From Heliocybe sulcata (lineage: Eukaryota; Basidiomycota; Agaricomycetes; Gloeophyllales; Gloeophyllaceae): a stretch of DNA of 64,000 nt. Below the pieces are notes generated by a model. The model saw only the letters and a program-made list of their open reading frames with translations, was not told the DNA's origin and ran no database searches. Positions 1-64,000 of this stretch are shown here, one piece after another (within the stretch, counting starts at the first letter, position 1; every line of letters starts with the position of its first letter). The DNA is taken from the NCBI GenBank assembly GCA_004369045.1, contig ML213528.1:41782-105781 (forward strand). Reading direction: 5' to 3'. A program made the translations under genes and the position numbers.

Positions 1-75
1 TAGTGCCGCTCTCTGTTCTCTGCTGATTCGATCATTCTGGATAAGGCACCTCAGCGCGAGCAGCGTGCGGCACTG

Positions 76-1747
76 ATGGTCCCGGCTGATGTTCAACGGA
101 CGATATGCCAAGCCATCCGACGTAACGGCGGCGACTGGCAAAATAACATGTACCACCTCGCATTGACCTGCAAGGCATACAACGCGAGCGCTTTGGATGC
201 TTTATGGGAGCGTCTGTACACGATCTGGCCACTCCTCACGTTGATGTACTCGTTCAAGATCAAGAAGAATGCGAAGACTGGTGAGGTGCAGGCTGTAAGC
301 ATGTTGTGTGCCAAGAGTCATACGTCCGCGATACTGAGTCAGCCCATAGACGGCCCCGATGGAATATAATGGGGAAGACTGGCGCCGCTTCGCGAGATAT
401 TCTGCACGCGTGCGTTTCCTGACACATCGCGAGGATCTGGCGCCCCTCGACCTTGCGCTCGTCCTGGCCATCACGTCGCACATGCCCGATCATAGTTTAG
501 TTCCAGGGCTGCGCCGACTGACTTGGCGCTTGGGGCCTACGAATCAAGTGGACTCCATGCTCTGCCTGCGCGAATTTACATTCCGCCACCTAGAATGCCT
601 TGAGATCAGCTGGCCGGATGATCTACCTCGCAGCATACCGTCTATGCTGGGTGCCTTACCGGAGTCTGCGCCGCAACTAAGAAGGCTGCGTTTGAGCAAC
701 ATATTCAGTATGAAAGATCGCTTCCTTGAGCCTCTAGCCCGACTCCAGCACCTGGAGACGCTGGAGCTCGATACACTGGACGACTCTCAATTTGAAGAAC
801 TGTACACCTGCGTACGCAACATCAAGCGCCTGGCAATAGGCTTCTGCGAAACGGATCTGCACGTTATCCAGGCTACAGGGATCTTCCCCAGATTGGAGGA
901 GCTTACCCTTGCCGAGTCGTTCTCACGCGAGACGACGCCGATGATCACGCACCTGGGCAGCACATCTCTCCGAAGACTCACAAAACTATCTAAATATGAG
1001 GTTGCCTCTCTGCGCGACGTTTGGAGCCTGTTCACTGCGCTCTCACCGCGGTTTGCCAGTACTCTCACCGACATCCGTATTACTATGCATTTCTTAGCTT
1101 CAAGTGAGGAACTGGGTCCGGACCCGCCGCAACTCATGCGTTCCCTCGAACCGCTCCTCGACTTGACGAAACTGCAGACCTTCGAGCTGGCCGTTCACCA
1201 CGAGCTGGACAATTTTGTCCCGGAATTCCACGACGCGGATTTACACGCCATACTGCTTGCGTGGCCGCACATCGAGCGGCTTTCGCTTCTCGTGCAGTTC
1301 AAGGGGCTCACCACCGACAGCCTCGTACAGGTGGCGCGCCAGTGCAACCGTCTCGAGGACCTCCGACTCTGGCGAATTTGTATCTCTTCTGATCTCGACA
1401 TCGCTGCCACCTCGTCGGCATGCTTACCGGGGCTTCGTGCGCTGCAAGTTCGTTACTACGAATCTTTGCCGTCCACAGATGAGTTATACGCACGTTTCTT
1501 GACACGGTTGTTCCCAAATGCCGAAGTTGACCTGCCTGATGACGTGAAGGGCTCGCCTGCAGCCAGTCGACGGCACGCGAGTCCGATCACAGATGGCGAA
1601 GAGGATGACGACGCCGAGGTCCATACGAGTGACTCGGACGGGGATGACTTGCCGCTGGACGTAGCGGACATTGTATCGGACACGGAGGGTGAAGAGACGT
1701 TGCTGCGCCTGTATGAGGAGAGTCAGATACTGATATCTGACGCGTAG
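76..1747 (+). CDS. F-box/LRR-type protein (two exons)
   Basis: This is probably a substrate-recognition subunit of an SCF ubiquitin ligase. Exon 1 (76-294, 73 codons) carries an F-box-like segment whose LALTCKAYNASALDALWERL stretch matches the usual 'alTCraf...aLdvLW' pattern. A GTAAGC donor at 295, a CTGAG branch point and a CATAG acceptor at 348-349 define a 55-nt intron. Removing it joins exon 1 in frame to exon 2 (350-1747), which begins TAPMEYNGEDWRRFARYSAR, a typical start of the post-F-box region in agaricomycete F-box proteins. The rest is leucine-rich repeat-like (LRRLRL, LETLEL, LEDLRL) and ends in an acidic tail near residues 490-530. The product is about 538 aa. The substrate is unknown. 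Such genes are highly expanded in mushrooms. Confidence 0.75.
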
Positions 1748-2559
1748 GCAACAGCATCATCGGGTTTTGTGTGTCCTGTAGAGTATCGCAGTTTGCACTG
1801 CCCTAGCATCACTGACGGTTCATCGAAGTGAAGTCGCTTTCTATAGGATGTGTTCGTCGATAGCCTGGATCCGCACATACTTTACGCCGTCTGCGACATC
1901 ACTTATGTATTCATCACAGAACGTTCCTTAGGTTCCCAGGACATCTTCGTTCCTCGCCGCCACAAGAGGAATATTGTGGCGCATAAATACTCCCATCACT
2001 CACGAACTCTCAGCCTTGGGTCTTGAGCTTGTATACAAGAGAAAGGGACCCGAACGGCGCGAACAGCTGCTGAGGACATCAGCAATATGATATCTGTGTT
2101 AGATATGGTCGTACATAAGAGTGAGTGGAGTTTGTAACTCGGATGAAGCAGAATCAGAGTGTCTATTGATGTTCCGTGTATGACGCCAGAGTTATTGTAG
2201 GAAGTCCAAACAAAGATAACCGTGCGGCAGAGTCTGAGCTTGTACCGAGGCTATATGACAAGTGATCATTCCTGAGTGAGGCCCAATCTCACGTTCAAAG
2301 GCACGGTTTCAGGCCTCAGGGCTCGACGCAGAGAATCCCATGAGACATGATTGATCCTTGTCCAGGGTGGAGCCCTTTCATCCTCCATCGTGGTGAGTTC
2401 ATCACGAAGTTGATTAATACCGAAAGTGCGAGAAATAGAAGGAATGTGAGTCCAAATATAATGCTTGCACTGATATCGCTCTCATCTTCGCCGCCGCGGT
2501 CAACCTTATATACGCTTCGCTGTTAGAGCGATTGGTCTACTTTGTATCCAGTCCTCCCC
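1748..2559. other. Intergenic; TATA-like box before the DUF6533 gene
   Basis: No gene is recognised here. A TATATA motif near 2508, about 50 nt before the ATG at 2560, is a plausible core promoter for the downstream membrane-protein gene. Confidence 0.4.
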
Positions 2560-4356
2560 ATGGACCAGGCAGTGTCCGCGGTGTCGGAGCACCAGGCCAG
2601 AGTATCGTAAGTGCCTCAGAAGCGATTTATCCCAATCAACTTTGGTCTCCTCAAGTACTGTAACGGGAAGCTGACATGTTCAAACTCTGTATCCGCAGGC
2701 AGGTCAACAAATATGCAGATTTCTCCAGGCTTGGTAAATAAATTCACGTCTTGAATCGAGCCTATCCTATGCTGAACAAGTATCCCGCCGCGATCTAGCG
2801 CTCATGTTCTATGATATGCTTCTGAATCTTGGTCGCGAGAAGAGACTCACCTGGGATAGCAAGTTCCGCGCATCCAGTGTCGTTTATCTGTGCGTACGGT
2901 ACCCGGTGGTTGCGTTCCAAGTTTTCCAAGTTTGTTGGACTACGTCGACACCACAGGTGCGTCCGGTTTCTGACACAGGCGGAACGCCATCGTTAATCAG
3001 AACATGTTTGTGCTGACATATAACACTGCAGTATGTGAAACTAGACTTCGGTAGTGGTGAGGCGGGTCAGATGGCCTAACGTACCTCCCTAGCTGTAATA
3101 CCATTGAGCGGGCGGCATGGGGCATCGCCCTTGTCCCGACTCGCATAACAATTTGTGGTAACTTCTGATGTTCATCGTCATCGTCACCATTTACGGTGTC
3201 TGATCCTGGGCAATGAACATAGCATCTTTCATTCTTCGCGTAAATGCCGTGACGGAAAGAAACACGATTCTGGTTGGCGTCCTGACGCTCATCGGCCTAC
3301 TGATAATTGGCCTCGACCTTGTATGTACCATTCACGATTCATTACTCAAATCTGATCTTCGTCCTGACAGTGGCAAGACGTTAACGCATCATGCACTCAA
3401 GGCCAGAACACACTGTGCGACTATCTCAGCTTGTGTTACCCGGAACCCTCTGCTAATATCCTTCTGAAGGTGTACGCACTTCACTTCCACTTGTTAATTC
3501 AATCCATTTAATTCCGTCATTCTCGCGGCTCTTTTGCACGACTAACACGTGCTGCATGTAGCAAGTGTCCTGACTTTCATCTCCCTGATCGTCTTCGACA
3601 TCACCACCAGCATCATCTCGTGGCGCCTCGTCAGGGTCATCCATAGTTCGAGCGGATTGCACAAGCTGTCTGGGAAGAGCATGATCTGGTTGGTCATGCG
3701 TAGCGGGGTCCTTTATTTCATGTACGTCCATCTTGCCATGAAGTACTTCCGGTCAAGCTGGAGGCTCGAGCAGCTAACTGGTGGTGCAGGGTGATGACCG
3801 GTATACAGCTCGGTGCTGTAATCCTGTATTTTGTACGTTGTAGCTGTTTTCATTCCCATAACTTTGTGACTAACCTGACTGCATCTCGCGTAGCTCCCTC
3901 AGGTATGCGTTTGTGGTATTATATCGCCCTATCTCATCCGGCTCTATTCCAGGGCGTCTACTCTGCTGTCCTTAACGACTACACCATCCTCCTCTCCTCA
4001 ATCCTTACGGCTCGCTTCCTGCTCGACCTACGCGACATGGCTGAGCCAGAATCCGACCAATCCGTGGCTACTGAAGATCTGAACTTGCACCCCATACGAT
4101 TTTGCGGTCGTAGTCGGGACCTGGCGAGAGTGGGGTTGAGCAGTCGAGTGCTTGGCACCGAGCTGGGTTGGTCCGGGATTTTGAAGATAATATCATGTCG
4201 ACGATTCGGCTCGACGGATCGGAGGAAGCTGGGAGGCAGAGGTCGAGTATGGCGTGGCCGTTGGATGATTTCACACGGAAGACAGGGCGGAGGATGTCGC
4301 AGGACAACCAGGCTACAGCTGATAGCTGCGACGCGTTGACCGTAGCTTACAAATAA
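2560..4356 (+). CDS. DUF6533-family multi-pass membrane protein
   Basis: This is a multi-exon membrane protein of the agaricomycete DUF6533 family; its function is unknown. Exon 1 is 2560-2606, exon 2 2699-2733 and exon 3 2799-2956. They join in frame to give VNKYADFSRLALMFYDMLLN followed by LGREKRLTW, the family's N-terminal signature. Later hydrophobic exons read SFILRVNAVTERN with a membrane helix (about 3213-3318), TFISLIVFDITTSIISWRLV (about 3560-3730), VMTGIQLGAVILYF (about 3791-3833) and YSAVLNDYTILLSSILTARF (about 3954 on), each bounded by plausible GT/AG sites. The exons between 3032 and 3215 and the C-terminal junction near 4085-4170 are not resolved. Two frames stay open at the 3' end, so the stop (about 4339 or 4356) is uncertain. 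Confidence 0.6.
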
Positions 4357-5581
4357 TGAAACTATCTCGCATATATACGCACCTGGTGACGGATGAATGA
4401 GAAGCAACTGGTACCTGACCCAGCACCGAGCTTACCAAATACAGAGGGGGCTCCGGGAAGCGTACTTCGAAACTGGGTGAACCGAAACGCATCGAGCAAG
4501 GCCATGCTCTCGAGGCGCTCCGCAAGCAGGCTGGATGTTTATTTTTCAACATAGTGTCATCACATTCAACTTGCCACCTCTGTAGAACATTCATAGCCTC
4601 CATGTCAACGCGCACTAGCAGTTCAGAGAAAGCAGAGACGGACCGTGCAGTGCTCCTGCTTGTAGAGCCTCCGATAAGAATCTATACATCAAGAGGAAAC
4701 TGTACCAGTGGGTGCTTCTGTCATATCTGCAGTGCCTCCAAAATTCACGGCAGTATAGGACTACGGACTGGCACTCGTCCATCCGGAAGTCGCGTTACGC
4801 TGATCAGCTGTGTGACATGCACTCGGTCCAGTACCGCGACGTCCGTGCAGACCGTTCGAAAGGCACTCCTAAGTTGCAAGAAAGCCCACAGCATACCTAG
4901 ACGCGAACAACGAGGCGAAGACCCTTATATACAGTAAGTCCTACGCGCTGAAGTCAAGGAGGTCGTGTTAGAAAAAGGCGAGCGCGTGCGGGGCGACGCG
5001 AGTCCCGTGACTAGGTTAGGGCAGGCTTGCAATTTCCTTCGACGCGAAGTCGCACCAGCGACAGAGCTAAGCGAGCTGGCCACGGTAGGCGTGCTTTGGA
5101 ATGCCTGTTCCTCTTTTCTATTGCCAGAAATTGAGTGAGATAAGGCCGGGGCGACATTAAAAGCTCAAGGTATGCAAATCGGCTCCGAATCCACACTCCT
5201 GTTTCGCTGACCCTCGCAGGTACCGATGAAGTCTTGTTTGATGATAGAGCTTAAGGCGAGCAATGCATTCCAGGGATGTCGACGTTAGGGACAGACTAAA
5301 TGGAGCTCCTTTAACCGCACTGTGGACTCATGAGTCTATGGTATGCACTCAGTTCTCCTTTCAGGGACGCCCAGAATCGTTTAAAATCGTTCATCTACGT
5401 ACAGCGCAGCAGGGCCAGGCCTAATATCAAGCTTCTTGTATGGATCTCCTCTATATATCCGGGCCGAAGGACGGCACGCTCAGTCCTCGAGGCGTTCTTC
5501 CCTGGCTAATACAAATACGCAGGCTGTCGCTCGTAGAAAGCCTTTTGACCCGCATCTTTGCCTTTACAGCGACGACTAGCC
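4357..5581. other. Intergenic, no gene recognised
   Basis: Short frames are open on both strands here, but none shows a family motif or a convincing set of splice sites. Confidence 0.4.
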
Positions 5582-8044
5582 ATGGATAGGATAGCATGGA
5601 TAGCCGCTCTTCGAAGGGCGCCCGCAGACCCGTGGACCATCAAGCAATCTCTCTCCCAAGTACAAGACCAGCCGACTTTGGGACCTGACGGGCAGGCCAT
5701 GTCCCAGGATCAGCTGGCGGACTGGGTTGTGAGAGAGTCTGCAGACATATTCAAGCACAGGTCGGACAGATTACTTTGTGCGAATGTGGACATCAGTTCC
5801 AGGACGACTTGCCGCAGCCATGGTACCAAGACTTGCAGCAATTGCAAGCTCGTCTCGTATTGCTCTCAAGTATGTGACAGCATCTATTATTATACACGTC
5901 ATTTACATCCCTGGTAGGAATGTCAGCGAAAACATTGGCGCGTACATAAACGCGGTTTGCTTTATTTTACGGCCGTCGTCTTCAATACTCTGACCGTAAA
6001 CCTTGCAGATTGCAAAGACTCCTTGATGTCGAATGACTGGCGAACAGCTTGGGAGCGGGAGAACCGAAGTCCAGCATGGATGGATCCTTCTTTTGGACCC
6101 CTGAAGCCTGACCCATTCATGCTCGGCCTTCACTTGTATCTATAATCATTGCACGACTCGCAGCTTGCGCTGAAATTCGCTCGCAGATGGGGCAACATCC
6201 CTGCCATGGACCTGTTCAATCTTGATAACAACGAGAAAGATCATTCGGCCGATCTTTCCCTGGCTTGCGTCGGTAAGTCGTCACTCCCGAAGCCTTCGTA
6301 TCTTCCTTCACGCGCTTCAATAATGATAGCATCCGGAGATTTCCGCCACGTCGTTCGGAGCGTGAACGCACTCCCAGACGACTACACCGGCAAGCTCACC
6401 ATCATGCTGAACGACCGCGACCACGTCATTTCGATGCGCAACTTGGCGCTAATATGTTTGCTCGGGACAATCGAGGACGAGGTTGTCGCTGCCGAGCTCG
6501 CCCTCCACTTCTGGTACTCTGTTTTCCTCCCGATCGAATATCAGCTGCGCATCTTAGTCGCGCTGACACCGCTTGTGGAACAACTCTTACTCGCGCCGTC
6601 GGCATGCAAGATCGAGTTGGGAAGTCGTTCCTCGCTCTACTGCGACGCGCCTCCCCAGTTGGGCAAGCTCATGCTGGCGATGCTCAAATCGACCTACTCA
6701 ACGTCGCACGCCAGTGAAGAGTACAAGCGTATCCGGTGCATACCCTCAATCATCTCCATCGAACACTTCTCTGATGCAGCTCGGATATCTTCCTCAGATG
6801 CGCTCCATCTCGAAAAGATTTCTACGACCGCGCCTACTGCAACGTCGAACCCGCGCACCGGGTTGCATTACAAGAATTTCGTCTCTTCGGCTTGGTAGTC
6901 CCGTTCGGTGCTCTCAACGCCCACTTCAACGTCCCCAACCGATCGCTCTTCTCGCCGACCGGGTCATGGCTGCTGAACGACCATGTCACCCCTCTCGAGT
7001 CCTGGGAGTAAGTATCCATAAGACATATTCGTCAAAACCATCTTATGACATATATCCAAGCTTGAAATCCGTCGTAGCAGCCGGAACAGCACACGGTGCC
7101 CAGCGCGCCGATATCTTCGGCTGTCTCTACTTCTTCCTCACCGACGAACTCCGCACCTTCGCCCGCCGGCTCCGCCAATTCCGCACCACCTTCCACGTCT
7201 ACAACGAGGACGCCAGCGATCTTGCTGAGCGGCTGAAAGCCGGCGGTCTCAGGGCATCTGGCCTGCCGCCCTCAACGCGCTTCGATCGTATTGAGGTCTC
7301 CAACATCATGGACGCAGAGTACGTCGGTATACCCCGAGTTTTGGAGAACTGGGCGTCTCGCCTCCGGGCGAGCAAGGACGCGGTTCTCGTAGGCTACTTT
7401 ATGAACTGGCGCGCTCGGCAGGAGGGAGCGGATCCGTTCTCAGCCGGGGACCGCGTGACGGACCGTATAATGGCGCGTCTGCGCAAGGACAACCGAGCGA
7501 GTTTCTTTCTATACTCCGAAGGCCCTTCGCTGACCTTCTATTAAGATGCGTAAGCCGAGTCCGCAAGGTATGACGCTCTTGCCGTATGTCACTACATAGA
7601 CACTAATCCTTCCATTTGGTAAAGATATGTTGCGGGGCGACATACGCAGTCGGATGATCGTTCAGTATATGAAATGCGCAGAGCCCGTGCACGAGAACTG
7701 GACGGCGTTCAAGAAGTACCTAAAGGCTCAGAGTATTGACGAGACACTCCGGCGCCTAAGCCTCCGAATGAAAGATAGGCACACCGTAGTTCCCCACGTA
7801 AGTGCCTTGTCTTCACTCGGACACCTGCCACATAGTACTCATGGGCGGCAGCGTAATTTTGCTCCGTTGGACGGACCCCCAAATGCATTACCGGCTTTCG
7901 CAGACGAAGACAGCTGGTACTTGCACGTGCGTTCCTCTAGATCTCGTCGGTGAATGAGTGCTTCTACTGATGTGCTTTACGCGCTAGGTGTATCTCGGAG
8001 GGTTGGCCTGGTCGGAGCGTTATGTGGAGATTGCGCGGCAGTAA
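5582..8044 (+). CDS. MYND zinc finger plus DUF4470 protein, copy A
   Basis: Eleven exons give a 638-aa product: 5582-5869, 5918-5954, 6009-6135, 6187-6272, 6330-6735, 6798-7007, 7061-7496, 7546-7567, 7625-7797, 7852-7926 and 7988-8044. All phases agree. The MYND finger runs LLCANV...TCSNCKLVSYCSQ|ECQRKHWRVHKRDCKDS, split by two introns and keeping the spaced Cys/His ligands. A DUF4470 region follows (WGNIPAMDLFNL, then LPDDYTGKLTIMLNDRD). A long conserved domain comes next, with GCLYFFLTDELRTFARRLR. The tail reads WYLHVYLGGLAWSERYVE. MYND fingers usually bind proline-rich partner peptides; the role here is unknown. The intron at 7497-7545 starts with GC rather than GT. Copy B at 22374-24841 is an inverted paralogue with the same intron positions. 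Confidence 0.85.
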
Positions 8045-8840
8045 ACGCTGGGACATCCCTTGGACAGTTCAGTGTTCACCGTTTTCTGAATACCGTTGCG
8101 GTCATTCTCGGTATAGACATTTGGTGTTGTCAGCACGTCATCCCGTCGCTTGGGTGTATACAAACATGATTATCTTGGCTTCTCCGTGCATTTCGTGTCT
8201 ATTGACTATACACCATGGCAAGTGCCGCTTCGAGGCCCAGTATAGTTACACATTTTTGTTACAGGAAGATCTCCTTTTTATTTTATTGCGGCCTGAGTGG
8301 GTTGCCGAAAATCTGCCAAGTACGGGCGAGTATGCCTGCTGGTTGTGACCAGGGAGCCTGGTAGAAACCGGATGAGAGGCGAGGTACATGACTGAGCCGA
8401 GCGTTCTAGTTCCCATCAGGCCGTCAACCGGTGATAACGATCCGTCCCGTCCTATAAATCCTCTCACAGCAGCAGTGCGGCTGAAGCAGAGGAAAAGCTG
8501 GTCGGGATAACTCCAGTGGTACTCAGCCATTCAAGGTAGGTGAGCATAGTTGACAAGAAGGGGTTACGAAGTTCGTACAGGAAAACGCAGCACGGAGAAG
8601 ATCCAAGATGAGAAAGCTCGATCATAACCGGATTAAAGGACAGCACAACCATAGGTAACTCTCTTACAGATCGCATCCAATGACAGCATTGTAGTCACTT
8701 TTGGTTGACCAAGAAGGCGCTGAACATCGCCATCAGGCGATCTCGGCCAGAGCAGCGGCCTTCTCATCAACTGCGCCCTTCTCCAGGGTGCTAAGTACAG
8801 AAGAATGAGTCGTGACGATGTGGTGAAGAAAAGCGCAGCC
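8045..8840. other. Intergenic between convergent genes
   Basis: This is the 3' flank of MYND gene A (+) and of the ERD2-like gene (-). No coding signal is recognised. Confidence 0.4.
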
Positions 8841-9740
8841 CTACCTAAAGTGCACCTCGTGCACTGTGGTGTCCGCCGCGATCATTTGGCGGCGAGAGTG
8901 ATGGCGAATAATGAAGAAGCCGTAGACGATGTAGATCAACGTTTGAACCAGAGCGGAAAACACCGCGATGTAATCGAAGCGGCGTTCATCAAACCAGCTA
9001 CGATAGTTTGATCTGTTCAGCGGCGTACTCGGAGGAAGGGTAGCTAGAATGTGATACGCACCGGAGGACCCAATGAGGGAGGTATAGACCGCGGAACGCA
9101 AAACAAAGCAGCAGGTACTTCGTCAACAAACTGTCCTTGATTTCCATCTTGCCGTACTCCATCAACTGGGGTATGTCCGCCAGGGCGGCCGTGTACATGG
9201 AGAAAGCCCAAGCGATTTCCATGACGGCGCCGAGCGGCATGTTGCCAAGGCGAGAGCCGTTGGGAGGAGTCCAGTTGTAGTTTACGAAGAAAGCCAGGCA
9301 TAAGGAGGGTAAGACGACGGAGAGAACTTGAGCGAGAGTCGTCCGTCTTTGTTGAGTGCGTATGGGTCTCTGGGAGACGACGAGGGTGCCAACAGTGAGC
9401 AAGGAGCCGAGAATAATGTAGAACCTCATGAAAGCGTTGTATACGCTCATGGATGGCATGATGAAGAGGTCCAAGTAGCGAGCGACGAAGGCGATGCAGT
9501 GCATAATCTGCGTGGAAAGCGAGATGTCTGGAGTCCCTCTTAGAAATCATTACGAAGCGAGTGGGGTGGATAGTACGTACTTGAGCTACCGTTCTTGTGT
9601 ATCCTATACAGCAAGACTGGGATTGTGAGCGCCAGGGACGCATCGGCTGCGTGCGAACATGTGTGAGCAAATGACGCGCATGCAGAGCAAAAGGATTGCT
9701 ACGAACCTGCCATCCTAAAGGCGCAGTAGGTAAAGGACAT
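8841..9740 (-). CDS. ERD2/KDEL-receptor-like membrane protein (divergent)
   Basis: Four exons (9740-9707, about 9688-9600, 9536-9062, 9012-8841) give roughly 248 aa. The family is the multi-pass ER lumen protein-retaining receptor, which returns H/KDEL-tagged proteins from Golgi to ER. Support is a start resembling 'FRLLGD.SHL' (here AFRMAADASLALTIPVLLYR), then ARYLDLF, FFVNYNWTP, AWAFSMYTAALADIPQLMEY and FRGLYLPHWVLR, and a last helix ALVQTLIYIVYGFFII. It is not a standard Erd2. The usual 'TGEAETIT.HYLF' is replaced by MEIKDSLLTKYLLL. There is an extra GSRLGNMPLG insert, and the C-terminus is TVHEVHFR rather than the usual lysine-containing tail. It is therefore probably a paralogue of unknown cargo specificity, not the main receptor. 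Confidence 0.75.
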
Positions 9741-10230
9741 GGTTGAAAGCTGCGGTAATCGAGAGCGCACTAAAGGTAGGAAGGGAGAGGCTTGACTTGA
9801 CAACAGTACTTGGACGATGCTTATAGTCTATCTTGCCTACATCGCGGCGTATGACTGCCGTACTGCGATCTGATCGCACAGCCTTGAATACAAGACTTCG
9901 GCAAGTGGCCTTTAATAGACCGAGCAACGATCAGACGATACCAAGTGCCCTGGTCTACACGTGAGGACGAGCAGCATTTATTCTCTGCTGTGTTTGAATC
10001 GGGATGAGCGTTGTTTGTTGCAGAAACATCCTGTCTGCGAATGCACGGAAGCCGGAAGTGTCGATCGCGAGAATGAGTCGCAAGGTTCCGAGAGGAGTCG
10101 ACGTGGACCTCGAAAGCCTGCCCTTAATGCATCGGACTCTGGCCTCCGCGAGACGGTATCGTCCATAACGTCAAATACAGTCCACGGATCGTGATCATAA
10201 TTATAAGCTAGGAGGTATAGCCAGTCTCAA
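9741..10230. other. Intergenic
   Basis: This is the upstream region of the ERD2-like gene and the 3' flank of DUF4436 gene C. Nothing else is recognised. Confidence 0.35.
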
Positions 10231-12111
10231 TCACAGCGTCTTCGGGTACGGACTGTTCTGTGTCTTCAGAATCTGCAGTAATTCATCGAACTTGTTAAGG
10301 AGCTCGGTACTTGGGTTCTCCGAAGATAAAGCCTGCGTCTGGGTTGACGATTGTGGTGTATCACCATGCATCTTTTCGGGGTCTCGAAACAAGAACACAG
10401 CTGTCAAAAGGACAGCCTGACATAGCGGAGCCGGATTAGCGAGGAAGGATAACCAGAATATAGCAGTGAGACGTACGCAGAAGGCGATGATGGCGAGACA
10501 GGGTAAGATTCCCATGAAATCTGAGGAACAGCGCGGTATCAGCACAATTCCATCTGCGAGCGTGGCATGCTGACTCACCGAGATTAGCGCCTGAATGGTC
10601 GCAAGAAGTACGACAAGTGTAACAGTTAATTAGCAAGTACCCAGTTAGTGATCAAGTACTCACCGAAACCGGGAGGTGCATCGGGCAAGGTGCTACGCAA
10701 ACTAGTGAACGCAAACAGCGACGCGATCGGTGTGACAAGGACTTCAGACTTTACAACCCTGCCCAGGAACAAGACTGCGACACATGTTGACAGGAAAGTA
10801 AGGCTGATGAGCCCTGTCAATGCCGCGATTAGTTCTCCGAAGAGTGGACACCGCGCAGTGGAACGCGCATATAGCGACAATCACTGCCAATGCATACATT
10901 CGGACTGAGAGACCCCGCGTGATTGTAAACCTGCCGATGAGCACCTGGTCATGTGCCACGTCGTGATACAACCCAGAATCGCTTCGGTTCATCTTCGCAT
11001 CGAACCCTCTGCAGTGCATACAGGAGTTAGCTTGATACGCCGGAGCCTAAAGAACCTGTTACTGACGTCGCCACACCCCAGGTCCAGCCTATTGAAACAG
11101 GCACAGTACTATTGTCGGGAAGGTTGCCGTATATCACGATATTGGCCCAGTATCTGGAGAGGAACGAACGTGAGAGATATCGGATGCTTGGAACGGCGAT
11201 GGTGACCTACTGGTCGAAAGGGTACGCCTCTATAGAGCGACCATTGCTGAATTTGTTCAGGGCCAAATTTGTACGGAAAAAGTAGGAGCTCCCCCGAAAG
11301 TCGCGCTTGGCTGAGCAATACTGGGTACCGTTAATGACGAATACGGGAGTCGATGACGGATTATTATTTCGCGGGCCTTCGCTGCCATCCGAGCGCATGA
11401 GGTTTCTAGTGGCGGTTATGAGGTCGTACAGAGTAGATGAATAGAGACTTCTACGCACTGATCAAAAAAGAGCGACATGCTCGTATTGATCAATGTGGAG
11501 TTCGTGCAGTTGCGAGCGTAGTCGTAGATCCACCAGTCCATGACCATGGTCTGCTGCTCAGCAGAGACCGATATCAGGTCCGCGCCCAGAACAATCTACA
11601 GGCACGTATCATTAAATGCGGAAGTCTCTAGAGCTTAAGTAAGGAGACTGCTCACCCCTGAGTAATTATAATAGATTGTCCCGTCGAAACTCTCTCCTCG
11701 CAGTGCCCAGCCCACGGGAATGCTAATCGCCAGGCAAGCAATCATCGAGACAACGCAGACTAAGAGCCAGTGATTCGTCAGCCCTCGCTTCAGCATCCCT
11801 CTCCATTCATGCGCTTTGATCCAGACCCAGCTAGCCCGACTACTGGCGTCTTGCTCTCCCTCGGATGCCGGCACCCGAGAGTAGATTTTGCCCGGATAAT
11901 CAATTATCGATTCTCCTTCGTCTTGGTCATCGGATTCAGCTACCAGCACCGCTGGCTGAGTATCGCGGCGCCTTATAGCACTGTTTCTCAAATAGCCAGA
12001 TTGTCCGACCACCTCGTGAGCGTTGACCTCTACTACCGTATGATCGCTGACATTCAGTGTCGTAGTCGATGACACCGGCGACAGAGAGAGGACTTCCGGG
12101 GACACGGTCAT
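10231..12111 (-). CDS. DUF4436-family membrane protein, copy C
   Basis: This is a multi-exon membrane protein of the DUF4436 type; its function is unknown. Exon 1 (12111-11656) encodes a Ser/Thr- and acid-rich cytosolic head, then one membrane helix (LLVCVVSMIACLAISIPVGW). Exon 2 starts at 11595 and reads IVLGADLISVSAEQQTMVMD then WWIYDY, the conserved beta-rich luminal segment. Later exons carry FFDQ, the NNNPSSTPVFVINGTQYCSA stretch, and three membrane helices, including the FLSTCVAVLFLGRV and LPCLAIIAFC regions. The tail after FLFRDPEK is about 45 residues, Ser/Gln-rich and longer than in copy D. Copy D (19368-21235) matches it exon by exon: PVGWALR, then DLISVSAEQQTMVMDW against SLIAISLEKQSMTIDW. 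Some internal splice sites were not fixed to the base. Confidence 0.7.
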
Positions 12112-13239
12112 CTATCAAAGACGAACGGGGAGAAACAATGGGGTCGAGAGGATGGACACAAGATGGCGGTCGGTAAAATCAATACCATATTCATGGTTAT
12201 ATGAACCAGCAGGATGATCAAACCTATGCGAGACCGCGAGTATCTTCTCTTAACAGGGAAATATAGACAAGCGTGCGGTGGCACAGGAGCGGAGAACTTC
12301 TTGCGCGCTCAAGGGAACTTGGTTAGCCACGCAGATGCCGTCAGAGAGAATCGTTCTGGAGATGCCAAGCCTACTAGAACATGCACAGATCTCGGGTGAT
12401 GCAAATTCACGCAGACACCCCGGCGAAGTCTTCGACTAATACGTTCCCGCCGTGAAGCCCATCATTTACGTGAATGAGATCCAGAATCCAGATAGACTTC
12501 AGGATGATGTCGCAAGCCTCGATGGAGAATGGAGACAACCGAAGCTCATGTGCACAGGGAATATTGAGTGCTTTACGATCGTTTGAGATATGAGAGCATC
12601 GCACGATCTGACGTTCGTAGCAAGTGGCAGAGCCTGCAAACTTTATGAGGATAGACCGAAGCAAAGGCTGTGAAGGATGCACAGCTTGCTCTCGAACAAC
12701 CATCAAATCGAAGTCTCCCAGCTGAAAGTGATGAGGTTCCGCAGTAACCGCCGCTATCACGGACGATGGTTGATGGTGAAGCAGGATAGGCTTCAATTCC
12801 GCCGATTCAAACGCGGAGGATCCATCATTGATCGTCTTATGATCAGAGCGCAAGACCGAAAGCCTGAGTGACCGGGTGTACGAGCGTGAGGACGGATACG
12901 GCGGAAGACGAAGACCAAATGTTCCGAGACGTTCAGAGGAGTGCGGGCAGTGTCGGGCGACATGGAAAGGGGCAGGCCAATCATCGGGTCGAAGACGAGG
13001 ATCGTCATACCAAGACAAAGATGAGGGAAAGCTAGTGCTGCCGCTAGTTCCAGGAAGGATGCTTCAGATGTTTCTGAAGAGTCTGCATAATGCATATCAA
13101 CGTCACTCGCTGATATGACCCTACTCTCCAAAAAGTTCATAACCAGCAGACTAGCACCCGGGGAGCTGCATCTGGCTTTCCAACCCATTGAGATACATCA
13201 GCGAACACCCGTCACACAAGAGATATGAGCCGACTAAAA
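12112..13239. other. Intergenic; unassigned open frames
   Basis: Two overlapping frames are open on the minus strand (13018-12407 and 13188-12793), about 203 and 131 codons. Neither shows a recognised motif or a convincing splice pattern. They could be a lineage-specific gene, a decayed gene or chance. Confidence 0.3.
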
Positions 13240-14124
13240 TCACCACTCCTCATAGACGTAACATTCTGCCTCCCATATCTCGCCTCTTACGAACCCGCCG
13301 TCACCCAGCATATCCCAATTCATATCTCCTCGCTCGCGTCCGTAAACGGCAGGGAGAACCAACTTGATCCTATCCCCATGGTTTATCTGCTTCACCAGCT
13401 CATGCGCCGTGTCCCACGAGACCACAAAACGCGTCTTCGGATAGGACGGTAGCGGGATAGACAGCGGAACACGGATCACTTCCGAGTACGTCGGCAGACG
13501 CGTGGAGTCAGATGAACAAGCAGGACGGTGCAACGACACCTCAAAAGGATGGATCACCCTATTCCTCTGCGCCTCCCCTGAACCCACCCATACCCCATTT
13601 CCACCAGCCCTCATCCTAACGCCGTTCAAGGGACTCGGCATTCTCAATACCCACACGACTCTTCTCACTCTCCTACTCTCTGTTCCGCCCACTGGCACAT
13701 CCAGGTAGACTTTTTTTCGCCGCTCACGCTCCAGTACGCTGAGGCCGCGCGCACCAACGACTGTCTCCAGGCGGCGGTGGGAGGATAGACGGTGCAAGTG
13801 GCCTGAGAGGTTAAGAATAGGGATGACCAGCTCTGGAGGGAGAATACGAGTGAGAATCAGGTATATCGGGACGGATGAGGGTGTTGGAGGAGGCGGCGCG
13901 TTCGGAGCTGGCCGCGTCGACCGCGATGAACTGGATGACGAGGGAGACATCCGTAGAGTATGCGGAGAAGAGGGTGACGGTGCCTTTGAGGTGCCTCGCA
14001 GACCATTAGGGGTTTCTTGCAGAGTTGGTAAACTAGAGAGCCTCTGTCTCGGTCCCCGAGAACTTGAACTCGAAGCGCCAATGATGGCGCTCTGAGATAT
14101 TCGGCGTTCTCTTTGCATCTCCAC
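13240..14124 (-). CDS. Hypothetical protein with F-box-like motif
   Basis: One uninterrupted frame of 294 aa starts at the ATG at 14122-14124. The first 90 residues are Ser/Pro-rich and look disordered. Near residue 95 comes ILPPELVIPILNLSGHLHRL, which resembles the short 'LP.Eii..Il..a.yw.r' F-box-like motif of a large agaricomycete family. The C-terminal half looks beta-rich (TRFVVSWDT, GDRIKLVLPA, ECYVYEEW), as in that family's C-terminal domain. The assignment rests on pattern memory only. The function is unknown; a role in a ubiquitin ligase is possible. Confidence 0.5.
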   Translation of the reverse strand: MEMQRERRISQSAIIGASSSSSRGPRQRLSSLPTLQETPNGLRGTSKAPSPSSPHTLRMSPSSSSSSRSTRPAPNAPPPPTPSSVPIYLILTRILPPELVIPILNLSGHLHRLSSHRRLETVVGARGLSVLERERRKKVYLDVPVGGTESRRVRRVVWVLRMPSPLNGVRMRAGGNGVWVGSGEAQRNRVIHPFEVSLHRPACSSDSTRLPTYSEVIRVPLSIPLPSYPKTRFVVSWDTAHELVKQINHGDRIKLVLPAVYGRERGDMNWDMLGDGGFVRGEIWEAECYVYEEW

Positions 14125-14958
14125 AAGACTTGCTCGACCAGAAGATCCAATACCAGAGTGAGTTACGCAGATGAGTTACGGTGCAGGCGTTGGGCGTAAG
14201 GTAATCAAGGATATAGCTACTTGGCCTCGAACAAGGAAGCTGGTGGGAATCGAATCGAGAGCAAGTCGCGAGTTGCGAGTTGTGGCGTCCCTTCGGCCCC
14301 GTCATGGCACCCTAACCTTAATCTACTACGTCCTCTGAACAATACCACCTAAAGCCACAAGCTCTTTTGCAGCCTGGCATGCGATTCATGGAGTTGATTT
14401 CCCTCAATACAGCTGTCATGGCGATAACTGGCTTCGGATACAGAGACGGTACAAACATTGCAAGTACTACGACAACATTTCGGATTCTACAGTCACGAGA
14501 GCGAGAGATCGAGGTACGTTCAATGTGAAAATGGTTTTGGAAGAAGAAGGGTAGTTCGTAAAAAAGAAGCTTAGAAAACAGAAGAACAACGAAGGTGCCA
14601 GGCGACTAACGAAAGGGTGTCGCACTTCGAAGGAAACAGATACAGTGAAGGTATAAATATCCTCAACATCCAGAAGGAGAAGACCAATTACAAGAAAATC
14701 GTGTCATGCGCGTGTGTCGGTGTATAATGTGAGTGTAGGCTTCGGCTTTGAAGTGGGTGGATAGCGTAGTGGTTGTGAATAAGGATAGGGTGGTGGGTGG
14801 TAAGTGGTCATGTCGACGGTGCGGGTTCGTGACTAATGATACACTGAGGTGAATGATCTAGGACATCAATTATCGTCATCAGCGTCATAACCAACTATAA
14901 ATATGATAGTAAGACTCACACAATCCATAATTCATCATCATTATATCTCATGCGCCAC
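14125..14958. other. Intergenic, 3' side of the pheromone gene
   Basis: No gene is recognised. A plus-strand frame at 14390-14529 lacks any motif and was set aside. Confidence 0.35.
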
Positions 14959-15072
14959 TCAGGCAATGACACAGTACGAGAACGCGCCCTTGCCCGAAGA
15001 CTCCTCCTCAACGGGGACTTGCACGTCCTCGATGTCCTCAAAGGCGATAACAATGGTGTTGATGGAGTCCAT
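14959..15072 (-). CDS. Mating-pheromone precursor (farnesylated CaaX peptide)
   Basis: This small intronless gene has 38 codons and encodes 37 aa. It starts MDSINTIVIAFEDIEDVQ, continues with an acidic VPVEEESSG stretch and ends GAFSYCVIA, directly before TGA. This matches basidiomycete B-locus lipopeptide pheromone precursors: an MD(S/T) start, an acidic pro-region, a Gly/Ser-containing mature part and a C-terminal CaaX box. In that family the Cys (residue 34) is farnesylated, the last three residues are removed and the C-terminus is methylated. N-terminal cleavage then releases a peptide of about 10-14 residues, here probably within the EEESS stretch. The peptide signals to a Ste3-type receptor of a compatible partner. 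A TATATAAG box lies at 15202-15209, 130 nt upstream. No clear receptor gene was found beside it. Confidence 0.8.
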   Translation of the reverse strand: MDSINTIVIAFEDIEDVQVPVEEESSGKGAFSYCVIA

Positions 15073-15945
15073 TTCTTCACTGAGCGTAGAGCGTAAGAAC
15101 AGAGAGAGGTGCTTTCGCTAGAGTGAAGTAGAGCGAAGACGAAGGTGCTTTGGCTCGAGAACTGGAACTCGCTTGGTGGAGTCCTGGCCTCTTGGCTCCT
15201 CTTATATATGCGACAACAAGTCCGTATCCAAATGTCCTTCTCGGATGCCACAATGTCTCTTCCTGTGCGCCTACCTACCCAGGACGTCAACAGCACAATA
15301 GCGCCATGCTATTGTCCCAACCGTATCGGAGGCCATTCCGAAGCCAGCCTGACATCGCGTCTATAAACAGCATTCCATTAGCACAGCTCAGTCACAGGCG
15401 TAGCACAAACAATAGAGGAGGCCTGTGTGATGGCTTCGGCCAGGACAATAACGCCAGGTACGCATTTCGGGAACGAGGCGCCCACAACGCTCGGGCGGGC
15501 CTCCGGGGTTGCTATATTTGGATATGGTCCTGACAATTGCGGTAATCGCTCCGGGAGCCGCGACTGTGTATTGTGGAAATGCGCAATATACAAAGTCGCG
15601 ACGCGTCGTCTTGGAGAAGACGGTGGCGATGAGCGGACGGGAACAATATTCATCGCTGCCATACTGAAGATGCATCGTCAGCCGGCGGGATTCCAGGACG
15701 CTCAACAATAACATGGCGAGTCTTGCTTGCGATGCTTCGGACCCGAAGGGATCTTGACCGTCTCTGATTGATCATATCGCGGAACATATACCGCTCTGCC
15801 CTAAATCACCGCGGGACCCGTACCAGGGTGGTAGGCGGGAAATCATGATCATGCGTCTAGAATATGGTAAGCCATGCATCCCAAAAATACTTACTCGTCT
15901 TCCGGAGTTGACCCGAGGACCATGTGCGATAGTATACTTTCAGTT
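15073..15945. other. Region upstream of the pheromone gene
   Basis: Apart from the TATA box, no gene is established. Minus-strand frames at 15714-15378 contain no motif I recognise. Confidence 0.3.
15202..15209 (-). promoter_or_regulatory. TATA box of the pheromone gene
   Basis: TATATAAG, read on the minus strand, lies 130 nt upstream of the pheromone ATG. This is a plausible distance for a fungal core promoter. Confidence 0.45.
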
Positions 15946-17460
15946 TACATTCCCCAGACCATGGGTATGTCGGTCTCCTGTAGGTCCACGAAACAATAGT
16001 ACGTGTAGTCCACCAGGAAAGTGGCGTACCTGAGCATGAATGCAGGACTGATGATGTTGCATTGCGATCCATAACTTCGGAGGGCATAACTCTGTTCACA
16101 ATAAGACAGTCAAACGCAAGAAGTGACCTGAAACTGAGTCATGGCCTTCACATGCGCGTGTCTAGAGCTTCGAGATTCGGCACTGGGGCGCCGACAACAG
16201 AGTTGATCTTAGGACCCTCGAACGGCGAGACAGTGAAGTAAGCAGCTCACCAAATATGCACCGTACGGCCCTTCGCAAGACTGTTATGAGCATCGATGCA
16301 AAGGAAATTCTGTTCTGTCTTGAGCTGACGGGCCTTCGAGTTCATGCCGATGCGCGCATGACAAGTCTGTCGAGCAACAATAATGAACATTGGTCAGAAA
16401 GGGCGTACCTGACCACGATACAGGCACTATCGCTGCATCGACGAAGAGTACGGAGCTGATGAAGTCGCATCACAATCCGCAAATTCTCACTCATTGACAG
16501 AATGACAATAAGACGATTATGGAGACTGATCAAGCCGACCTAATGACAGGATAGTCTCCGTCTGGGCCATGGTTCGAAGGCACGGTTGCGGCACGCAGAC
16601 CGGCTGACTGAGCTTATAGCGGGCAAACATTTGCGACGGAGATGGCCTCAGTGTACGGCGGAGGAGGCTTCTACTGGCTGTCTTTCACTACTGGGTCAGC
16701 AATCATAGTTCCGTCCCCAGCAAACGCAGGATTAAGAGCCGTTCTCAGAATTTACACGCACGATTCTCCAACCTCGCTCGAACATGTGACCCTGCCACGC
16801 TCACGGAACAATAGAGTGCATAGATCAATGACGAGCGGTCATACCTGACAGGAGCAAGACCACGTAAGCTGTTGACTCCCGCACGTGCAGGAGGGTTTCA
16901 TTCTTCGATAGCCGGCCACAAGTATGCAGCTTAGTGCGATGAGCATTTTACCCAAGCGGGCTGGCAGTAGTTAGTCATGACTCGGAGGCTTGTGATGTAT
17001 GCGCTTACTACATGACCGGTGTGGCGCATCCCCGTATCTCCTTGCTGCGACACTCTGCCCAGTGCCCAGGAAACTGAGTGCTATGGAAGTGGCAACGCAG
17101 AGGTGAGTGCCGAGAACGTCGTCCTGCGTCTTAGTTAGTCAAAAAGGTCAGAAACTGTCGTATCGTCAGTGGCGAGCAGCAAGCACACCGCCCATGTCAC
17201 GATGGTGCGTGTTATCCCCAATGATACCTTTTTGACCTTCGTATACCACCAGGCAAGGTCTCTTCCAAATACATTAGACATCAGCAAAGCCACGAGCCCC
17301 GCGCTCAACAACACTCGAACGTTTTGCGTCGCAGGACATCGTTCATCACAACTGCACTGGTGAAACAGTAGAGAGCGAGTTGGAAGACCCGTAGCAAGCG
17401 ATGGTACATTTGATCCATATCCAACTTCACATCCTACACGATGTTCGTCGCCGCTCACGG
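15946..17460 (-). pseudogene. Possible decayed or highly diverged membrane-protein gene
   Basis: Several separate minus-strand stretches look like pieces of a multi-pass membrane protein. They are VRVLLSAGLVALLMSNVFG followed by WWYTKVKK (about 17320-17228), CVATSIALSFLGTGQSVAAR (about 17100-17043), YITSLRVMTNYCQPAW (about 17000-16950), CDFISSVLFVDAAIVPVSW (16469-16413) and YATFLVDYTYYCFVDLQE (about 16030-15970). Their order and character resemble DUF6534-type seven-helix proteins. The CDFISS piece also recalls the WCD segment of Ste3 receptors. No complete set of splice sites joins them in one frame, and stops lie between them. It may be a pseudogene or a gene I cannot assemble. Confidence 0.3.
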
Positions 17461-17995
17461 AAGCTGTGTGGCAGCAAGATAAGGAACGACAACCGTCTTC
17501 TCCTTATCCCACTGTGCAGATCGTTCCTTTGTCAAACAAAGCCCCGGGAGACAGGATACAATCTACACTCACGACACCTGCAGTCCAGTAGATATCACCC
17601 TCGACGATCTTCTTCGCGTCCTCGAGGCTCGCAGCCTGCAGGACCAGACCAGACCCGGTCATCTTCTTAGTCTCGGAGGAGACAGTCGCGGGATCGACGA
17701 ATGCACCTCCGACCTCTAACCGCAGCATCTTAGACAAGTCTTCGGATAGGGAGTTGATATACGCACTGATAGTCCCGTTCGCAATCAAGCTCTTCGCGTT
17801 CTCCAAATGCTTCGGCCTCACCTCCAGCCTGCGCTGCAACGCTCCCTCATCGGTATAGTCGGGTGCGTAGACGAAGAATAATGATCCAGTCGACATCTTC
17901 CTGGTGCTGAGAGGCGCGATCGTGAGAGATACGCGGGCAGCGCTGGGTGCTTTATAGATGGGTCGTGTAAGGATAGAGCAATAGGAACGGATCAT
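17455..17995 (-). CDS. YCII-related domain protein, probably mitochondrial
   Basis: Exon 1 is 17995-17573. A 61-nt intron (GTGAGT donor, GCACAG acceptor) leads to exon 2, 17511-17455. Together they encode 159 aa. Residues 1-33 (MIRSYCSILTRPIYKAPSAA and on) are basic and Ser-rich, like a mitochondrial targeting sequence. The remainder is the small alpha/beta YCII fold: FFVYAPDYTDEGALQRRLEV, then RPKHLENAK, GSGLVLQAASLEDAKKIVEG, D, YWTAGV and, in exon 2, WDKEKTVVVPYLA. YCII proteins are small ferredoxin-like enzymes or binding proteins, and most fungal members are uncharacterised. An alternative start at M34 (17896) would give a cytosolic form. It lies head to head with ISA2, 228 bp apart, so the two may share a promoter. 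Confidence 0.85.
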
Positions 17996-18223
17996 TGCGA
18001 GGCTTACTGGGCGCGTACCCTAGTATATGGCCCGGGTACTCGTCTTAGACTCGCAGCGGGAGTTACATTTAGGAGGACGATTGGACGGACATCTGGTCTC
18101 CTGGACTGCCGGACCACTTCCGGGGAGACTTGCCGGACCACGTGCTATCAGCCTATTATTAATTCGATATGTTTCTCCGCAGATCTCATCCGTCCTATTA
18201 TTCGACTTCTTGACTTCACCGCG

Positions 18224-19000
18224 ATGGCGACAACTTGCACTGCTCGAAGCCTTTCACGGACAGGATCTGTTGCACTCTCTAGAGGCTTCCTCTCCGGATG
18301 TCGACGAGCACAGTTGTTGCGAGCGTACTCTGCGCTATCCAGTGGACCTCCTGGGTTCCGACAACATGCACCTGCGTTATTCCCTGCACGACCCTTCTCA
18401 TCCACTCGAACATCGCTAGCAGCACTCGCCAGCCATCCACCGTTGCAACATAGTGTCCTGCTGCATATACCATCACCAGAAACGCTCGAAGAAGAGGAGC
18501 TGGATGTAGAGCTGCTGCCGGAGGAAGAAGCAGGTGTTGGCATTACGGATCGTGCTGCTGAGGTACGTCGTGTACTGGATGTCCCGTACACTTGCCTTAC
18601 GCCTGCATCGAAGCAATTACGCTCGATAGCGGCTCGCCAGAATAACCCAGATGCCGCGCTACGAATAGCAGTGGAATCGGGCGGATGCCACGGATACCAG
18701 TACAAGATGGAGCTTGCGACGAGTCGGAACCCGGATGATTAGTGCGTGTGCCCGATTACCCTGTCACTTACTCATCCGCTGATCGATGGAATCCTCGTAT
18801 CTGGGACATGCAGTCTCTTCACACACCCTAATATCCGTCCGTCCAACATCGTGATTGACGCTATCTCACTCGGGCTGTTGAAGGGATCCACGATTGACTA
18901 CGCAACCGAACTGATCGGTAGCAGCTTCCGTATCCTGGATAACCCACAAGCTAAGGGTAGCGGTTGTGGTTGCGGGGTTAGCTGGGAGCTCAAGGAGTAA
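18224..19000 (+). CDS. ISA2: Mitochondrial iron-sulfur assembly protein ISA2 (HesB/IscA type)
   Basis: Two exons (18224-18741, 18814-19000), phases 2 and 1, give 234 aa. Isa2 works with Isa1 and Iba57 in mitochondria to build 4Fe-4S clusters for enzymes such as aconitase and lipoate synthase. The first 70-90 residues are Arg/Ser/Ala-rich and lack acids, as in a mitochondrial presequence. The A-type domain follows: TPASKQLRSIAARQNNPDAA, VESGGCHGYQYKME, then IDYATELIGSSFRILDNPQA and KGSGCGCGVSWE. The three conserved cysteines (C in GCHGY, and the CGC pair) are present. An acidic EEEELDVELLPEEE stretch links the presequence to the domain. The start was chosen as the first ATG in frame. Confidence 0.93.
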
Positions 19001-19367
19001 GCCGGCATAGGAGGGACCCAGTTCTGTCGCAGAGGTACAGGATCATATTATATTGTAATCTCTTATATCTTGCATCATTCTGTTGTATTCTAACATTGTT
19101 GGTGTCATCTCATCTTCGATTGTTTTGTAGTCGGAGACTCAACAGCAACTATGCGGTCGCCAGTTGCGCTGTTAACTGACGCAATAGGGAACAAGCACCA
19201 AGGCGTATGCGATGTACGTGATGGCGCAAGCGCGACAGAGCTTACGACCGTGCTATTTTACATTCACAGTAGGAGCGGAGGCATATCCCGGACCGGAAGC
19301 AAATTCAGGCGCAACAATAGGACCAATAAATTAATAATTAACAAACTGCCCATACTCTCTGTGTGAT
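19001..19367. other. Intergenic between convergent genes
   Basis: This is the shared 3' flank of ISA2 (+) and DUF4436 gene D (-). It is AT-rich in part; nothing else was seen. Confidence 0.35.
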
Positions 19368-21235
19368 CTAGTCTTGCTTCTCCTTGTCTTGCACGATCTG
19401 GCCGTCCACATCATACTTCTCAGGATTAGCGAAAAGGAAGACACCGGTCATCAAGACAGCCTAATTCCAAGTCGTAAGTACGTTAGTGAGGCAAACAAAG
19501 AAGCCACTTACGCAGAACGTGATGATCGCAAGGCAAGGCAGGATACCGACGAAGTCTGCGAACACTCGGTGTGTCAGTTGAGATCTCGCGCGAGCGACAG
19601 AGCTCTCACCGATATCGGCACCAAACCCTGTAGGCGCGCCTGGCAACGTAGACCGGAGCTGCGTAAAGGCAAATAGCGTCGCAATTGGCAGGACGAGCAC
19701 CGTCGCGGACATGCTCCGGTGTAAAAAGACGACCGCAATGCAGGTTGCGAGGAACGTCAAAGTTACCAGCCCTAGAAGAGGAGGTTAACCTCGCTGAGGG
19801 AATGGCTAAGAGAGGATAGTAGACACACAGATGGCAATGACGATGGCTATCGCATATACGCGAATGACAGGGCCGCGGGTTACAGTCAAGAGGCTCTGGT
19901 AAGTACCATCGTTGTATGCACCACTGTAGCCTCGTTCCAGCTGAGCATTGAACCCCCTGCCATAAGCCACAGATCGTCAGCACGACGCCTGAAAATTTGT
20001 AGAGCACATACACCGCAATACCGTACGTAGTTACTATGCCCACCTCCGGGAACGTTGTGTTGTCCGGCAAGCTTGCAAACATAAATATCGTTGCGTGATA
20101 CCTGGTGGGAAGGATCAGATATTTTAGCTTAACATGATAGTAAGGCGGCTGAAGACATACTTTTCGAAAGGATAGGATTGGGCCGTGCGTTTCCGGTCAG
20201 ATAAGATGGCGATTTCCGTCCGAAAGTACGGGGAGTTGGCGAAGGCGTCAGTGGAGCATGCCTCCGTAGTATTTAGTACGAAAACTGGCGTCGACGGGCG
20301 ATTGTTGCTGGGCGTAGAGGATCCGGAAGAGCTTGACGAGCGCAGAAGATTCCTATCATAACATGTGAGAGGGACTTGCGCGTAGAAGGGTGAGCACGTA
20401 CTCGTCAAAGTAGAGGCTGACAGCCGTATTTGCGTAGTTACTGCAGCCGTCCGCGCTCATGTAGATATTCCAGTCAATGGTCATGGACTGTTTTTCCAAA
20501 CTGATCGCGATCAGACTAGCCTCCAACTCGATCTACACAGTTGATTGAGTACTCCAGTACGTGTCTCAGATATCAGTATGGTACAGGGAGAATGCTCACA
20601 GCTTCCTTCCCGGTATCCACAGCGTCTTGGAATGAACGCAAGCGCAGGGCCCATCCGACAGGCACGCTTATGGCAACGCACAGGACGGTGGCAATGAGGC
20701 ACAGGATGAGCCAGTGTACATGGCACCATCTCCAGACCTTGGCCCACAAAGAGCGGAAACGCGCTGGTGCGAGCTGGGCAGTTGAGACTTTGCCCGCATC
20801 ATGGCCAGACGCAGCCACGGGCAACGTAGCTGCAGAGTTCGCACTGGTGTTATTCAGGGTGCTCGTGTCAGGTGTGGCTGTCGGTATTGCCTGTTGTGGC
20901 TGCTGCACCTGATCTGCAGATGTCTGAGCAGCGAGGAAAGGGGAATATCCCAAGTACGATGCACCCGTTCCAGGAGTCGTGGAATATGGGGTTACGGCCT
21001 TCGAGTAGGGAGTAGAAGTGGCTGTTACGGCATACGGATTAAATTGGCCCTCTGCAGAGCTTGCAGTGTCCGCGGCCTGAGCTTGCGAATTCTCGCCGGC
21101 GGTGAGACCGTTCATCATTTGGACAGGAGGCAGGCGAGGCAAGGACTTCAGGGATGAAGACCGCTCGCGTGTATGCGAGGATTCAGAGCCAGCAGGGAAA
21201 GAGACGCCGCCATCGGAACTCACGCTGCGCGACAT
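19368..21235 (-). CDS. DUF4436-family membrane protein, copy D
   Basis: This is the paralogue of copy C, with the same layout. The head (MSRSVSSDGGVSFPAGSES onward, about 175 residues) is Ser/Thr/Pro/Gln-rich and predicted disordered. One membrane helix follows (LILCLIATVLCVAISVPVGW). Exon 2 reads IELEASLIAISLEKQSMTID then WNIYMSADGC. The next exon reads NNRPSTPVFVLNTTEACS and SPYFRTEIAILSDRKR, then QSYPFEKY. Three C-terminal helices include VTLTFLATCIAVVFLHR, VLVLPIATLFAFTQLRSTLP and LPCLAIITFCAVLMTGVFLF, separated by introns. The end is NPEKYDVDGQIVQDKEKQD, then a stop at 19368-19370. The topology suggests a luminal or extracellular beta domain between helices 1 and 2. The function is unknown. 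Confidence 0.75.
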
Positions 21236-22373
21236 TTTATTCGCCTAAAGTACCAAGAGAATCAAGACTTGGTGGAAGCGGGACGTTGTCAAGTTAGAAC
21301 AGTTGTCCGCAACCAGTGGAGGGTCGCCTCTGGAAAAAGAGTGCGTTCAGAGGAGTTACAGTTCTCCAAACCGCAAGAGGTGGTCGTTAAAAGAGCAGTG
21401 TTCAGACAAAGTTGGGCCATGGCGCTAGGCTGACTTATAGTGAACAGAAAGCGCTAGACCTTACTCCTTCAGTCGATATGCCGGCATCCGCTTGTGATGG
21501 CAAGGATACGCTGATGCACGGTATATTCTCCTGCACAGCATTCTCGCTCCAGTATCTTGTCGACCAGTGCGCCTCCAGCTATCCGTTTGCTGGACTTCCC
21601 GGGTCCGAAGGTGACTTTGGCGTAACGTTCCGAAAGACATGTTCACCGGGAAGGCTTTTGTAGACTAGTAGCCATCATAAAGTTGAATGGGCGCCAATCA
21701 AAAATATCTGAAACCGTTGATAGACTGCATCAGTACTTGACAGCGCTGGCGTAATTATATACCTTGACCTCAGCTAGGCGCTCTTGTGGTCCAAATCTCC
21801 GGCCGCTGCCCCGAAGGCCGGAAAGAACGATTTGGCTCGAGCTCTCCATTTAGCAAAGCGCATATTAAGCAGCTTATGCGCAAAGCACGTAAGGATAGCT
21901 TTAGCGCCCACGCTACAGCTGCGACTTGAAGTTGCGACCACTCGCGAAGCCACCGACGACCACCGACGACGAAAGTGTGAGGACAGATTGAAACCTGCCC
22001 TAGACTCATCACGTGAGCGAGTGAGTCGCAACTTAAGCAAGCTCAGCGTCTGACCGATTCTGAGCATAGCATACTCGAAAGCTTGACTATCACCCCAAAT
22101 TCTGGCATGATGAGGCGTCGACGCTGCTAGACCACAAGACTTCGGAACACTCGCCGTTTGGCACTACACGAGGTTAGAAGCGTTCAGAGCCATGCATCTT
22201 CTGACTCGTCAGGCCGACTCTTATCAGTTAAATGCACGAGGGCACTGTCTTCACCATTGCCTGCGTCTCATTGTCATTGAAGTAGGCTTACGATATTTAG
22301 CAGAGCCCCTCTTACTCGCATGGCACCCAAGGCACGGGGACCGCTAGAACAATGAACCATCTTTCCGTGTCCT
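21236..22373. other. Intergenic between DUF4436 gene D and MYND gene B
   Basis: This is the upstream flank of gene D and the 3' flank of gene B. No coding motif is recognised. Confidence 0.35.
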
Positions 22374-24841
22374 TTACTGCCTCGAAAACTCAACATAACG
22401 CTCTGACCACGTCAAGCTTCCCAGATGGACCTATAGAAAGATATGCGTGAGCAGACGCTTCAACGAAGCTAGGAACAGACGCACATTCAGGTACCAACTC
22501 GCGTCGTCGGGGAAATCGGGCAAGGCATTCGCAGCTCCATCCAAGGGTGCCATATTACGCTATCGCGGGATTAATATTTCGCAGATTATATAAGGAATAA
22601 CCTCACATGAGGAAGCACTGTGTGCCGAGCCTTCATCTGGAGTTTTAGGGTCTTGAGACTCCGATCGATCCCCTGAGCCTTCAGGAACTTGCTGAAGGCA
22701 GGCGCATTGTCGTAGATTGGTGCAAGGGAAGCTATCCCGGACAAGAGAGAGCTGCTTATGTTTCCCTGTAATACTTCTGGATATACGTGTCAGCATAGGT
22801 ACTAGCAGTGTCGAGCTTCGTGGGTGCTAATAGCGGACCTACCTTGCGCACTAGGCATCCGGACCTGAAGTCGCGTCAGCTAAGCCTGACGTCCAGAGAA
22901 TGTGTGAAACACACCCTATGACTCTCCAGCAGCCGCTTCGTAAGCCTCGTCACAACGTGTTCACCCGCTGATACAGGGTCTCCTCCTTTCTGATGCTTCG
23001 TCCAATTCATGAAGTATCCGGTCAGAGTAGCGGTCTTATTTTGCCTTAAGAGTGGGCTCCAGTCCTCCAAGACGCGCTGAATACCAACGTATTCCACGTC
23101 CATGATGTTGGAGACATCAATCCGGTCGAAGTGTACAGACGCTGGGATCCCAGAACGCGCAAGAGCGCCGGCTTTCAAGTTGTCTGAAAGGTCGCGAACG
23201 TCGTCGTTATAGACATGGAAGTTGACTTTGAACCGGCGCAAGCGTCGAGCAAACGTGCGAAGCTCATCTGTGAGAAAGAAATAAAGGCAACCATAGAGAT
23301 CTGCACGCTGTGCACCATGACGCTTGCCGGCCTCAAGAACCGATTTCAATCTAGCATAGTCCGTCGATACGTGCAGCACCGAGAGCAGTATGAAACAGAC
23401 TCACTCCCAGCCGTGCAGAGGTGTTGTATTATCATCCTGAAGCCATTCCCCCTCCGCCGAGAAGAGAGACAGGTTGGCACAATTGAAGTGGCGATGAGCG
23501 GAACCGAAGGGCAGAACCACGCCAAAAATACGAAATTCCCGTATGGCTTCGCGGTGAGCTGGTTCAAGCTCGCAATAAGCACGATGAAGGTAATCCTTCC
23601 TCCTGCGTGCAAATCTTGAATGAACAAATGAAGAATGAGACCGGAAGTTCTCCAGAAACGGTGGAAACACATACTGCACCGATCTGTAATTTGACAAAGC
23701 CTCCCCACTTTGATAGCGCTGTCTGAATGTAGACAGTAGAAAACCGATTACGCTGCGAGGTATGTCACAGGACAAGGACGAGTTATCGCCCAGAGAGAAC
23801 CGACGCTGCGGCGGGTGGGAAGCCAGCTTCTGAATGAATGGCATGATGGCGTGCGCGGTACGAGCGTAATATTCCGCTGGAAGAATGACCGAGTACCAGT
23901 AGTGGAGAGCAAGCTCGGCACCGAGAACTTCATCGTCGATAGTACCAAGCAGGATTAACAGGACAATATTGCGAGCGACAACGTGGGGATCACAGTCATT
24001 GAGGAGAATGGTGAGCTCGCCGCTATAGTCATCGGGGAGTTTGTTCACGGTACGGACCACGTTCCTAAGATCGCCAGATGCTGGAAACAAGTCGTACCGT
24101 GTCATGCGCCGTGAAACATGTGGACTTACCGATGCAAGCGAGAGCAAGATCTACCGAGTGATTCCCTTCGTTCCTATCAAGGTTTATAAGGTCCATAGCT
24201 GGCGTGTTTCCCCAGCTGCGTAGAAGGATATTAGTATAGATGCGGAAAGACGTATAAGAGGTGCTACAGTTGGTGCCCCAAGGTAAGCGGATCGAGGTGA
24301 TCATCATCTTCTCTTATGAAAGCAGGAGCTCGACGCTCGCGCTCCCAATCAGGCTTCCAATCACTTCTCATCAGTTCGTCTTTGCAATCTACCGAAGTCT
24401 GGTTAGTGTAATGGTCCGCTCTACAGCATGAGTAGATACCTGTCTTATGCATCGACCAATGCGCCTTCTGACATTCCTGCACGATAGAACGGTTAACTGC
24501 ATAAACCACGGACCCACATAGACGCGCACCTTGGAACAATACGAGACAAGTCTACAGTTAGCGCACGCCATGTTCCCATCGTTGCGACAATTTCTCCCAC
24601 TGCCGGGGTCGACATTCGCGCAGAGCAGTCTATCCGACCTCAACTTGAGCACCTCCGCCGTCGCTCTGGCAATCCGTTCGTCCAGCTGACCCTGAGGCAT
24701 GGGCGATGTCCCACGACTCAAGGGCGGCTGGTTAGCTGACTGCGAGAACCGCGAGGATGAACCGGCTCTTGCGGAGGGACGGCCGAAGTCGAACGTCGGT
24801 GCTTCTTGATCCGAGTCATCTTCCTCAAGAGCCGTCATCAT
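22374..24841 (-). CDS. MYND zinc finger plus DUF4470 protein, copy B
   Basis: This is the inverted paralogue of copy A. The start was taken at 24841 (MMTALEEDDSDQ), giving a head close in length to copy A; M at 24916 is an alternative. The MYND finger is LLCANVDPGSGRNCRNDG, then ACANCRLVSYCSK|ECQKAHWSMHKTDCKDE. Its middle exon (24476-24440) is 37 nt, as in A. The next exon starts at 24388. Downstream are WGNTPAMDLINLDRNEG, LPDDYSGELTILLNDCDP and GCLYFFLTDELRTFARRLR. A 60-nt intron (GTATGT donor) near 23640-23700 keeps the frame open if retained. The 22-nt micro-exon reads VRMPSAQ. The tail is WYLNVHLGSLTWSERYVEFS, with a stop at 22374-22376. The head adds an acidic, Ser/Pro-rich segment not seen in A. 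Confidence 0.85.
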
Positions 24842-27030
24842 TGCCAGAGCCTCCAGGGGATGCACGGGCCGAGAAAGCAACTGCGAAAAACGGAATGCAA
24901 GGTACGCCAGAGACATCTTCAACTGCGTGCAGGAGAGGATGAGAATGCGCCCGTATTTATTACTCTGAAGAGGGTGGCCTCGTGTTTGCCGCACGGTTGG
25001 CCTGCCCCCGAAATACATTACTGAATGCTCTTCTCTTCAGGAATTGACGTCTGGGCCTCAATAAAAGGTATGTGCATTGAATACAATGAGGAAGAACAAC
25101 GTCACCTCTCTCGTCATCCACGCATCCTCGCCGCTCGGATGAGCGACCCTTCTGAAATGGAGAAGCTGTGCACAACAATCCTATCCTATCCGATGCTGTG
25201 AATCCTGTTCATGGAAGCATGGCTTGCATTAGCCTCTAATAGCCATGCCTGCAAGCTCCAGCCGCCTTGCACGGTCATTAATGCACGCGAATTGGCCACT
25301 TACCAGAATGAACACTTCGATTGCCGCTTGAGAGAAAAGTTATACAACAATTGACACCAAGGGCAAGGGGCGAAGGTCTGCCTCATTGACATATCTACCT
25401 GCTGTAACGCCTTGCCTTTTTCCGGAACCTGATTAACTCTGAGTCAGGCATATAGGGATCCCGTAAAAGGACTGGAACACACAAAATACGTCTGTTCCGC
25501 ACACCATTAGCACGCAGATAGGGATCACGGATGGTTCGTCACTCACTAGCACTCGATGAATCAAATTGGCGAAATGTGTACCAAGGTAAGTCGCATAGAT
25601 GAGGCCCCATAGATACGGAGGTCAAAAGGCGCAGCACCATCAATAGACGTGGTCAACGGAACATTCAAATTCCTTAGTTCCGGCTTAAAAATTTCATATT
25701 ATCGATGAAGTGAGCTCTCAAGAACAGTCGAACCTGCACGGGATATCGGATGCAAACTTGACCAATGATGACAAACAACGGCCAGCCTAAACAGACGTGC
25801 ATTGAGCCCTAAATGAGACGAGTATAACCCCGGGAGGCGGGTCTCCTTGTCAACAATAATAGGTAGCGAATGACTGGTCACGTACCCGCAGACTGTCTCT
25901 GGTAAGGAGATAGTGGCAGACACAAGGAACCACAGAGACCTTTAACGATCACCAGTATGACCTTCCTGTCACCACTAGACGTCTGATAAGCTTGGCAGCA
26001 GTCGACCTTCTAGAACATTGAGAAGTCTGACTCACAGAGACGAGCGACGATCGTAGACGAGAGTCGGCGGCACGCCAGTACACGTATTACTCTATTGCAT
26101 ATATCCAGGAGAGGTCCAAGTGGATCTGCTTCTTAGCGGTGACAAAACGCACGAACAATCGGCACTCCCCAACAATGATGGACTCACTAACAAAGGCCAG
26201 CATGCAGCATCGCTACGACACTGTGAGCCCTCGAAGTCAGCCCAACTGCCGATCGTATGATTCCGGGCGTGGATAACATTAGGTAACAGTGGCAAGCGTC
26301 AATATACGAAGGCCATCCTGAGCAGGGACGCCTGCATACTTGCGCATACAAAAAACATTTTTCTTGTCAGCAATGACCCGGGACAGGACCCATTCAGCAC
26401 GCACCAGGAGATGATCTCCAGTCGCGGAGTGAGGCAGGCTAGACATGCCACGAAGTAGAAGGCACCAACGTAGATACTGGCATTCATGGCAGCGAACGTA
26501 GTAAACGCGCCAGTAGGAACATTACTAGCCGGAAAGAGCGACACATTGGTCTCTCGAATCGTTCGAAAGGAAACCCAGGGAGAGCCTCGAGGCGAGCGAA
26601 GATAAGTTACTTGGGATGACACATACGTGCATCTGTCAAGACAGCATATCTGGCCTCGTCAACGAGACACTCCCAGAGCTATACTGTGAAGAGTATGGTA
26701 TGGCATCGTGTGGAGGGCGTTTTCAAAGAACGACTTGAAACAACTTACGCGACATTTGAAAAGAGGAATGCGAGCTATGCAGAAATGTAGGAGCAAACTG
26801 GTCGAGAGATTGTGTATACCGTGGTACCTGAAGCAGCACTGAATCCGTTTTGAGGAGTCTGGGAATGATAACATGGACAGGATGCGACAATTTGGCTGGC
26901 AAGAAGGCAGAAAGTATAAGGGTAGGACAGAGGATATAAGAGCTGCCTAAACCCGTTTCCCCGCGTTTCCTCTGCCGAGCAGGCAACATTTAAGAGAATG
27001 GCTCGAGACAGACAGAACCGCTCCACGCAC
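24842..27030. other. Gene-poor region
   Basis: No assignable gene. A minus-strand frame at 26622-26299 (107 codons) contains a hydrophobic stretch (ASIYVGAFYFVACLACL) but matches no family I know. The 3' end of the mitochondrial uS7 gene must lie somewhere in the right-hand part. Confidence 0.35.
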
Positions 27031-27683
27031 CTGTTCACCGTGGCCAACTTATGAATATCATTCCTATTCTTTATCACTGAGCTCGTTCCATCAATCACCG
27101 CAATCAGCTCCTTCGCCAGCCGCTCCTCCACCGACCGCCCAACCGGCCTCTTCTGCGCGGCCTTCCTAATCCACGAGATGGCATAGAATGTTCGCTGCTT
27201 CTCCGTGAGCGGTATTGGCCTGCTGATGACCTTTGCGCCCACTTTGCTCGAAGCTATACGCACGGCCGGCGACGCGATCTGGATGGCTTTCCGAAGGATG
27301 GGCAATGGCGGCGCACGCGTGTAGGCGTGGAGATAGAGTAGCGTCCGCGATGTTATCCGCTGGGCACGTTGGCGCTTGCCGTCCTTCATGAGCATTGAGG
27401 TGAAGTAATGGAGAAGTGGGTCCTGCGCTGGAGGAACATTGATGAGAGGTACGCCAGAAGACGTGGTAGCGGGTGTGACAGTTGGGGACGCGGATGTCGA
27501 GGGCGTATCCGATGACGTGGGCATGAGACTGTCGCCGCCAAGCATCTCAATAAGTGTATCAGACATGTTTCGGAGAGCAGCCTTGTCGGACGCCGTCGCA
27601 TCTGGCAGCGGCGGTAAGCTTGCCATCGTGCGCGTGTGTCGGCGAGCGAGAGACGCTATCGGTGCCCTCAAGTGCGCCAGCAT
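27031..27683 (-). CDS. RSM7: Mitochondrial small-subunit ribosomal protein uS7m (main exon)
   Basis: This is a uS7-family protein of the mitochondrial ribosome, which binds the 3' major domain of small-subunit rRNA. The chosen start (27683) gives MLAHLRAPIASLARRHTRTM, a basic, acid-free targeting sequence; an upstream in-frame ATG at 27722 is possible. The uS7 domain reads PLLHYFTSMLMKDGKRQRAQ, then ILRKAIQIASPAVRIASSKV, GAKVISRPIPLTEKQRTFYA, ISWIRKAAQKR and ERLAKELIAVIDG...VIKNRNDIHKLATVN. The exon ends at a GTGCGT donor (27030-27029). The short C-terminal exon lies downstream on the minus strand and was not fixed; one candidate begins after the CATAG near 26788. It is head to head with SPP2. 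Confidence 0.85.
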
Positions 27684-27900
27684 ATCTATATTTGAGATAT
27701 ATGAATGAGTATCAGCTTCCAAGTCGGACAGGACATGCCCCGTTTTTATGTTTGAGTTGAGGAAGAGAGACTAGTATGCAAAGCTCAGAAAGCAGAAATA
27801 AAGAAAATGCGAGAAATTCTAATTTGACAAATTACATAATATTTTGCGGAGATATGAATTGACTGCTGTGGCCTCTTTGCCACCTACGCCACCTACCGTC

Positions 27901-29286
27901 ATGTCTGCACCGACGCCGACAGTATCTTTCACAATCCGAAGGCCCACACCGGTATCCAGGAATTCGTCTGAACCGGACTCAGACTCTGCTTCGTTCAAAA
28001 TCCCAGCCATTCCTCGTCATGTCGCAGCAAGCCAGTCTGCCCCCGGCAGTCCATTGGCTCGCAGCGCGAACGCCTCACCCAAACTTAGTTCACGGACATA
28101 CAGCGAGCGGGACAGCTCCGACGAGGAGGACGAGGAGATCGATGAGCTCGTAACAGGATTCGACCAGTTCGGGGCAAAGCGGTGTGTCATTTCCAGGAAA
28201 GTCGGACGTCCGGGTTCTCAACTCACAGCAGTCCTCGTCCGTAGCCTTCACGAGAAGAAAAAGCCGCAAGGCCCACTTGTCATTCCTGCGCTGAAGAACC
28301 GCGACTGGAGAGAGTTTGCGAAGAAGCGGAAGCAGTCGAACATCTACGTACCCGCGTCGGCACAGGCGACCACGGGTGCAGATGGCAGCGTCGGTGGGCT
28401 CGGGACTCGCGACAGTATCAACTCGGGACCGCAGAAAATGGGCTTACAGGTGAAGCAGATGATCAAGATGGAGGAGGGCGACGACGCCGCCGCACCGACT
28501 ACGACCGAAGTGGATGTCAAAATGGAAGAAGACAGCGTGAAAGAGGAGGTCGACGAAGACCAGCGCGCCCTCCGCGCGATCCTTGCTAGTGTCAACGGCG
28601 AAGGCGGTGAGGACGGTCCCACGATCGATGCCATCCGCCCCATGAACGAGGGCGACGCGTACAAGCAGGACGTCGCGGAGCTCCCCGATGAAGCGAGCCT
28701 CGCCGACTACGAGCGCGTCCCCGTCTCGCAATTTGGCGCGGCCATGCTGCGCGGCATGGGCTGGAAGGAGGGACAAGCTGCGTCGAGGAAGCAGAAGGGG
28801 CCCGTGGAGCCGTGGATGCCGCAGTCCCGCCCTGCACTGTTGGGCATTGGCGCCAAGGAGCGCGAGGCCTTGGACGATGGGAGCGGGAAGACGAAAAAGA
28901 GGGTTGCGAAGGGGGCAGCGATGAAGTATGTTCCGGTGGTGAAGAAGGAGCGGGAAGGGTCTGGTCGGGGAAGTGGGAGTGGATCGCCAACGGGTAACGA
29001 GAGGCGCAGAGATCGGGATGACCGGCGCAATGAGACTCGGAGCGAGTATGGTAAGGATCGACGGGAGAGAGAGCGGGACTACGAGAGGGAGCGGTCGAGT
29101 GACCGGCGCCGATACGACGACGGTAGGGACAAGGAGAGAGGCGACAACCGGAAGTATGATAGGTCGGACAGGCGTGACCGCGAGGGAGAGAGGCCTAGGG
29201 AGAGTCGCCGCGATTATGATCGCTCAGACAGGGATCGCGACCGAGATGACGACAGGCGGAGACGCAGGGACCGTCGGGATGCTTGA
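27901..29286 (+). CDS. SPP2: G-patch pre-mRNA-splicing factor SPP2
   Basis: A single-exon gene of 461 aa. Spp2 binds the DEAH helicase Prp2 through its G-patch and is needed for spliceosome activation. The key segment is ADYERVPVSQFGAAMLRGMG followed by WKEG (about residues 280-303), which matches the Spp2/GPKOW consensus 'YE.VPVe.FG.AmLRGMGWkeG'. The N-terminus is Ser/Pro-rich with an acidic SSDEEDEEIDELVTGFDQFG stretch, usual for the family. A long RS/RD/RE-rich tail (about residues 370-461) is typical of nuclear splicing proteins. The ATG at 27901 is the first in frame after an upstream out-of-frame ATG at about 27854. It shares a 217-bp intergenic region with uS7m. Confidence 0.92.
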   Translation: MSAPTPTVSFTIRRPTPVSRNSSEPDSDSASFKIPAIPRHVAASQSAPGSPLARSANASPKLSSRTYSERDSSDEEDEEIDELVTGFDQFGAKRCVISRKVGRPGSQLTAVLVRSLHEKKKPQGPLVIPALKNRDWREFAKKRKQSNIYVPASAQATTGADGSVGGLGTRDSINSGPQKMGLQVKQMIKMEEGDDAAAPTTTEVDVKMEEDSVKEEVDEDQRALRAILASVNGEGGEDGPTIDAIRPMNEGDAYKQDVAELPDEASLADYERVPVSQFGAAMLRGMGWKEGQAASRKQKGPVEPWMPQSRPALLGIGAKEREALDDGSGKTKKRVAKGAAMKYVPVVKKEREGSGRGSGSGSPTGNERRRDRDDRRNETRSEYGKDRRERERDYERERSSDRRRYDDGRDKERGDNRKYDRSDRRDREGERPRESRRDYDRSDRDRDRDDDRRRRRDRRDA

Positions 29287-29445
29287 GATTACGGCACGCT
29301 TTTGTTCGTCTTTCTGTTTCCTTCACCTTGCTGTTTGAAAGGACATTATCCAGAACTATCATTGATTGTATAGAACAAATACTATATGTCCCCCAAGTCA
29401 ACAAGTCGAAGCCATCACGTGGTATCGTATCCAAAGCATATGGGG

Positions 29446-30467
29446 CTACAGGCAAGCCCTCAGACCGACAGGAATGCTGTTCACCCTCTCCATAGCGGTA
29501 GGCAACCGTACGGGCACCTGCCTCCTGCTCTCACTCATCTGCATCGGCTCGCCACTGCCACTGCCATCCCTCTCCGTCCGGTCCAGGTAAGGCACTGACG
29601 ACTCTAGATCCGCCACGAGAACCTTGCGCGAACACGTACAACCGGGCATGCAGTATGAGTGATCATGGTGTAGATTCTCCCTCGTATCTGACGTCCAGAA
29701 GTTGTGGTAGTCACGATCGGCGAGCGAGGGGTCGCGCAGCACCCGGAAGATATAGGAGACGGGGAAGGGCGAGGGCGTACTGGTGATGTCCCGGAACCAG
29801 ATGTCTCGGTCTAGGGTGAGCCGGGTGAGCAGCGTAAGGGCTGCGAGGACAGCAGCGTAGAGCGTCACTGATGTGCAGTGAATGTGAGCATCCCACGCAC
29901 GAGTAGGGGAGCGTGGTGCGTACCGATGCTGAAGAGTGCCCAAGTTAGCCACTGGAGGCATTGGAAGATTGCGTTGATCGTCAGCGTCGCATTGACGGGA
30001 TATATTCCGGATATAAAGATGGCCAAGCCTATGAGATAAGGTGAGTGCTTTCAGTTTACGGTACGGCGTATGGTGCAAAAGGGACTTACTGGTTAGAAAG
30101 GGGACCGCCATAATTGTCCACAACATCTCGGAGACGACGTGCTGGGATTGGGTCGGTCTCAGCACCGGGTGTAGGAGCCTACGTCCTCAACTCAGTGTCC
30201 AATCGTCAGAGGTCAGAGGATGGGGATGGGTACTTACGCCCAAAGTGCTGGAATGAAGGTGAGCGCTGGGACACATATCGGCACCACGAGGTAGGATTTG
30301 GGCACGATGTGCGGAGATAGAGCGGTGCAGGCTAGGACGCAGCCTGCGCACAGCAGACTGATGAGTGCTGTTGATGGTCGCGATATTGTCAGCTCTTGGA
30401 AAGGCAGGCGGGAGGGTATGAACGACGCACTCATGCATGACACGCGAAAGATATGGAAGAGATTCAT
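29446..30467 (-). CDS. Hypothetical multi-pass membrane protein
   Basis: Four exons (30467-30238, 30178-30090, 30028-29924, 29867-29446) join with consistent phases to give 281 aa. The introns have GTAAGT, GTAAGT and GTACGC donors. Hydrophobic segments are TALISLLCAGCVLACTAL, YLVVPICVPALTFIPALWA, VSEMLWTIMAVPFLTSLAIF, TINAIFQCLQWLTWALFSIV and TLYAAVLAALTLLTRL, so four or five helices. The soluble tail has CMPGCTCSRK, a possible small metal-binding or disulfide knot, then an acidic and basic mixed region. I do not recognise the family. Upstream exons are possible because the ATG is followed by only a weak first helix. It is convergent with SPP2, 159 bp apart. Confidence 0.65.
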
Positions 30468-32108
30468 ATTCCGGTGAGGTATGTGCGTCGCTGCTGAGCG
30501 CTCTGGGAAGGTTAACGAGAGGTGCGCTTAGTTTCTGGCTGGGCAGGCGGCTGACTGAGGCTTTCACATGGACCGGTCAAAATTCCAATCGATATGGGGT
30601 AGTCGATGGCATGGAAGATGGCCCCCCAATCGTAAGCGAGTGTGCTGGGGGCATTGAAGCATGCCAAATGTTGGAGATCAGTTCACCCGGTGGTGAAGAA
30701 GATGTTCCGGTTGCCCTAAGCTGCGAAGGGATACTTCTACGCCTGTGTGGCATGTGCCGTATAGGCCTCATGATGGTATGTAGTAGAACGGGTCCTGCAT
30801 GGTCGGTGTCTGGTAGCGAAGAAAGGCATTGTGCGAGGCATTCGCGTCGGACCCAACAGTCAAAGGGCTTATGAAGATGATGCTACTATAGGGAGATTTG
30901 AAGCTCACATTGATATCATCCTTCATACGCGGGAGATGCCTGGGTTCGTCGGGAAGAGCCGGAGAGGCGTCGGTTCGTGTGACATTGGCAGCCGGGAATC
31001 TCTCGCCACTATGTATCGTTGAATTCAGCTCTCCGAATAGCGCTCCACTCACTCCCGGAAATGCTTGGGCGACATTAGCTCACACTACGAATTTGTCAAG
31101 TATATGCTTCACAGACAACTGCTCAGGGTGATAGCGAAACTATGGAACGATGGCCAGAAGACGCACCGAGCGGCGTCAAGAGCCAGTACTGCCTGCGACG
31201 CATGACGGTCGTAGCGCCTGTAATTGCTAACTCAGTAGAGTCTGCGTTGCTCTCCTTATTGCTCTAGAGGTTCGCGACCGTGCACGTTTGCCGTCCAATG
31301 ACAATATCGGATCTACCGGTATGTTCACATTCACGACAGCAACGCCGATGTGGCTTCCTCAGTTCGTTCAAACTCCTAGAGCCATCATGAAGACCCTTAA
31401 CGTGCGTGGCACACGATACCTACAGTAACTATGGCAACGAGACGGGACTCGTGTATTGCTGTGACTTACCGAGCTCTGGTCCTGCTGCCCGCCACATCGA
31501 GATTAGCACAGCAATATTCGATCCGTCTCCAGCGGCGTCTGATTTTATTGGGCCTAATCGATCCACAATAGAACGCATTTTGTGTACCGCTACTCTTCAT
31601 CGCGAAACGAAAATCACTCTCACTGCCTCAGTCTTCTCATGTGGCTGATTTTCAAACCCGGGTGTGGCTCCCTAGTAGGCAACGTGCTGCAAGAAGGGGT
31701 GCCTCACCTGCCTTGGTCGCATTTGCCACATCTCCGGGCCTGCTGGCTCTCTCGGGCTGTTTGCGTGAGCACGCGTACATGTTTGAACGTGGTCTCGGAC
31801 ACTCTGCTCAACCATCAACTGATACCAGGGATGACTCTTCTTACATGTTGCACAAGCTTCTCGCTGTCTCTGATCGGCAGACGCGATACCGCCTATCGGT
31901 GCAGCTTTGGCATCCCGTCCAATAAGATAAGTACTTGATGTGGCACCGATAGTTGGAACGCTGTACAGCAATTACAAAGCGTGTGGCTTCTCTGTGGCAC
32001 GACGCGAAGCCAGGCAGTGCTTATCGCTGGATGTGGCACACTACCAGTCTATAAAGGTAGCCTGCATCGGACGGCTTAACTTCCCATCCCTCCCCGACAC
32101 ACTCCATC
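30468..32108. other. Intergenic
   Basis: No gene is recognised. Open frames at 31406-31925 (+) and 31052-30577 (-) show no motif and no coherent splicing. Confidence 0.3.
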
Positions 32109-33205
32109 ATGTCTTCTCCAGTCCCATCCCGTCCCGCTAGCTCTGCCAGCCCTCTCTACCGCTCTCTCTTTCCTCGAAAAGGAGGAGGTGGCCACGGACA
32201 CGGCGGCAAAGGTGGCAAGAGCTCGGGATCGCACTCTGATCCCTCGAGGGCGTCTTTCACTCTTGGGACTGACACTGGCGCGTCCGGCAAATCCGCGACC
32301 GCGTATTCAGCTGGCGGCGGTAAACCCTTCGTTATGTCATCCAATTCTCCGTTTGCCGGACGACAGGCGGGTGGCGGGACTAGAGTGAGTATCCCCTTCC
32401 TTTCTAATGCAGCATATAATTGAGTGTTGTTGAATAGGGCCAGGTCTACGGCACCTGGACTTATGGAAGTGGTTACCCCTACGGATCGCATGGCCCATAC
32501 GTTTCAGACCGTCCATTCCCGTACGTCTTCTGGCCCATTCCGATAGAGCCAGGTTACTATGGCTCCGACGAGGTAAGCATGAGTCCGCACCCGATTCTCC
32601 ATGTACTGATGTGCAACTCGTAGTACGACGACCGCAACGGCACCGCTAGGCCAGGCGGCCATATTGCTACGGCTACCATCGTTGGCAATGGTTTCCCCGG
32701 TACTACGGATATCTATCGGATCATAGGGGACCAACTATCTGTCAATGCAGTGATGGATGCTCTGGTCACAAACTGTACGGTCAAGAACGCCACCCTCGAA
32801 TCTTTCGACCCGCGGGTTTATGCCTATCCTCGTCCGGAGCAGATTGTCCAGTGGTATCGCGCCTCCTCTTTCGGTCTCGGGTTGGACTCGTATAACAACA
32901 CCGCCGCTCTACCATCCAACATGCCCTCCTCCAACACCAGCGCTCTCCCTTCCCTGGACTCTGCTACTCGGTTGCCCTCGGGATTGAATATGACGTTCCT
33001 GGCCTGCATTAATACGACCATCGCAGCGTCCGTCCCATTGGTTGACGCATCGGGGAAGAAGCACCTGTCCCATAACGCTATCTTCGGGATCGTGTTTGGT
33101 GTTCTGTTTGGTGCCGCTGCCATTCTCATAGTGCTGTACCAGGTATGCAAGCGACGGCCCCGCAACCGTGCTGCGGCGGATAAGAATGGAGACGCATCGG
33201 CATGA
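32109..33205 (+). CDS. Glycine-rich single-pass surface protein, copy E
   Basis: Three exons (32109-32384, 32438-32572, 32624-33205), all in phase 0, give 330 aa. The N-terminus has a basic RSLFPRKGGGGHGHGGKGGK stretch, then a Ser/Gly-rich linker. A conserved central domain follows: GQVYGTWTYGSGYPYGSHGP, FPYVFWPIPIEPGYYGSDEY, DIYRIIGDQLSV and QIVQWYRASSFGLGLDSYNN. This domain carries several N-glycosylation sequons (NCT, NAT, NNT, NTS, NMT, NTT). A single membrane helix (IFGIVFGVLFGAAAILIVLY) and a short basic tail end the protein. No classical signal peptide is visible. The function is unknown; the shape suggests a wall or membrane surface protein. Copy F lies tail to tail at 34134-35359 with the same exon pattern. 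Confidence 0.8.
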
Positions 33206-34133
33206 TGGGTTCGTCTGAGCTGTGGCCCAGGGCGCTTGCTTGTTCTGCGTTTAGATCCTTCTCGGACTCACTAGTAATTGATACAAGATCACACATTCAT
33301 TATTAGCTATGCTATCCAATCCTTCTTTACCCATGTCATTTCATGTCTTCTCAATCATATGCAGCTTATGCCCCATTTGTCATGAAGCTCTTGAAGCCAC
33401 AACATTCGGTAACGTCACATCTCGAAAACACGTGATTTTTGCGCGAGACATTTGTGGCAAGCAGTTAAGCAGGAGGAGTCATGTGCATGCCATGAGCTCG
33501 TTGAATCCGAAAGAGTGCTACGGGCATGTTAAGCTGATGAGATCAGAATCGTCAAATCGCAGTTTTCATTTGGCTCGTAGTATCAGAGAACTCCTCGCGA
33601 GCTGAGCAACAGACCCACTAGTGGGCAACCCACCACGTGCGGACGCGAAAGTTGCGGATGCCGGCAGAGGTGTACAAGCAGTGATTCACCTGATTTTGTC
33701 CATGCACGGGGCGTAAAATATACGAAGACGATACATTATGGTGAAGGTCGAGCCTAAGGCCGATAATGAAGACTAGGCAGATCTAGGATTCCCCGCAGGT
33801 ATAAGCGACTCGACTAGGTAAGGGGACGAAAAGCGGTGCCGCATACAATAAATTCTACTACATGGACCGATGTTCCACTACAACAGTGAAGTCACTCATC
33901 TAGATAGATAGATTTCGAGTCGTAGAAGCGCTTTATACGATTATAAGAATTATAGTCATAGTGAGAGTAGGAAGAGTCCACTAACTCAGAGTCCTTTGAG
34001 ATTCTCCGCACTGGAAACGTTACTTTCTTCGTCTTCATGGGTATGGTTTTGCCCGTTCATCATAGGCCTTGTCGAGAATTAGCCGTGCGATAAAGTACGA
34101 GAGGCAATCCAAGGGGTATAGTATCGTGAGACC
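33206..34133. other. Spacer between tail-to-tail paralogues E and F
   Basis: This 928-bp spacer holds a short GATA/TAGA microsatellite-like run near 33900-33912. No gene is recognised. Confidence 0.4.
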
Positions 34134-35359
34134 TTACACTTTTTCCTCTCTCGCGGCGCCTGTGTCCATAGGCTCCTCCACGAACTTCGCATTTTTTGAA
34201 CCACGCCTGCGACAGCATGCCGCAGGACGTAGATGGCATGACTTGCAGCAGCTCGCGATACACACAAAGACAACCACCAACCCGACGATGCCACCGATAA
34301 CTATGCCGGATATGGCCAGGCTTGACAAATGTTTCGAGCTCGGGGGGTCGACCAAGGGTACGGAAGCGGCTATTGTAGCATTGATGCAGGTGAGGAACGT
34401 CATATTTAGTCCGGAAGGTAGCGGAGTAGCGGAGCTGAGCGTCGGGGGTTGCGTCTCGTTGGAAGACGGCATATTGGACGGTAGAGCGGCAGTGTTGTTG
34501 TACGAATCCAGCCCCAAACCGAAGGTAGAAGCCCGATACCACTGGATCATTTGTTCGGGCTGCGGGTAGGCATACACTTCAGGAGTGAATGATTGCAGGG
34601 TAGTGTTCTTGACGGTGCAATTTGTCACCAGGGCATCCAAGACAGCTTGAACGGACATCTGATCCCCGATGATACGGTATATCTCCGTTGTGTTCGGGAA
34701 CCCGTTACCAGTGACAATCGCAGTACTGACACTGCCACCCGGCCTAACTGTGCCACTGTAACCGGCATACTGTGGGGCGCAAGCAGGTGAGTATGATGCA
34801 TCCCAGGTTAACGGAAAGACGAACCGTGTCCGACCCATAGTAATGTGGGGCGATAGGAACGGGCCAAAAAACGTAAGGGAACGGCCGGTTATCGACATAA
34901 CTGCCACTCGACCCGTATGGGTAACCGCTACCGTATTGCCAAGTGCCATATACTTGACTCTGAAATATGTGGTATGTGGCGTGAACGACAATCCGTAGTC
35001 AGGAAGGGAATACTCACCCTGGCTCCTCCTCCCGCTTGTCTCCCAGGGAAAGGGGATGACGATGACAAAGTAAACGATTTTCCGCCACCGGAGGAGTATG
35101 CAGCGGCCGATTTCCCAGAAGCACCTATGTTGGAACTCAAGCTGAAGGTAGATGGCTTGGAGGATGAAGATGTCGATCCAGAAGTTTTGGATGAGGAGGA
35201 GGACTTGGAATCGGAAGCCTTGCTACCGCTGCTCGAGCCACCGCCGTGACCCCCGCCGTGACCTCCTCCGCCGCCGCCCTTGCGAGGGAAGAGGACGAGT
35301 CCATCGGCTCCAGCTCCGACGATACGCTTGGAGCGGACGAGCTCTGTGAAAGAGGGCAT
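34134..35359 (-). CDS. Glycine-rich single-pass surface protein, copy F
   Basis: Three exons (35359-35018, 34959-34825, 34769-34134) give 370 aa. It is the paralogue of copy E. The middle exon is 135 nt in both, and all introns are in phase 0 at matching positions. The head has LFPRKGGGGGGHGGGHGGG, then a long Ser/Lys/Asp run. The shared domain reads QVYGTWQYGSGYPYGSSGSY, FPYVFWPVPIAPHYYGSDT, EIYRIIGDQMSVQAVLDALV and MIQWYRASTFGLGLDSYNN. The membrane helix is AISGIVIGGIVGLVVVFVCI. The cytosolic tail then differs from E: it is cysteine-rich (CIASCCKSCHLRPAACCRRR) and could be palmitoylated. This is a good case of tail divergence after duplication. Confidence 0.8.
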
Positions 35360-35845
35360 GTACTAGGAAAAGGCGAATTCAGTATCAGACTTGAGACTTT
35401 TTATGGGCTGAACGCCACAGCAGGAGGAGCTTAACCACCGTATTCTTCCTATTATGTTGACGCTGTTATTATGAGGCTGTGGAAGGAAAGAAGACAGAGC
35501 CAGATGCTTAGGGCAACTTCTTTCTTTCGTCGCGCAAGAGACAAGACGAATCGCGTGTACAGGATAAGGGGCCAGGGCACTGCAGGCGGCATCTAGAAAG
35601 CTGTGAAATGTAGGTTCCGGACCTCATGCGGCCGAGAATTTGATAGGCGCTGAAACTTAAACCAAGATATAAACGCATCGCCATATGCGCTGGCCACCAA
35701 TAGAACGTCGAGCATACCTTAATATAGACAGCTACTCGGAAAGCTGCGAAGAGACTTGGTGAAGATTCCCGGAAGTGTGTGCAGTAGATACGGATATACA
35801 CTCATCCCGTAGCGATAAGTAGAAGCAGTGCTGTCGACCATACAC
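35360..35845. other. Intergenic
   Basis: This is the promoter side of gene F and the 3' flank of the adaptin-like gene. Nothing further is recognised. Confidence 0.35.
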
Positions 35846-38800
35846 CTATTCCGAAAGTAACCGCTTGAGCTGCATCCTCAGCTGGACGTCATCACAGCGC
35901 AATCGCCACAGACAGCTTTCGTCGTCGCTTTCTCGAAGGCGTAGAACAGCGCCTCGGAACTGGTCCAAGGTTCCAGCTTCAGCGGATATTATGATCTTCA
36001 GGTCCCCTGATGACAGCGATGTCAGAGGTAGTCATCGATTGCACGACCAAGCGTACCTTCAAACGGCAGCTGGTCGGCTGCTATAACTCGCATTGCGAGC
36101 TGTAACCCCTGCAAGCGTCTCACAACTGCATCGATTGAGAAGTCGCACCATCCGCGCAGATTAGTCCGCTCCATATCACTCCATATAGTCTCAAAGTCTG
36201 GAGAGCTCACTGAGGAGCCGAGATCAGCCGGTTCCGACACGAACGGCGACTCCAGTGCAATCAAATCAGAACCTTGCATCTATCCTCATTTACGTTGAGT
36301 CCCTGTATTTCCACCCAGCCTGAACCACACTACTTACCTCGTCGTCTACCAACAAATCCGGGACCGAATTGGATAGTTCGCCCTGATTCTTCGATCCCCG
36401 CTTGCCTTCACCCTTCGAATCCTAGTAGCATAAGGCTATATTTCTCAGGGAATCGGCATACATAGAACTGACCTCAGCAGCCCGAATCAGATCCGGATCA
36501 CCGGCGGCAAGCGTTAGATCACCAGCAGTGACAGTCCTCGCCAACGGGTCCTCATGCAGCGCCAGACCTTCCGAGCCAGGACTAGTCAGCACACTGGGAC
36601 TGCGCCGGGCATACTCTGACGAGCCCGTGGACCTTGGACTAGTCGGTCGGAGCAGACGAGAGTGTGGACGCGGCGCTTCGTAGGCGTCGTACCGCAACTT
36701 ACTCGCAGAGAAGTTGCGTGACGCGGAAGGGCTGCATGGTCTGAAGGCAGACGAAGGAAGTCGTGAGGACATACTTGCGGGTGATGCTATGCTCGCTTCA
36801 AGAGCAAGGAGGAAATCGGGCAGCTAGAGGCTGCTGAGTCCTGCACGTGGTGCTCGCAGCAAAAACCTACCGATGAGCTCTTGGCCTGTGCCACGGCGCT
36901 TCGAACGGTCTCCCTTTGAGCACTAAGCGTGACGAACTGCTCACATCGCTGTACAGTCACTAATGTGAGCTCCACTAGAAGCAGACTTCGTAATGGGAAT
37001 CGACCTACCCTCCGTATATACCTACCCGATGTCTCCGATACGCCTCTGACAGCATCTAGGACATCGGTTGGTACATCGCTCTCCGCGGCGAGCCGTACCA
37101 TGGCCAACAAACAAGCGTCCTTGACCGACGCTACATAATTTCGTAAGTTGGGTTATTCTTGTCAGGATAACAAAGACACCATGGAGAAAAAGAGAATATA
37201 AGAAAGTGGACCCACATGGATACACGGACAGCCGGGTTGCTAACCCTTGAAGGAGCTTCCTGGCCGGGATGCCCACCTTCGTGAAGTATTCGACGATGAG
37301 TGCCGTAAGGATCACCATCGACGTGGCGCCGATCCTTGTACTCATGTCACTGAGTTGGTCCAGCATAACCGTCAGACTTGCTAGGCGACATTCATCCTCA
37401 GCTACACGTATTACGTGAGTAACTCGTTGAAAAAACCCAGAACGACATAGCTTACATGTCCTGAACTTCGTTAGAACCTGTTCCACAACTCTCTCCAGGA
37501 CCACATTCTCGTTTCGGTCTTCAAACGCAGCGAGTGTGCTCTGAAGCCGTGTGGCGTAGGCCGCCCCGTCCGTCCCAGACATAGCGTCGATAATCTCCAA
37601 TGCGCGGAGGGCAGCTTCGCTCAGCTCCTCCACGAACGACGCTTCTGGTATGTTCTGCAAGATCCGGGTGTGATACGACTCGACGATGTTCGCGTCAGCA
37701 CTTTTCAGGACCTTTAGAGTCTGCAAGCGAGAGCGTTCAGCGTGACGAACAAAGTATCACAGAACGGGATAGACTAGACGGTAGCGGCCTACCTTCCGGC
37801 GGATCGCAGCATCCGTGGATTCCAGCAACCCCATGATCCTCTCGACCTCCCACTTATCCAGCACGCCCGGTATCTCGGGCGTCGTACCAGCCCACGTAGC
37901 TGCATCCAAACACTCCATACATGCTAAGACGAGGTATTGATCGTTCGGATCAGTGGAGGAGATCAGGGAGCGGATATGGAGGATGGGAGATGGATGGGAT
38001 GAGGTGCGAACAATGGCAGTTATCTCTGCTCTTCTAGTGGAAATCAGCTGGAAGCATTGAAACAGCAGTGCTAGTATGCTCTGTCATTAGAAGAAAGCGT
38101 TCAGCGTGAGAGAGTGACACACTAACCATGTGATACAGACTCGACATTTACTGTCCATTCAATGATTCGCAGGATTAGACGGAGGTTGCCCTCCGTGGGC
38201 CTGGTCAAGCTGTCAATAACAGTGCTCTGGCAGAGTGTAACCGAACATGGTCTACCTGAACATAGCCAGCGCGCCCAATACACGGAGCAGGAACCAGTAT
38301 TCTGTTTTGTCGAGGTTCGGGTCCCATGATGGCAATAGGAGAGCGTTGACTGTTTTGGTTAGGCGATCTGTGCTTGCATGTCCTACCTGCCCACGTGGCG
38401 TCGATTATTTTGAAGAGAGCAGGGATGGCCAGCGACTTACCTCTCGCAGATGGACTGCTGCAATCAATGCGGCACTGATGACAACCGGTTGAGAATCTTT
38501 CAGGCGTTTCATGAGGTTATCTGTGGCATTGGCCAGGAGACTGGGCTCTTGACACGATAGCGCCGAGAGAGCTGCTACTGCACGTCTACGGACGTCTGGC
38601 CTAGCGTAAACGATTGAATGTAAGATTAAGGCCTGCGAGAATCGCTCAGGTATATGTACATACTGACGAGTTATGTGATAACAGGTCGTAGAGACGAGAT
38701 TGGACTGCGGGGATCACATCTTCGAACGGTGAGTGAATGAGGGCTTCGAGGGCGAGGCATATCCGTGGTACTTGTGAGCTTTCTATGTCCTGTCCATGAA

Positions 38801-39318
38801 TAGTCCTAAGTCAGTAATACCATGTTGAGGCTCAATCTACTCACTTTACGGAGTGTGTTGACGAGCAGTAACTGTAGTTCGTGACTCTCGGGCATCATTT
38901 CGCAACAGAATTGGTATCCTGTCAAGTCATCGATATAAGTACAGTTGACACACGAGAGTCCTCACCTAGGCGTTTATCTTGGGTCGTCATTCCGGACTCC
39001 GCCAAATGCACAGCATGCGGCAACGCAAATTCCATTCCACCAGGCGGTAGAATCGATACATTCATGGCACAATACAGAAGAATAACAAGACATTCTTTGC
39101 ATTGATTCTATTCTTCCAGCTCAGGACATCGAACAAGAGAAGGTGAATGGCAGGCGTACCAGCGAAAGCCCCGGATCCGCTAACTGACGGCGGACGACCT
39201 CTATTTCGGAGAGAATATGCTGATCCGCTTCAGAGGGAGAAGTCGCGCTCTCCACTTTCCGCACAAATGCGTATTGTGCTCTGCTCATCGCGCCAGACGA
39301 CGTGAAGGGTACCTCCAT
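35846..39318 (-). CDS. Adaptin-like (ARM-repeat) large subunit of a clathrin-adaptor-type complex
   Basis: This is a long multi-exon gene. The first exon (39318 down) starts MEVPFTSSGAMSRAQYAFVR and reads ADQHILSEIEVVRRQLADPG, the N-terminus of adaptin large chains. ARM-like helices follow, for example LKSADANIVESYHTRILQNI, FVEELSEAALRALEIIDAMS, VLERVVEQVLTKFRT and SMVILTALIVEYFTKVGIPA. A Ser/Pro-rich hinge starts MSSRLPSSAFRPCSPSASRN (36772). The last exons carry DFETIWSDMERTNLRGWCDF, VVRRLQGLQLAMRVIAADQL, then PFEG|DLKIIISAEAGTLDQFRG and LRLRESDDESCLWRLRCDD. The stop is at 35846-35848. The known role of the family is coat assembly on vesicles. AP-4 epsilon-like is my best guess, not proven. 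The internal introns were not all fixed. Confidence 0.7.
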
Positions 39319-39673
39319 CGTTGCATTTGTTGCTCGAAGTAGACAAGAGACGCGGTTGATGGTGGCGATGGCTGAGCGCTGAGCGGTTATCTAGGAATAC
39401 TATTTACATTATCAACCTATTATCAACCTAGTATTACATATGTAGCAAACATTTAAGTGTTTACTTTCAGTTGACTACATATATATCATGTATGCGTAAA
39501 TAGCTCTGATTAGTTACTCGCCATCGCCAGTGCTTATCGTAGCACAGCCACTTGTACTCCTTTTGTTCCAGACTTTAGCACACTCGCTTGTTCTCGCCCG
39601 ACGTGCTCGGCGACCTCACCTTATTCTCCCTGTCCAGGCTCACCAGGCAGTTGCGACGCTCTTATGACTCGCC
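39319..39673. promoter_or_regulatory. Divergent promoter region, adaptin-like / BUB2
   Basis: This 355-bp spacer between two head-to-head genes includes an AT-rich stretch at about 39400-39500 with repeated TATCAACCTA and TATATAT. It probably serves both genes. Confidence 0.4.
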
Positions 39674-40931
39674 ATGTCCTCTGACCTGGATACTTCCCCG
39701 GCCGCAAAAGCGCAGACGTTCAACAAAATCCTAAGCGCTCCTAAGCTCTCCTCACGAACGCAGTCCACGACCGACGTAGAAGAGAGAATAAAGAAGTTGC
39801 GACGGTTGATATTGACAGAGACGATTCCCTCCACTGCTGTAAGTTCTTCTTGTTATATCGCTTATGGGGATGAAGTTTCGAACCAGAGTCGTTAGGATCC
39901 CACGTTGCGACCGAGGATATGGAAGATATTACTGAGAGTAAACGACGTGTCGGCAGGGACGTTCTTGGGGTACGTCGGGAGAGGACCTTGTGAAGTGCGA
40001 GAGAAGATTAGGAATGACACTTTCCGGTGATTCGTGCGACAGGGGATCATGCAAAAAGATTCTAATTAATGTATCATTAGGACGCTTGCAACTGATCGCG
40101 GGTTTAAGGAACGAGTTCGCGAAGACATGCTCGTCAGACTGCTTGACGCATTTGTATGGCGGAACCACGGTATGTAGCCTATCCTCTTGCAGTTACCAAC
40201 CGTTGAGTTCACCGACAGATCGACAAGAAACGCACTCTCTCGCGTTCACGTATGTTCAAGGCATGAACGTGCTAGCAGCACCATTCCTGTATACGATGCC
40301 CTCCGAGCTCGAGGCATTCTTTTGTTTTTCGAAGTTCATCGAGGAGTGCTGTCCGCTATACGTGCAACCAACTCTGGAAGGCGTGCATCGTGGGCTGAAG
40401 GTAAATGGCCGTCAGGAAAGTCCATGGTGAAATCTGACGAAGGTCTTGCAGCTACTAGACAGGTGTCTTAAGATCCTCGACCCCGAACTCTTCGCGTATC
40501 TCCGATCCAAGAACCTGTCTGCGGAGATCTACGCTTTCCCGTGTAAGCTCCTGTGACGCACTCCCGCCCCTGACTTTAATGAACAACCACTAGCTATCCT
40601 GACCCTCTGCGCATGCACCCCGCCCCTCGAAGAAGTCCTTCACCTCTGGGACTTCCTCCTTGCCTTCGGCGTCCACCTCAACGTCCTCTGCGTCATCGCG
40701 CAGCTGCTCCTCATACGTGAGGAGGTTATGGAGGAGCCAAGGTACCCCATAATATTGCCCTGTCTCTTCTCGTACTGATAGGTGTGCATTGCCAGCCCGA
40801 TGAAAAAGCTCCGTCAGTTCCCGCCCATCGAAGCCCAGCCCGTCATTGGAATCTGTGTCACGCTGGTCCGTGACCTCCCGCCCGACCTGTACGAAGAGCT
40901 CGTGCGTCACCCATACGAGGTCGAGCATTGA
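39674..40931 (+). CDS. BUB2: Mitotic-exit/septation TBC-domain GAP BUB2
   Basis: Seven exons (39674-39838, 39896-40026, 40081-40169, 40219-40400, 40452-40542, 40594-40741, 40796-40931) agree in phase and give 313 aa. Bub2, with Bfa1/Byr4, forms the GTPase-activating complex for the Tem1/Spg1 GTPase at spindle pole bodies and restrains mitotic exit or septation. Conserved TBC segments are LRPRIWKILLRV, FTYVQGMNVLAAPFLY, ELEAFFCFSKFIEECCPLYV, GVHRGLKLLDRCLKILDPEL and SAEIYAFPSILTLCACTPPL, then LWDFLLAFGVHLNVL and KKLRQFPPI. Bub2 is known for lacking the usual catalytic Arg finger or for its altered form; I did not test that here. Length matches the family. Confidence 0.93.
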
Positions 40932-41759
40932 TGTCTTCACCGCTCCGTAACGAACACTTCAGAGTCGCGCTATGCACCCTAACCCCTAATATGTCTCTCT
41001 TCGTCGTCTTGCTTTCTTGCTATCGTGTTGTCGCATGCATTGTTATTATTATTCTCTCGTTTAGATGCTCGTGGTCGAGCGATACTCTACTACTCGTGAT
41101 CGCGATACCCTAATCTTAATTCTCCATTGATCGTACCTCCTCCCAGACATCAAAAAGAAAGCCATGTCTAGCTAATTAACCGATGTAGTATTGATAATGC
41201 AGAAGTTCTCTAGAGCGATCGAGACAACATCCAAAGCACATTAGACGTTCGATCCGTCCTGCACAAGCAGACTCGGCTGGTATCACGGTATGTTTAATAC
41301 AAGATAACATGTAAAGTAGGTAACCTCACCGATACTCACATCACGATTGCTGTAAGATATTGAGCTATGGTTGAGGGTGGGGTCGACGGTGCGCAGGCGT
41401 CCGTAACTGATTGTTCGATATCCGCCCTATTGTAGCGAGGATGGGGAAGCCGTGGCTGATCATTCTCGCAGAATTCGTATATGGTTGCTGTATTTCGCAG
41501 TTGTACAGTGCTCAATTGCCCTGGGTTTATTATAACCACCAGTGCTCGTAGACACATGACCGCGACGGTCACGTGTCTACCAGGTTTGTGGCATGTTCTC
41601 GGCCGGATAGCAATCCCGCAGGTACGATAGGGAGCGAGGAACATGGAATATCTGTCTATCGGGAGATGCTCTCAGATGAGATACATTAGTACTGTTACAG
41701 AGGCTACAAGTCTACTCACAACTAACCCAAGTGTAAGCAGTCATATACCGTGCGCGGGA
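40932..41759. other. Convergent 3' spacer with a strong hairpin
   Basis: This 828-bp spacer lies between BUB2 (+) and the 2OG-oxygenase gene (-). It contains the perfect-but-one 15-bp inverted repeat at 41548-41580. No gene is recognised. Confidence 0.4.
41548..41580. repeat. Inverted repeat / hairpin with CACGTG
   Basis: The left arm GTAGACACATGACCG and the right arm CGGTCACGTGTCTAC pair over 15 bp with a single A/G difference, around a 3-nt loop (CGA). The right arm includes the palindrome CACGTG. Confidence 0.7.
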
Positions 41760-44700
41760 TCAGGGTGAAGTTAAATCTATAATGTCGCTTTCGTCTATGG
41801 GTGGCTTTCGCTTCTTCGATGGAAGGCTAAACGGTCGCGTAGGAGGAGCCGTGGAGGGTCCACCCTGAGTACCCGTCCAAGGAGGACGGGTGAGCAATGT
41901 TTTGGTGGAGGCGACTGCAGACGGAAGACGATCCTCTCTATCGGACTGACTCTGGTGAGCCGTCGCAGTTGTCAAGGGCACGGTAGCGGGGACAGTAGTA
42001 CCGTTTATCCGTCGTAATAACGCATCGTAATCTGCGCCGAAGATCGTCTTCAGTTCTTCACCGCTGGTGCTAATACTGTTGAGAACGATCTTCGCCTCCG
42101 TCTGACTTGCTCTCCAAGCCGCAGGTCCCAGCAGACAGTCAGTTTTCTGCACCTGTGATGAATTTGAGCTATGACTGGGAAGAGCGAACGTTGCAGCCAG
42201 GGACTTACCCTCAGACCTTGTGGACTACCAGAAACCAGAGCCCAAGTAGCGGCCAGCGAACAGTATCTTCCCAGATATTGCTCAACGTGCCTTCTTTTCG
42301 GCGCCCCGATACGCGACAGGGTTAGGACTGACTGCGTACTGTCCCTATTCCCGAGGAACTTGACAACACTGCGACAATCCAGACAGCTGCAATCCAATCT
42401 CCTGACTGATGCTATAATTTGCTCCATTCTGGCTTCGGAAGGCTTGGGACCCAAGAACTTGTTCAGCCACGCCGTCATTATGGCCTTGAAAGCTGAGGAG
42501 AAAGGCTCCGTTGTCGGAGACAGTTTATGGCGGATCAAGAACCTCCGTAGCTCGGGGATGAAGGGTACGAGAGACTGCTTAATGTACGCATCGGATACCG
42601 TTACCCCGGGGTTAAGTAACCGCATAATGACGCGAACGCAAGAGGCAGGATTTCCCGTATTCAGACAGAAATCCAAATACTCGATAGCGGAAGCTGGCGA
42701 GACCATGACTGCTTTGCCAATGATGTAATCGACCAGGTCGGTGGTCAGAGGCGAAAGAGACGCCTCCGCGCCTTGTGCCGAAGCGAACTCGCCTCGTCGA
42801 TTATGAACTTCCTCCACGAATCGACGCATACTAGCCTCCGGTAGTTGCAGCACCTTCAGCTTCGGAACGATCCTAGAAACCGAGGGTAAGTAGCGAAGCG
42901 AACGCGGCATTCAAGACCATACAGTGATGATAGCAGAGTGAACTCTCCGCTGAGAAGAGCCGCCTCCACCAATGATTCGAGATGTGGAGCCTGACTGTGC
43001 GCTTGATGTTTCGACCAGTACTCAAGAACTCCTCGACAGAAATCAGCCAGATGGAACGCCGCGACCACAATGTTCCGTGAAGTGCCTAGGGCATTGCGCA
43101 TCCGAGCAACGAGCGGTAGCAAAACCGTAGCTGCTCGCTGTTGTAGATGCGCTTCTGGGGCGGCTGGAGGCTGTTCCAACAGCCGTTGGAACAATCGTTC
43201 CAGGAGATTATCGCTCTGGGCCTTGATGCACGTGAGAACATATAGCTCCGCAAGCTCTGGGGTGGGCAAAGGCTGCGGGGCGGGTGCCCGATTATAATAC
43301 GACATATAGGTGGACGTCTGGACCGGCTTCTGCGGTGAGACAGCATAAAAGTCAACCTTCTCAATGGCCGATGATAGGATATCTTGCACGAGGTCGTCGA
43401 GACTTATCAAGCTGGTGGAAGAGCGGAAACCGTCCTCTTGTGATTTTACGGATAACGCGAACGTCCTCAGAAATCCTGCATCGGCTACAGCTTTCATTTG
43501 AGGCAGGATCCTGCAAATATTCAACAGATGTGTCGTTAGCGTCATGTCTCGGGCATAGATTTGATATTCAATATACTAACGTATCATTTAGAAAGGCCAA
43601 GCCTCCGTTCTCCAGCGCCAGTTGGATGAGCATAGGTCCTTCGCCTACTGCTGGTGCCTTTAATGACTGTACGAAGTGCTCGTACTGCTCGGTAACCCAT
43701 GCAATGAACAGATAATCTGGCGGACGAGTGTCTCCCAGGCGCAGGCGTATCTGGCGTATAAGATCATAACGGCTCTGGTTACCGGGGTCATTGGCCAGCA
43801 TGACTTCGAGGCTGGAAAGGCGTCAGCTTGTGCCGAAGCGGCGTATTCCGTCAAGAGGCTCACGTTGTTTTCAGCTGATCGATCCCGAAAGTGTCTATAG
43901 CCTTCATGATTCGTGGCGCCGTCAGCATGTTGACACTTTTATCTGCACCGCAAGCCTGGACAGCTTGCTTCCAGAGAGTAAAATCTTCCCATCTGCAGGC
44001 AATGCTGGACACTGCCCGCGCTACTTCCACTGGGGACCTCGGCGACAGCGTGCGGATCACCCACTGGACGAACTTCTTGTCTTTACGTGATGGACGGGTT
44101 GAGGATGTGATCCCGGAAAGCGTCGTAAGAGCATAGGCATCATTGCCATCGCCGTAGGCTATCTGGAAGTGCGACGATTCCGGCCAAATAACGAAGACCG
44201 TCCGACGGTACCCTATGATGATATATGCATCAGTATGGACCTCAGATAAAATATGTCACCGCCATACATCGTTCTAGTGACCCGGCGCCCTGCAACTAGG
44301 TCAAACTTCTATTGCATTGGCCCTTAAAATGACCGACTCACGTTACCCATGTAGCCTTCATATTCCTGGTCGTCCGGATTCCCAGACTCGACTTTCTTCC
44401 GTAAATCACTCGGTATCGTCTCGCTGTCGTCACATTCAATCTCGTTCCGTATCTTCGTCCCGTCGAGATCCACAACGTCTGTGATAGACATCTCCTGGTC
44501 GATCACCTCAATCATCTCCATTTCATCAGGGTCCCTATCGTCGTAGTGCCCGTACTTTCTCGAATAATAGTCACCATCGTCATCAGGCACTCCAGTGACA
44601 TGGCACTCGACGCTAGCCAAGCCAATGTGAAATCCCAGACCGTGAGCAGAGTGATTGAGCATAGACAGGAGGTGCGCATCGCTGCCCTTCAGCGCGTCGG

Positions 44701-46325
44701 CACTGAGGTCTGCTTTCCCGTACTCGTGCTTTAGGAGATACAGCAATTTCGCCGGGGTGTTGCTTGCGCCGACTTTCTGGCTGTGCTTCCACGACCTTAG
44801 GATGTGCATCAGCTGGTCCAACTTCGCCTCGGAAGAAGGCAATGCCGGGCGCCGGGCAGCGGTAGTGTGCATGAGGTTGTACGCCAGGGCAATGCGGTAG
44901 CCGCTGGTGATGGGTTTGACTTCGTGTGTGACGTCGGTATACCAGGCGAGGACGGTGGTCTGGAATGCGCTCGTGCCGCTGCAGTCAAGAACTTTGGACA
45001 TAGTGCCATGAGAGACGTGGACTTCCCCACCAGTGAACCGAGAGGAAAGAACCACGACGATAGTGGCGATCATGCCTGGTGCCTTCTCAGTGCTAAGGGG
45101 AGTGAACGAATCAGGGATGTTAAGCGTAATAATAAGATTCGAACTTACTCCTTATGAGGCAGGAAGCTGTTAATAAAATCGTGACGGGGATTGTCAAGAA
45201 ACCTGATCAGTCATAATCTACTCACTGTGATCCGCTCTGGTAGAGCAAAAGCTTGTATAGTTCGGCTCGTGGCCTGCTAACTTCAAACTTGATACCGAGT
45301 GTCTTGCATACTTCCCGAGTCACAGTATCCATGTAGGTATGCCAGGCTGGGTTATCGAAGCGAACCTAGAAGGCAAGCTTTTGTAAAGATATCAACTCAT
45401 AGCCGTCACGTACGTACCTGGGACGCGTCCATCTCCCAGGTATCTCTAACGGACTTATCGACAACCGTCCGCTCACCCTTACCAAACGGCGCCTGAATAC
45501 AGCTGGCAGCAATAACTCTAGCTTCCCGCTCGCTTAATGGCAAGCCGATGGGTCCAAGGTTTCCAAGGTTCAGAGCCGGGTTAGGCGCCTCGGGCGCCGG
45601 TTTTGACACATAAAAGGATCCGTCAAAGCCAAGGGAGCCGGAAAGCAGTTTCCAGGTCCGACTGCAGCAAAGATGAGCTTGGATAATGTTGGGGGGAACT
45701 GCGGCCTTACCCGGATGTTGATACTAGGGTTTTCGACTGGTGCCCCATCTTCCTCTTCGCTCTCGTCCTCCTCGTCCTCGTCCTCGTCGTCCTCATATTC
45801 ACTCGGTTCTTCGTCGTCCTGGCTGCACTCTGCACTGCCGTCTTCTTGCATCTCAATCTCAGCTCGTCCAGGTTCGGCGCTGTATCCTGGTACGGTTTTA
45901 CCAGCCCAAGTCGGTCGGATCGTCGTCTCAATCTCATCGGAAGTGCTCTGCTTTGTATCTTCAACCGCATGGTTCTCGGTATCGTCTTCTTGGTTATCGC
46001 TGTCCTCTGCACTAGCATCATCGTCAATAGTATCGACTTGACCGCCACTGTCCTCTGCGCCGTAACCAGGTAGAGTCTTGGCAGCCCAAGTGGGTCTTGC
46101 CGCCGAGTTACTCTCATCAGCCACACCGTGATTATCCTTTCGAACATTAGAGTGCTGTAGTGGCTGCTCGTCATTAACGACAACCTCAACAAACACGGTC
46201 CTTCGATGTTCTTCCTTGGCAGATGGGTCAGCCAGTCCTGCTTGGGACTTCGACTCTGGGATGAGAGTTGTAGCAGACGCAAAAAGTGCATCTTCAGGCT
46301 TAATATTTTCGTCCTGGATGTCCAT
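41760..46325 (-). CDS. Large 2OG-Fe(II) oxygenase-domain protein with long helical C-terminus
   Basis: A very long multi-exon gene. The N-terminus (46325 down) is acidic, with DDEDEDEEDESEEEDG, and holds two copies of the motif (A/I)RPTWA(A/G)KT(L/V)PGY. The oxygenase domain follows: SFLPHK|D joined over an intron gives the iron-binding HxD. After this come MIATIVVVLSSRFTGGEVHV, AWYTDVTHEVKPITSGYRIA (distal His and 2OG-binding Arg), then DDQEYEGYMGN. The rest is helical (SRYDLIRQIRLRLGDTRPPD, FIAWVTEQYEHFVQSLKAPA). It ends in a Pro/Ser/Lys tail IIDLTSP with a stop at 41760-41762. Near 45607-45618 the frame moves by one base (LALTDPF to YVSKPAPEAP), which one more T in a TTTT run would restore. 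The family is known in agaricomycetes as prolyl-4-hydroxylase-like; the substrate is unknown. Confidence 0.75.
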
Positions 46326-46702
46326 TCTAAATAATGAAGTCAGAATCCGTATTTGACTATCGAAGATAGAGGAGAGACGCAGGCATACGGACGCACGTTC
46401 AAGGCTAGGTGGAGATCCTGTCTGTCTGTAACAACTAACAGTCTAGAATCAAATGCAACCAGACTCTCAAGCTCAAGATCCGTATACGCGTCGTATGATG
46501 GGGAAAATAGTACTGGTAACGCGTGAATACGGACGCGACCGCGTCCTCTGAAATGTCACTAGATGTCACTACACTATGTGACGAGACGCGTCTCTGTTCT
46601 CACGATTTGTGGCTGCTACAGCCTACAGAGACAGCGCGTTTCTCGCTCTTGCTCCGCTCGCAGCTACAGTACTCTCTCTTTTTTCTATCCCCCTTAGTCT
46701 CG
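46326..46702. promoter_or_regulatory. Divergent promoter region
   Basis: This 377-bp spacer lies between the 2OG-oxygenase gene (-) and the SWIM/RING gene (+). A pyrimidine-rich run (CTCTCTTTTTTCTATCCCCC) directly precedes the ATG at 46703, a common fungal core-promoter feature. Confidence 0.4.
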
Positions 46703-48032
46703 ATGGGTAGTAAACGCCACCTGGAAGATTATCCAGTGATGCCCGCTGCAGGACCATCGACAAACCCGTCGAAAGCGCCACCAGCGAAGAGACAGAGGAA
46801 AAAGAAAGACGCAGAGGCTCCGATTCCCGAGAAACGAGAAGCTCGGTTCAAGAGTAAATGCCCGCAAGCTATCCTGGAAAGAGTAGACAGAGTGGCCGCG
46901 CAGCGGTGAGTGTGGTCAAACCTCCGTTCTCGATACGCGTCCTCGAATTATGATTAGGTTCTTCATGATTGATCGTAAACGGGATGGAGACGAGCTACAC
47001 GAGGAGTTCAACGTTCTTGGGTCGACTGGCAATGTACGGAATTATCTGCGGGATTCTGGCCGTGAACTAACTTTGTTGCAGGTTTACACCGTCGTGATCG
47101 ACAAGAGACCGAGTTGCAACTGTACGTCTTGACCTCTGCTCTCATACATACGACGTGTGACTCTTCAACAGGTCCTGACTTCGGCAAGGGCAATCACTGC
47201 AAACATATTGTAAGTATGCAATATCCTCGGTGTTGCCGCCCATCCTCACGTCTGCCCTGCAGCTATTCATATTTATGAAAGGTACAGCCGCATCCATCGT
47301 GAGGATGATCGTGTACTGAACGAAGCTACGCAGTCCTGCAAGTTCCATACGAATCGAGCCACTGGTACCAGAAGTACATCGTTTCCCGCTTCTCGCGCTG
47401 CTTTCTCTCATCGCAATCCTCCTTTCTAGAGCCCTTCTTTCCACCGAGCTAGCCGAAATCTTTGCCCAAGCACCCCTCGCGCCCAACTCTGTCGCCCACC
47501 CGCACATCCGTGACGCCTACGCCCGTGCCACTGGCAAGAAGCTCGCGTCTACCAGCGCCGCGCCGAACCAGAAGAGGAGAATGCCAAGCGAAGAGGATGA
47601 CTGCCCTATCTGCTACGAGAACATGCACAAAGAAGACGTCAAGAAGCTCGCATTCTGCGAGAGCTGTGGCAACGGCCTGCATCTGCAGTGCTTCCAGCAA
47701 TGTACGCGGTCGTCGTTCTCGTATTCATGGACCATCCCACTGACAATTCTCTGTGCAGGGGCACGAAGCAAGGTAAAACCGGACTGTGTGTTCTGCCGTG
47801 CTGAATGGGTTGTGCCAGGCCCTGCTGGTGCTAAGGCAGGCAGGAGCGCGGAGGGATATGTCAATCTCGCGGGTGTGGCTGGCCTTAGCCCCCAGCGAGA
47901 CACAAGCAGCTGTAAGTTCCGTTTTCATTCCCATTTCAACGGGTAATGTGACATGAGCTATGGGCAGATTATCATGGTCCACGAAGGGGGCAACGGTATT
48001 ATGGGTATCAAAACTACGAAGAGCTATTTTGA
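46703..48032 (+). CDS. SWIM-type plus RING-type zinc-finger protein, putative E3 ubiquitin ligase
   Basis: Several exons: 46703-46905, 46958-47033, and later ones to a stop at 48030-48032. The head is basic (PPAKRQRKKKDAE), then EKREARFKSKCPQAILERVD. A SWIM finger is built over two introns: VYTVVIDKRPSCN|CPDFGKGNHCKHI (CxC...CxH). The segment VLQVPYESSHWYQKYIVSRF follows, then PHIRDAYARATGKK. A RING finger reads CPICYENMHKEDVKKLAFCE, SCGNGLHLQCFQQ, then, after a short intron, CVFCRAEW. The protein ends YYGYQNYEELF. The combination is known from MEX/ZSWIM2-like ligases, which transfer ubiquitin. The start was chosen at MGSKRH because the upstream in-frame stretch has no conserved content. Confidence 0.82.
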
Positions 48033-48211
48033 AGTCGCACTTGGTGCCTTTCGTATTTACGCTCCTATTCTATCAGATACCTGATATAAATGATATACCA
48101 CTGTAATGTACGCTTGGCATGGCACGTTTTGCATTTTCTGAAGATAGGCTCGGTGGCGCGCTACGGATTTCTTGATCTACGCCAAGTCCGAATTCCCACG
48201 TCAATTAAAAC

Positions 48212-49757
48212 ATGTCTTTCCTCCATCCGTGTTATAACTGGCTCTATACCCAAGCCCAAGATGCGGTTCTCAACGTCCTCGCTGCGGGACCTATCCCAAA
48301 ACATGTCGCCTTCGTTATGGACGGCAATCGTCGCTATGCACGCCGCAAACAAGCCAAGGTCCAGCAGGGACACTCGGACGGATTTTTAGCGCTGCGCAGA
48401 GTGAGTTCGAGATCCGGCCTGCTTTCAGAGCTAATCTGTATTAATACTAGATGCTAGAGATATGCCTGAAGCTCGGAGTGCGATGCGTAACCGCCTACGC
48501 ATTCTCTATCGAGAACTTCAAGCGTTCGCCGGAGGAGGTAGATGCCTTGATGAATCTCGCGGAGGAGAAGCTTTTGGAACTCTGCCAGCACGGGTATGGT
48601 CCGTTTCTCCGCTATTCTTCTCTTCTAACATGCCAACGGAACCTTAAGAGAGCTGCTAGAACAGTACGGCGTCCGGCTAAACGTGCTAGGCAAGAAAGAG
48701 CTCTTTCCAGAACGGGTGCAGATCGCCGCTCGTAAGGCGGAGGAGATGACACGTCAAAACGACCGGTGCGTTGCTTTGCGATATTGAGCTAGGACCCACG
48801 AAGGCGTTTCGAGAGGTCAGAATTGTATGTTCGGATGGCTGCGCCATAGGCGCGGTTTTCGTCCGGCCTGAGTGGCCAGCATTGCCCGAGACTTCGTTCC
48901 CGTCCGGAGCCTTTGCCGCTTATCGTGCATCGATCATAAGTACACTGTGCCGTTGGACCCATGAGTGGACTGCGCAGTCCACTACTTTCTCTTCAACTCC
49001 AGTGGAAGCGGTCCTGTACAAGCCAGCCTGACCGTCCGAGCTAGCTTGGTTGTTCGGATTGGTAACGTCCTCTTGAATCTCAGCTATTTTGTGCCCGGGT
49101 CATGCGCCTGGTCCTAGCTTCTTTCTTCTATCAATTTCTGCACACGCAACGGCTTTTGCTGAGCTTCGCCAAGTTCTACTCGGACGGTAGAATGTAGCCA
49201 TGAGTCCCTCGCGAGTCCTTACGAATGCTGCTCTTCTTCATTCATCTGAACGCTATCGCAACTCATACGTATCTCCATACAATCCAACAGGGCAATCCTC
49301 AATCTCTGCATGCCGTACACCTCTCGCGACGAGATAGCCACCGCCATAGAATCCACGATCAACGACGCTCTCGTCGAGGACCGTCCTCGCGCGTGCGTCC
49401 GAGCTATCGTCTCCCTTCCCCTCTCGGGAGGATCGCCGCTCACACGCGCCTTCCTTCTCCCAGGTCCATATCCGAAAAGGACATCGACGACCACCTCATG
49501 ACCACGATGCCCCTGGACGTCCTCATCCGCACCAGTGGCGTAAAGCGCCTGAGCGACTTTCTCTTATGGCAGGTATGCTCCGTGCTGCTTCCCTTCCACC
49601 GCGCTACTCACCTTCTCGCCGAGATCAGTGCTGCGAAGACACTCAAATCCAGTTCACAGACACCTACTGGCCCGACTTTGGCTTATGGGACTTTGTCCCC
49701 ATCCTCCTCGACTATCAACGCAAGGTATGGACTCGGACGTCGCTGCATGTATTGTGA
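48212..49757 (+). CDS. cis-Prenyltransferase (dehydrodolichyl diphosphate synthase type)
   Basis: This is the enzyme that chains isopentenyl diphosphate into long cis-polyprenyl diphosphate for dolichol, the lipid carrier for glycosylation at the ER. Exon 1 (48212 on) reads [20 protein letters not shown] and [12 protein letters not shown], including the catalytic DGNRR motif. Further exons give [74 protein letters not shown], then [20 protein letters not shown] and [20 protein letters not shown]. The [13 protein letters not shown] signature is intact. Most introns are short, but the one at 48766-49290 is 525 nt. It is RER2/SRT1-like; a NUS1-like partner is not in the window. It ends convergent with SKN7, 233 bp apart. 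Confidence 0.92.
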
Positions 49758-49990
49758 TTCTATTTCCGCTACCGTGTACTCGGCGTGTTTTGTCTTCCTA
49801 ATATACACTATTAATGATACAATACCCCCGCATATGAAGCAGCAAAATAAACAATGAAAACAGGATTGAATACATGGAAAGCCTAGTGCATACGAAACAT
49901 ACAGCGAAGTGGATGCGGTCGAGTGGTGGGGGGCGAGCGAGCGGAGAGAAAAAGGTCCCGAATAATCCAAACAGCAACGAGGGTATCGAT

Positions 49991-52907
49991 CTACTCCACA
50001 ACTTCAAACCGCGAGCGCTTGGCGTCCCGCCCGTCCGCAGACTCGTCCAGCCCGCGCTTCTCCCCGCCGCTGCCGGACGCGAACGTCGGCATGCCGGGGA
50101 ACGCCTCGCCATTGACCATGCTCTGGAGGATCATCGCGTACTGCTCGTCCGTGAGCCCCATGCCCGCGAGCGGGTTGATCTTCCCGTCGTCCTCCATCTG
50201 CCCGGGCGTGAACATCGTGTTCGTCGCCGCCTGCATCGACAGCGCCTGGTCGAACGACGGGTCCGACAGCGGCGGGATGCCGATGGAGCGCGGGATCCGC
50301 GACATCTGCTGGATGACCTTGAGGTGCATCAGGTGCTTCTCGAGCATGTCGAGCAGGCCCTGCTTGCTGAACGGTTTCGGGAGGATGTCGTTCATGCCCG
50401 AGGAGTAGTAAGTCATGATCTCGTTCGGCTTCGAATTAGACGTCATCGAGATGATGGGCGTCATATGGTCAAACTGTCGAATGAGCGACGTCGCCGAGAC
50501 ACCATCGAGCTTTGGCATAACAATGTCCTGAAAAAACCATCGTCAATCATCACAGCGCATACACACAGGAACCACCATACCATCAACACCAGATCATACT
50601 TCTCCAAGTTCATCTTGTTGACAGCACCCACACCATCGACCGCAACATCAAAGTTGCACCCAAACACCTGCAAGAACTTACTCGACAGCTTCCTGCTGAC
50701 AGCATCGTCCTCCACAAGCAGCACCCTCGGCGGGACCGCCCACCCGGGCACATACGTCGACCGCCGCACCCTCAGCGTCTGCGCGCTCGGCGGGCGCGCC
50801 GCCGGGTCCGCACCAGCCGTACTAATCGACAACGGGCCCTCGTCACCCGACGGCTGCGGCAGGGCATACTGCGCCTGCTCCTGCGACGGGCTCTGCTCCT
50901 CCTGCGTCCCCACCCCAACACCCATCCCCGCGCCCGAGAACAGCGCGAGCGTATTCGGGTCAAAGCTCCAGTTCCCATTCGCGTCGTCCACCCCGCTCTT
51001 CGGCATGAGATGGCCCAGCGTGAACACCTGCAGCCCCTCGTGCCCCCCGCCCTCCTCCGCCGGCGCAGGCGGCAGGTACTGCCCGTCGGGCATCACCACC
51101 GCGTCCTCCGCCTCTCCCTCCTCCCCATTCCCCGCCGCCGCCGGCGCAGGCTGCGCGGGCACGGGCGCGCTGATCTGGGCCTGGGCCGCGAGCTGCGAGA
51201 GCGACGACGGCCCGGGGCCGGGCACGGGCTGCGACGCGCGCGAGAGCTGCTCGATGCGCGTGAGCATGTCCTGTCTGCTCACCGGCCGGTCTGGGTCCTG
51301 CACCGACGTGGGAGGGGCCGAGACCGCGCCCGCGGGCGCGGCGGAGCTGGGCGCGAAGGACATCCCCGCGACCTCGGCGCGCCGGGAGATCTCGTTCATC
51401 TGGACCAGGCTCGCTCGTGCGACGTCGTTCTCCGGGTACGCACCCATCATCCGCTGCGCTTCTTCTGCCGGGAGGAACGGATTTGATTCCGCGATCGCGT
51501 TCGCATTTGTATTCGTTCCTGTGTTGGTTGAGGAAGAGGGGTTTGTAGGGTTATTGGAGCTGCTTTGCGAGGCTTCGTCTTTTACTTTCGCTAAAAGTGC
51601 AGCAATCAGAACCGTTGCATTAACACAGATTAAGAGGGGAGGAGAATAATGGGAGGGGGATTAATGTTACAATAATAATACAGCGAACCGGAGTCTTCGT
51701 TTTTGATGTCACACGGGAGAGCAAGAAAACGAAAAAGGGACGAGGTGGCAAGAGACGAAAGGAATTAACTCCCACCATTCTCGAGCTGCAAGAAGTACTG
51801 AATCAAATTCTGCATCAACCCATCCTGCTGTGCCATGGTGCGCTGGAAATTGACCATCTCGCCAAGGACGTTCTGGTAGTTGCCCTCAAGATTGCGGACA
51901 TGCGCGACCATCTCGTCTTGCTGGCGGAGCAGGCGGTCGATCTGGATCTGCAGGCTGTCCATTGCGCGTCCGCACGAGTCGGAGCCGCACGGGCCTGCGC
52001 TGACAGGCCCGGGCGACGTGTTGTGGTCGGAGAGGCGCCCGGAGGAAGTGGTGGATTTGCGCTGCGCGGGGACTTTGCGCTTGATGTTTTCGAGGCATTC
52101 GGGGCGGGAGGCGTGGAAGTCGGGATGGCGGAATGTCCAGCTCTGGGGAGACAGTAAGGTACATGCGCAGTGACATGGCCATGATACTCACGTGTTCGCC
52201 GAACTGATTGTCGTCTGTATTTTTCACCTGATGATGGCTTGCTGAGATGCGATCCAGGCCGTGAGATAATCACTGCCTACCTTGTGGAAATCGTACTTGT
52301 TTAATTGTCGTACAAAGCTGGCGAAATTCGAGTGCTTGAACAGACGCGGTAGTACAGATTTTGTAAACTCGTTCATGTCCTTTACTACGAAACAGTCGCC
52401 GGCAGGTCCCCAGGATACAATATGCGCGAACGACTGGTCCTCGAGCATCCTGTCCCACGTCGTCAGATAAGCTCAGGTCAACACAAGGCAGACTCACTTG
52501 TAGAGCTTCTTGACAAAGTCCGAGGTCGTGGGCATGCCGTCCTCTGTCGTGTCCTTGTGGTCGTGCTGAGGCTGCTGATCGCGCGTCTCGCGCTTGACCG
52601 AGTCTTGCCGGCCGTGATCGCTACGATGCGGCGCATATACCTCTTCTCGTGAACTGGATGTGCGGTGACTCGACCACGACGACGATGACGGTAGGGGCGG
52701 GAGGGTGGTGGATGCGGGCGGTGATAGCTGGTAGGACGATGGGAAGCGCGGGTTGGCGGGGATATTGGGGATAGGAGGAAGGGTATTTGAGCGTGAAAAG
52801 GACGGCATTGGGAGATGGAGTTGTGAAGGCGGAGGCAGATTTACGGGCGGTGGCTGGAAGAGCTGAGGCTGCCTGTGGTGAGGGATATAGTGGCCAGATT
52901 GATCCAT
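49991..52907 (-). CDS. SKN7: Transcription factor SKN7/PRR1 (HSF DNA-binding domain plus response-regulator receiver)
   Basis: The output regulator for oxidative and osmotic stress downstream of histidine kinases. The start at 52907 gives a Pro/His-rich head (MDQSGHYIPHHRQPQLFQPP), then TSDFVKKLYK|MLEDQSFAHIVSWGPAGDCF, FTKSVLPRLFKHSNFASFVR, QLNKYDFHKV and SWTFRHPDF, the HSF-type domain, split by introns. A heptad-like coiled coil follows (SLQIQIDRLLRQQDEMVAHV, QNVLGEMVNFQRTMAQQDGL). A roughly 180-nt intron and a Pro/Gln/Ala-rich linker come next. The receiver reads PPRVLLVEDDAVSRKLSSKF, then YDLVLM|DIVMPKLDGVSA and DILPKPFSK, with acidic pocket, phosphoacceptor Asp and Lys all present. The tail ends KRSRFEVVE. 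Confidence 0.95.
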
Positions 52908-55900
52908 GGTGGCAGGAGGAGATGGGGACCAGGCCTTGCACAGACGGTATAAAGACCACTGCCTTTCCCAGATACTCGGCCGTCCCCGGCATCCGCTTTT
53001 GTACGTAACCCTCGACCACTACAAATTCCCAAAACACATGATCTCCCCTACAAATTCTTTATTCTGCCGCAATTTTCTGTTATCGATCCTCTGCAGGCCG
53101 CTAATACCGCCTCATACGACGGCAAAATACACTGTTAAAGATCGCAGTGCTTGCAGCCACTTGGACCCACAAACATCCTGCTCGACGGTCCAGGCCCCCG
53201 GCGACCACTGGGATCCGTCGGGCGATCCTCGTGGCCAGTCTCGTCGGGACCGCTACCGTCGGGGCCCAGGCCTCACACCGTCGTCGCCGTCGTGCAGAAC
53301 CGCGTCGACGCCGTGAGAGGCGCCGAGCACACAGCGCAGACTAAAGTCTAACGCCTCGTGTGTGCCCGCTGCAGCGATGTCCCTGTGCCTTATCGAATCA
53401 GGAAATGTCCCGACTGGCTCGGCAATGGCCGCAGATAATTGATCGACGTCCCGGGGCCCGTTCCCGTACGCGTCCCGGTCGTTGCAACCGTCGAAAGTGA
53501 GACGTCTTCTGAGCTCCACAACGCCAGGACGCTCCATCTCGTGCTCGCAAGGCCCAACACAGCACAGGCCAGTCGAGGCTCTAGCAGGAGGCGGTGCAGC
53601 GGTCTGGACCCCAATACTCGGACGTCTATTTGTATTTTGCTCCCGCAGATGGCTTTCCCGAAATACAGATGCTCCCCTTCCGTTTCCGAAATACAAAGAT
53701 ACCTCTCCAGTCAGCCGAAATACAGATGCACTGACAGCCGGTTTGTTCCATTGTGTGGCGCCACCTTTAATCGCTCCCGATGCTTTCGGTCCGACGTCCT
53801 AATCAGCTAGAGTGAATGGAAGGGAAGGCGTCGTACCCAGTATCGATGCAACCCACATGAACAGCTCATCGTTACAGCAAATCAGTTGAACGCAACAATT
53901 GCACGTATACTAGCCATCTTGTCGGTCGCAACTTATACGATACAGCACAACACATGCTATCTACATCAACACACCCACTTACGCACGTCTGCCAAATGAA
54001 CAGCACGCACATCTCCGAGCTATCTCAATTCAATTTAATCAGTACCTGTGACCTCGACGTATAACCACCGGTTATAGACATCATCGCGTTTGGTATCTTC
54101 TGTGAATAAACAAGGGATAGCGTATACCAAAGGACATTGCAATATCGTACCTGCAACCAACTGCAACTTCACCTGTCCGTACGCCAGACATAGTAACCGC
54201 TATACCACTCTCGAGCAGAACAAAACGCTGACAGGATCCATCCTTCATGCCACAATACCCTTCCCGTCCTTCGAAGTAACGGGACGCATGAGCCACGCCG
54301 CCGCGAAGCACGGACATAATACCACGACGACGTTCATATAACACCGCACACCGCGAGCGCCAACAGTGCATCAAATCGGGGGAACAGCTTATCACGTCTC
54401 CTGCACATCAATACAGCCCTCTCCGGCTTCATTAACGTGCCCGCACTAACTTCGCTGGAGGAGAGAGGGGCATAGCTCGTGTATGAGATGGCGCTGGAAG
54501 ACAGCGCCCTTGCGTAGGCAATCTGACTGACGATGTCTCGCATCGGTACACAAGCCACTCGACAACGAGATCGATACAGGCTGTGGACGAGCCTGCACAC
54601 GCAAACTGGTCCCAGGTGACAATTTCGGCATGACGGGATTGATATAGTCCATTGGTCAGAAGCTCTGAAGCTCTGCGGGTGAACCGACCTGCCTCTGGTA
54701 GCGATTTACCCGTCCGAGCGACAGAACGCACTCCTTAGCTTCGCTCCCGCCCACCGCGAAGCCAGTCAACCAACACGCCGCACATACCCTGCCCATCCGC
54801 GGCTTGTGTCTCGGCGCCCACCTTCCTCTCTATCCAGGTCTTGTTTTGTAATATAAGTTCCACGCACACATTCCTGTCTCTTCGAACGTGGCCCAGAGGA
54901 TTGGCGGCGCACGATAGAGGTTATAAATAGCTGTGAACGTGGATGGAAGGAGTTTGTGAGGAACGAAACAGGCAGAAGGGGAAGGAGGGAAGGAGGGCGG
55001 AGAATAGTAGGAGCGAAGCGCGGAGATGAGCGGCAGGCGAAGATGGAGACGGCGAGAGAGCGGTGGGTTGTCTTGTTGTGCGGTACTGAGACCTGCGTGT
55101 ATGTAGGCACGCGGTACGATCGTGATCTTGGAAGTCTGATACGATAAGGGATGCGAGTCTGTAAGCCTGTTTGAGATGAGGAGCACGAGCTTATATGCTT
55201 ATTGTGTTTCACAGCGACAAGCCCAAGCCCAAATCCTGGGTACGGCGCTTCCTTTCCGGGTTGCAAAGTAGGCGGGTAGGGAGGGCGCTTTCGTACTGAC
55301 CAGAGCCGGACAGTCCTCGTATGCTGCAGACTGCAGAGAGAGCCAGTGTGCGGGAGAGTAGGGGTATGAGATAGCAGCGCGGGCGTCCTATAACGATGTG
55401 TTTTGGCGAAGTGTCACGGTTTTTAGAGTACGTATACGGAGCCTCGGGAGGGTTTGTTGCAAAAGGATTCGAAGCCCCGGAAGAGAGTTCCAGGAGAGAC
55501 CGGAGGTGCAATAGTACCAAGATCCAGGAGGTGTGGCTGGCACCGCGGATACGAGACAGCAACAGGGAAAGCGTTCAGTCCAAGGTGAACGCGAGCGACC
55601 TTGAACTAAGACTGCGTGTATAACGCACCCTGTTTTGCGCGCAATGACATAGTCGACTGATCAGACTTGCACGTCATATGTCGGTGGCCTAGATGTGTCG
55701 TATTAGCACACCTTGTTTAAGGTGTCGTCAGCCATCACCTTCGAACGTGAGTAGACTCGTCCTCAGTTTCTCATGACGAGTACCGCGTCTGGACTCTGAA
55801 TAAGGGGAGGGATGGGGGCGCTGCTGTTTAGTTCCCGAAAATCAAATCGACAGGAACTAGAACGCCGGAGACGCAAAGGCTCTCTGGCTCGTCATTGGAC

Positions 55901-56496
55901 CCTGCAGAAGCGGGAGGAGGTGGAGAGTATCGTGCTTCGACGAGGTTTCGTCATTGCAGACTCGCGTACGGGTGTATATAGACTTGGTGGGGCGCCACGT
56001 GCGTGAACCTGGTATAAAGTGCTTTTATGTAGACGGATACACAGATGGATGAGCGGCAGCGCGATCGATGTCCTGGCTGCAATAGAACGTCATCAAGGCA
56101 TCCTATGGGACTGCTCTCTGAAGGTAGAGCTCCTGTCGTCCAGAAGTAAGCTGGGTATCCAGTCAAGTACTTGTTGATGCAATGAGAGTAGTTATTAAGG
56201 TCAGCGAGGAGCTGTACAGTGCCGACATCGGGATTTAGACCTGCGGATATGCGTCCTTTCAATAGTTGCGAGTGTTGTACTTAGCGGCTCTTCATGTTGG
56301 TACAGCGGAGTAAGGCCTTGAGAGGTTAGGAAACTGATGCGAGAGTAAGAGAGCGCAGAGGTCGAGTCGAAGCCGGAAGCGCCCATACCACTTGATGGAT
56401 CACGTGGGTATGATCCCGTGACCGTTCCCCGCATCAATCGGGCGTCTACCCCGCATTCAGCTGGTTCACCGAACCTATGCTCCTCTGACCACCACC
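52908..56496. other. Gene-poor region upstream of SKN7 and MCC beta
   Basis: About 3.6 kb without an assignable gene. It contains the short imperfect tandem repeat at 53658-53741. Frames at 55266-54766 (-) and 55812-56006 (+) show no motif. Both flanking genes are transcribed away from it, so it likely holds two promoters. Confidence 0.4.
53658..53741. repeat. Three imperfect 28-29-bp tandem units
   Basis: Units start with CCGAAATACA at 53658, 53686 and 53715. The first and third share CCGAAATACAGATGC; the second has CCGAAATACAAAGATA. Confidence 0.6.
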
Positions 56497-58888
56497 ATGC
56501 AGCTCCCAGTATCCATTCGCCCAGTGCTCAAGCGGGCCTTGCGCAGCGCCCCTCTTCGTCGTCACTACCATGCAGACGTCCTGCCCTCGCTCATCTCGCC
56601 CTCTTCGCCCGAGTTCCAAGCGAGAGCGCAAGGCATGGACGAGCTCGTCAACGACTTGGAGGCGAAGATGGCCGAGGCTCGCTTAGGCGGCGGGCAGAAG
56701 GCTGCGGAGAGGATGAGGAGTAAGGGCAAGAAGCTGCCGCGTGAACGGTGAGTGACACGGTTCGGCCAGGATATATAGTACTCGTGAACGGAAGTCGTGC
56801 TTTGTAGGTTGGGCTTGTTGTTGGACCCCCATAGCCCGTTCCTGGAGCTCTCATCTCTGGCCGCGCATGAAGTCTACCCTGGCGAGTCCATCCCCGGCGC
56901 TGGCATCATCACCGGTATTGGCCGAATATCCGGGCGCGAATGTGTCATCGTAGTGAACGACGCCACGGTCAAAGGTGGCTCGTACTACCCGCTAACTGTA
57001 CGTCATGAAATAATTCTTCAGACGATGCACTTGCATTGACCTCGTTAACCACAGGTTAAGAAACACCTCCGCGCGCAGGAAATCGCGAGGGAGAACCGGC
57101 TGCCCTGCGTGTACCTAGGTATGTCCCTGACCGTGCTCTACCATCCAGCCAATCACCCTGAACACATGCCCCGAGCCCAGTCGAATCAGGCGGCGCCGCG
57201 CTCCCTCACCAAGCCAACGTATGCACATATTTTACTTCATGGAGTCGAGTACGGATGCCTGACTGTGAGGACAGGTGTTCCCAGATAAAGAGCACTTCGG
57301 GCGGATATTCTACAACATGGTATTCGGGTCGAACATAGGTCTCAGGCGAGACTCGTTCTGACACGCATACAGGCCCAAATGTCCGCGCAAGGCATCCCGC
57401 AGATCGCAGTAGTACACGGCATCTCCGTCGCAGGTCCGTCCCTTCCCTCCCGCTTTTGCCGCTCCCCTTCCACTTACCTCCCCACATGCAGGCGGCGCGT
57501 ACGTTCCCGCGATGGCCGACGAGACCATCATCGTGCAAAACCAAGGCCGTATATTCCTCGCGGGCCCGCCGCTCGTGAAAGCCGCGACTGGCGAGGACGT
57601 CGACGACGAGACGCTCGGTGGGGGCTTTATGCACGCGCGGGAGAGCGGTGTGGTGGACCACCTCGCGCGGGACGATGAGCATGCACTGGCGATTGCGAGG
57701 GGCGTCGTTGGGGATCTTGGGTCGGCGGGCGCGAAGGCGGCTAGTGTGAGTCGCATGATGAAGTAGAAGGGATGTGAAGCTGATGTGTGGACGCGGGGAA
57801 TGTGTAGCCTGATAGGGAGCCGGAGGAGCCAGTGTATGACGCGAGGGAGTTGGGCGGAATTGTGGGGACGGACGTGAGGCAGCCGTTTGATATGCGCGAC
57901 GTGATTGCGCGTGTTGTGGACGGGAGCAGGTTTAGGGAGTTTAAGAAGGAGTATGGGACGACAGTTGTTACGGTGGGTCTTTTCCCTCTTCCCCCTCGCT
58001 TCTCCCTGCCAATCGTGTTAGAGATCTTATCACTTGGTTCCAAAATCTGGTAGGGATTCGCGCATATACACGGCTATCAGGTGGGGATTATCGCGAATAA
58101 CGGGATCTTGGTGTCGCCTGCGGCGCTAAAGGCGACGCATTTTATTGAGCTGTGTGAGCAGCGCGGGGTGCCGCTGTTGTTCCTTGTGAATGTTACGGGT
58201 GCGTATATTCTCCCTCCTCCCTGCCACCCCTCTCCCACCCGTAAACTAACACATCCCGGACGGGACGGACAAATAGGCTACATGGTCGGGTCGAAGGCGG
58301 AGAAGGGCGGGATCGCAAAGGACGGGGCGAAGATGGTGCGCGCGGTCGCGAATGCGGGCGTGCCAAAGATGACGGTTGTGGTTGGGGGAAGCTTTGGGGC
58401 GGGGAATTACGGGATGTGTGGGCGCGCAGTGAGTACTCCATGTTGTGTGAGGTGGATGGGAAAGGGAGAGGCTGATGGTGGTGGTAGTATTCGCCGAGAT
58501 TTTTGTGGACGTGGCCTGTGAGTGCCTAACTTGGTGAATTGGGTGGTATGGGGAGTGGTGGCTGAATGATCGTTGCGGGGTGTAGAATGCGAGGGTGGGG
58601 GTGATGGGGTCGGGCCAGCTCACGCAAGTGATGAGCAGCGTGTCGAAGTGCGTGTCCTTTCCTCTCTTGTTTCTTCACTAACACAAACTCCACCTTAGAG
58701 ACCCCGCGCAACACGCGTCCCTAAAGGATGAAATTGAGAAACAGTCGGCGGCGCTGTACGGGAGTGCGAGATTGTGGGATGATGGGGTGGTGAGGCCGGT
58801 GGATACGCGGGATGTGGTGGGTATGGGGCTGGCGGTGGTGAGTAGGGAACGGGGAGCGGAGAGGGGGTGGGGGGTTATTAGGATGTGA
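56497..58888 (+). CDS. MCCB: 3-Methylcrotonyl-CoA carboxylase beta subunit, mitochondrial
   Basis: The carboxyltransferase subunit of the biotin enzyme that carboxylates 3-methylcrotonyl-CoA in leucine breakdown. Many exons. The presequence is [20 protein letters not shown], then [20 protein letters not shown]. Conserved blocks are [88 protein letters not shown] and [20 protein letters not shown], then [16 protein letters not shown]. The second half has [92 protein letters not shown] and [20 protein letters not shown]. The stop is at 58886-58888. The glycine-rich oxyanion-hole loops are intact. The alpha subunit is not in the window. Confidence 0.94.
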
Positions 58889-59779
58889 GGGGCTGGAAGA
58901 GGAGAGTAGGGTGAGTTGGGTCGCGAGGATGCCAGGGTGTGTAAGATTAAGATGGTGAGAGTGCCAGGCTGTTGTGTCGTTTTGCTGCTTTTAGGTTATC
59001 TTATGTCCCATGTATGCATACTCGGGATGGGTATGGGTATATCGCGACAGAAGATAGCTCACTGTTGTGGAGCTGCAGTTGACGATCTGATGGTATCTTC
59101 TGTCAGGATATATTCCTATACCGGACGTATATGGGTATATCGTGACGGAAGATAGCTTGAGGTTGTGTAGCTGCAGTTGATGATCTGGCAGGGATGCGGG
59201 ATGGGGAAGATTTTGGTTTGGCGTGCGCAGTGAGGATATCATGATGATTCCTGTTTAGAACTCCCAGGAAGACATTGCCTGAGAAGTCGATGTTGCTGGT
59301 AAGGAGGTGAGAATACTCTTTCGCCGTAGGCAGTTGGGATCTGATATGTATTCCTGTTCAGTTCCAAGGTCCAACAAGATTTCTACCACGATGTCATGTA
59401 CATCCTAGCAAGTGAGTACGTCAGCTCCCTTTTATTGCTGGGTACAGTCTGATGGTGATACAGCTCCTACTAAAGTCCCATCTATCGTCTATGGATACAA
59501 TAAATACGGACCGATGGCCTATAAACGAGTGAGGTGAGGTACAGAGTGAGTGAGTTACGATGCTGAGTGAGTGACGTTGGATACCGGATCCGCGATGACC
59601 GATGTGATGCAGATATGATGCGAGGATGACGGTGGGTGAGTTGACTTGCAATGGCGCAAATGAGTGTCGCAGCAATGATTGTGATCGTTGTACAGAGATG
59701 GATGGATGGACGGATGGTTTTCGGAAGATGGAAGATTGCCGTCGGGCAGCGATGGATGCGCATGCATTCCGGATGTCCG
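58889..59779. other. Convergent spacer with direct and inverted repeats
   Basis: No gene is recognised between MCC beta (+) and the Yippee gene (-). The repeat at 59035-59192 is listed separately. Confidence 0.4.
59035..59192. repeat. Imperfect ~60-bp direct repeat with an inverted third partial copy
   Basis: Copy 1 starts GGGTATATCGCGACAGAAGA at 59035 and copy 2 starts GGGTATATCGTGACGGAAGA at 59133. Both continue with AGCTGCAGTTGA(C/T)GATCTG. Between them, at about 59093-59122, TATCTTCTGTC is the reverse complement of GACAGAAGATA in copy 1, so a hairpin can form. Confidence 0.75.
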
Positions 59780-60340
59780 CTACGGACTCGGGGAAGGCGA
59801 GTCGGGCAGCTGCGGCCTCACCGTGCGCCGCCTCTCCTCAGGCGACCTGCCGACGACTGTCGTGCGTCGCCTCCGCTGGCGCGTCTCGTCCCACATCTCG
59901 TATCCCGTGAGCGCGGCCAGCTCGAGCAGGAAGCGGCCGTCCTTCCACTTCTCGGACCACTCGTGTGCGCGGAGGATCTTCCACCCGAGGTAGGCGCCGC
60001 AGCGCGCGCAGGCGAGCTCCTGGATTGTGTGCGCGCCGGTGTACATCAGGCGCGTGGCAGGCGGGGAGAGCACGAGTGCGCGGGAGGAAGAGGTGGTGGA
60101 GAAGAGTGCGGCCTTGCCGATGAAGCCGGTGAAGGACTGCGGGGTGAGGGGTGAGTATGGGGAGGGGAGAGGCGAGAGGGTGGCGGGACGTACGCGGGAG
60201 AGGAGAAAGTCCATGTCGGTGATGTGGGCGTGGCAGCTTTTGCATTGGATTGGGCGGCGGGGTTTTACGACCGGTGTGCCGTTACTCGTCATGTCGAGGC
60301 TGCTAGCGCCGCTTGGATGGATCATGGCAGACTTGGACAT
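59780..60340 (-). CDS. Yippee-type zinc-binding protein
   Basis: Two exons (60340-60194 and 60136-59780) around a 57-nt GTACGT...CGCAG intron give 167 aa. The Yippee domain has two CxxC pairs: QCKSCHAHITDMDFLLS, then FTGFIGKAALF, GAHTIQELACARCGAYLGWK and HEWSEKWKDGRFLLELA. Yippee proteins are small beta-rich zinc folds; fungal Moh1 (a yeast relative) is linked to starvation and DNA-damage responses. The intron length is a multiple of three without a stop, so the unspliced frame is open too. I chose MSKSAMIH because TATATATA lies at about 60421-60429, 80-90 nt upstream. An ATG at 60436 is in frame but overlaps this box. The C-terminal Arg/Pro/Ser tail (RRRRTTVVG onward) is longer than usual. 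Confidence 0.85.
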   Translation of the reverse strand: MSKSAMIHPSGASSLDMTSNGTPVVKPRRPIQCKSCHAHITDMDFLLSRVRPATLSPLPSPYSPLTPQSFTGFIGKAALFSTTSSSRALVLSPPATRLMYTGAHTIQELACARCGAYLGWKILRAHEWSEKWKDGRFLLELAALTGYEMWDETRQRRRRTTVVGRSPEERRRTVRPQLPDSPSPSP

Positions 60341-60420
60341 TGGAGGTTTGGCGGGAGAAACGGAGGGATTCTGCTGCACTGAGCGGATTCTGTACTTATG
60401 TATCAGGTCCCTCAGGGCAT

Positions 60421-60429
60421 TTAGTATAT
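60421..60429 (-). promoter_or_regulatory. TATA box of the Yippee gene
   Basis: TATATATA read on the minus strand, 80-90 nt upstream of the chosen ATG at 60340. It supports that start over the in-frame ATG at 60436. Confidence 0.45.
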
Positions 60430-61397
60430 ATAGCATTGCATCCCTGCGTCCCTGTTTGATGATGATGGTGATGTTGGGCCGAGGGCGGGTCTGTGATCAG
60501 TCCTGGGAATGCATGGGGGGAGGGCGATGCTCCCCGGAATGCAGGATCCTTTTGCACAGCCAGTTGGACTCGACGAAGTTCTTGGCTCAGCCAGATGGGA
60601 CTGGGGTAGCGAGATGTAGGCAGCTCAGTTCTGATGGTACTCGGTTACTGACCAATCACAGTTTGTGGATGGGAGACGTCTGCTTCTTGATGATCGAGAT
60701 CTTCAAGGATACTTATGGTATATTTATTGCCGTATAAAGTCGCACTCTATTGCCTCTGGTATATACTTTTTTTGGATTATATCGTATTTCGTGACTTGAA
60801 AAGTCATGCCATACTTTATGATATGTATTTCTCCCTTTGTGTCTCTGCTAAGCAGTGAGTTTATGCAGCGACTCTGCGCGACGGCACAAACACTCATCTC
60901 TGCACTTCAATATTACCGACAGAAAGACTCGGTATTAAGAATGCACCGCTTCAGCTCCATCAATTACATCCGGAGACTTCGGTGGTCGGCGCTGTCTCAG
61001 TACCGTATATCTGGCTTCCTGGGTTGCATTTCCGAACCGCTTGGTTGCCCATGTTCCATTTTCTCCTCTGTTCCATGTTGCCGAGCCGGGGTAGCCGAGG
61101 GTGGGGTGTGGGCAGTACTTGTACCGGAGATGCCTCTTACCTCGATAATCTGCAAACTCTTGTGCTACGGTCGAGATGAGACTTCGCTCGCGACTGAGGC
61201 CTGAGGGACTAAGATGCCTGAGTCGGTGTGTGTCAACAGAGAAGTTTACTATAATTTCCATATCAGTAATCGCTTATTGAGGGAAACTACTGCGAGAGTC
61301 GAAAAACGGATGGCAGACTTGTACGACGGGCCCGGACGGTGCAGATATGGCTTTACTTTTTACTCTTTCACTTTCACCTCCCACGCCACTTCAATGT

Positions 61398-61433
61398 AGG
61401 GATCCATCTAGGGATTCATCCAGGGATCCATGC
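61398..61433. repeat. Three tandem 12-bp units
   Basis: AGGGATCCATCT, AGGGATTCATCC and AGGGATCCATGC follow one another without gaps. Confidence 0.7.
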
Positions 61434-61689
61434 AACCTCGACGGTGTGATGCGAGGTTGGCTTGCCGGTATATTACTATCTGAGTTGACCAGGGTCTTGG
61501 AGTAAGTAATATCTTTACTAAAAAGACTATGTCTAGTCTAGGACCAGGACGTCAGGAATTGTAGAACTCAGCACCCTGCGCTTGGTGTGCTCGTCGAGTT
61601 CTTATGGTCAAAAGCGACACTGAAGTTGCTCCGGTCGAGTTTTAACACCGCCCGACCTGAAATGTCAGTATTCAGTAGCAGAATACATA

Positions 61690-63347
61690 TCATAACAAGA
61701 CACCCGCCGGCTCGACGCCCTCGAACTTGGCCCTGTAGTCATAGACAAGCTGCCCTCGCAAGTACGTCCGCTCAACCCTACCCGTCATCTTCATCCCCTC
61801 ATACGGCGACATCTTATTCTTAAAGTTCAGACTTTCCTTCGTCACCTACACCACCAGTCAGCACCACGTCCACCTCCCAAAATCTTGAGATACGTACCGT
61901 AAACTCCGCCTCCGGATCCCAGATCACCAAATCCGCATCGTGACCCACTCTAATCGCGCCCTTCCTATCCGCCAAACCAGCATGAGCCGCAGTCCGCTTG
62001 CTCATCCACCGCACGACCTGCGCGGCACTGACGCCCCGCTTCCTCCCCTCCGTCCAGAGCGCACTCAACCCAAGACCGAGCGTGCTCACGCCTCCCCACG
62101 CACCCAGCAAATCCCCTTCCTGCGGCTTCTTCAGCTCCGCGACACACGGACTATGATCCGACACGACCATATCAATCGTCCCGTCCTTCAGCGCCGCCCA
62201 CAGCGCCTCGCGATTCGCTTCCTCGCGGATGGGAGGGCAGCACTTGAACTCGACGTGCCCCTCGCCCACGCTCTCGGCGGCGAGGCAGAGGTAGTGGAAG
62301 CACGTCTCGACGGTGAGGTTCAGGCCTTTCGCTTTGGCCGCGCGGACGAGCGGGAGGGCGGAGGCGGCGGATAGGTGGACGATGTGGCACCGAGGCGAGG
62401 GGTGAAGGGATTGGAGGGAGGTGATGAGTTCGATGGCGGAGAGTTCGAGCGCGGGCGGGCGGGTGGAGAGGTAGGTGGTGTAGGCGCGGGGGTTGCAGGA
62501 GGACGGAGCGGAAGGAGGATCGCCTAGTTCGGCGTGGAATTGGAGCACAGTCGGGAGGCCCTGCACATTGCACAAGACGGTTACTGCCGCGCAGCGCGAA
62601 GAAACGACTTCGACTGACCTGCAGCTTATTCATTGCTTTGACGACATCGCCTTCAGCGACACAGGGGAATTCCTGACAGACGTGTTAATGATGCAGACTA
62701 TAACATAGATACTAGGCTTGCCTCGACACCACTCTCTATCAAGAAACACTTGAACCCTTTGACGCCAGCTTCCACCAGCGGCGTCAGATCGTCCTGAAAC
62801 ACCAGTGCTGCTGCGTTGAGTGCCGGGTCTAAGGAGGTCCTGGAAAACGGCAAGAGATACCTCATTCCCGGGTATCACTCCGCCCCAGAAGGCGACGTCA
62901 GTCCAGCACTGGCCTTTCGCAGCATTACGCTTGACCTCGAGGTTCGCAACGGTCGTAGTGGGCGGGATAGAGTTGAGAGGCATGTCCACGAGCGTGGTGA
63001 CACCTCCGGAAGCCGCAGCACGCGTTCCGGTGTAGAAGCCCTCCCAGTCTGTCCGACCTGGCTCGTTCAGGTGGACGTGCGCGCTGCGAGCGGTGCTATC
63101 AGCATCAGTCTCCTTGATGGGCTATCAATTAGCTTACTCACTCGACGAGACCTGGGATGATTAACTTGCTGCCTGCGTCAATGAAGTCGCCGTCGCCGAG
63201 AGGGCTGTAGGATGCTCTTCCTGCAGTGCCTGGTTTCACCTCCGTAATCTTTCCTGTGGACTTGTCAATCTCGATAGTTGCAGGCACCGGTGCATCATGG
63301 CCAGGCAGAAGAACGTTCTGGCCGGTGAATACGCGACTTGAGGCCAT
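61690..63347 (-). CDS. DAL1: Allantoinase
   Basis: Hydrolyses allantoin to allantoate in purine breakdown; an amidohydrolase/dihydroorotase-fold zinc enzyme. Several exons start at 63347 with [19 protein letters not shown]. Joining over the first intron gives [18 protein letters not shown] and [20 protein letters not shown], with the HxH metal ligands. Other blocks are [39 protein letters not shown] (with the lysine expected to be carboxylated), [56 protein letters not shown] and [14 protein letters not shown]. The last exon reads [20 protein letters not shown] and ends VEPAGVLL, with a stop at 61690-61692. All expected His and Asp ligands are present. It is probably under nitrogen control; one GATAA (minus strand, about 63617) lies upstream. 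Confidence 0.93.
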
Positions 63348-64000
63348 GCTTGAACGTTCAGGACTTGTTGTTTCTCACTCTCCGAGGAGCAGGTACAAGT
63401 ACGGTAGGCGAGACGGTAGTGGTCGGGGACTGCCTGGCTGCGTGACTTCTCGTAACACTGCCCACAGGCTCCTATGATTTCGGGGTCAGTTGCTCATTTC
63501 CCGTCTCTCAGGACAAAACGAATAGACAACGACATGTAGAGTCTATATCTAGACGCAGCGTCGAAAAGCAGTGGTAACCGGCAATGTTTTGACTGAAAAA
63601 GAGATATTCAGCAAATTTATCCAATCCCTTGGTTTCTAGGAGTAGTTATGAGACCCCGGACTGCCCTACAGTCGAGGTTCTGCTCTCTTGAGAATGGGCG
63701 GGTCTCACTCTTGAGAATAGAACCACCTAGACGTCCCAGACTATGAGCCTAATTAGGCTTACCGTTGCAACTGTCCCTGGGGCCTAGCTAGGCTCTCTGC
63801 TGACACCGGCGGTGGTACCGAGGCAGGGGTTCCCTTAGCTGTAGAGTACTATAGTGTAGACATACTATATATTTATAACACACTACCCATCGTCGCCGAC
63901 GGTGCCAGGCGCTGTTGCCTAATTAGGTCACCCGCACCTTGTGCACGACGTCGACTGTGTAGACTGTCCGTTGGACAGACAAAATACGGAAAAATTCCTG
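63348..64000. promoter_or_regulatory. Allantoinase upstream region with CArG boxes and palindromes
   Basis: No gene is recognised. A GATAA site on the minus strand near 63617 could bind a GATA nitrogen regulator. TCTTGAGAAT occurs twice, near 63687 and 63709. Three palindromes follow: AGCCTAATTAGGCT (63746-63759), GCCTAGCTAGGC (63782-63793) and CCTAATTAGG (63918-63927). The first and third contain CC(A/T)6GG. Confidence 0.5.

What the first reader, a model, noticed from the sequence alone, without database searches (positions are those of the whole stretch)
14959..15072. Unflagged mating-pheromone precursor gene (CVIA CaaX peptide)
A 37-aa frame, too short for usual gene calls, has every trait of a basidiomycete B-locus lipopeptide pheromone: an MDS start, an acidic pro-part VPVEEESSG, a mature part SGKGAFSYC and a CVIA CaaX end followed directly by a stop. 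A TATA box sits 130 nt upstream. If true, this marks a B mating-type or B-like pheromone locus. It may also be an orphan pheromone gene, as no complete Ste3 receptor is seen within the window.
Basis: partly seen in the sequence, partly recalled or inferred. Interest (0 to 1): 0.85.

Follow-up and report, generated by a model that had tools for sequence, protein, structure and literature searches.

The report
Unlinked mushroom lipopeptide pheromone-precursor gene
This short, easily missed gene very probably makes a lipid-tailed peptide pheromone in a brown-rot mushroom, very probably Heliocybe sulcata; it belongs to a scattered gene family already known from other mushrooms and lies far from the mating-type receptor genes, so it is real but mostly ordinary, apart from an unusual hormone sequence.

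Summary
The 37-aa frame is real, at window 14959-15072, but on the MINUS strand: MDSINTIVIAFEDIEDVQVPVEEESSGKGAFSYCVIA*. Motifs alone are weak evidence (6 of 60 shuffled windows gave one such ORF; the real window has two); homology settles it. The genome, very probably Heliocybe sulcata (neighbouring S7 protein 100% identical over the 69% aligned), holds short paralogues on C6, C13 and C35 (two), plus a long one and a start-less copy. A family profile found 53 proteins at E<=1, three named as pheromones by a source. [quoted passage not shown] The 14 STE3 matches lie on C11 and C16, none on the window's contig C26; the mip-linked HD gene is on C1. So it does not mark a B locus: it is a dispersed pheromone-like precursor, a new member of a known kind. 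Less ordinary: K and F in its mature part where 0 of 51 homologues have them, and seven [T/A]ATTGT sites in its promoter against about 0.4 expected. Expression, processing and receptor are untested.

The parts
14959..15072 (-). pheromone-precursor ORF, 37 aa, MDSINTIVIAFEDIEDVQVPVEEESSGKGAFSYCVIA*
   Evidence: homologues
14962..14973 (-). CaaX box CVIA (predicted farnesylation signal)
   Evidence: the 51 of 53 homologues that end in a C-x-x-x box have C at -4, V at -3 and A at -1
14971..15003 (-). predicted mature peptide region, about ESSGKGAFSYC (exact N-terminal cleavage site inferred, not shown)
   Evidence: position of the acidic E/S boundary against the homologues
15201..15208 (-). TATA box TATATAAG, about 136 nt before the ATG
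   Evidence: TATA at -105 to -116 in the four short paralogues on C6, C35 (two) and C13; none by the same pattern before the C11 gene
15294..15648 (.). cluster of seven [T/A]ATTGT sites in the promoter (HMG-box-like core, label recalled; possible regulatory element)
   Evidence: the densest 600-bp stretch of the window starts at 15201, 8 sites; stretches away from it have at most 3; 0 of 1000 shuffles reach 7

Best explanation
A functional gene, with an uninterrupted coding frame, for a farnesylated peptide pheromone of the dispersed non-mating-type pheromone-like family of Agaricomycetes. Predicted route (inferred from general knowledge of the family): the 37-aa precursor is farnesylated at Cys34, loses VIA and is carboxymethylated; the acidic pro-part is cut off near EEE/SS; the peptide of about 9-11 residues, (ES)SGKGAFSYC, is exported and sensed by one of the cell's own STE3-type receptors encoded elsewhere (C11 or C16). 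Being unlinked to the receptors, it would be inherited with any receptor allele and so would act as a self-made or general signal rather than as a mating-type determinant. Shown: ORF, homology, dispersal, no STE3 match on the contig. Inferred: expression, processing, export, receptor, lack of mating-type role.
For: Short paralogues alignable from ATG to stop on C6, C35 (two) and C13 (A1); the C6 copy and this one match at E 0.001 and 0.002 with 46% identity. Outside homologues: 5 proteins at E<=10 among 7 candidates with A2, 53 at E<=1 among 855 candidates with A3, among them P0003 (37 aa, 16 of 37 identical) and three records that a source names as pheromones (Hebeloma P0012, Marasmiellus P0019, Laccaria P0041); P0017 carries PF08015. 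Reverse check: Hebeloma P0012 finds the window gene at E 8e-4. The C35/C13 copies look under purifying selection (dN/dS about 0.21, 0.07 and 0.08; the two C35 frames differ at 5 of 120 bases while their surroundings align at 74%). Similar promoter layout. STE3 matches only on C11 and C16. Published consensus GGGSGNGAYC (C. cinerea) and GGGSGNNAYC (L. [quoted passage not shown]
Against: The ORF itself matches no Pfam family (genome-wide PF08015 gives one sub-threshold match, the C11 gene, 19.5 bits against a cut-off of 22), though 52 of the 53 homologues carry no precomputed Pfam domain either. Its mature part is atypical: K at -10 and F at -7 occur in 0 of 51 homologues, A at -8 in 2 of 51. 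No classic ER/EH processing dipeptide. No transcript or strain data were available. The C11 pheromone's last nine mature residues are as close to it as those of the dispersed copies (5 of 9 positions each, my count on A1), so a mating-type origin is not excluded.
Confidence: 0.82

Rival explanations
1. A mating-type (B) pheromone gene that has moved away from the receptor cluster but still activates a non-self B receptor, i.e. a true mating determinant at a second site.
For: Its mature part SGKGAFSYC departs from the conserved pheromone-like tail and shares the G-A-(F/M)-S-(Y/F)-C pattern with the C11 gene, which lies about 20 kb from an STE3 gene.
Against: Over the whole precursor it is closer to the dispersed copies (49% to C6, 43% to each of the C35/C13 copies, 35% to C11); it is at least about 188 kb from any STE3 match even if C26 joined the nearest contig end (arithmetic).
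Confidence: 0.12
2. A decaying relic of the pheromone-like family, still open by chance.
For: A copy without a start codon exists on C2; the window copy is the most divergent in the tail among the short dispersed copies.
Against: Intact frame from MD to CaaX, tail anchor residues (G-11, G-9, Y, C, V, A) kept, TATA box kept, densest ATTGT cluster of the window.
Confidence: 0.05
3. A chance ORF with pheromone-like motifs.
For: 6 of 60 shuffled windows hold one MD...CaaX ORF, and the window holds a second one without apparent homology to the family.
Against: Paralogues alignable over the whole length and outside homologues.
Confidence: 0.01

Closest known systems
[quoted passage not shown] passages and part 1 of 2 of the discussion seen)
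   Same: Short precursor, CaaX end, glycine-rich tail ending in Y-C, copies scattered and without linkage to mating-type function.
   Different: Tail reads SSGKGAFSYC instead of GGGSGNGAYC-like; K and F at positions where 0 of the 51 homologues collected here have them.
Pheromone precursors of Pycnoporus cinnabarinus (PMC4101180, passages seen)
   Different: Genomic places and sequences were not in the passages seen, so no direct comparison.
B-locus pheromone precursors, e.g. of Rhizopogon (PMC5473757, passages seen); in this genome the gene C11:857267 is the nearest candidate
   Same: MD start, acidic pro-part, CaaX end.
   Different: The Rhizopogon genes lie next to receptor genes and have diverse tails (table seen); the C11 gene lies about 20 kb from an STE3 gene; the window gene lies on a contig without STE3 match.
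Pheromone homologues away from the receptors in Amanita phalloides (PMC10598064, passages seen)
   Same: Two CaaX pheromone homologues located away from the receptor genes.
   Different: Sequences not seen.

Membership tests
Fungal lipopeptide (a-factor-like) pheromone precursor | short ORF ending in CaaX directly before the stop | tested here: met
   CVIA*
Fungal lipopeptide (a-factor-like) pheromone precursor | sequence homology to recognised precursors | tested here: met
   (three records named as pheromones by a source, one with PF08015)
Fungal lipopeptide (a-factor-like) pheromone precursor | match to Pfam PF08015 | tested here: not met
   no family up to E 10; but only 1 of 53 homologues (P0017) carries it in the precomputed column, so the model covers this branch poorly
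Fungal lipopeptide (a-factor-like) pheromone precursor | charged ER/EH-type processing motif 10-15 residues before CaaX | tested here: inconclusive
   acidic EEES present, no ER or EH dipeptide; in the 51 homologue tails position -14 is E or D in 48, followed by T, G, D, N, S or K in 44
Fungal lipopeptide (a-factor-like) pheromone precursor | farnesylation, processing, secretion, receptor activation | not testable with these tools
   needs experiment
Non-mating-type pheromone-like family | location unlinked to STE3 genes | tested here: met
   14 STE3 matches at E<=0.001, on C11 and C16, none on C26
Non-mating-type pheromone-like family | glycine-rich tail close to GGGSGNGAYC | tested here: inconclusive
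   G, G, Y, C kept; K-10, A-8, F-7 depart
Non-mating-type pheromone-like family | several dispersed paralogues in the genome | tested here: met
   C6, C35 x2, C13; plus a long copy on C13 and a start-less copy on C2
B mating-type locus pheromone | tight linkage to an STE3 receptor gene | tested here: not met
   nearest possible distance about 188 kb
B mating-type locus pheromone | allelic diversity between mating types | not testable with these tools
   only one genome held

The most novel reading that the evidence does not exclude
A dispersed pheromone-like gene that has changed its ligand: the charged and aromatic tail SGKGAFSYC has left the conserved GGSGGNAYC consensus to fit a different (B-type or non-mating) receptor. 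It would thus be a stage between the conserved pheromone-like peptides and diversifying mating pheromones, driven by an ATTGT-type HMG-box element shared by most of the pheromone genes but not by the receptor genes.
Probability: 0.15. Interest if true: 0.55.

Novelty: new member of a known kind. Interest (0 to 1): 0.3.

Why it matters
Such genes are easily lost: in Rhizopogon about half of the precursor genes were found only by a pattern script (passages), and a Trichaptum study dropped script hits distant from STE3 genes as false positives (passages), a filter that would discard a gene like this one. The function of non-mating-type STE3-like receptors, and whether they meet pheromones at all, is called unknown in print. 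This genome offers a compact set: five short dispersed precursors counting this one, one precursor near the receptor cluster and five STE3 genes, in which ligand-receptor pairing and autocrine signalling could be tested. No paper in the library searched held Heliocybe sulcata together with pheromone and mating.

Tried and rejected
B-locus marker: rejected, no STE3 match on C26. Linkage to the HD (A) locus: rejected, an HD match lies 2.3 kb from a Peptidase_M3 (mip-like) gene on C1 (C1:906.7-908.2 kb and 910.5 kb). The HD match on C16, 38 kb from an STE3 gene, first looked like HD-STE3 linkage, but no Peptidase_M3 match lies on C16, so I took it as a non-mating homeobox gene; I fetched 8 kb there and listed its ORFs but did not annotate them. 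Promoter motif as a general mating regulon: tested on the five STE3 promoters and not supported for [T/A]ATTGT (3 found against 2.0 expected, P=0.33) nor for ATTGTC (3 against 1.4, P=0.16); the variants [T/A]ATTGTC (3 against 0.61, P=0.024) and TATTGTC (2 against 0.32, P=0.041) are slightly in excess, out of six variants tried. The C6 paralogue has no [T/A]ATTGT. The motif was chosen after looking at the same promoters, and the C35a, C35b and C13 promoters are duplicates of one another, hence not independent. Literature for an ACAAT element in basidiomycete pheromone promoters: no paper held all six terms; a search with PRE/Prf1/Rop1 terms gave 12 papers of which I saw the listing only. Tail letters in papers: one search gave only papers that looked unrelated (4 of 5 listed), one paper, the Agaricus one. 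Double-unit precursors and Gloeophyllales mating: listings only. Pfam scans of 20 window ORFs showed no mating-related neighbour; most of these ORFs matched nothing.

Full report
What is there. The frame is present at the exact coordinates, on the minus strand: ATG at 15072, stop ending at 14959, MDSINTIVIAFEDIEDVQVPVEEESSGKGAFSYCVIA. A TATATAAG lies at 15208-15201, about 136 nt before the ATG. Motif content alone is not decisive: 6 of 60 dinucleotide shuffles of the window hold one ORF of 30-70 aa with MD start and CaaX end, and the real window holds two.

Where it is. The window is contig C26, bases 41782-105781 (contig length 376,863), of a 31.6-Mb genome in 51 contigs. The S7-type ribosomal protein encoded at 26775-27722 is 100% identical, over the 69% of the query that was aligned, to one of Heliocybe sulcata, followed by Neolentinus lepideus (75%) and Gloeophyllum trabeum (56%); Heliocybe sulcata belongs to the Agaricomycetes, order Gloeophyllales. 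The organism is thus very probably H. sulcata; this rests on one protein.

Relatives in the genome. Single-protein searches found short paralogues at C6:781451-781573 (MDAFTNTITSTTTSSEDIVIIAAPVEEENGGSGGNSYCTIA), C35:157766, C35:147072 and C13:564454 (MDFFTVLFSSPSTAEDDTTLSQPVSEESGGDGGNSYCVVA and near-identical). From the window's own sequence, the C6 match is E 0.001 and the C35/C13 matches are weak (E 0.06-0.1, C-terminal 26-27 residues); C6 links the two groups strongly (E 6e-7 to 3e-6). A longer frame of 87 aa with the tail EEGGDGGNSYCVIA is at C13:198858, and a copy without a start codon at C2:2063673, which may be a remnant or a spliced gene. The two C35 copies and the C13 copy are related also in their promoters, and their frames differ mostly at third positions (dN/dS about 0.21, 0.07, 0.08). 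A more distant precursor, MDAFDAVYILSESSVSEGETQTEPLVDSEHCGGGAMSFCVIS, is at C11:857267, about 20 kb from an STE3 gene; searched with its own sequence it finds only itself. Counts from such searches are lower bounds, as the tool states.

Relatives elsewhere. A profile of five copies found 5 proteins at E<=10 among 7 candidates; a profile of nine sequences (five of the seven family copies of this genome, the C11 gene, and three of those five hits) found 53 at E<=1 among 855 candidates. Three carry a pheromone name from a source: Hebeloma cylindrosporum P0012 (a UniRef name, cut off in the listing, beginning 'Fungal mating-type pherom'), P0019 ('Pheromone', Marasmiellus/Stygiomarasmius) and Laccaria amethystina P0041 ('lipopeptide pheromone with GPI-anchor, partial'); the other names shown are 'hypothetical' or 'uncharacterized', and many have none. 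Of the 53, 51 end in a C-x-x-x box (44 CVVA, 7 CVIA); the other two run past it. The commonest tail is (E/D)xGGSGGNAYCVVA. In reverse, the Hebeloma protein finds the window gene at E 8e-4 along with five other places in the genome.

What sets this copy apart. Against the 51 tails it keeps G at -11 and -9, Y at -5, C, V and A, but has K at -10 (0 of 51), A at -8 (2 of 51) and F at -7 (0 of 51). The mature peptide would be charged and more aromatic than its relatives. A caution: the 51 were gathered with a profile in which most rows have the common tail and with shared five-residue words, so sequences with an unusual tail are under-represented by design. Whether the difference changes receptor choice is unknown.

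Not a B locus. The 14 STE3 (PF02076) matches, which I group by place into five genes, are on C11 (about 798, 801, 832 and 837 kb) and C16 (132 kb). Even if contig ends were joined in the closest way, the distance to an STE3 gene would be about 188 kb. The HD match next to a Peptidase_M3 (mip-like) gene is on C1. PMC8305134 (passages, and part 1 of 2 of the discussion, seen) describes four precursors in Agaricus bisporus, three on chromosome 1 and one on chromosome 2, at least three of them with EST support, judged to have no mating-type function; three of the four mature peptides resemble the non-mating-type motifs of C. cinerea (GGGSGNGAYC) and L. bicolor (GGGSGNNAYC). PMC4101180 (passages) reports seven precursors in Pycnoporus, four of them of that similar kind; PMC10598064 (passages) two pheromone homologues away from the receptors in Amanita phalloides. 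In Trichaptum (PMC8970355, passages) the precursors kept lie in the receptor locus, but hits distant from STE3 had been removed.

Promoter. In the 600 bp upstream of the start, [T/A]ATTGT occurs 7 times for the window gene (shuffle mean 0.36; 0 of 1000 shuffles reach 7), 5 for C11, 3 for C35a, 4 for C13, 3 for C35b and 0 for C6. Scanning the window, the densest 600-bp stretch is this promoter (8 sites; stretches away from it at most 3); on the 80 kb of C11 held, the densest is the C11 pheromone promoter (5), followed by stretches with 4 around 799 kb and 796.5 kb. The five STE3 promoters are not enriched for it (3 against 2.0 expected). The core resembles HMG-box sites (recalled, not from a call). 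Post-hoc choice of the motif and non-independent copies weaken this; I offer it as a lead.

Mechanism. From the established route for CaaX pheromones (general knowledge): farnesylation at Cys34, removal of VIA, carboxymethylation, cut of the acidic pro-part, export, binding to an STE3-type receptor. Nothing of this was tested here. Since the gene is unlinked to any receptor, a self-acting or general signal is the most likely role; the Agaricus paper suggests as one possibility that its copies activate a receptor independently of mating.

Verdict. A real gene and a new member of a known kind.

Noticed in passing
proteins P0005, P0008, P0010, P0013, P0015, P0016 and others: At least 18 of the 53 homologues are double precursors with two pheromone units in a row (e.g. 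GGGSGGNAYCVVAHTT...GGGSGGNAYCVVA), two of them from Hebeloma cylindrosporum. How the inner CaaX-like box would be freed is unclear.
   Followed up: partly
G000:C16:93902-94009 and C16:131788 (loci L043, L045, L003): A homeobox (PF05920) match lies 38 kb from an STE3 gene on C16, while the mip-linked HD match is on C1; probably a non-mating homeobox gene, but its neighbours were not annotated.
   Followed up: partly
G000:C11:799200-800200 (L016, L017): A cluster of four ATTGTC sites lies between the first two STE3 genes of the C11 cluster; no ORF with a C-x-x-x end of 20-90 aa was listed beside it.
   Followed up: partly
G000:C13:198858-198962 (L038): An 87-aa frame without MD start but with the tail EEGGDGGNSYCVIA: an unusually long pheromone-like precursor.
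   Followed up: no
window 6149-6898 (+) and 23401-24147 (-): Two ORFs with DUF4470 (PF14737) in the same window.
   Followed up: no
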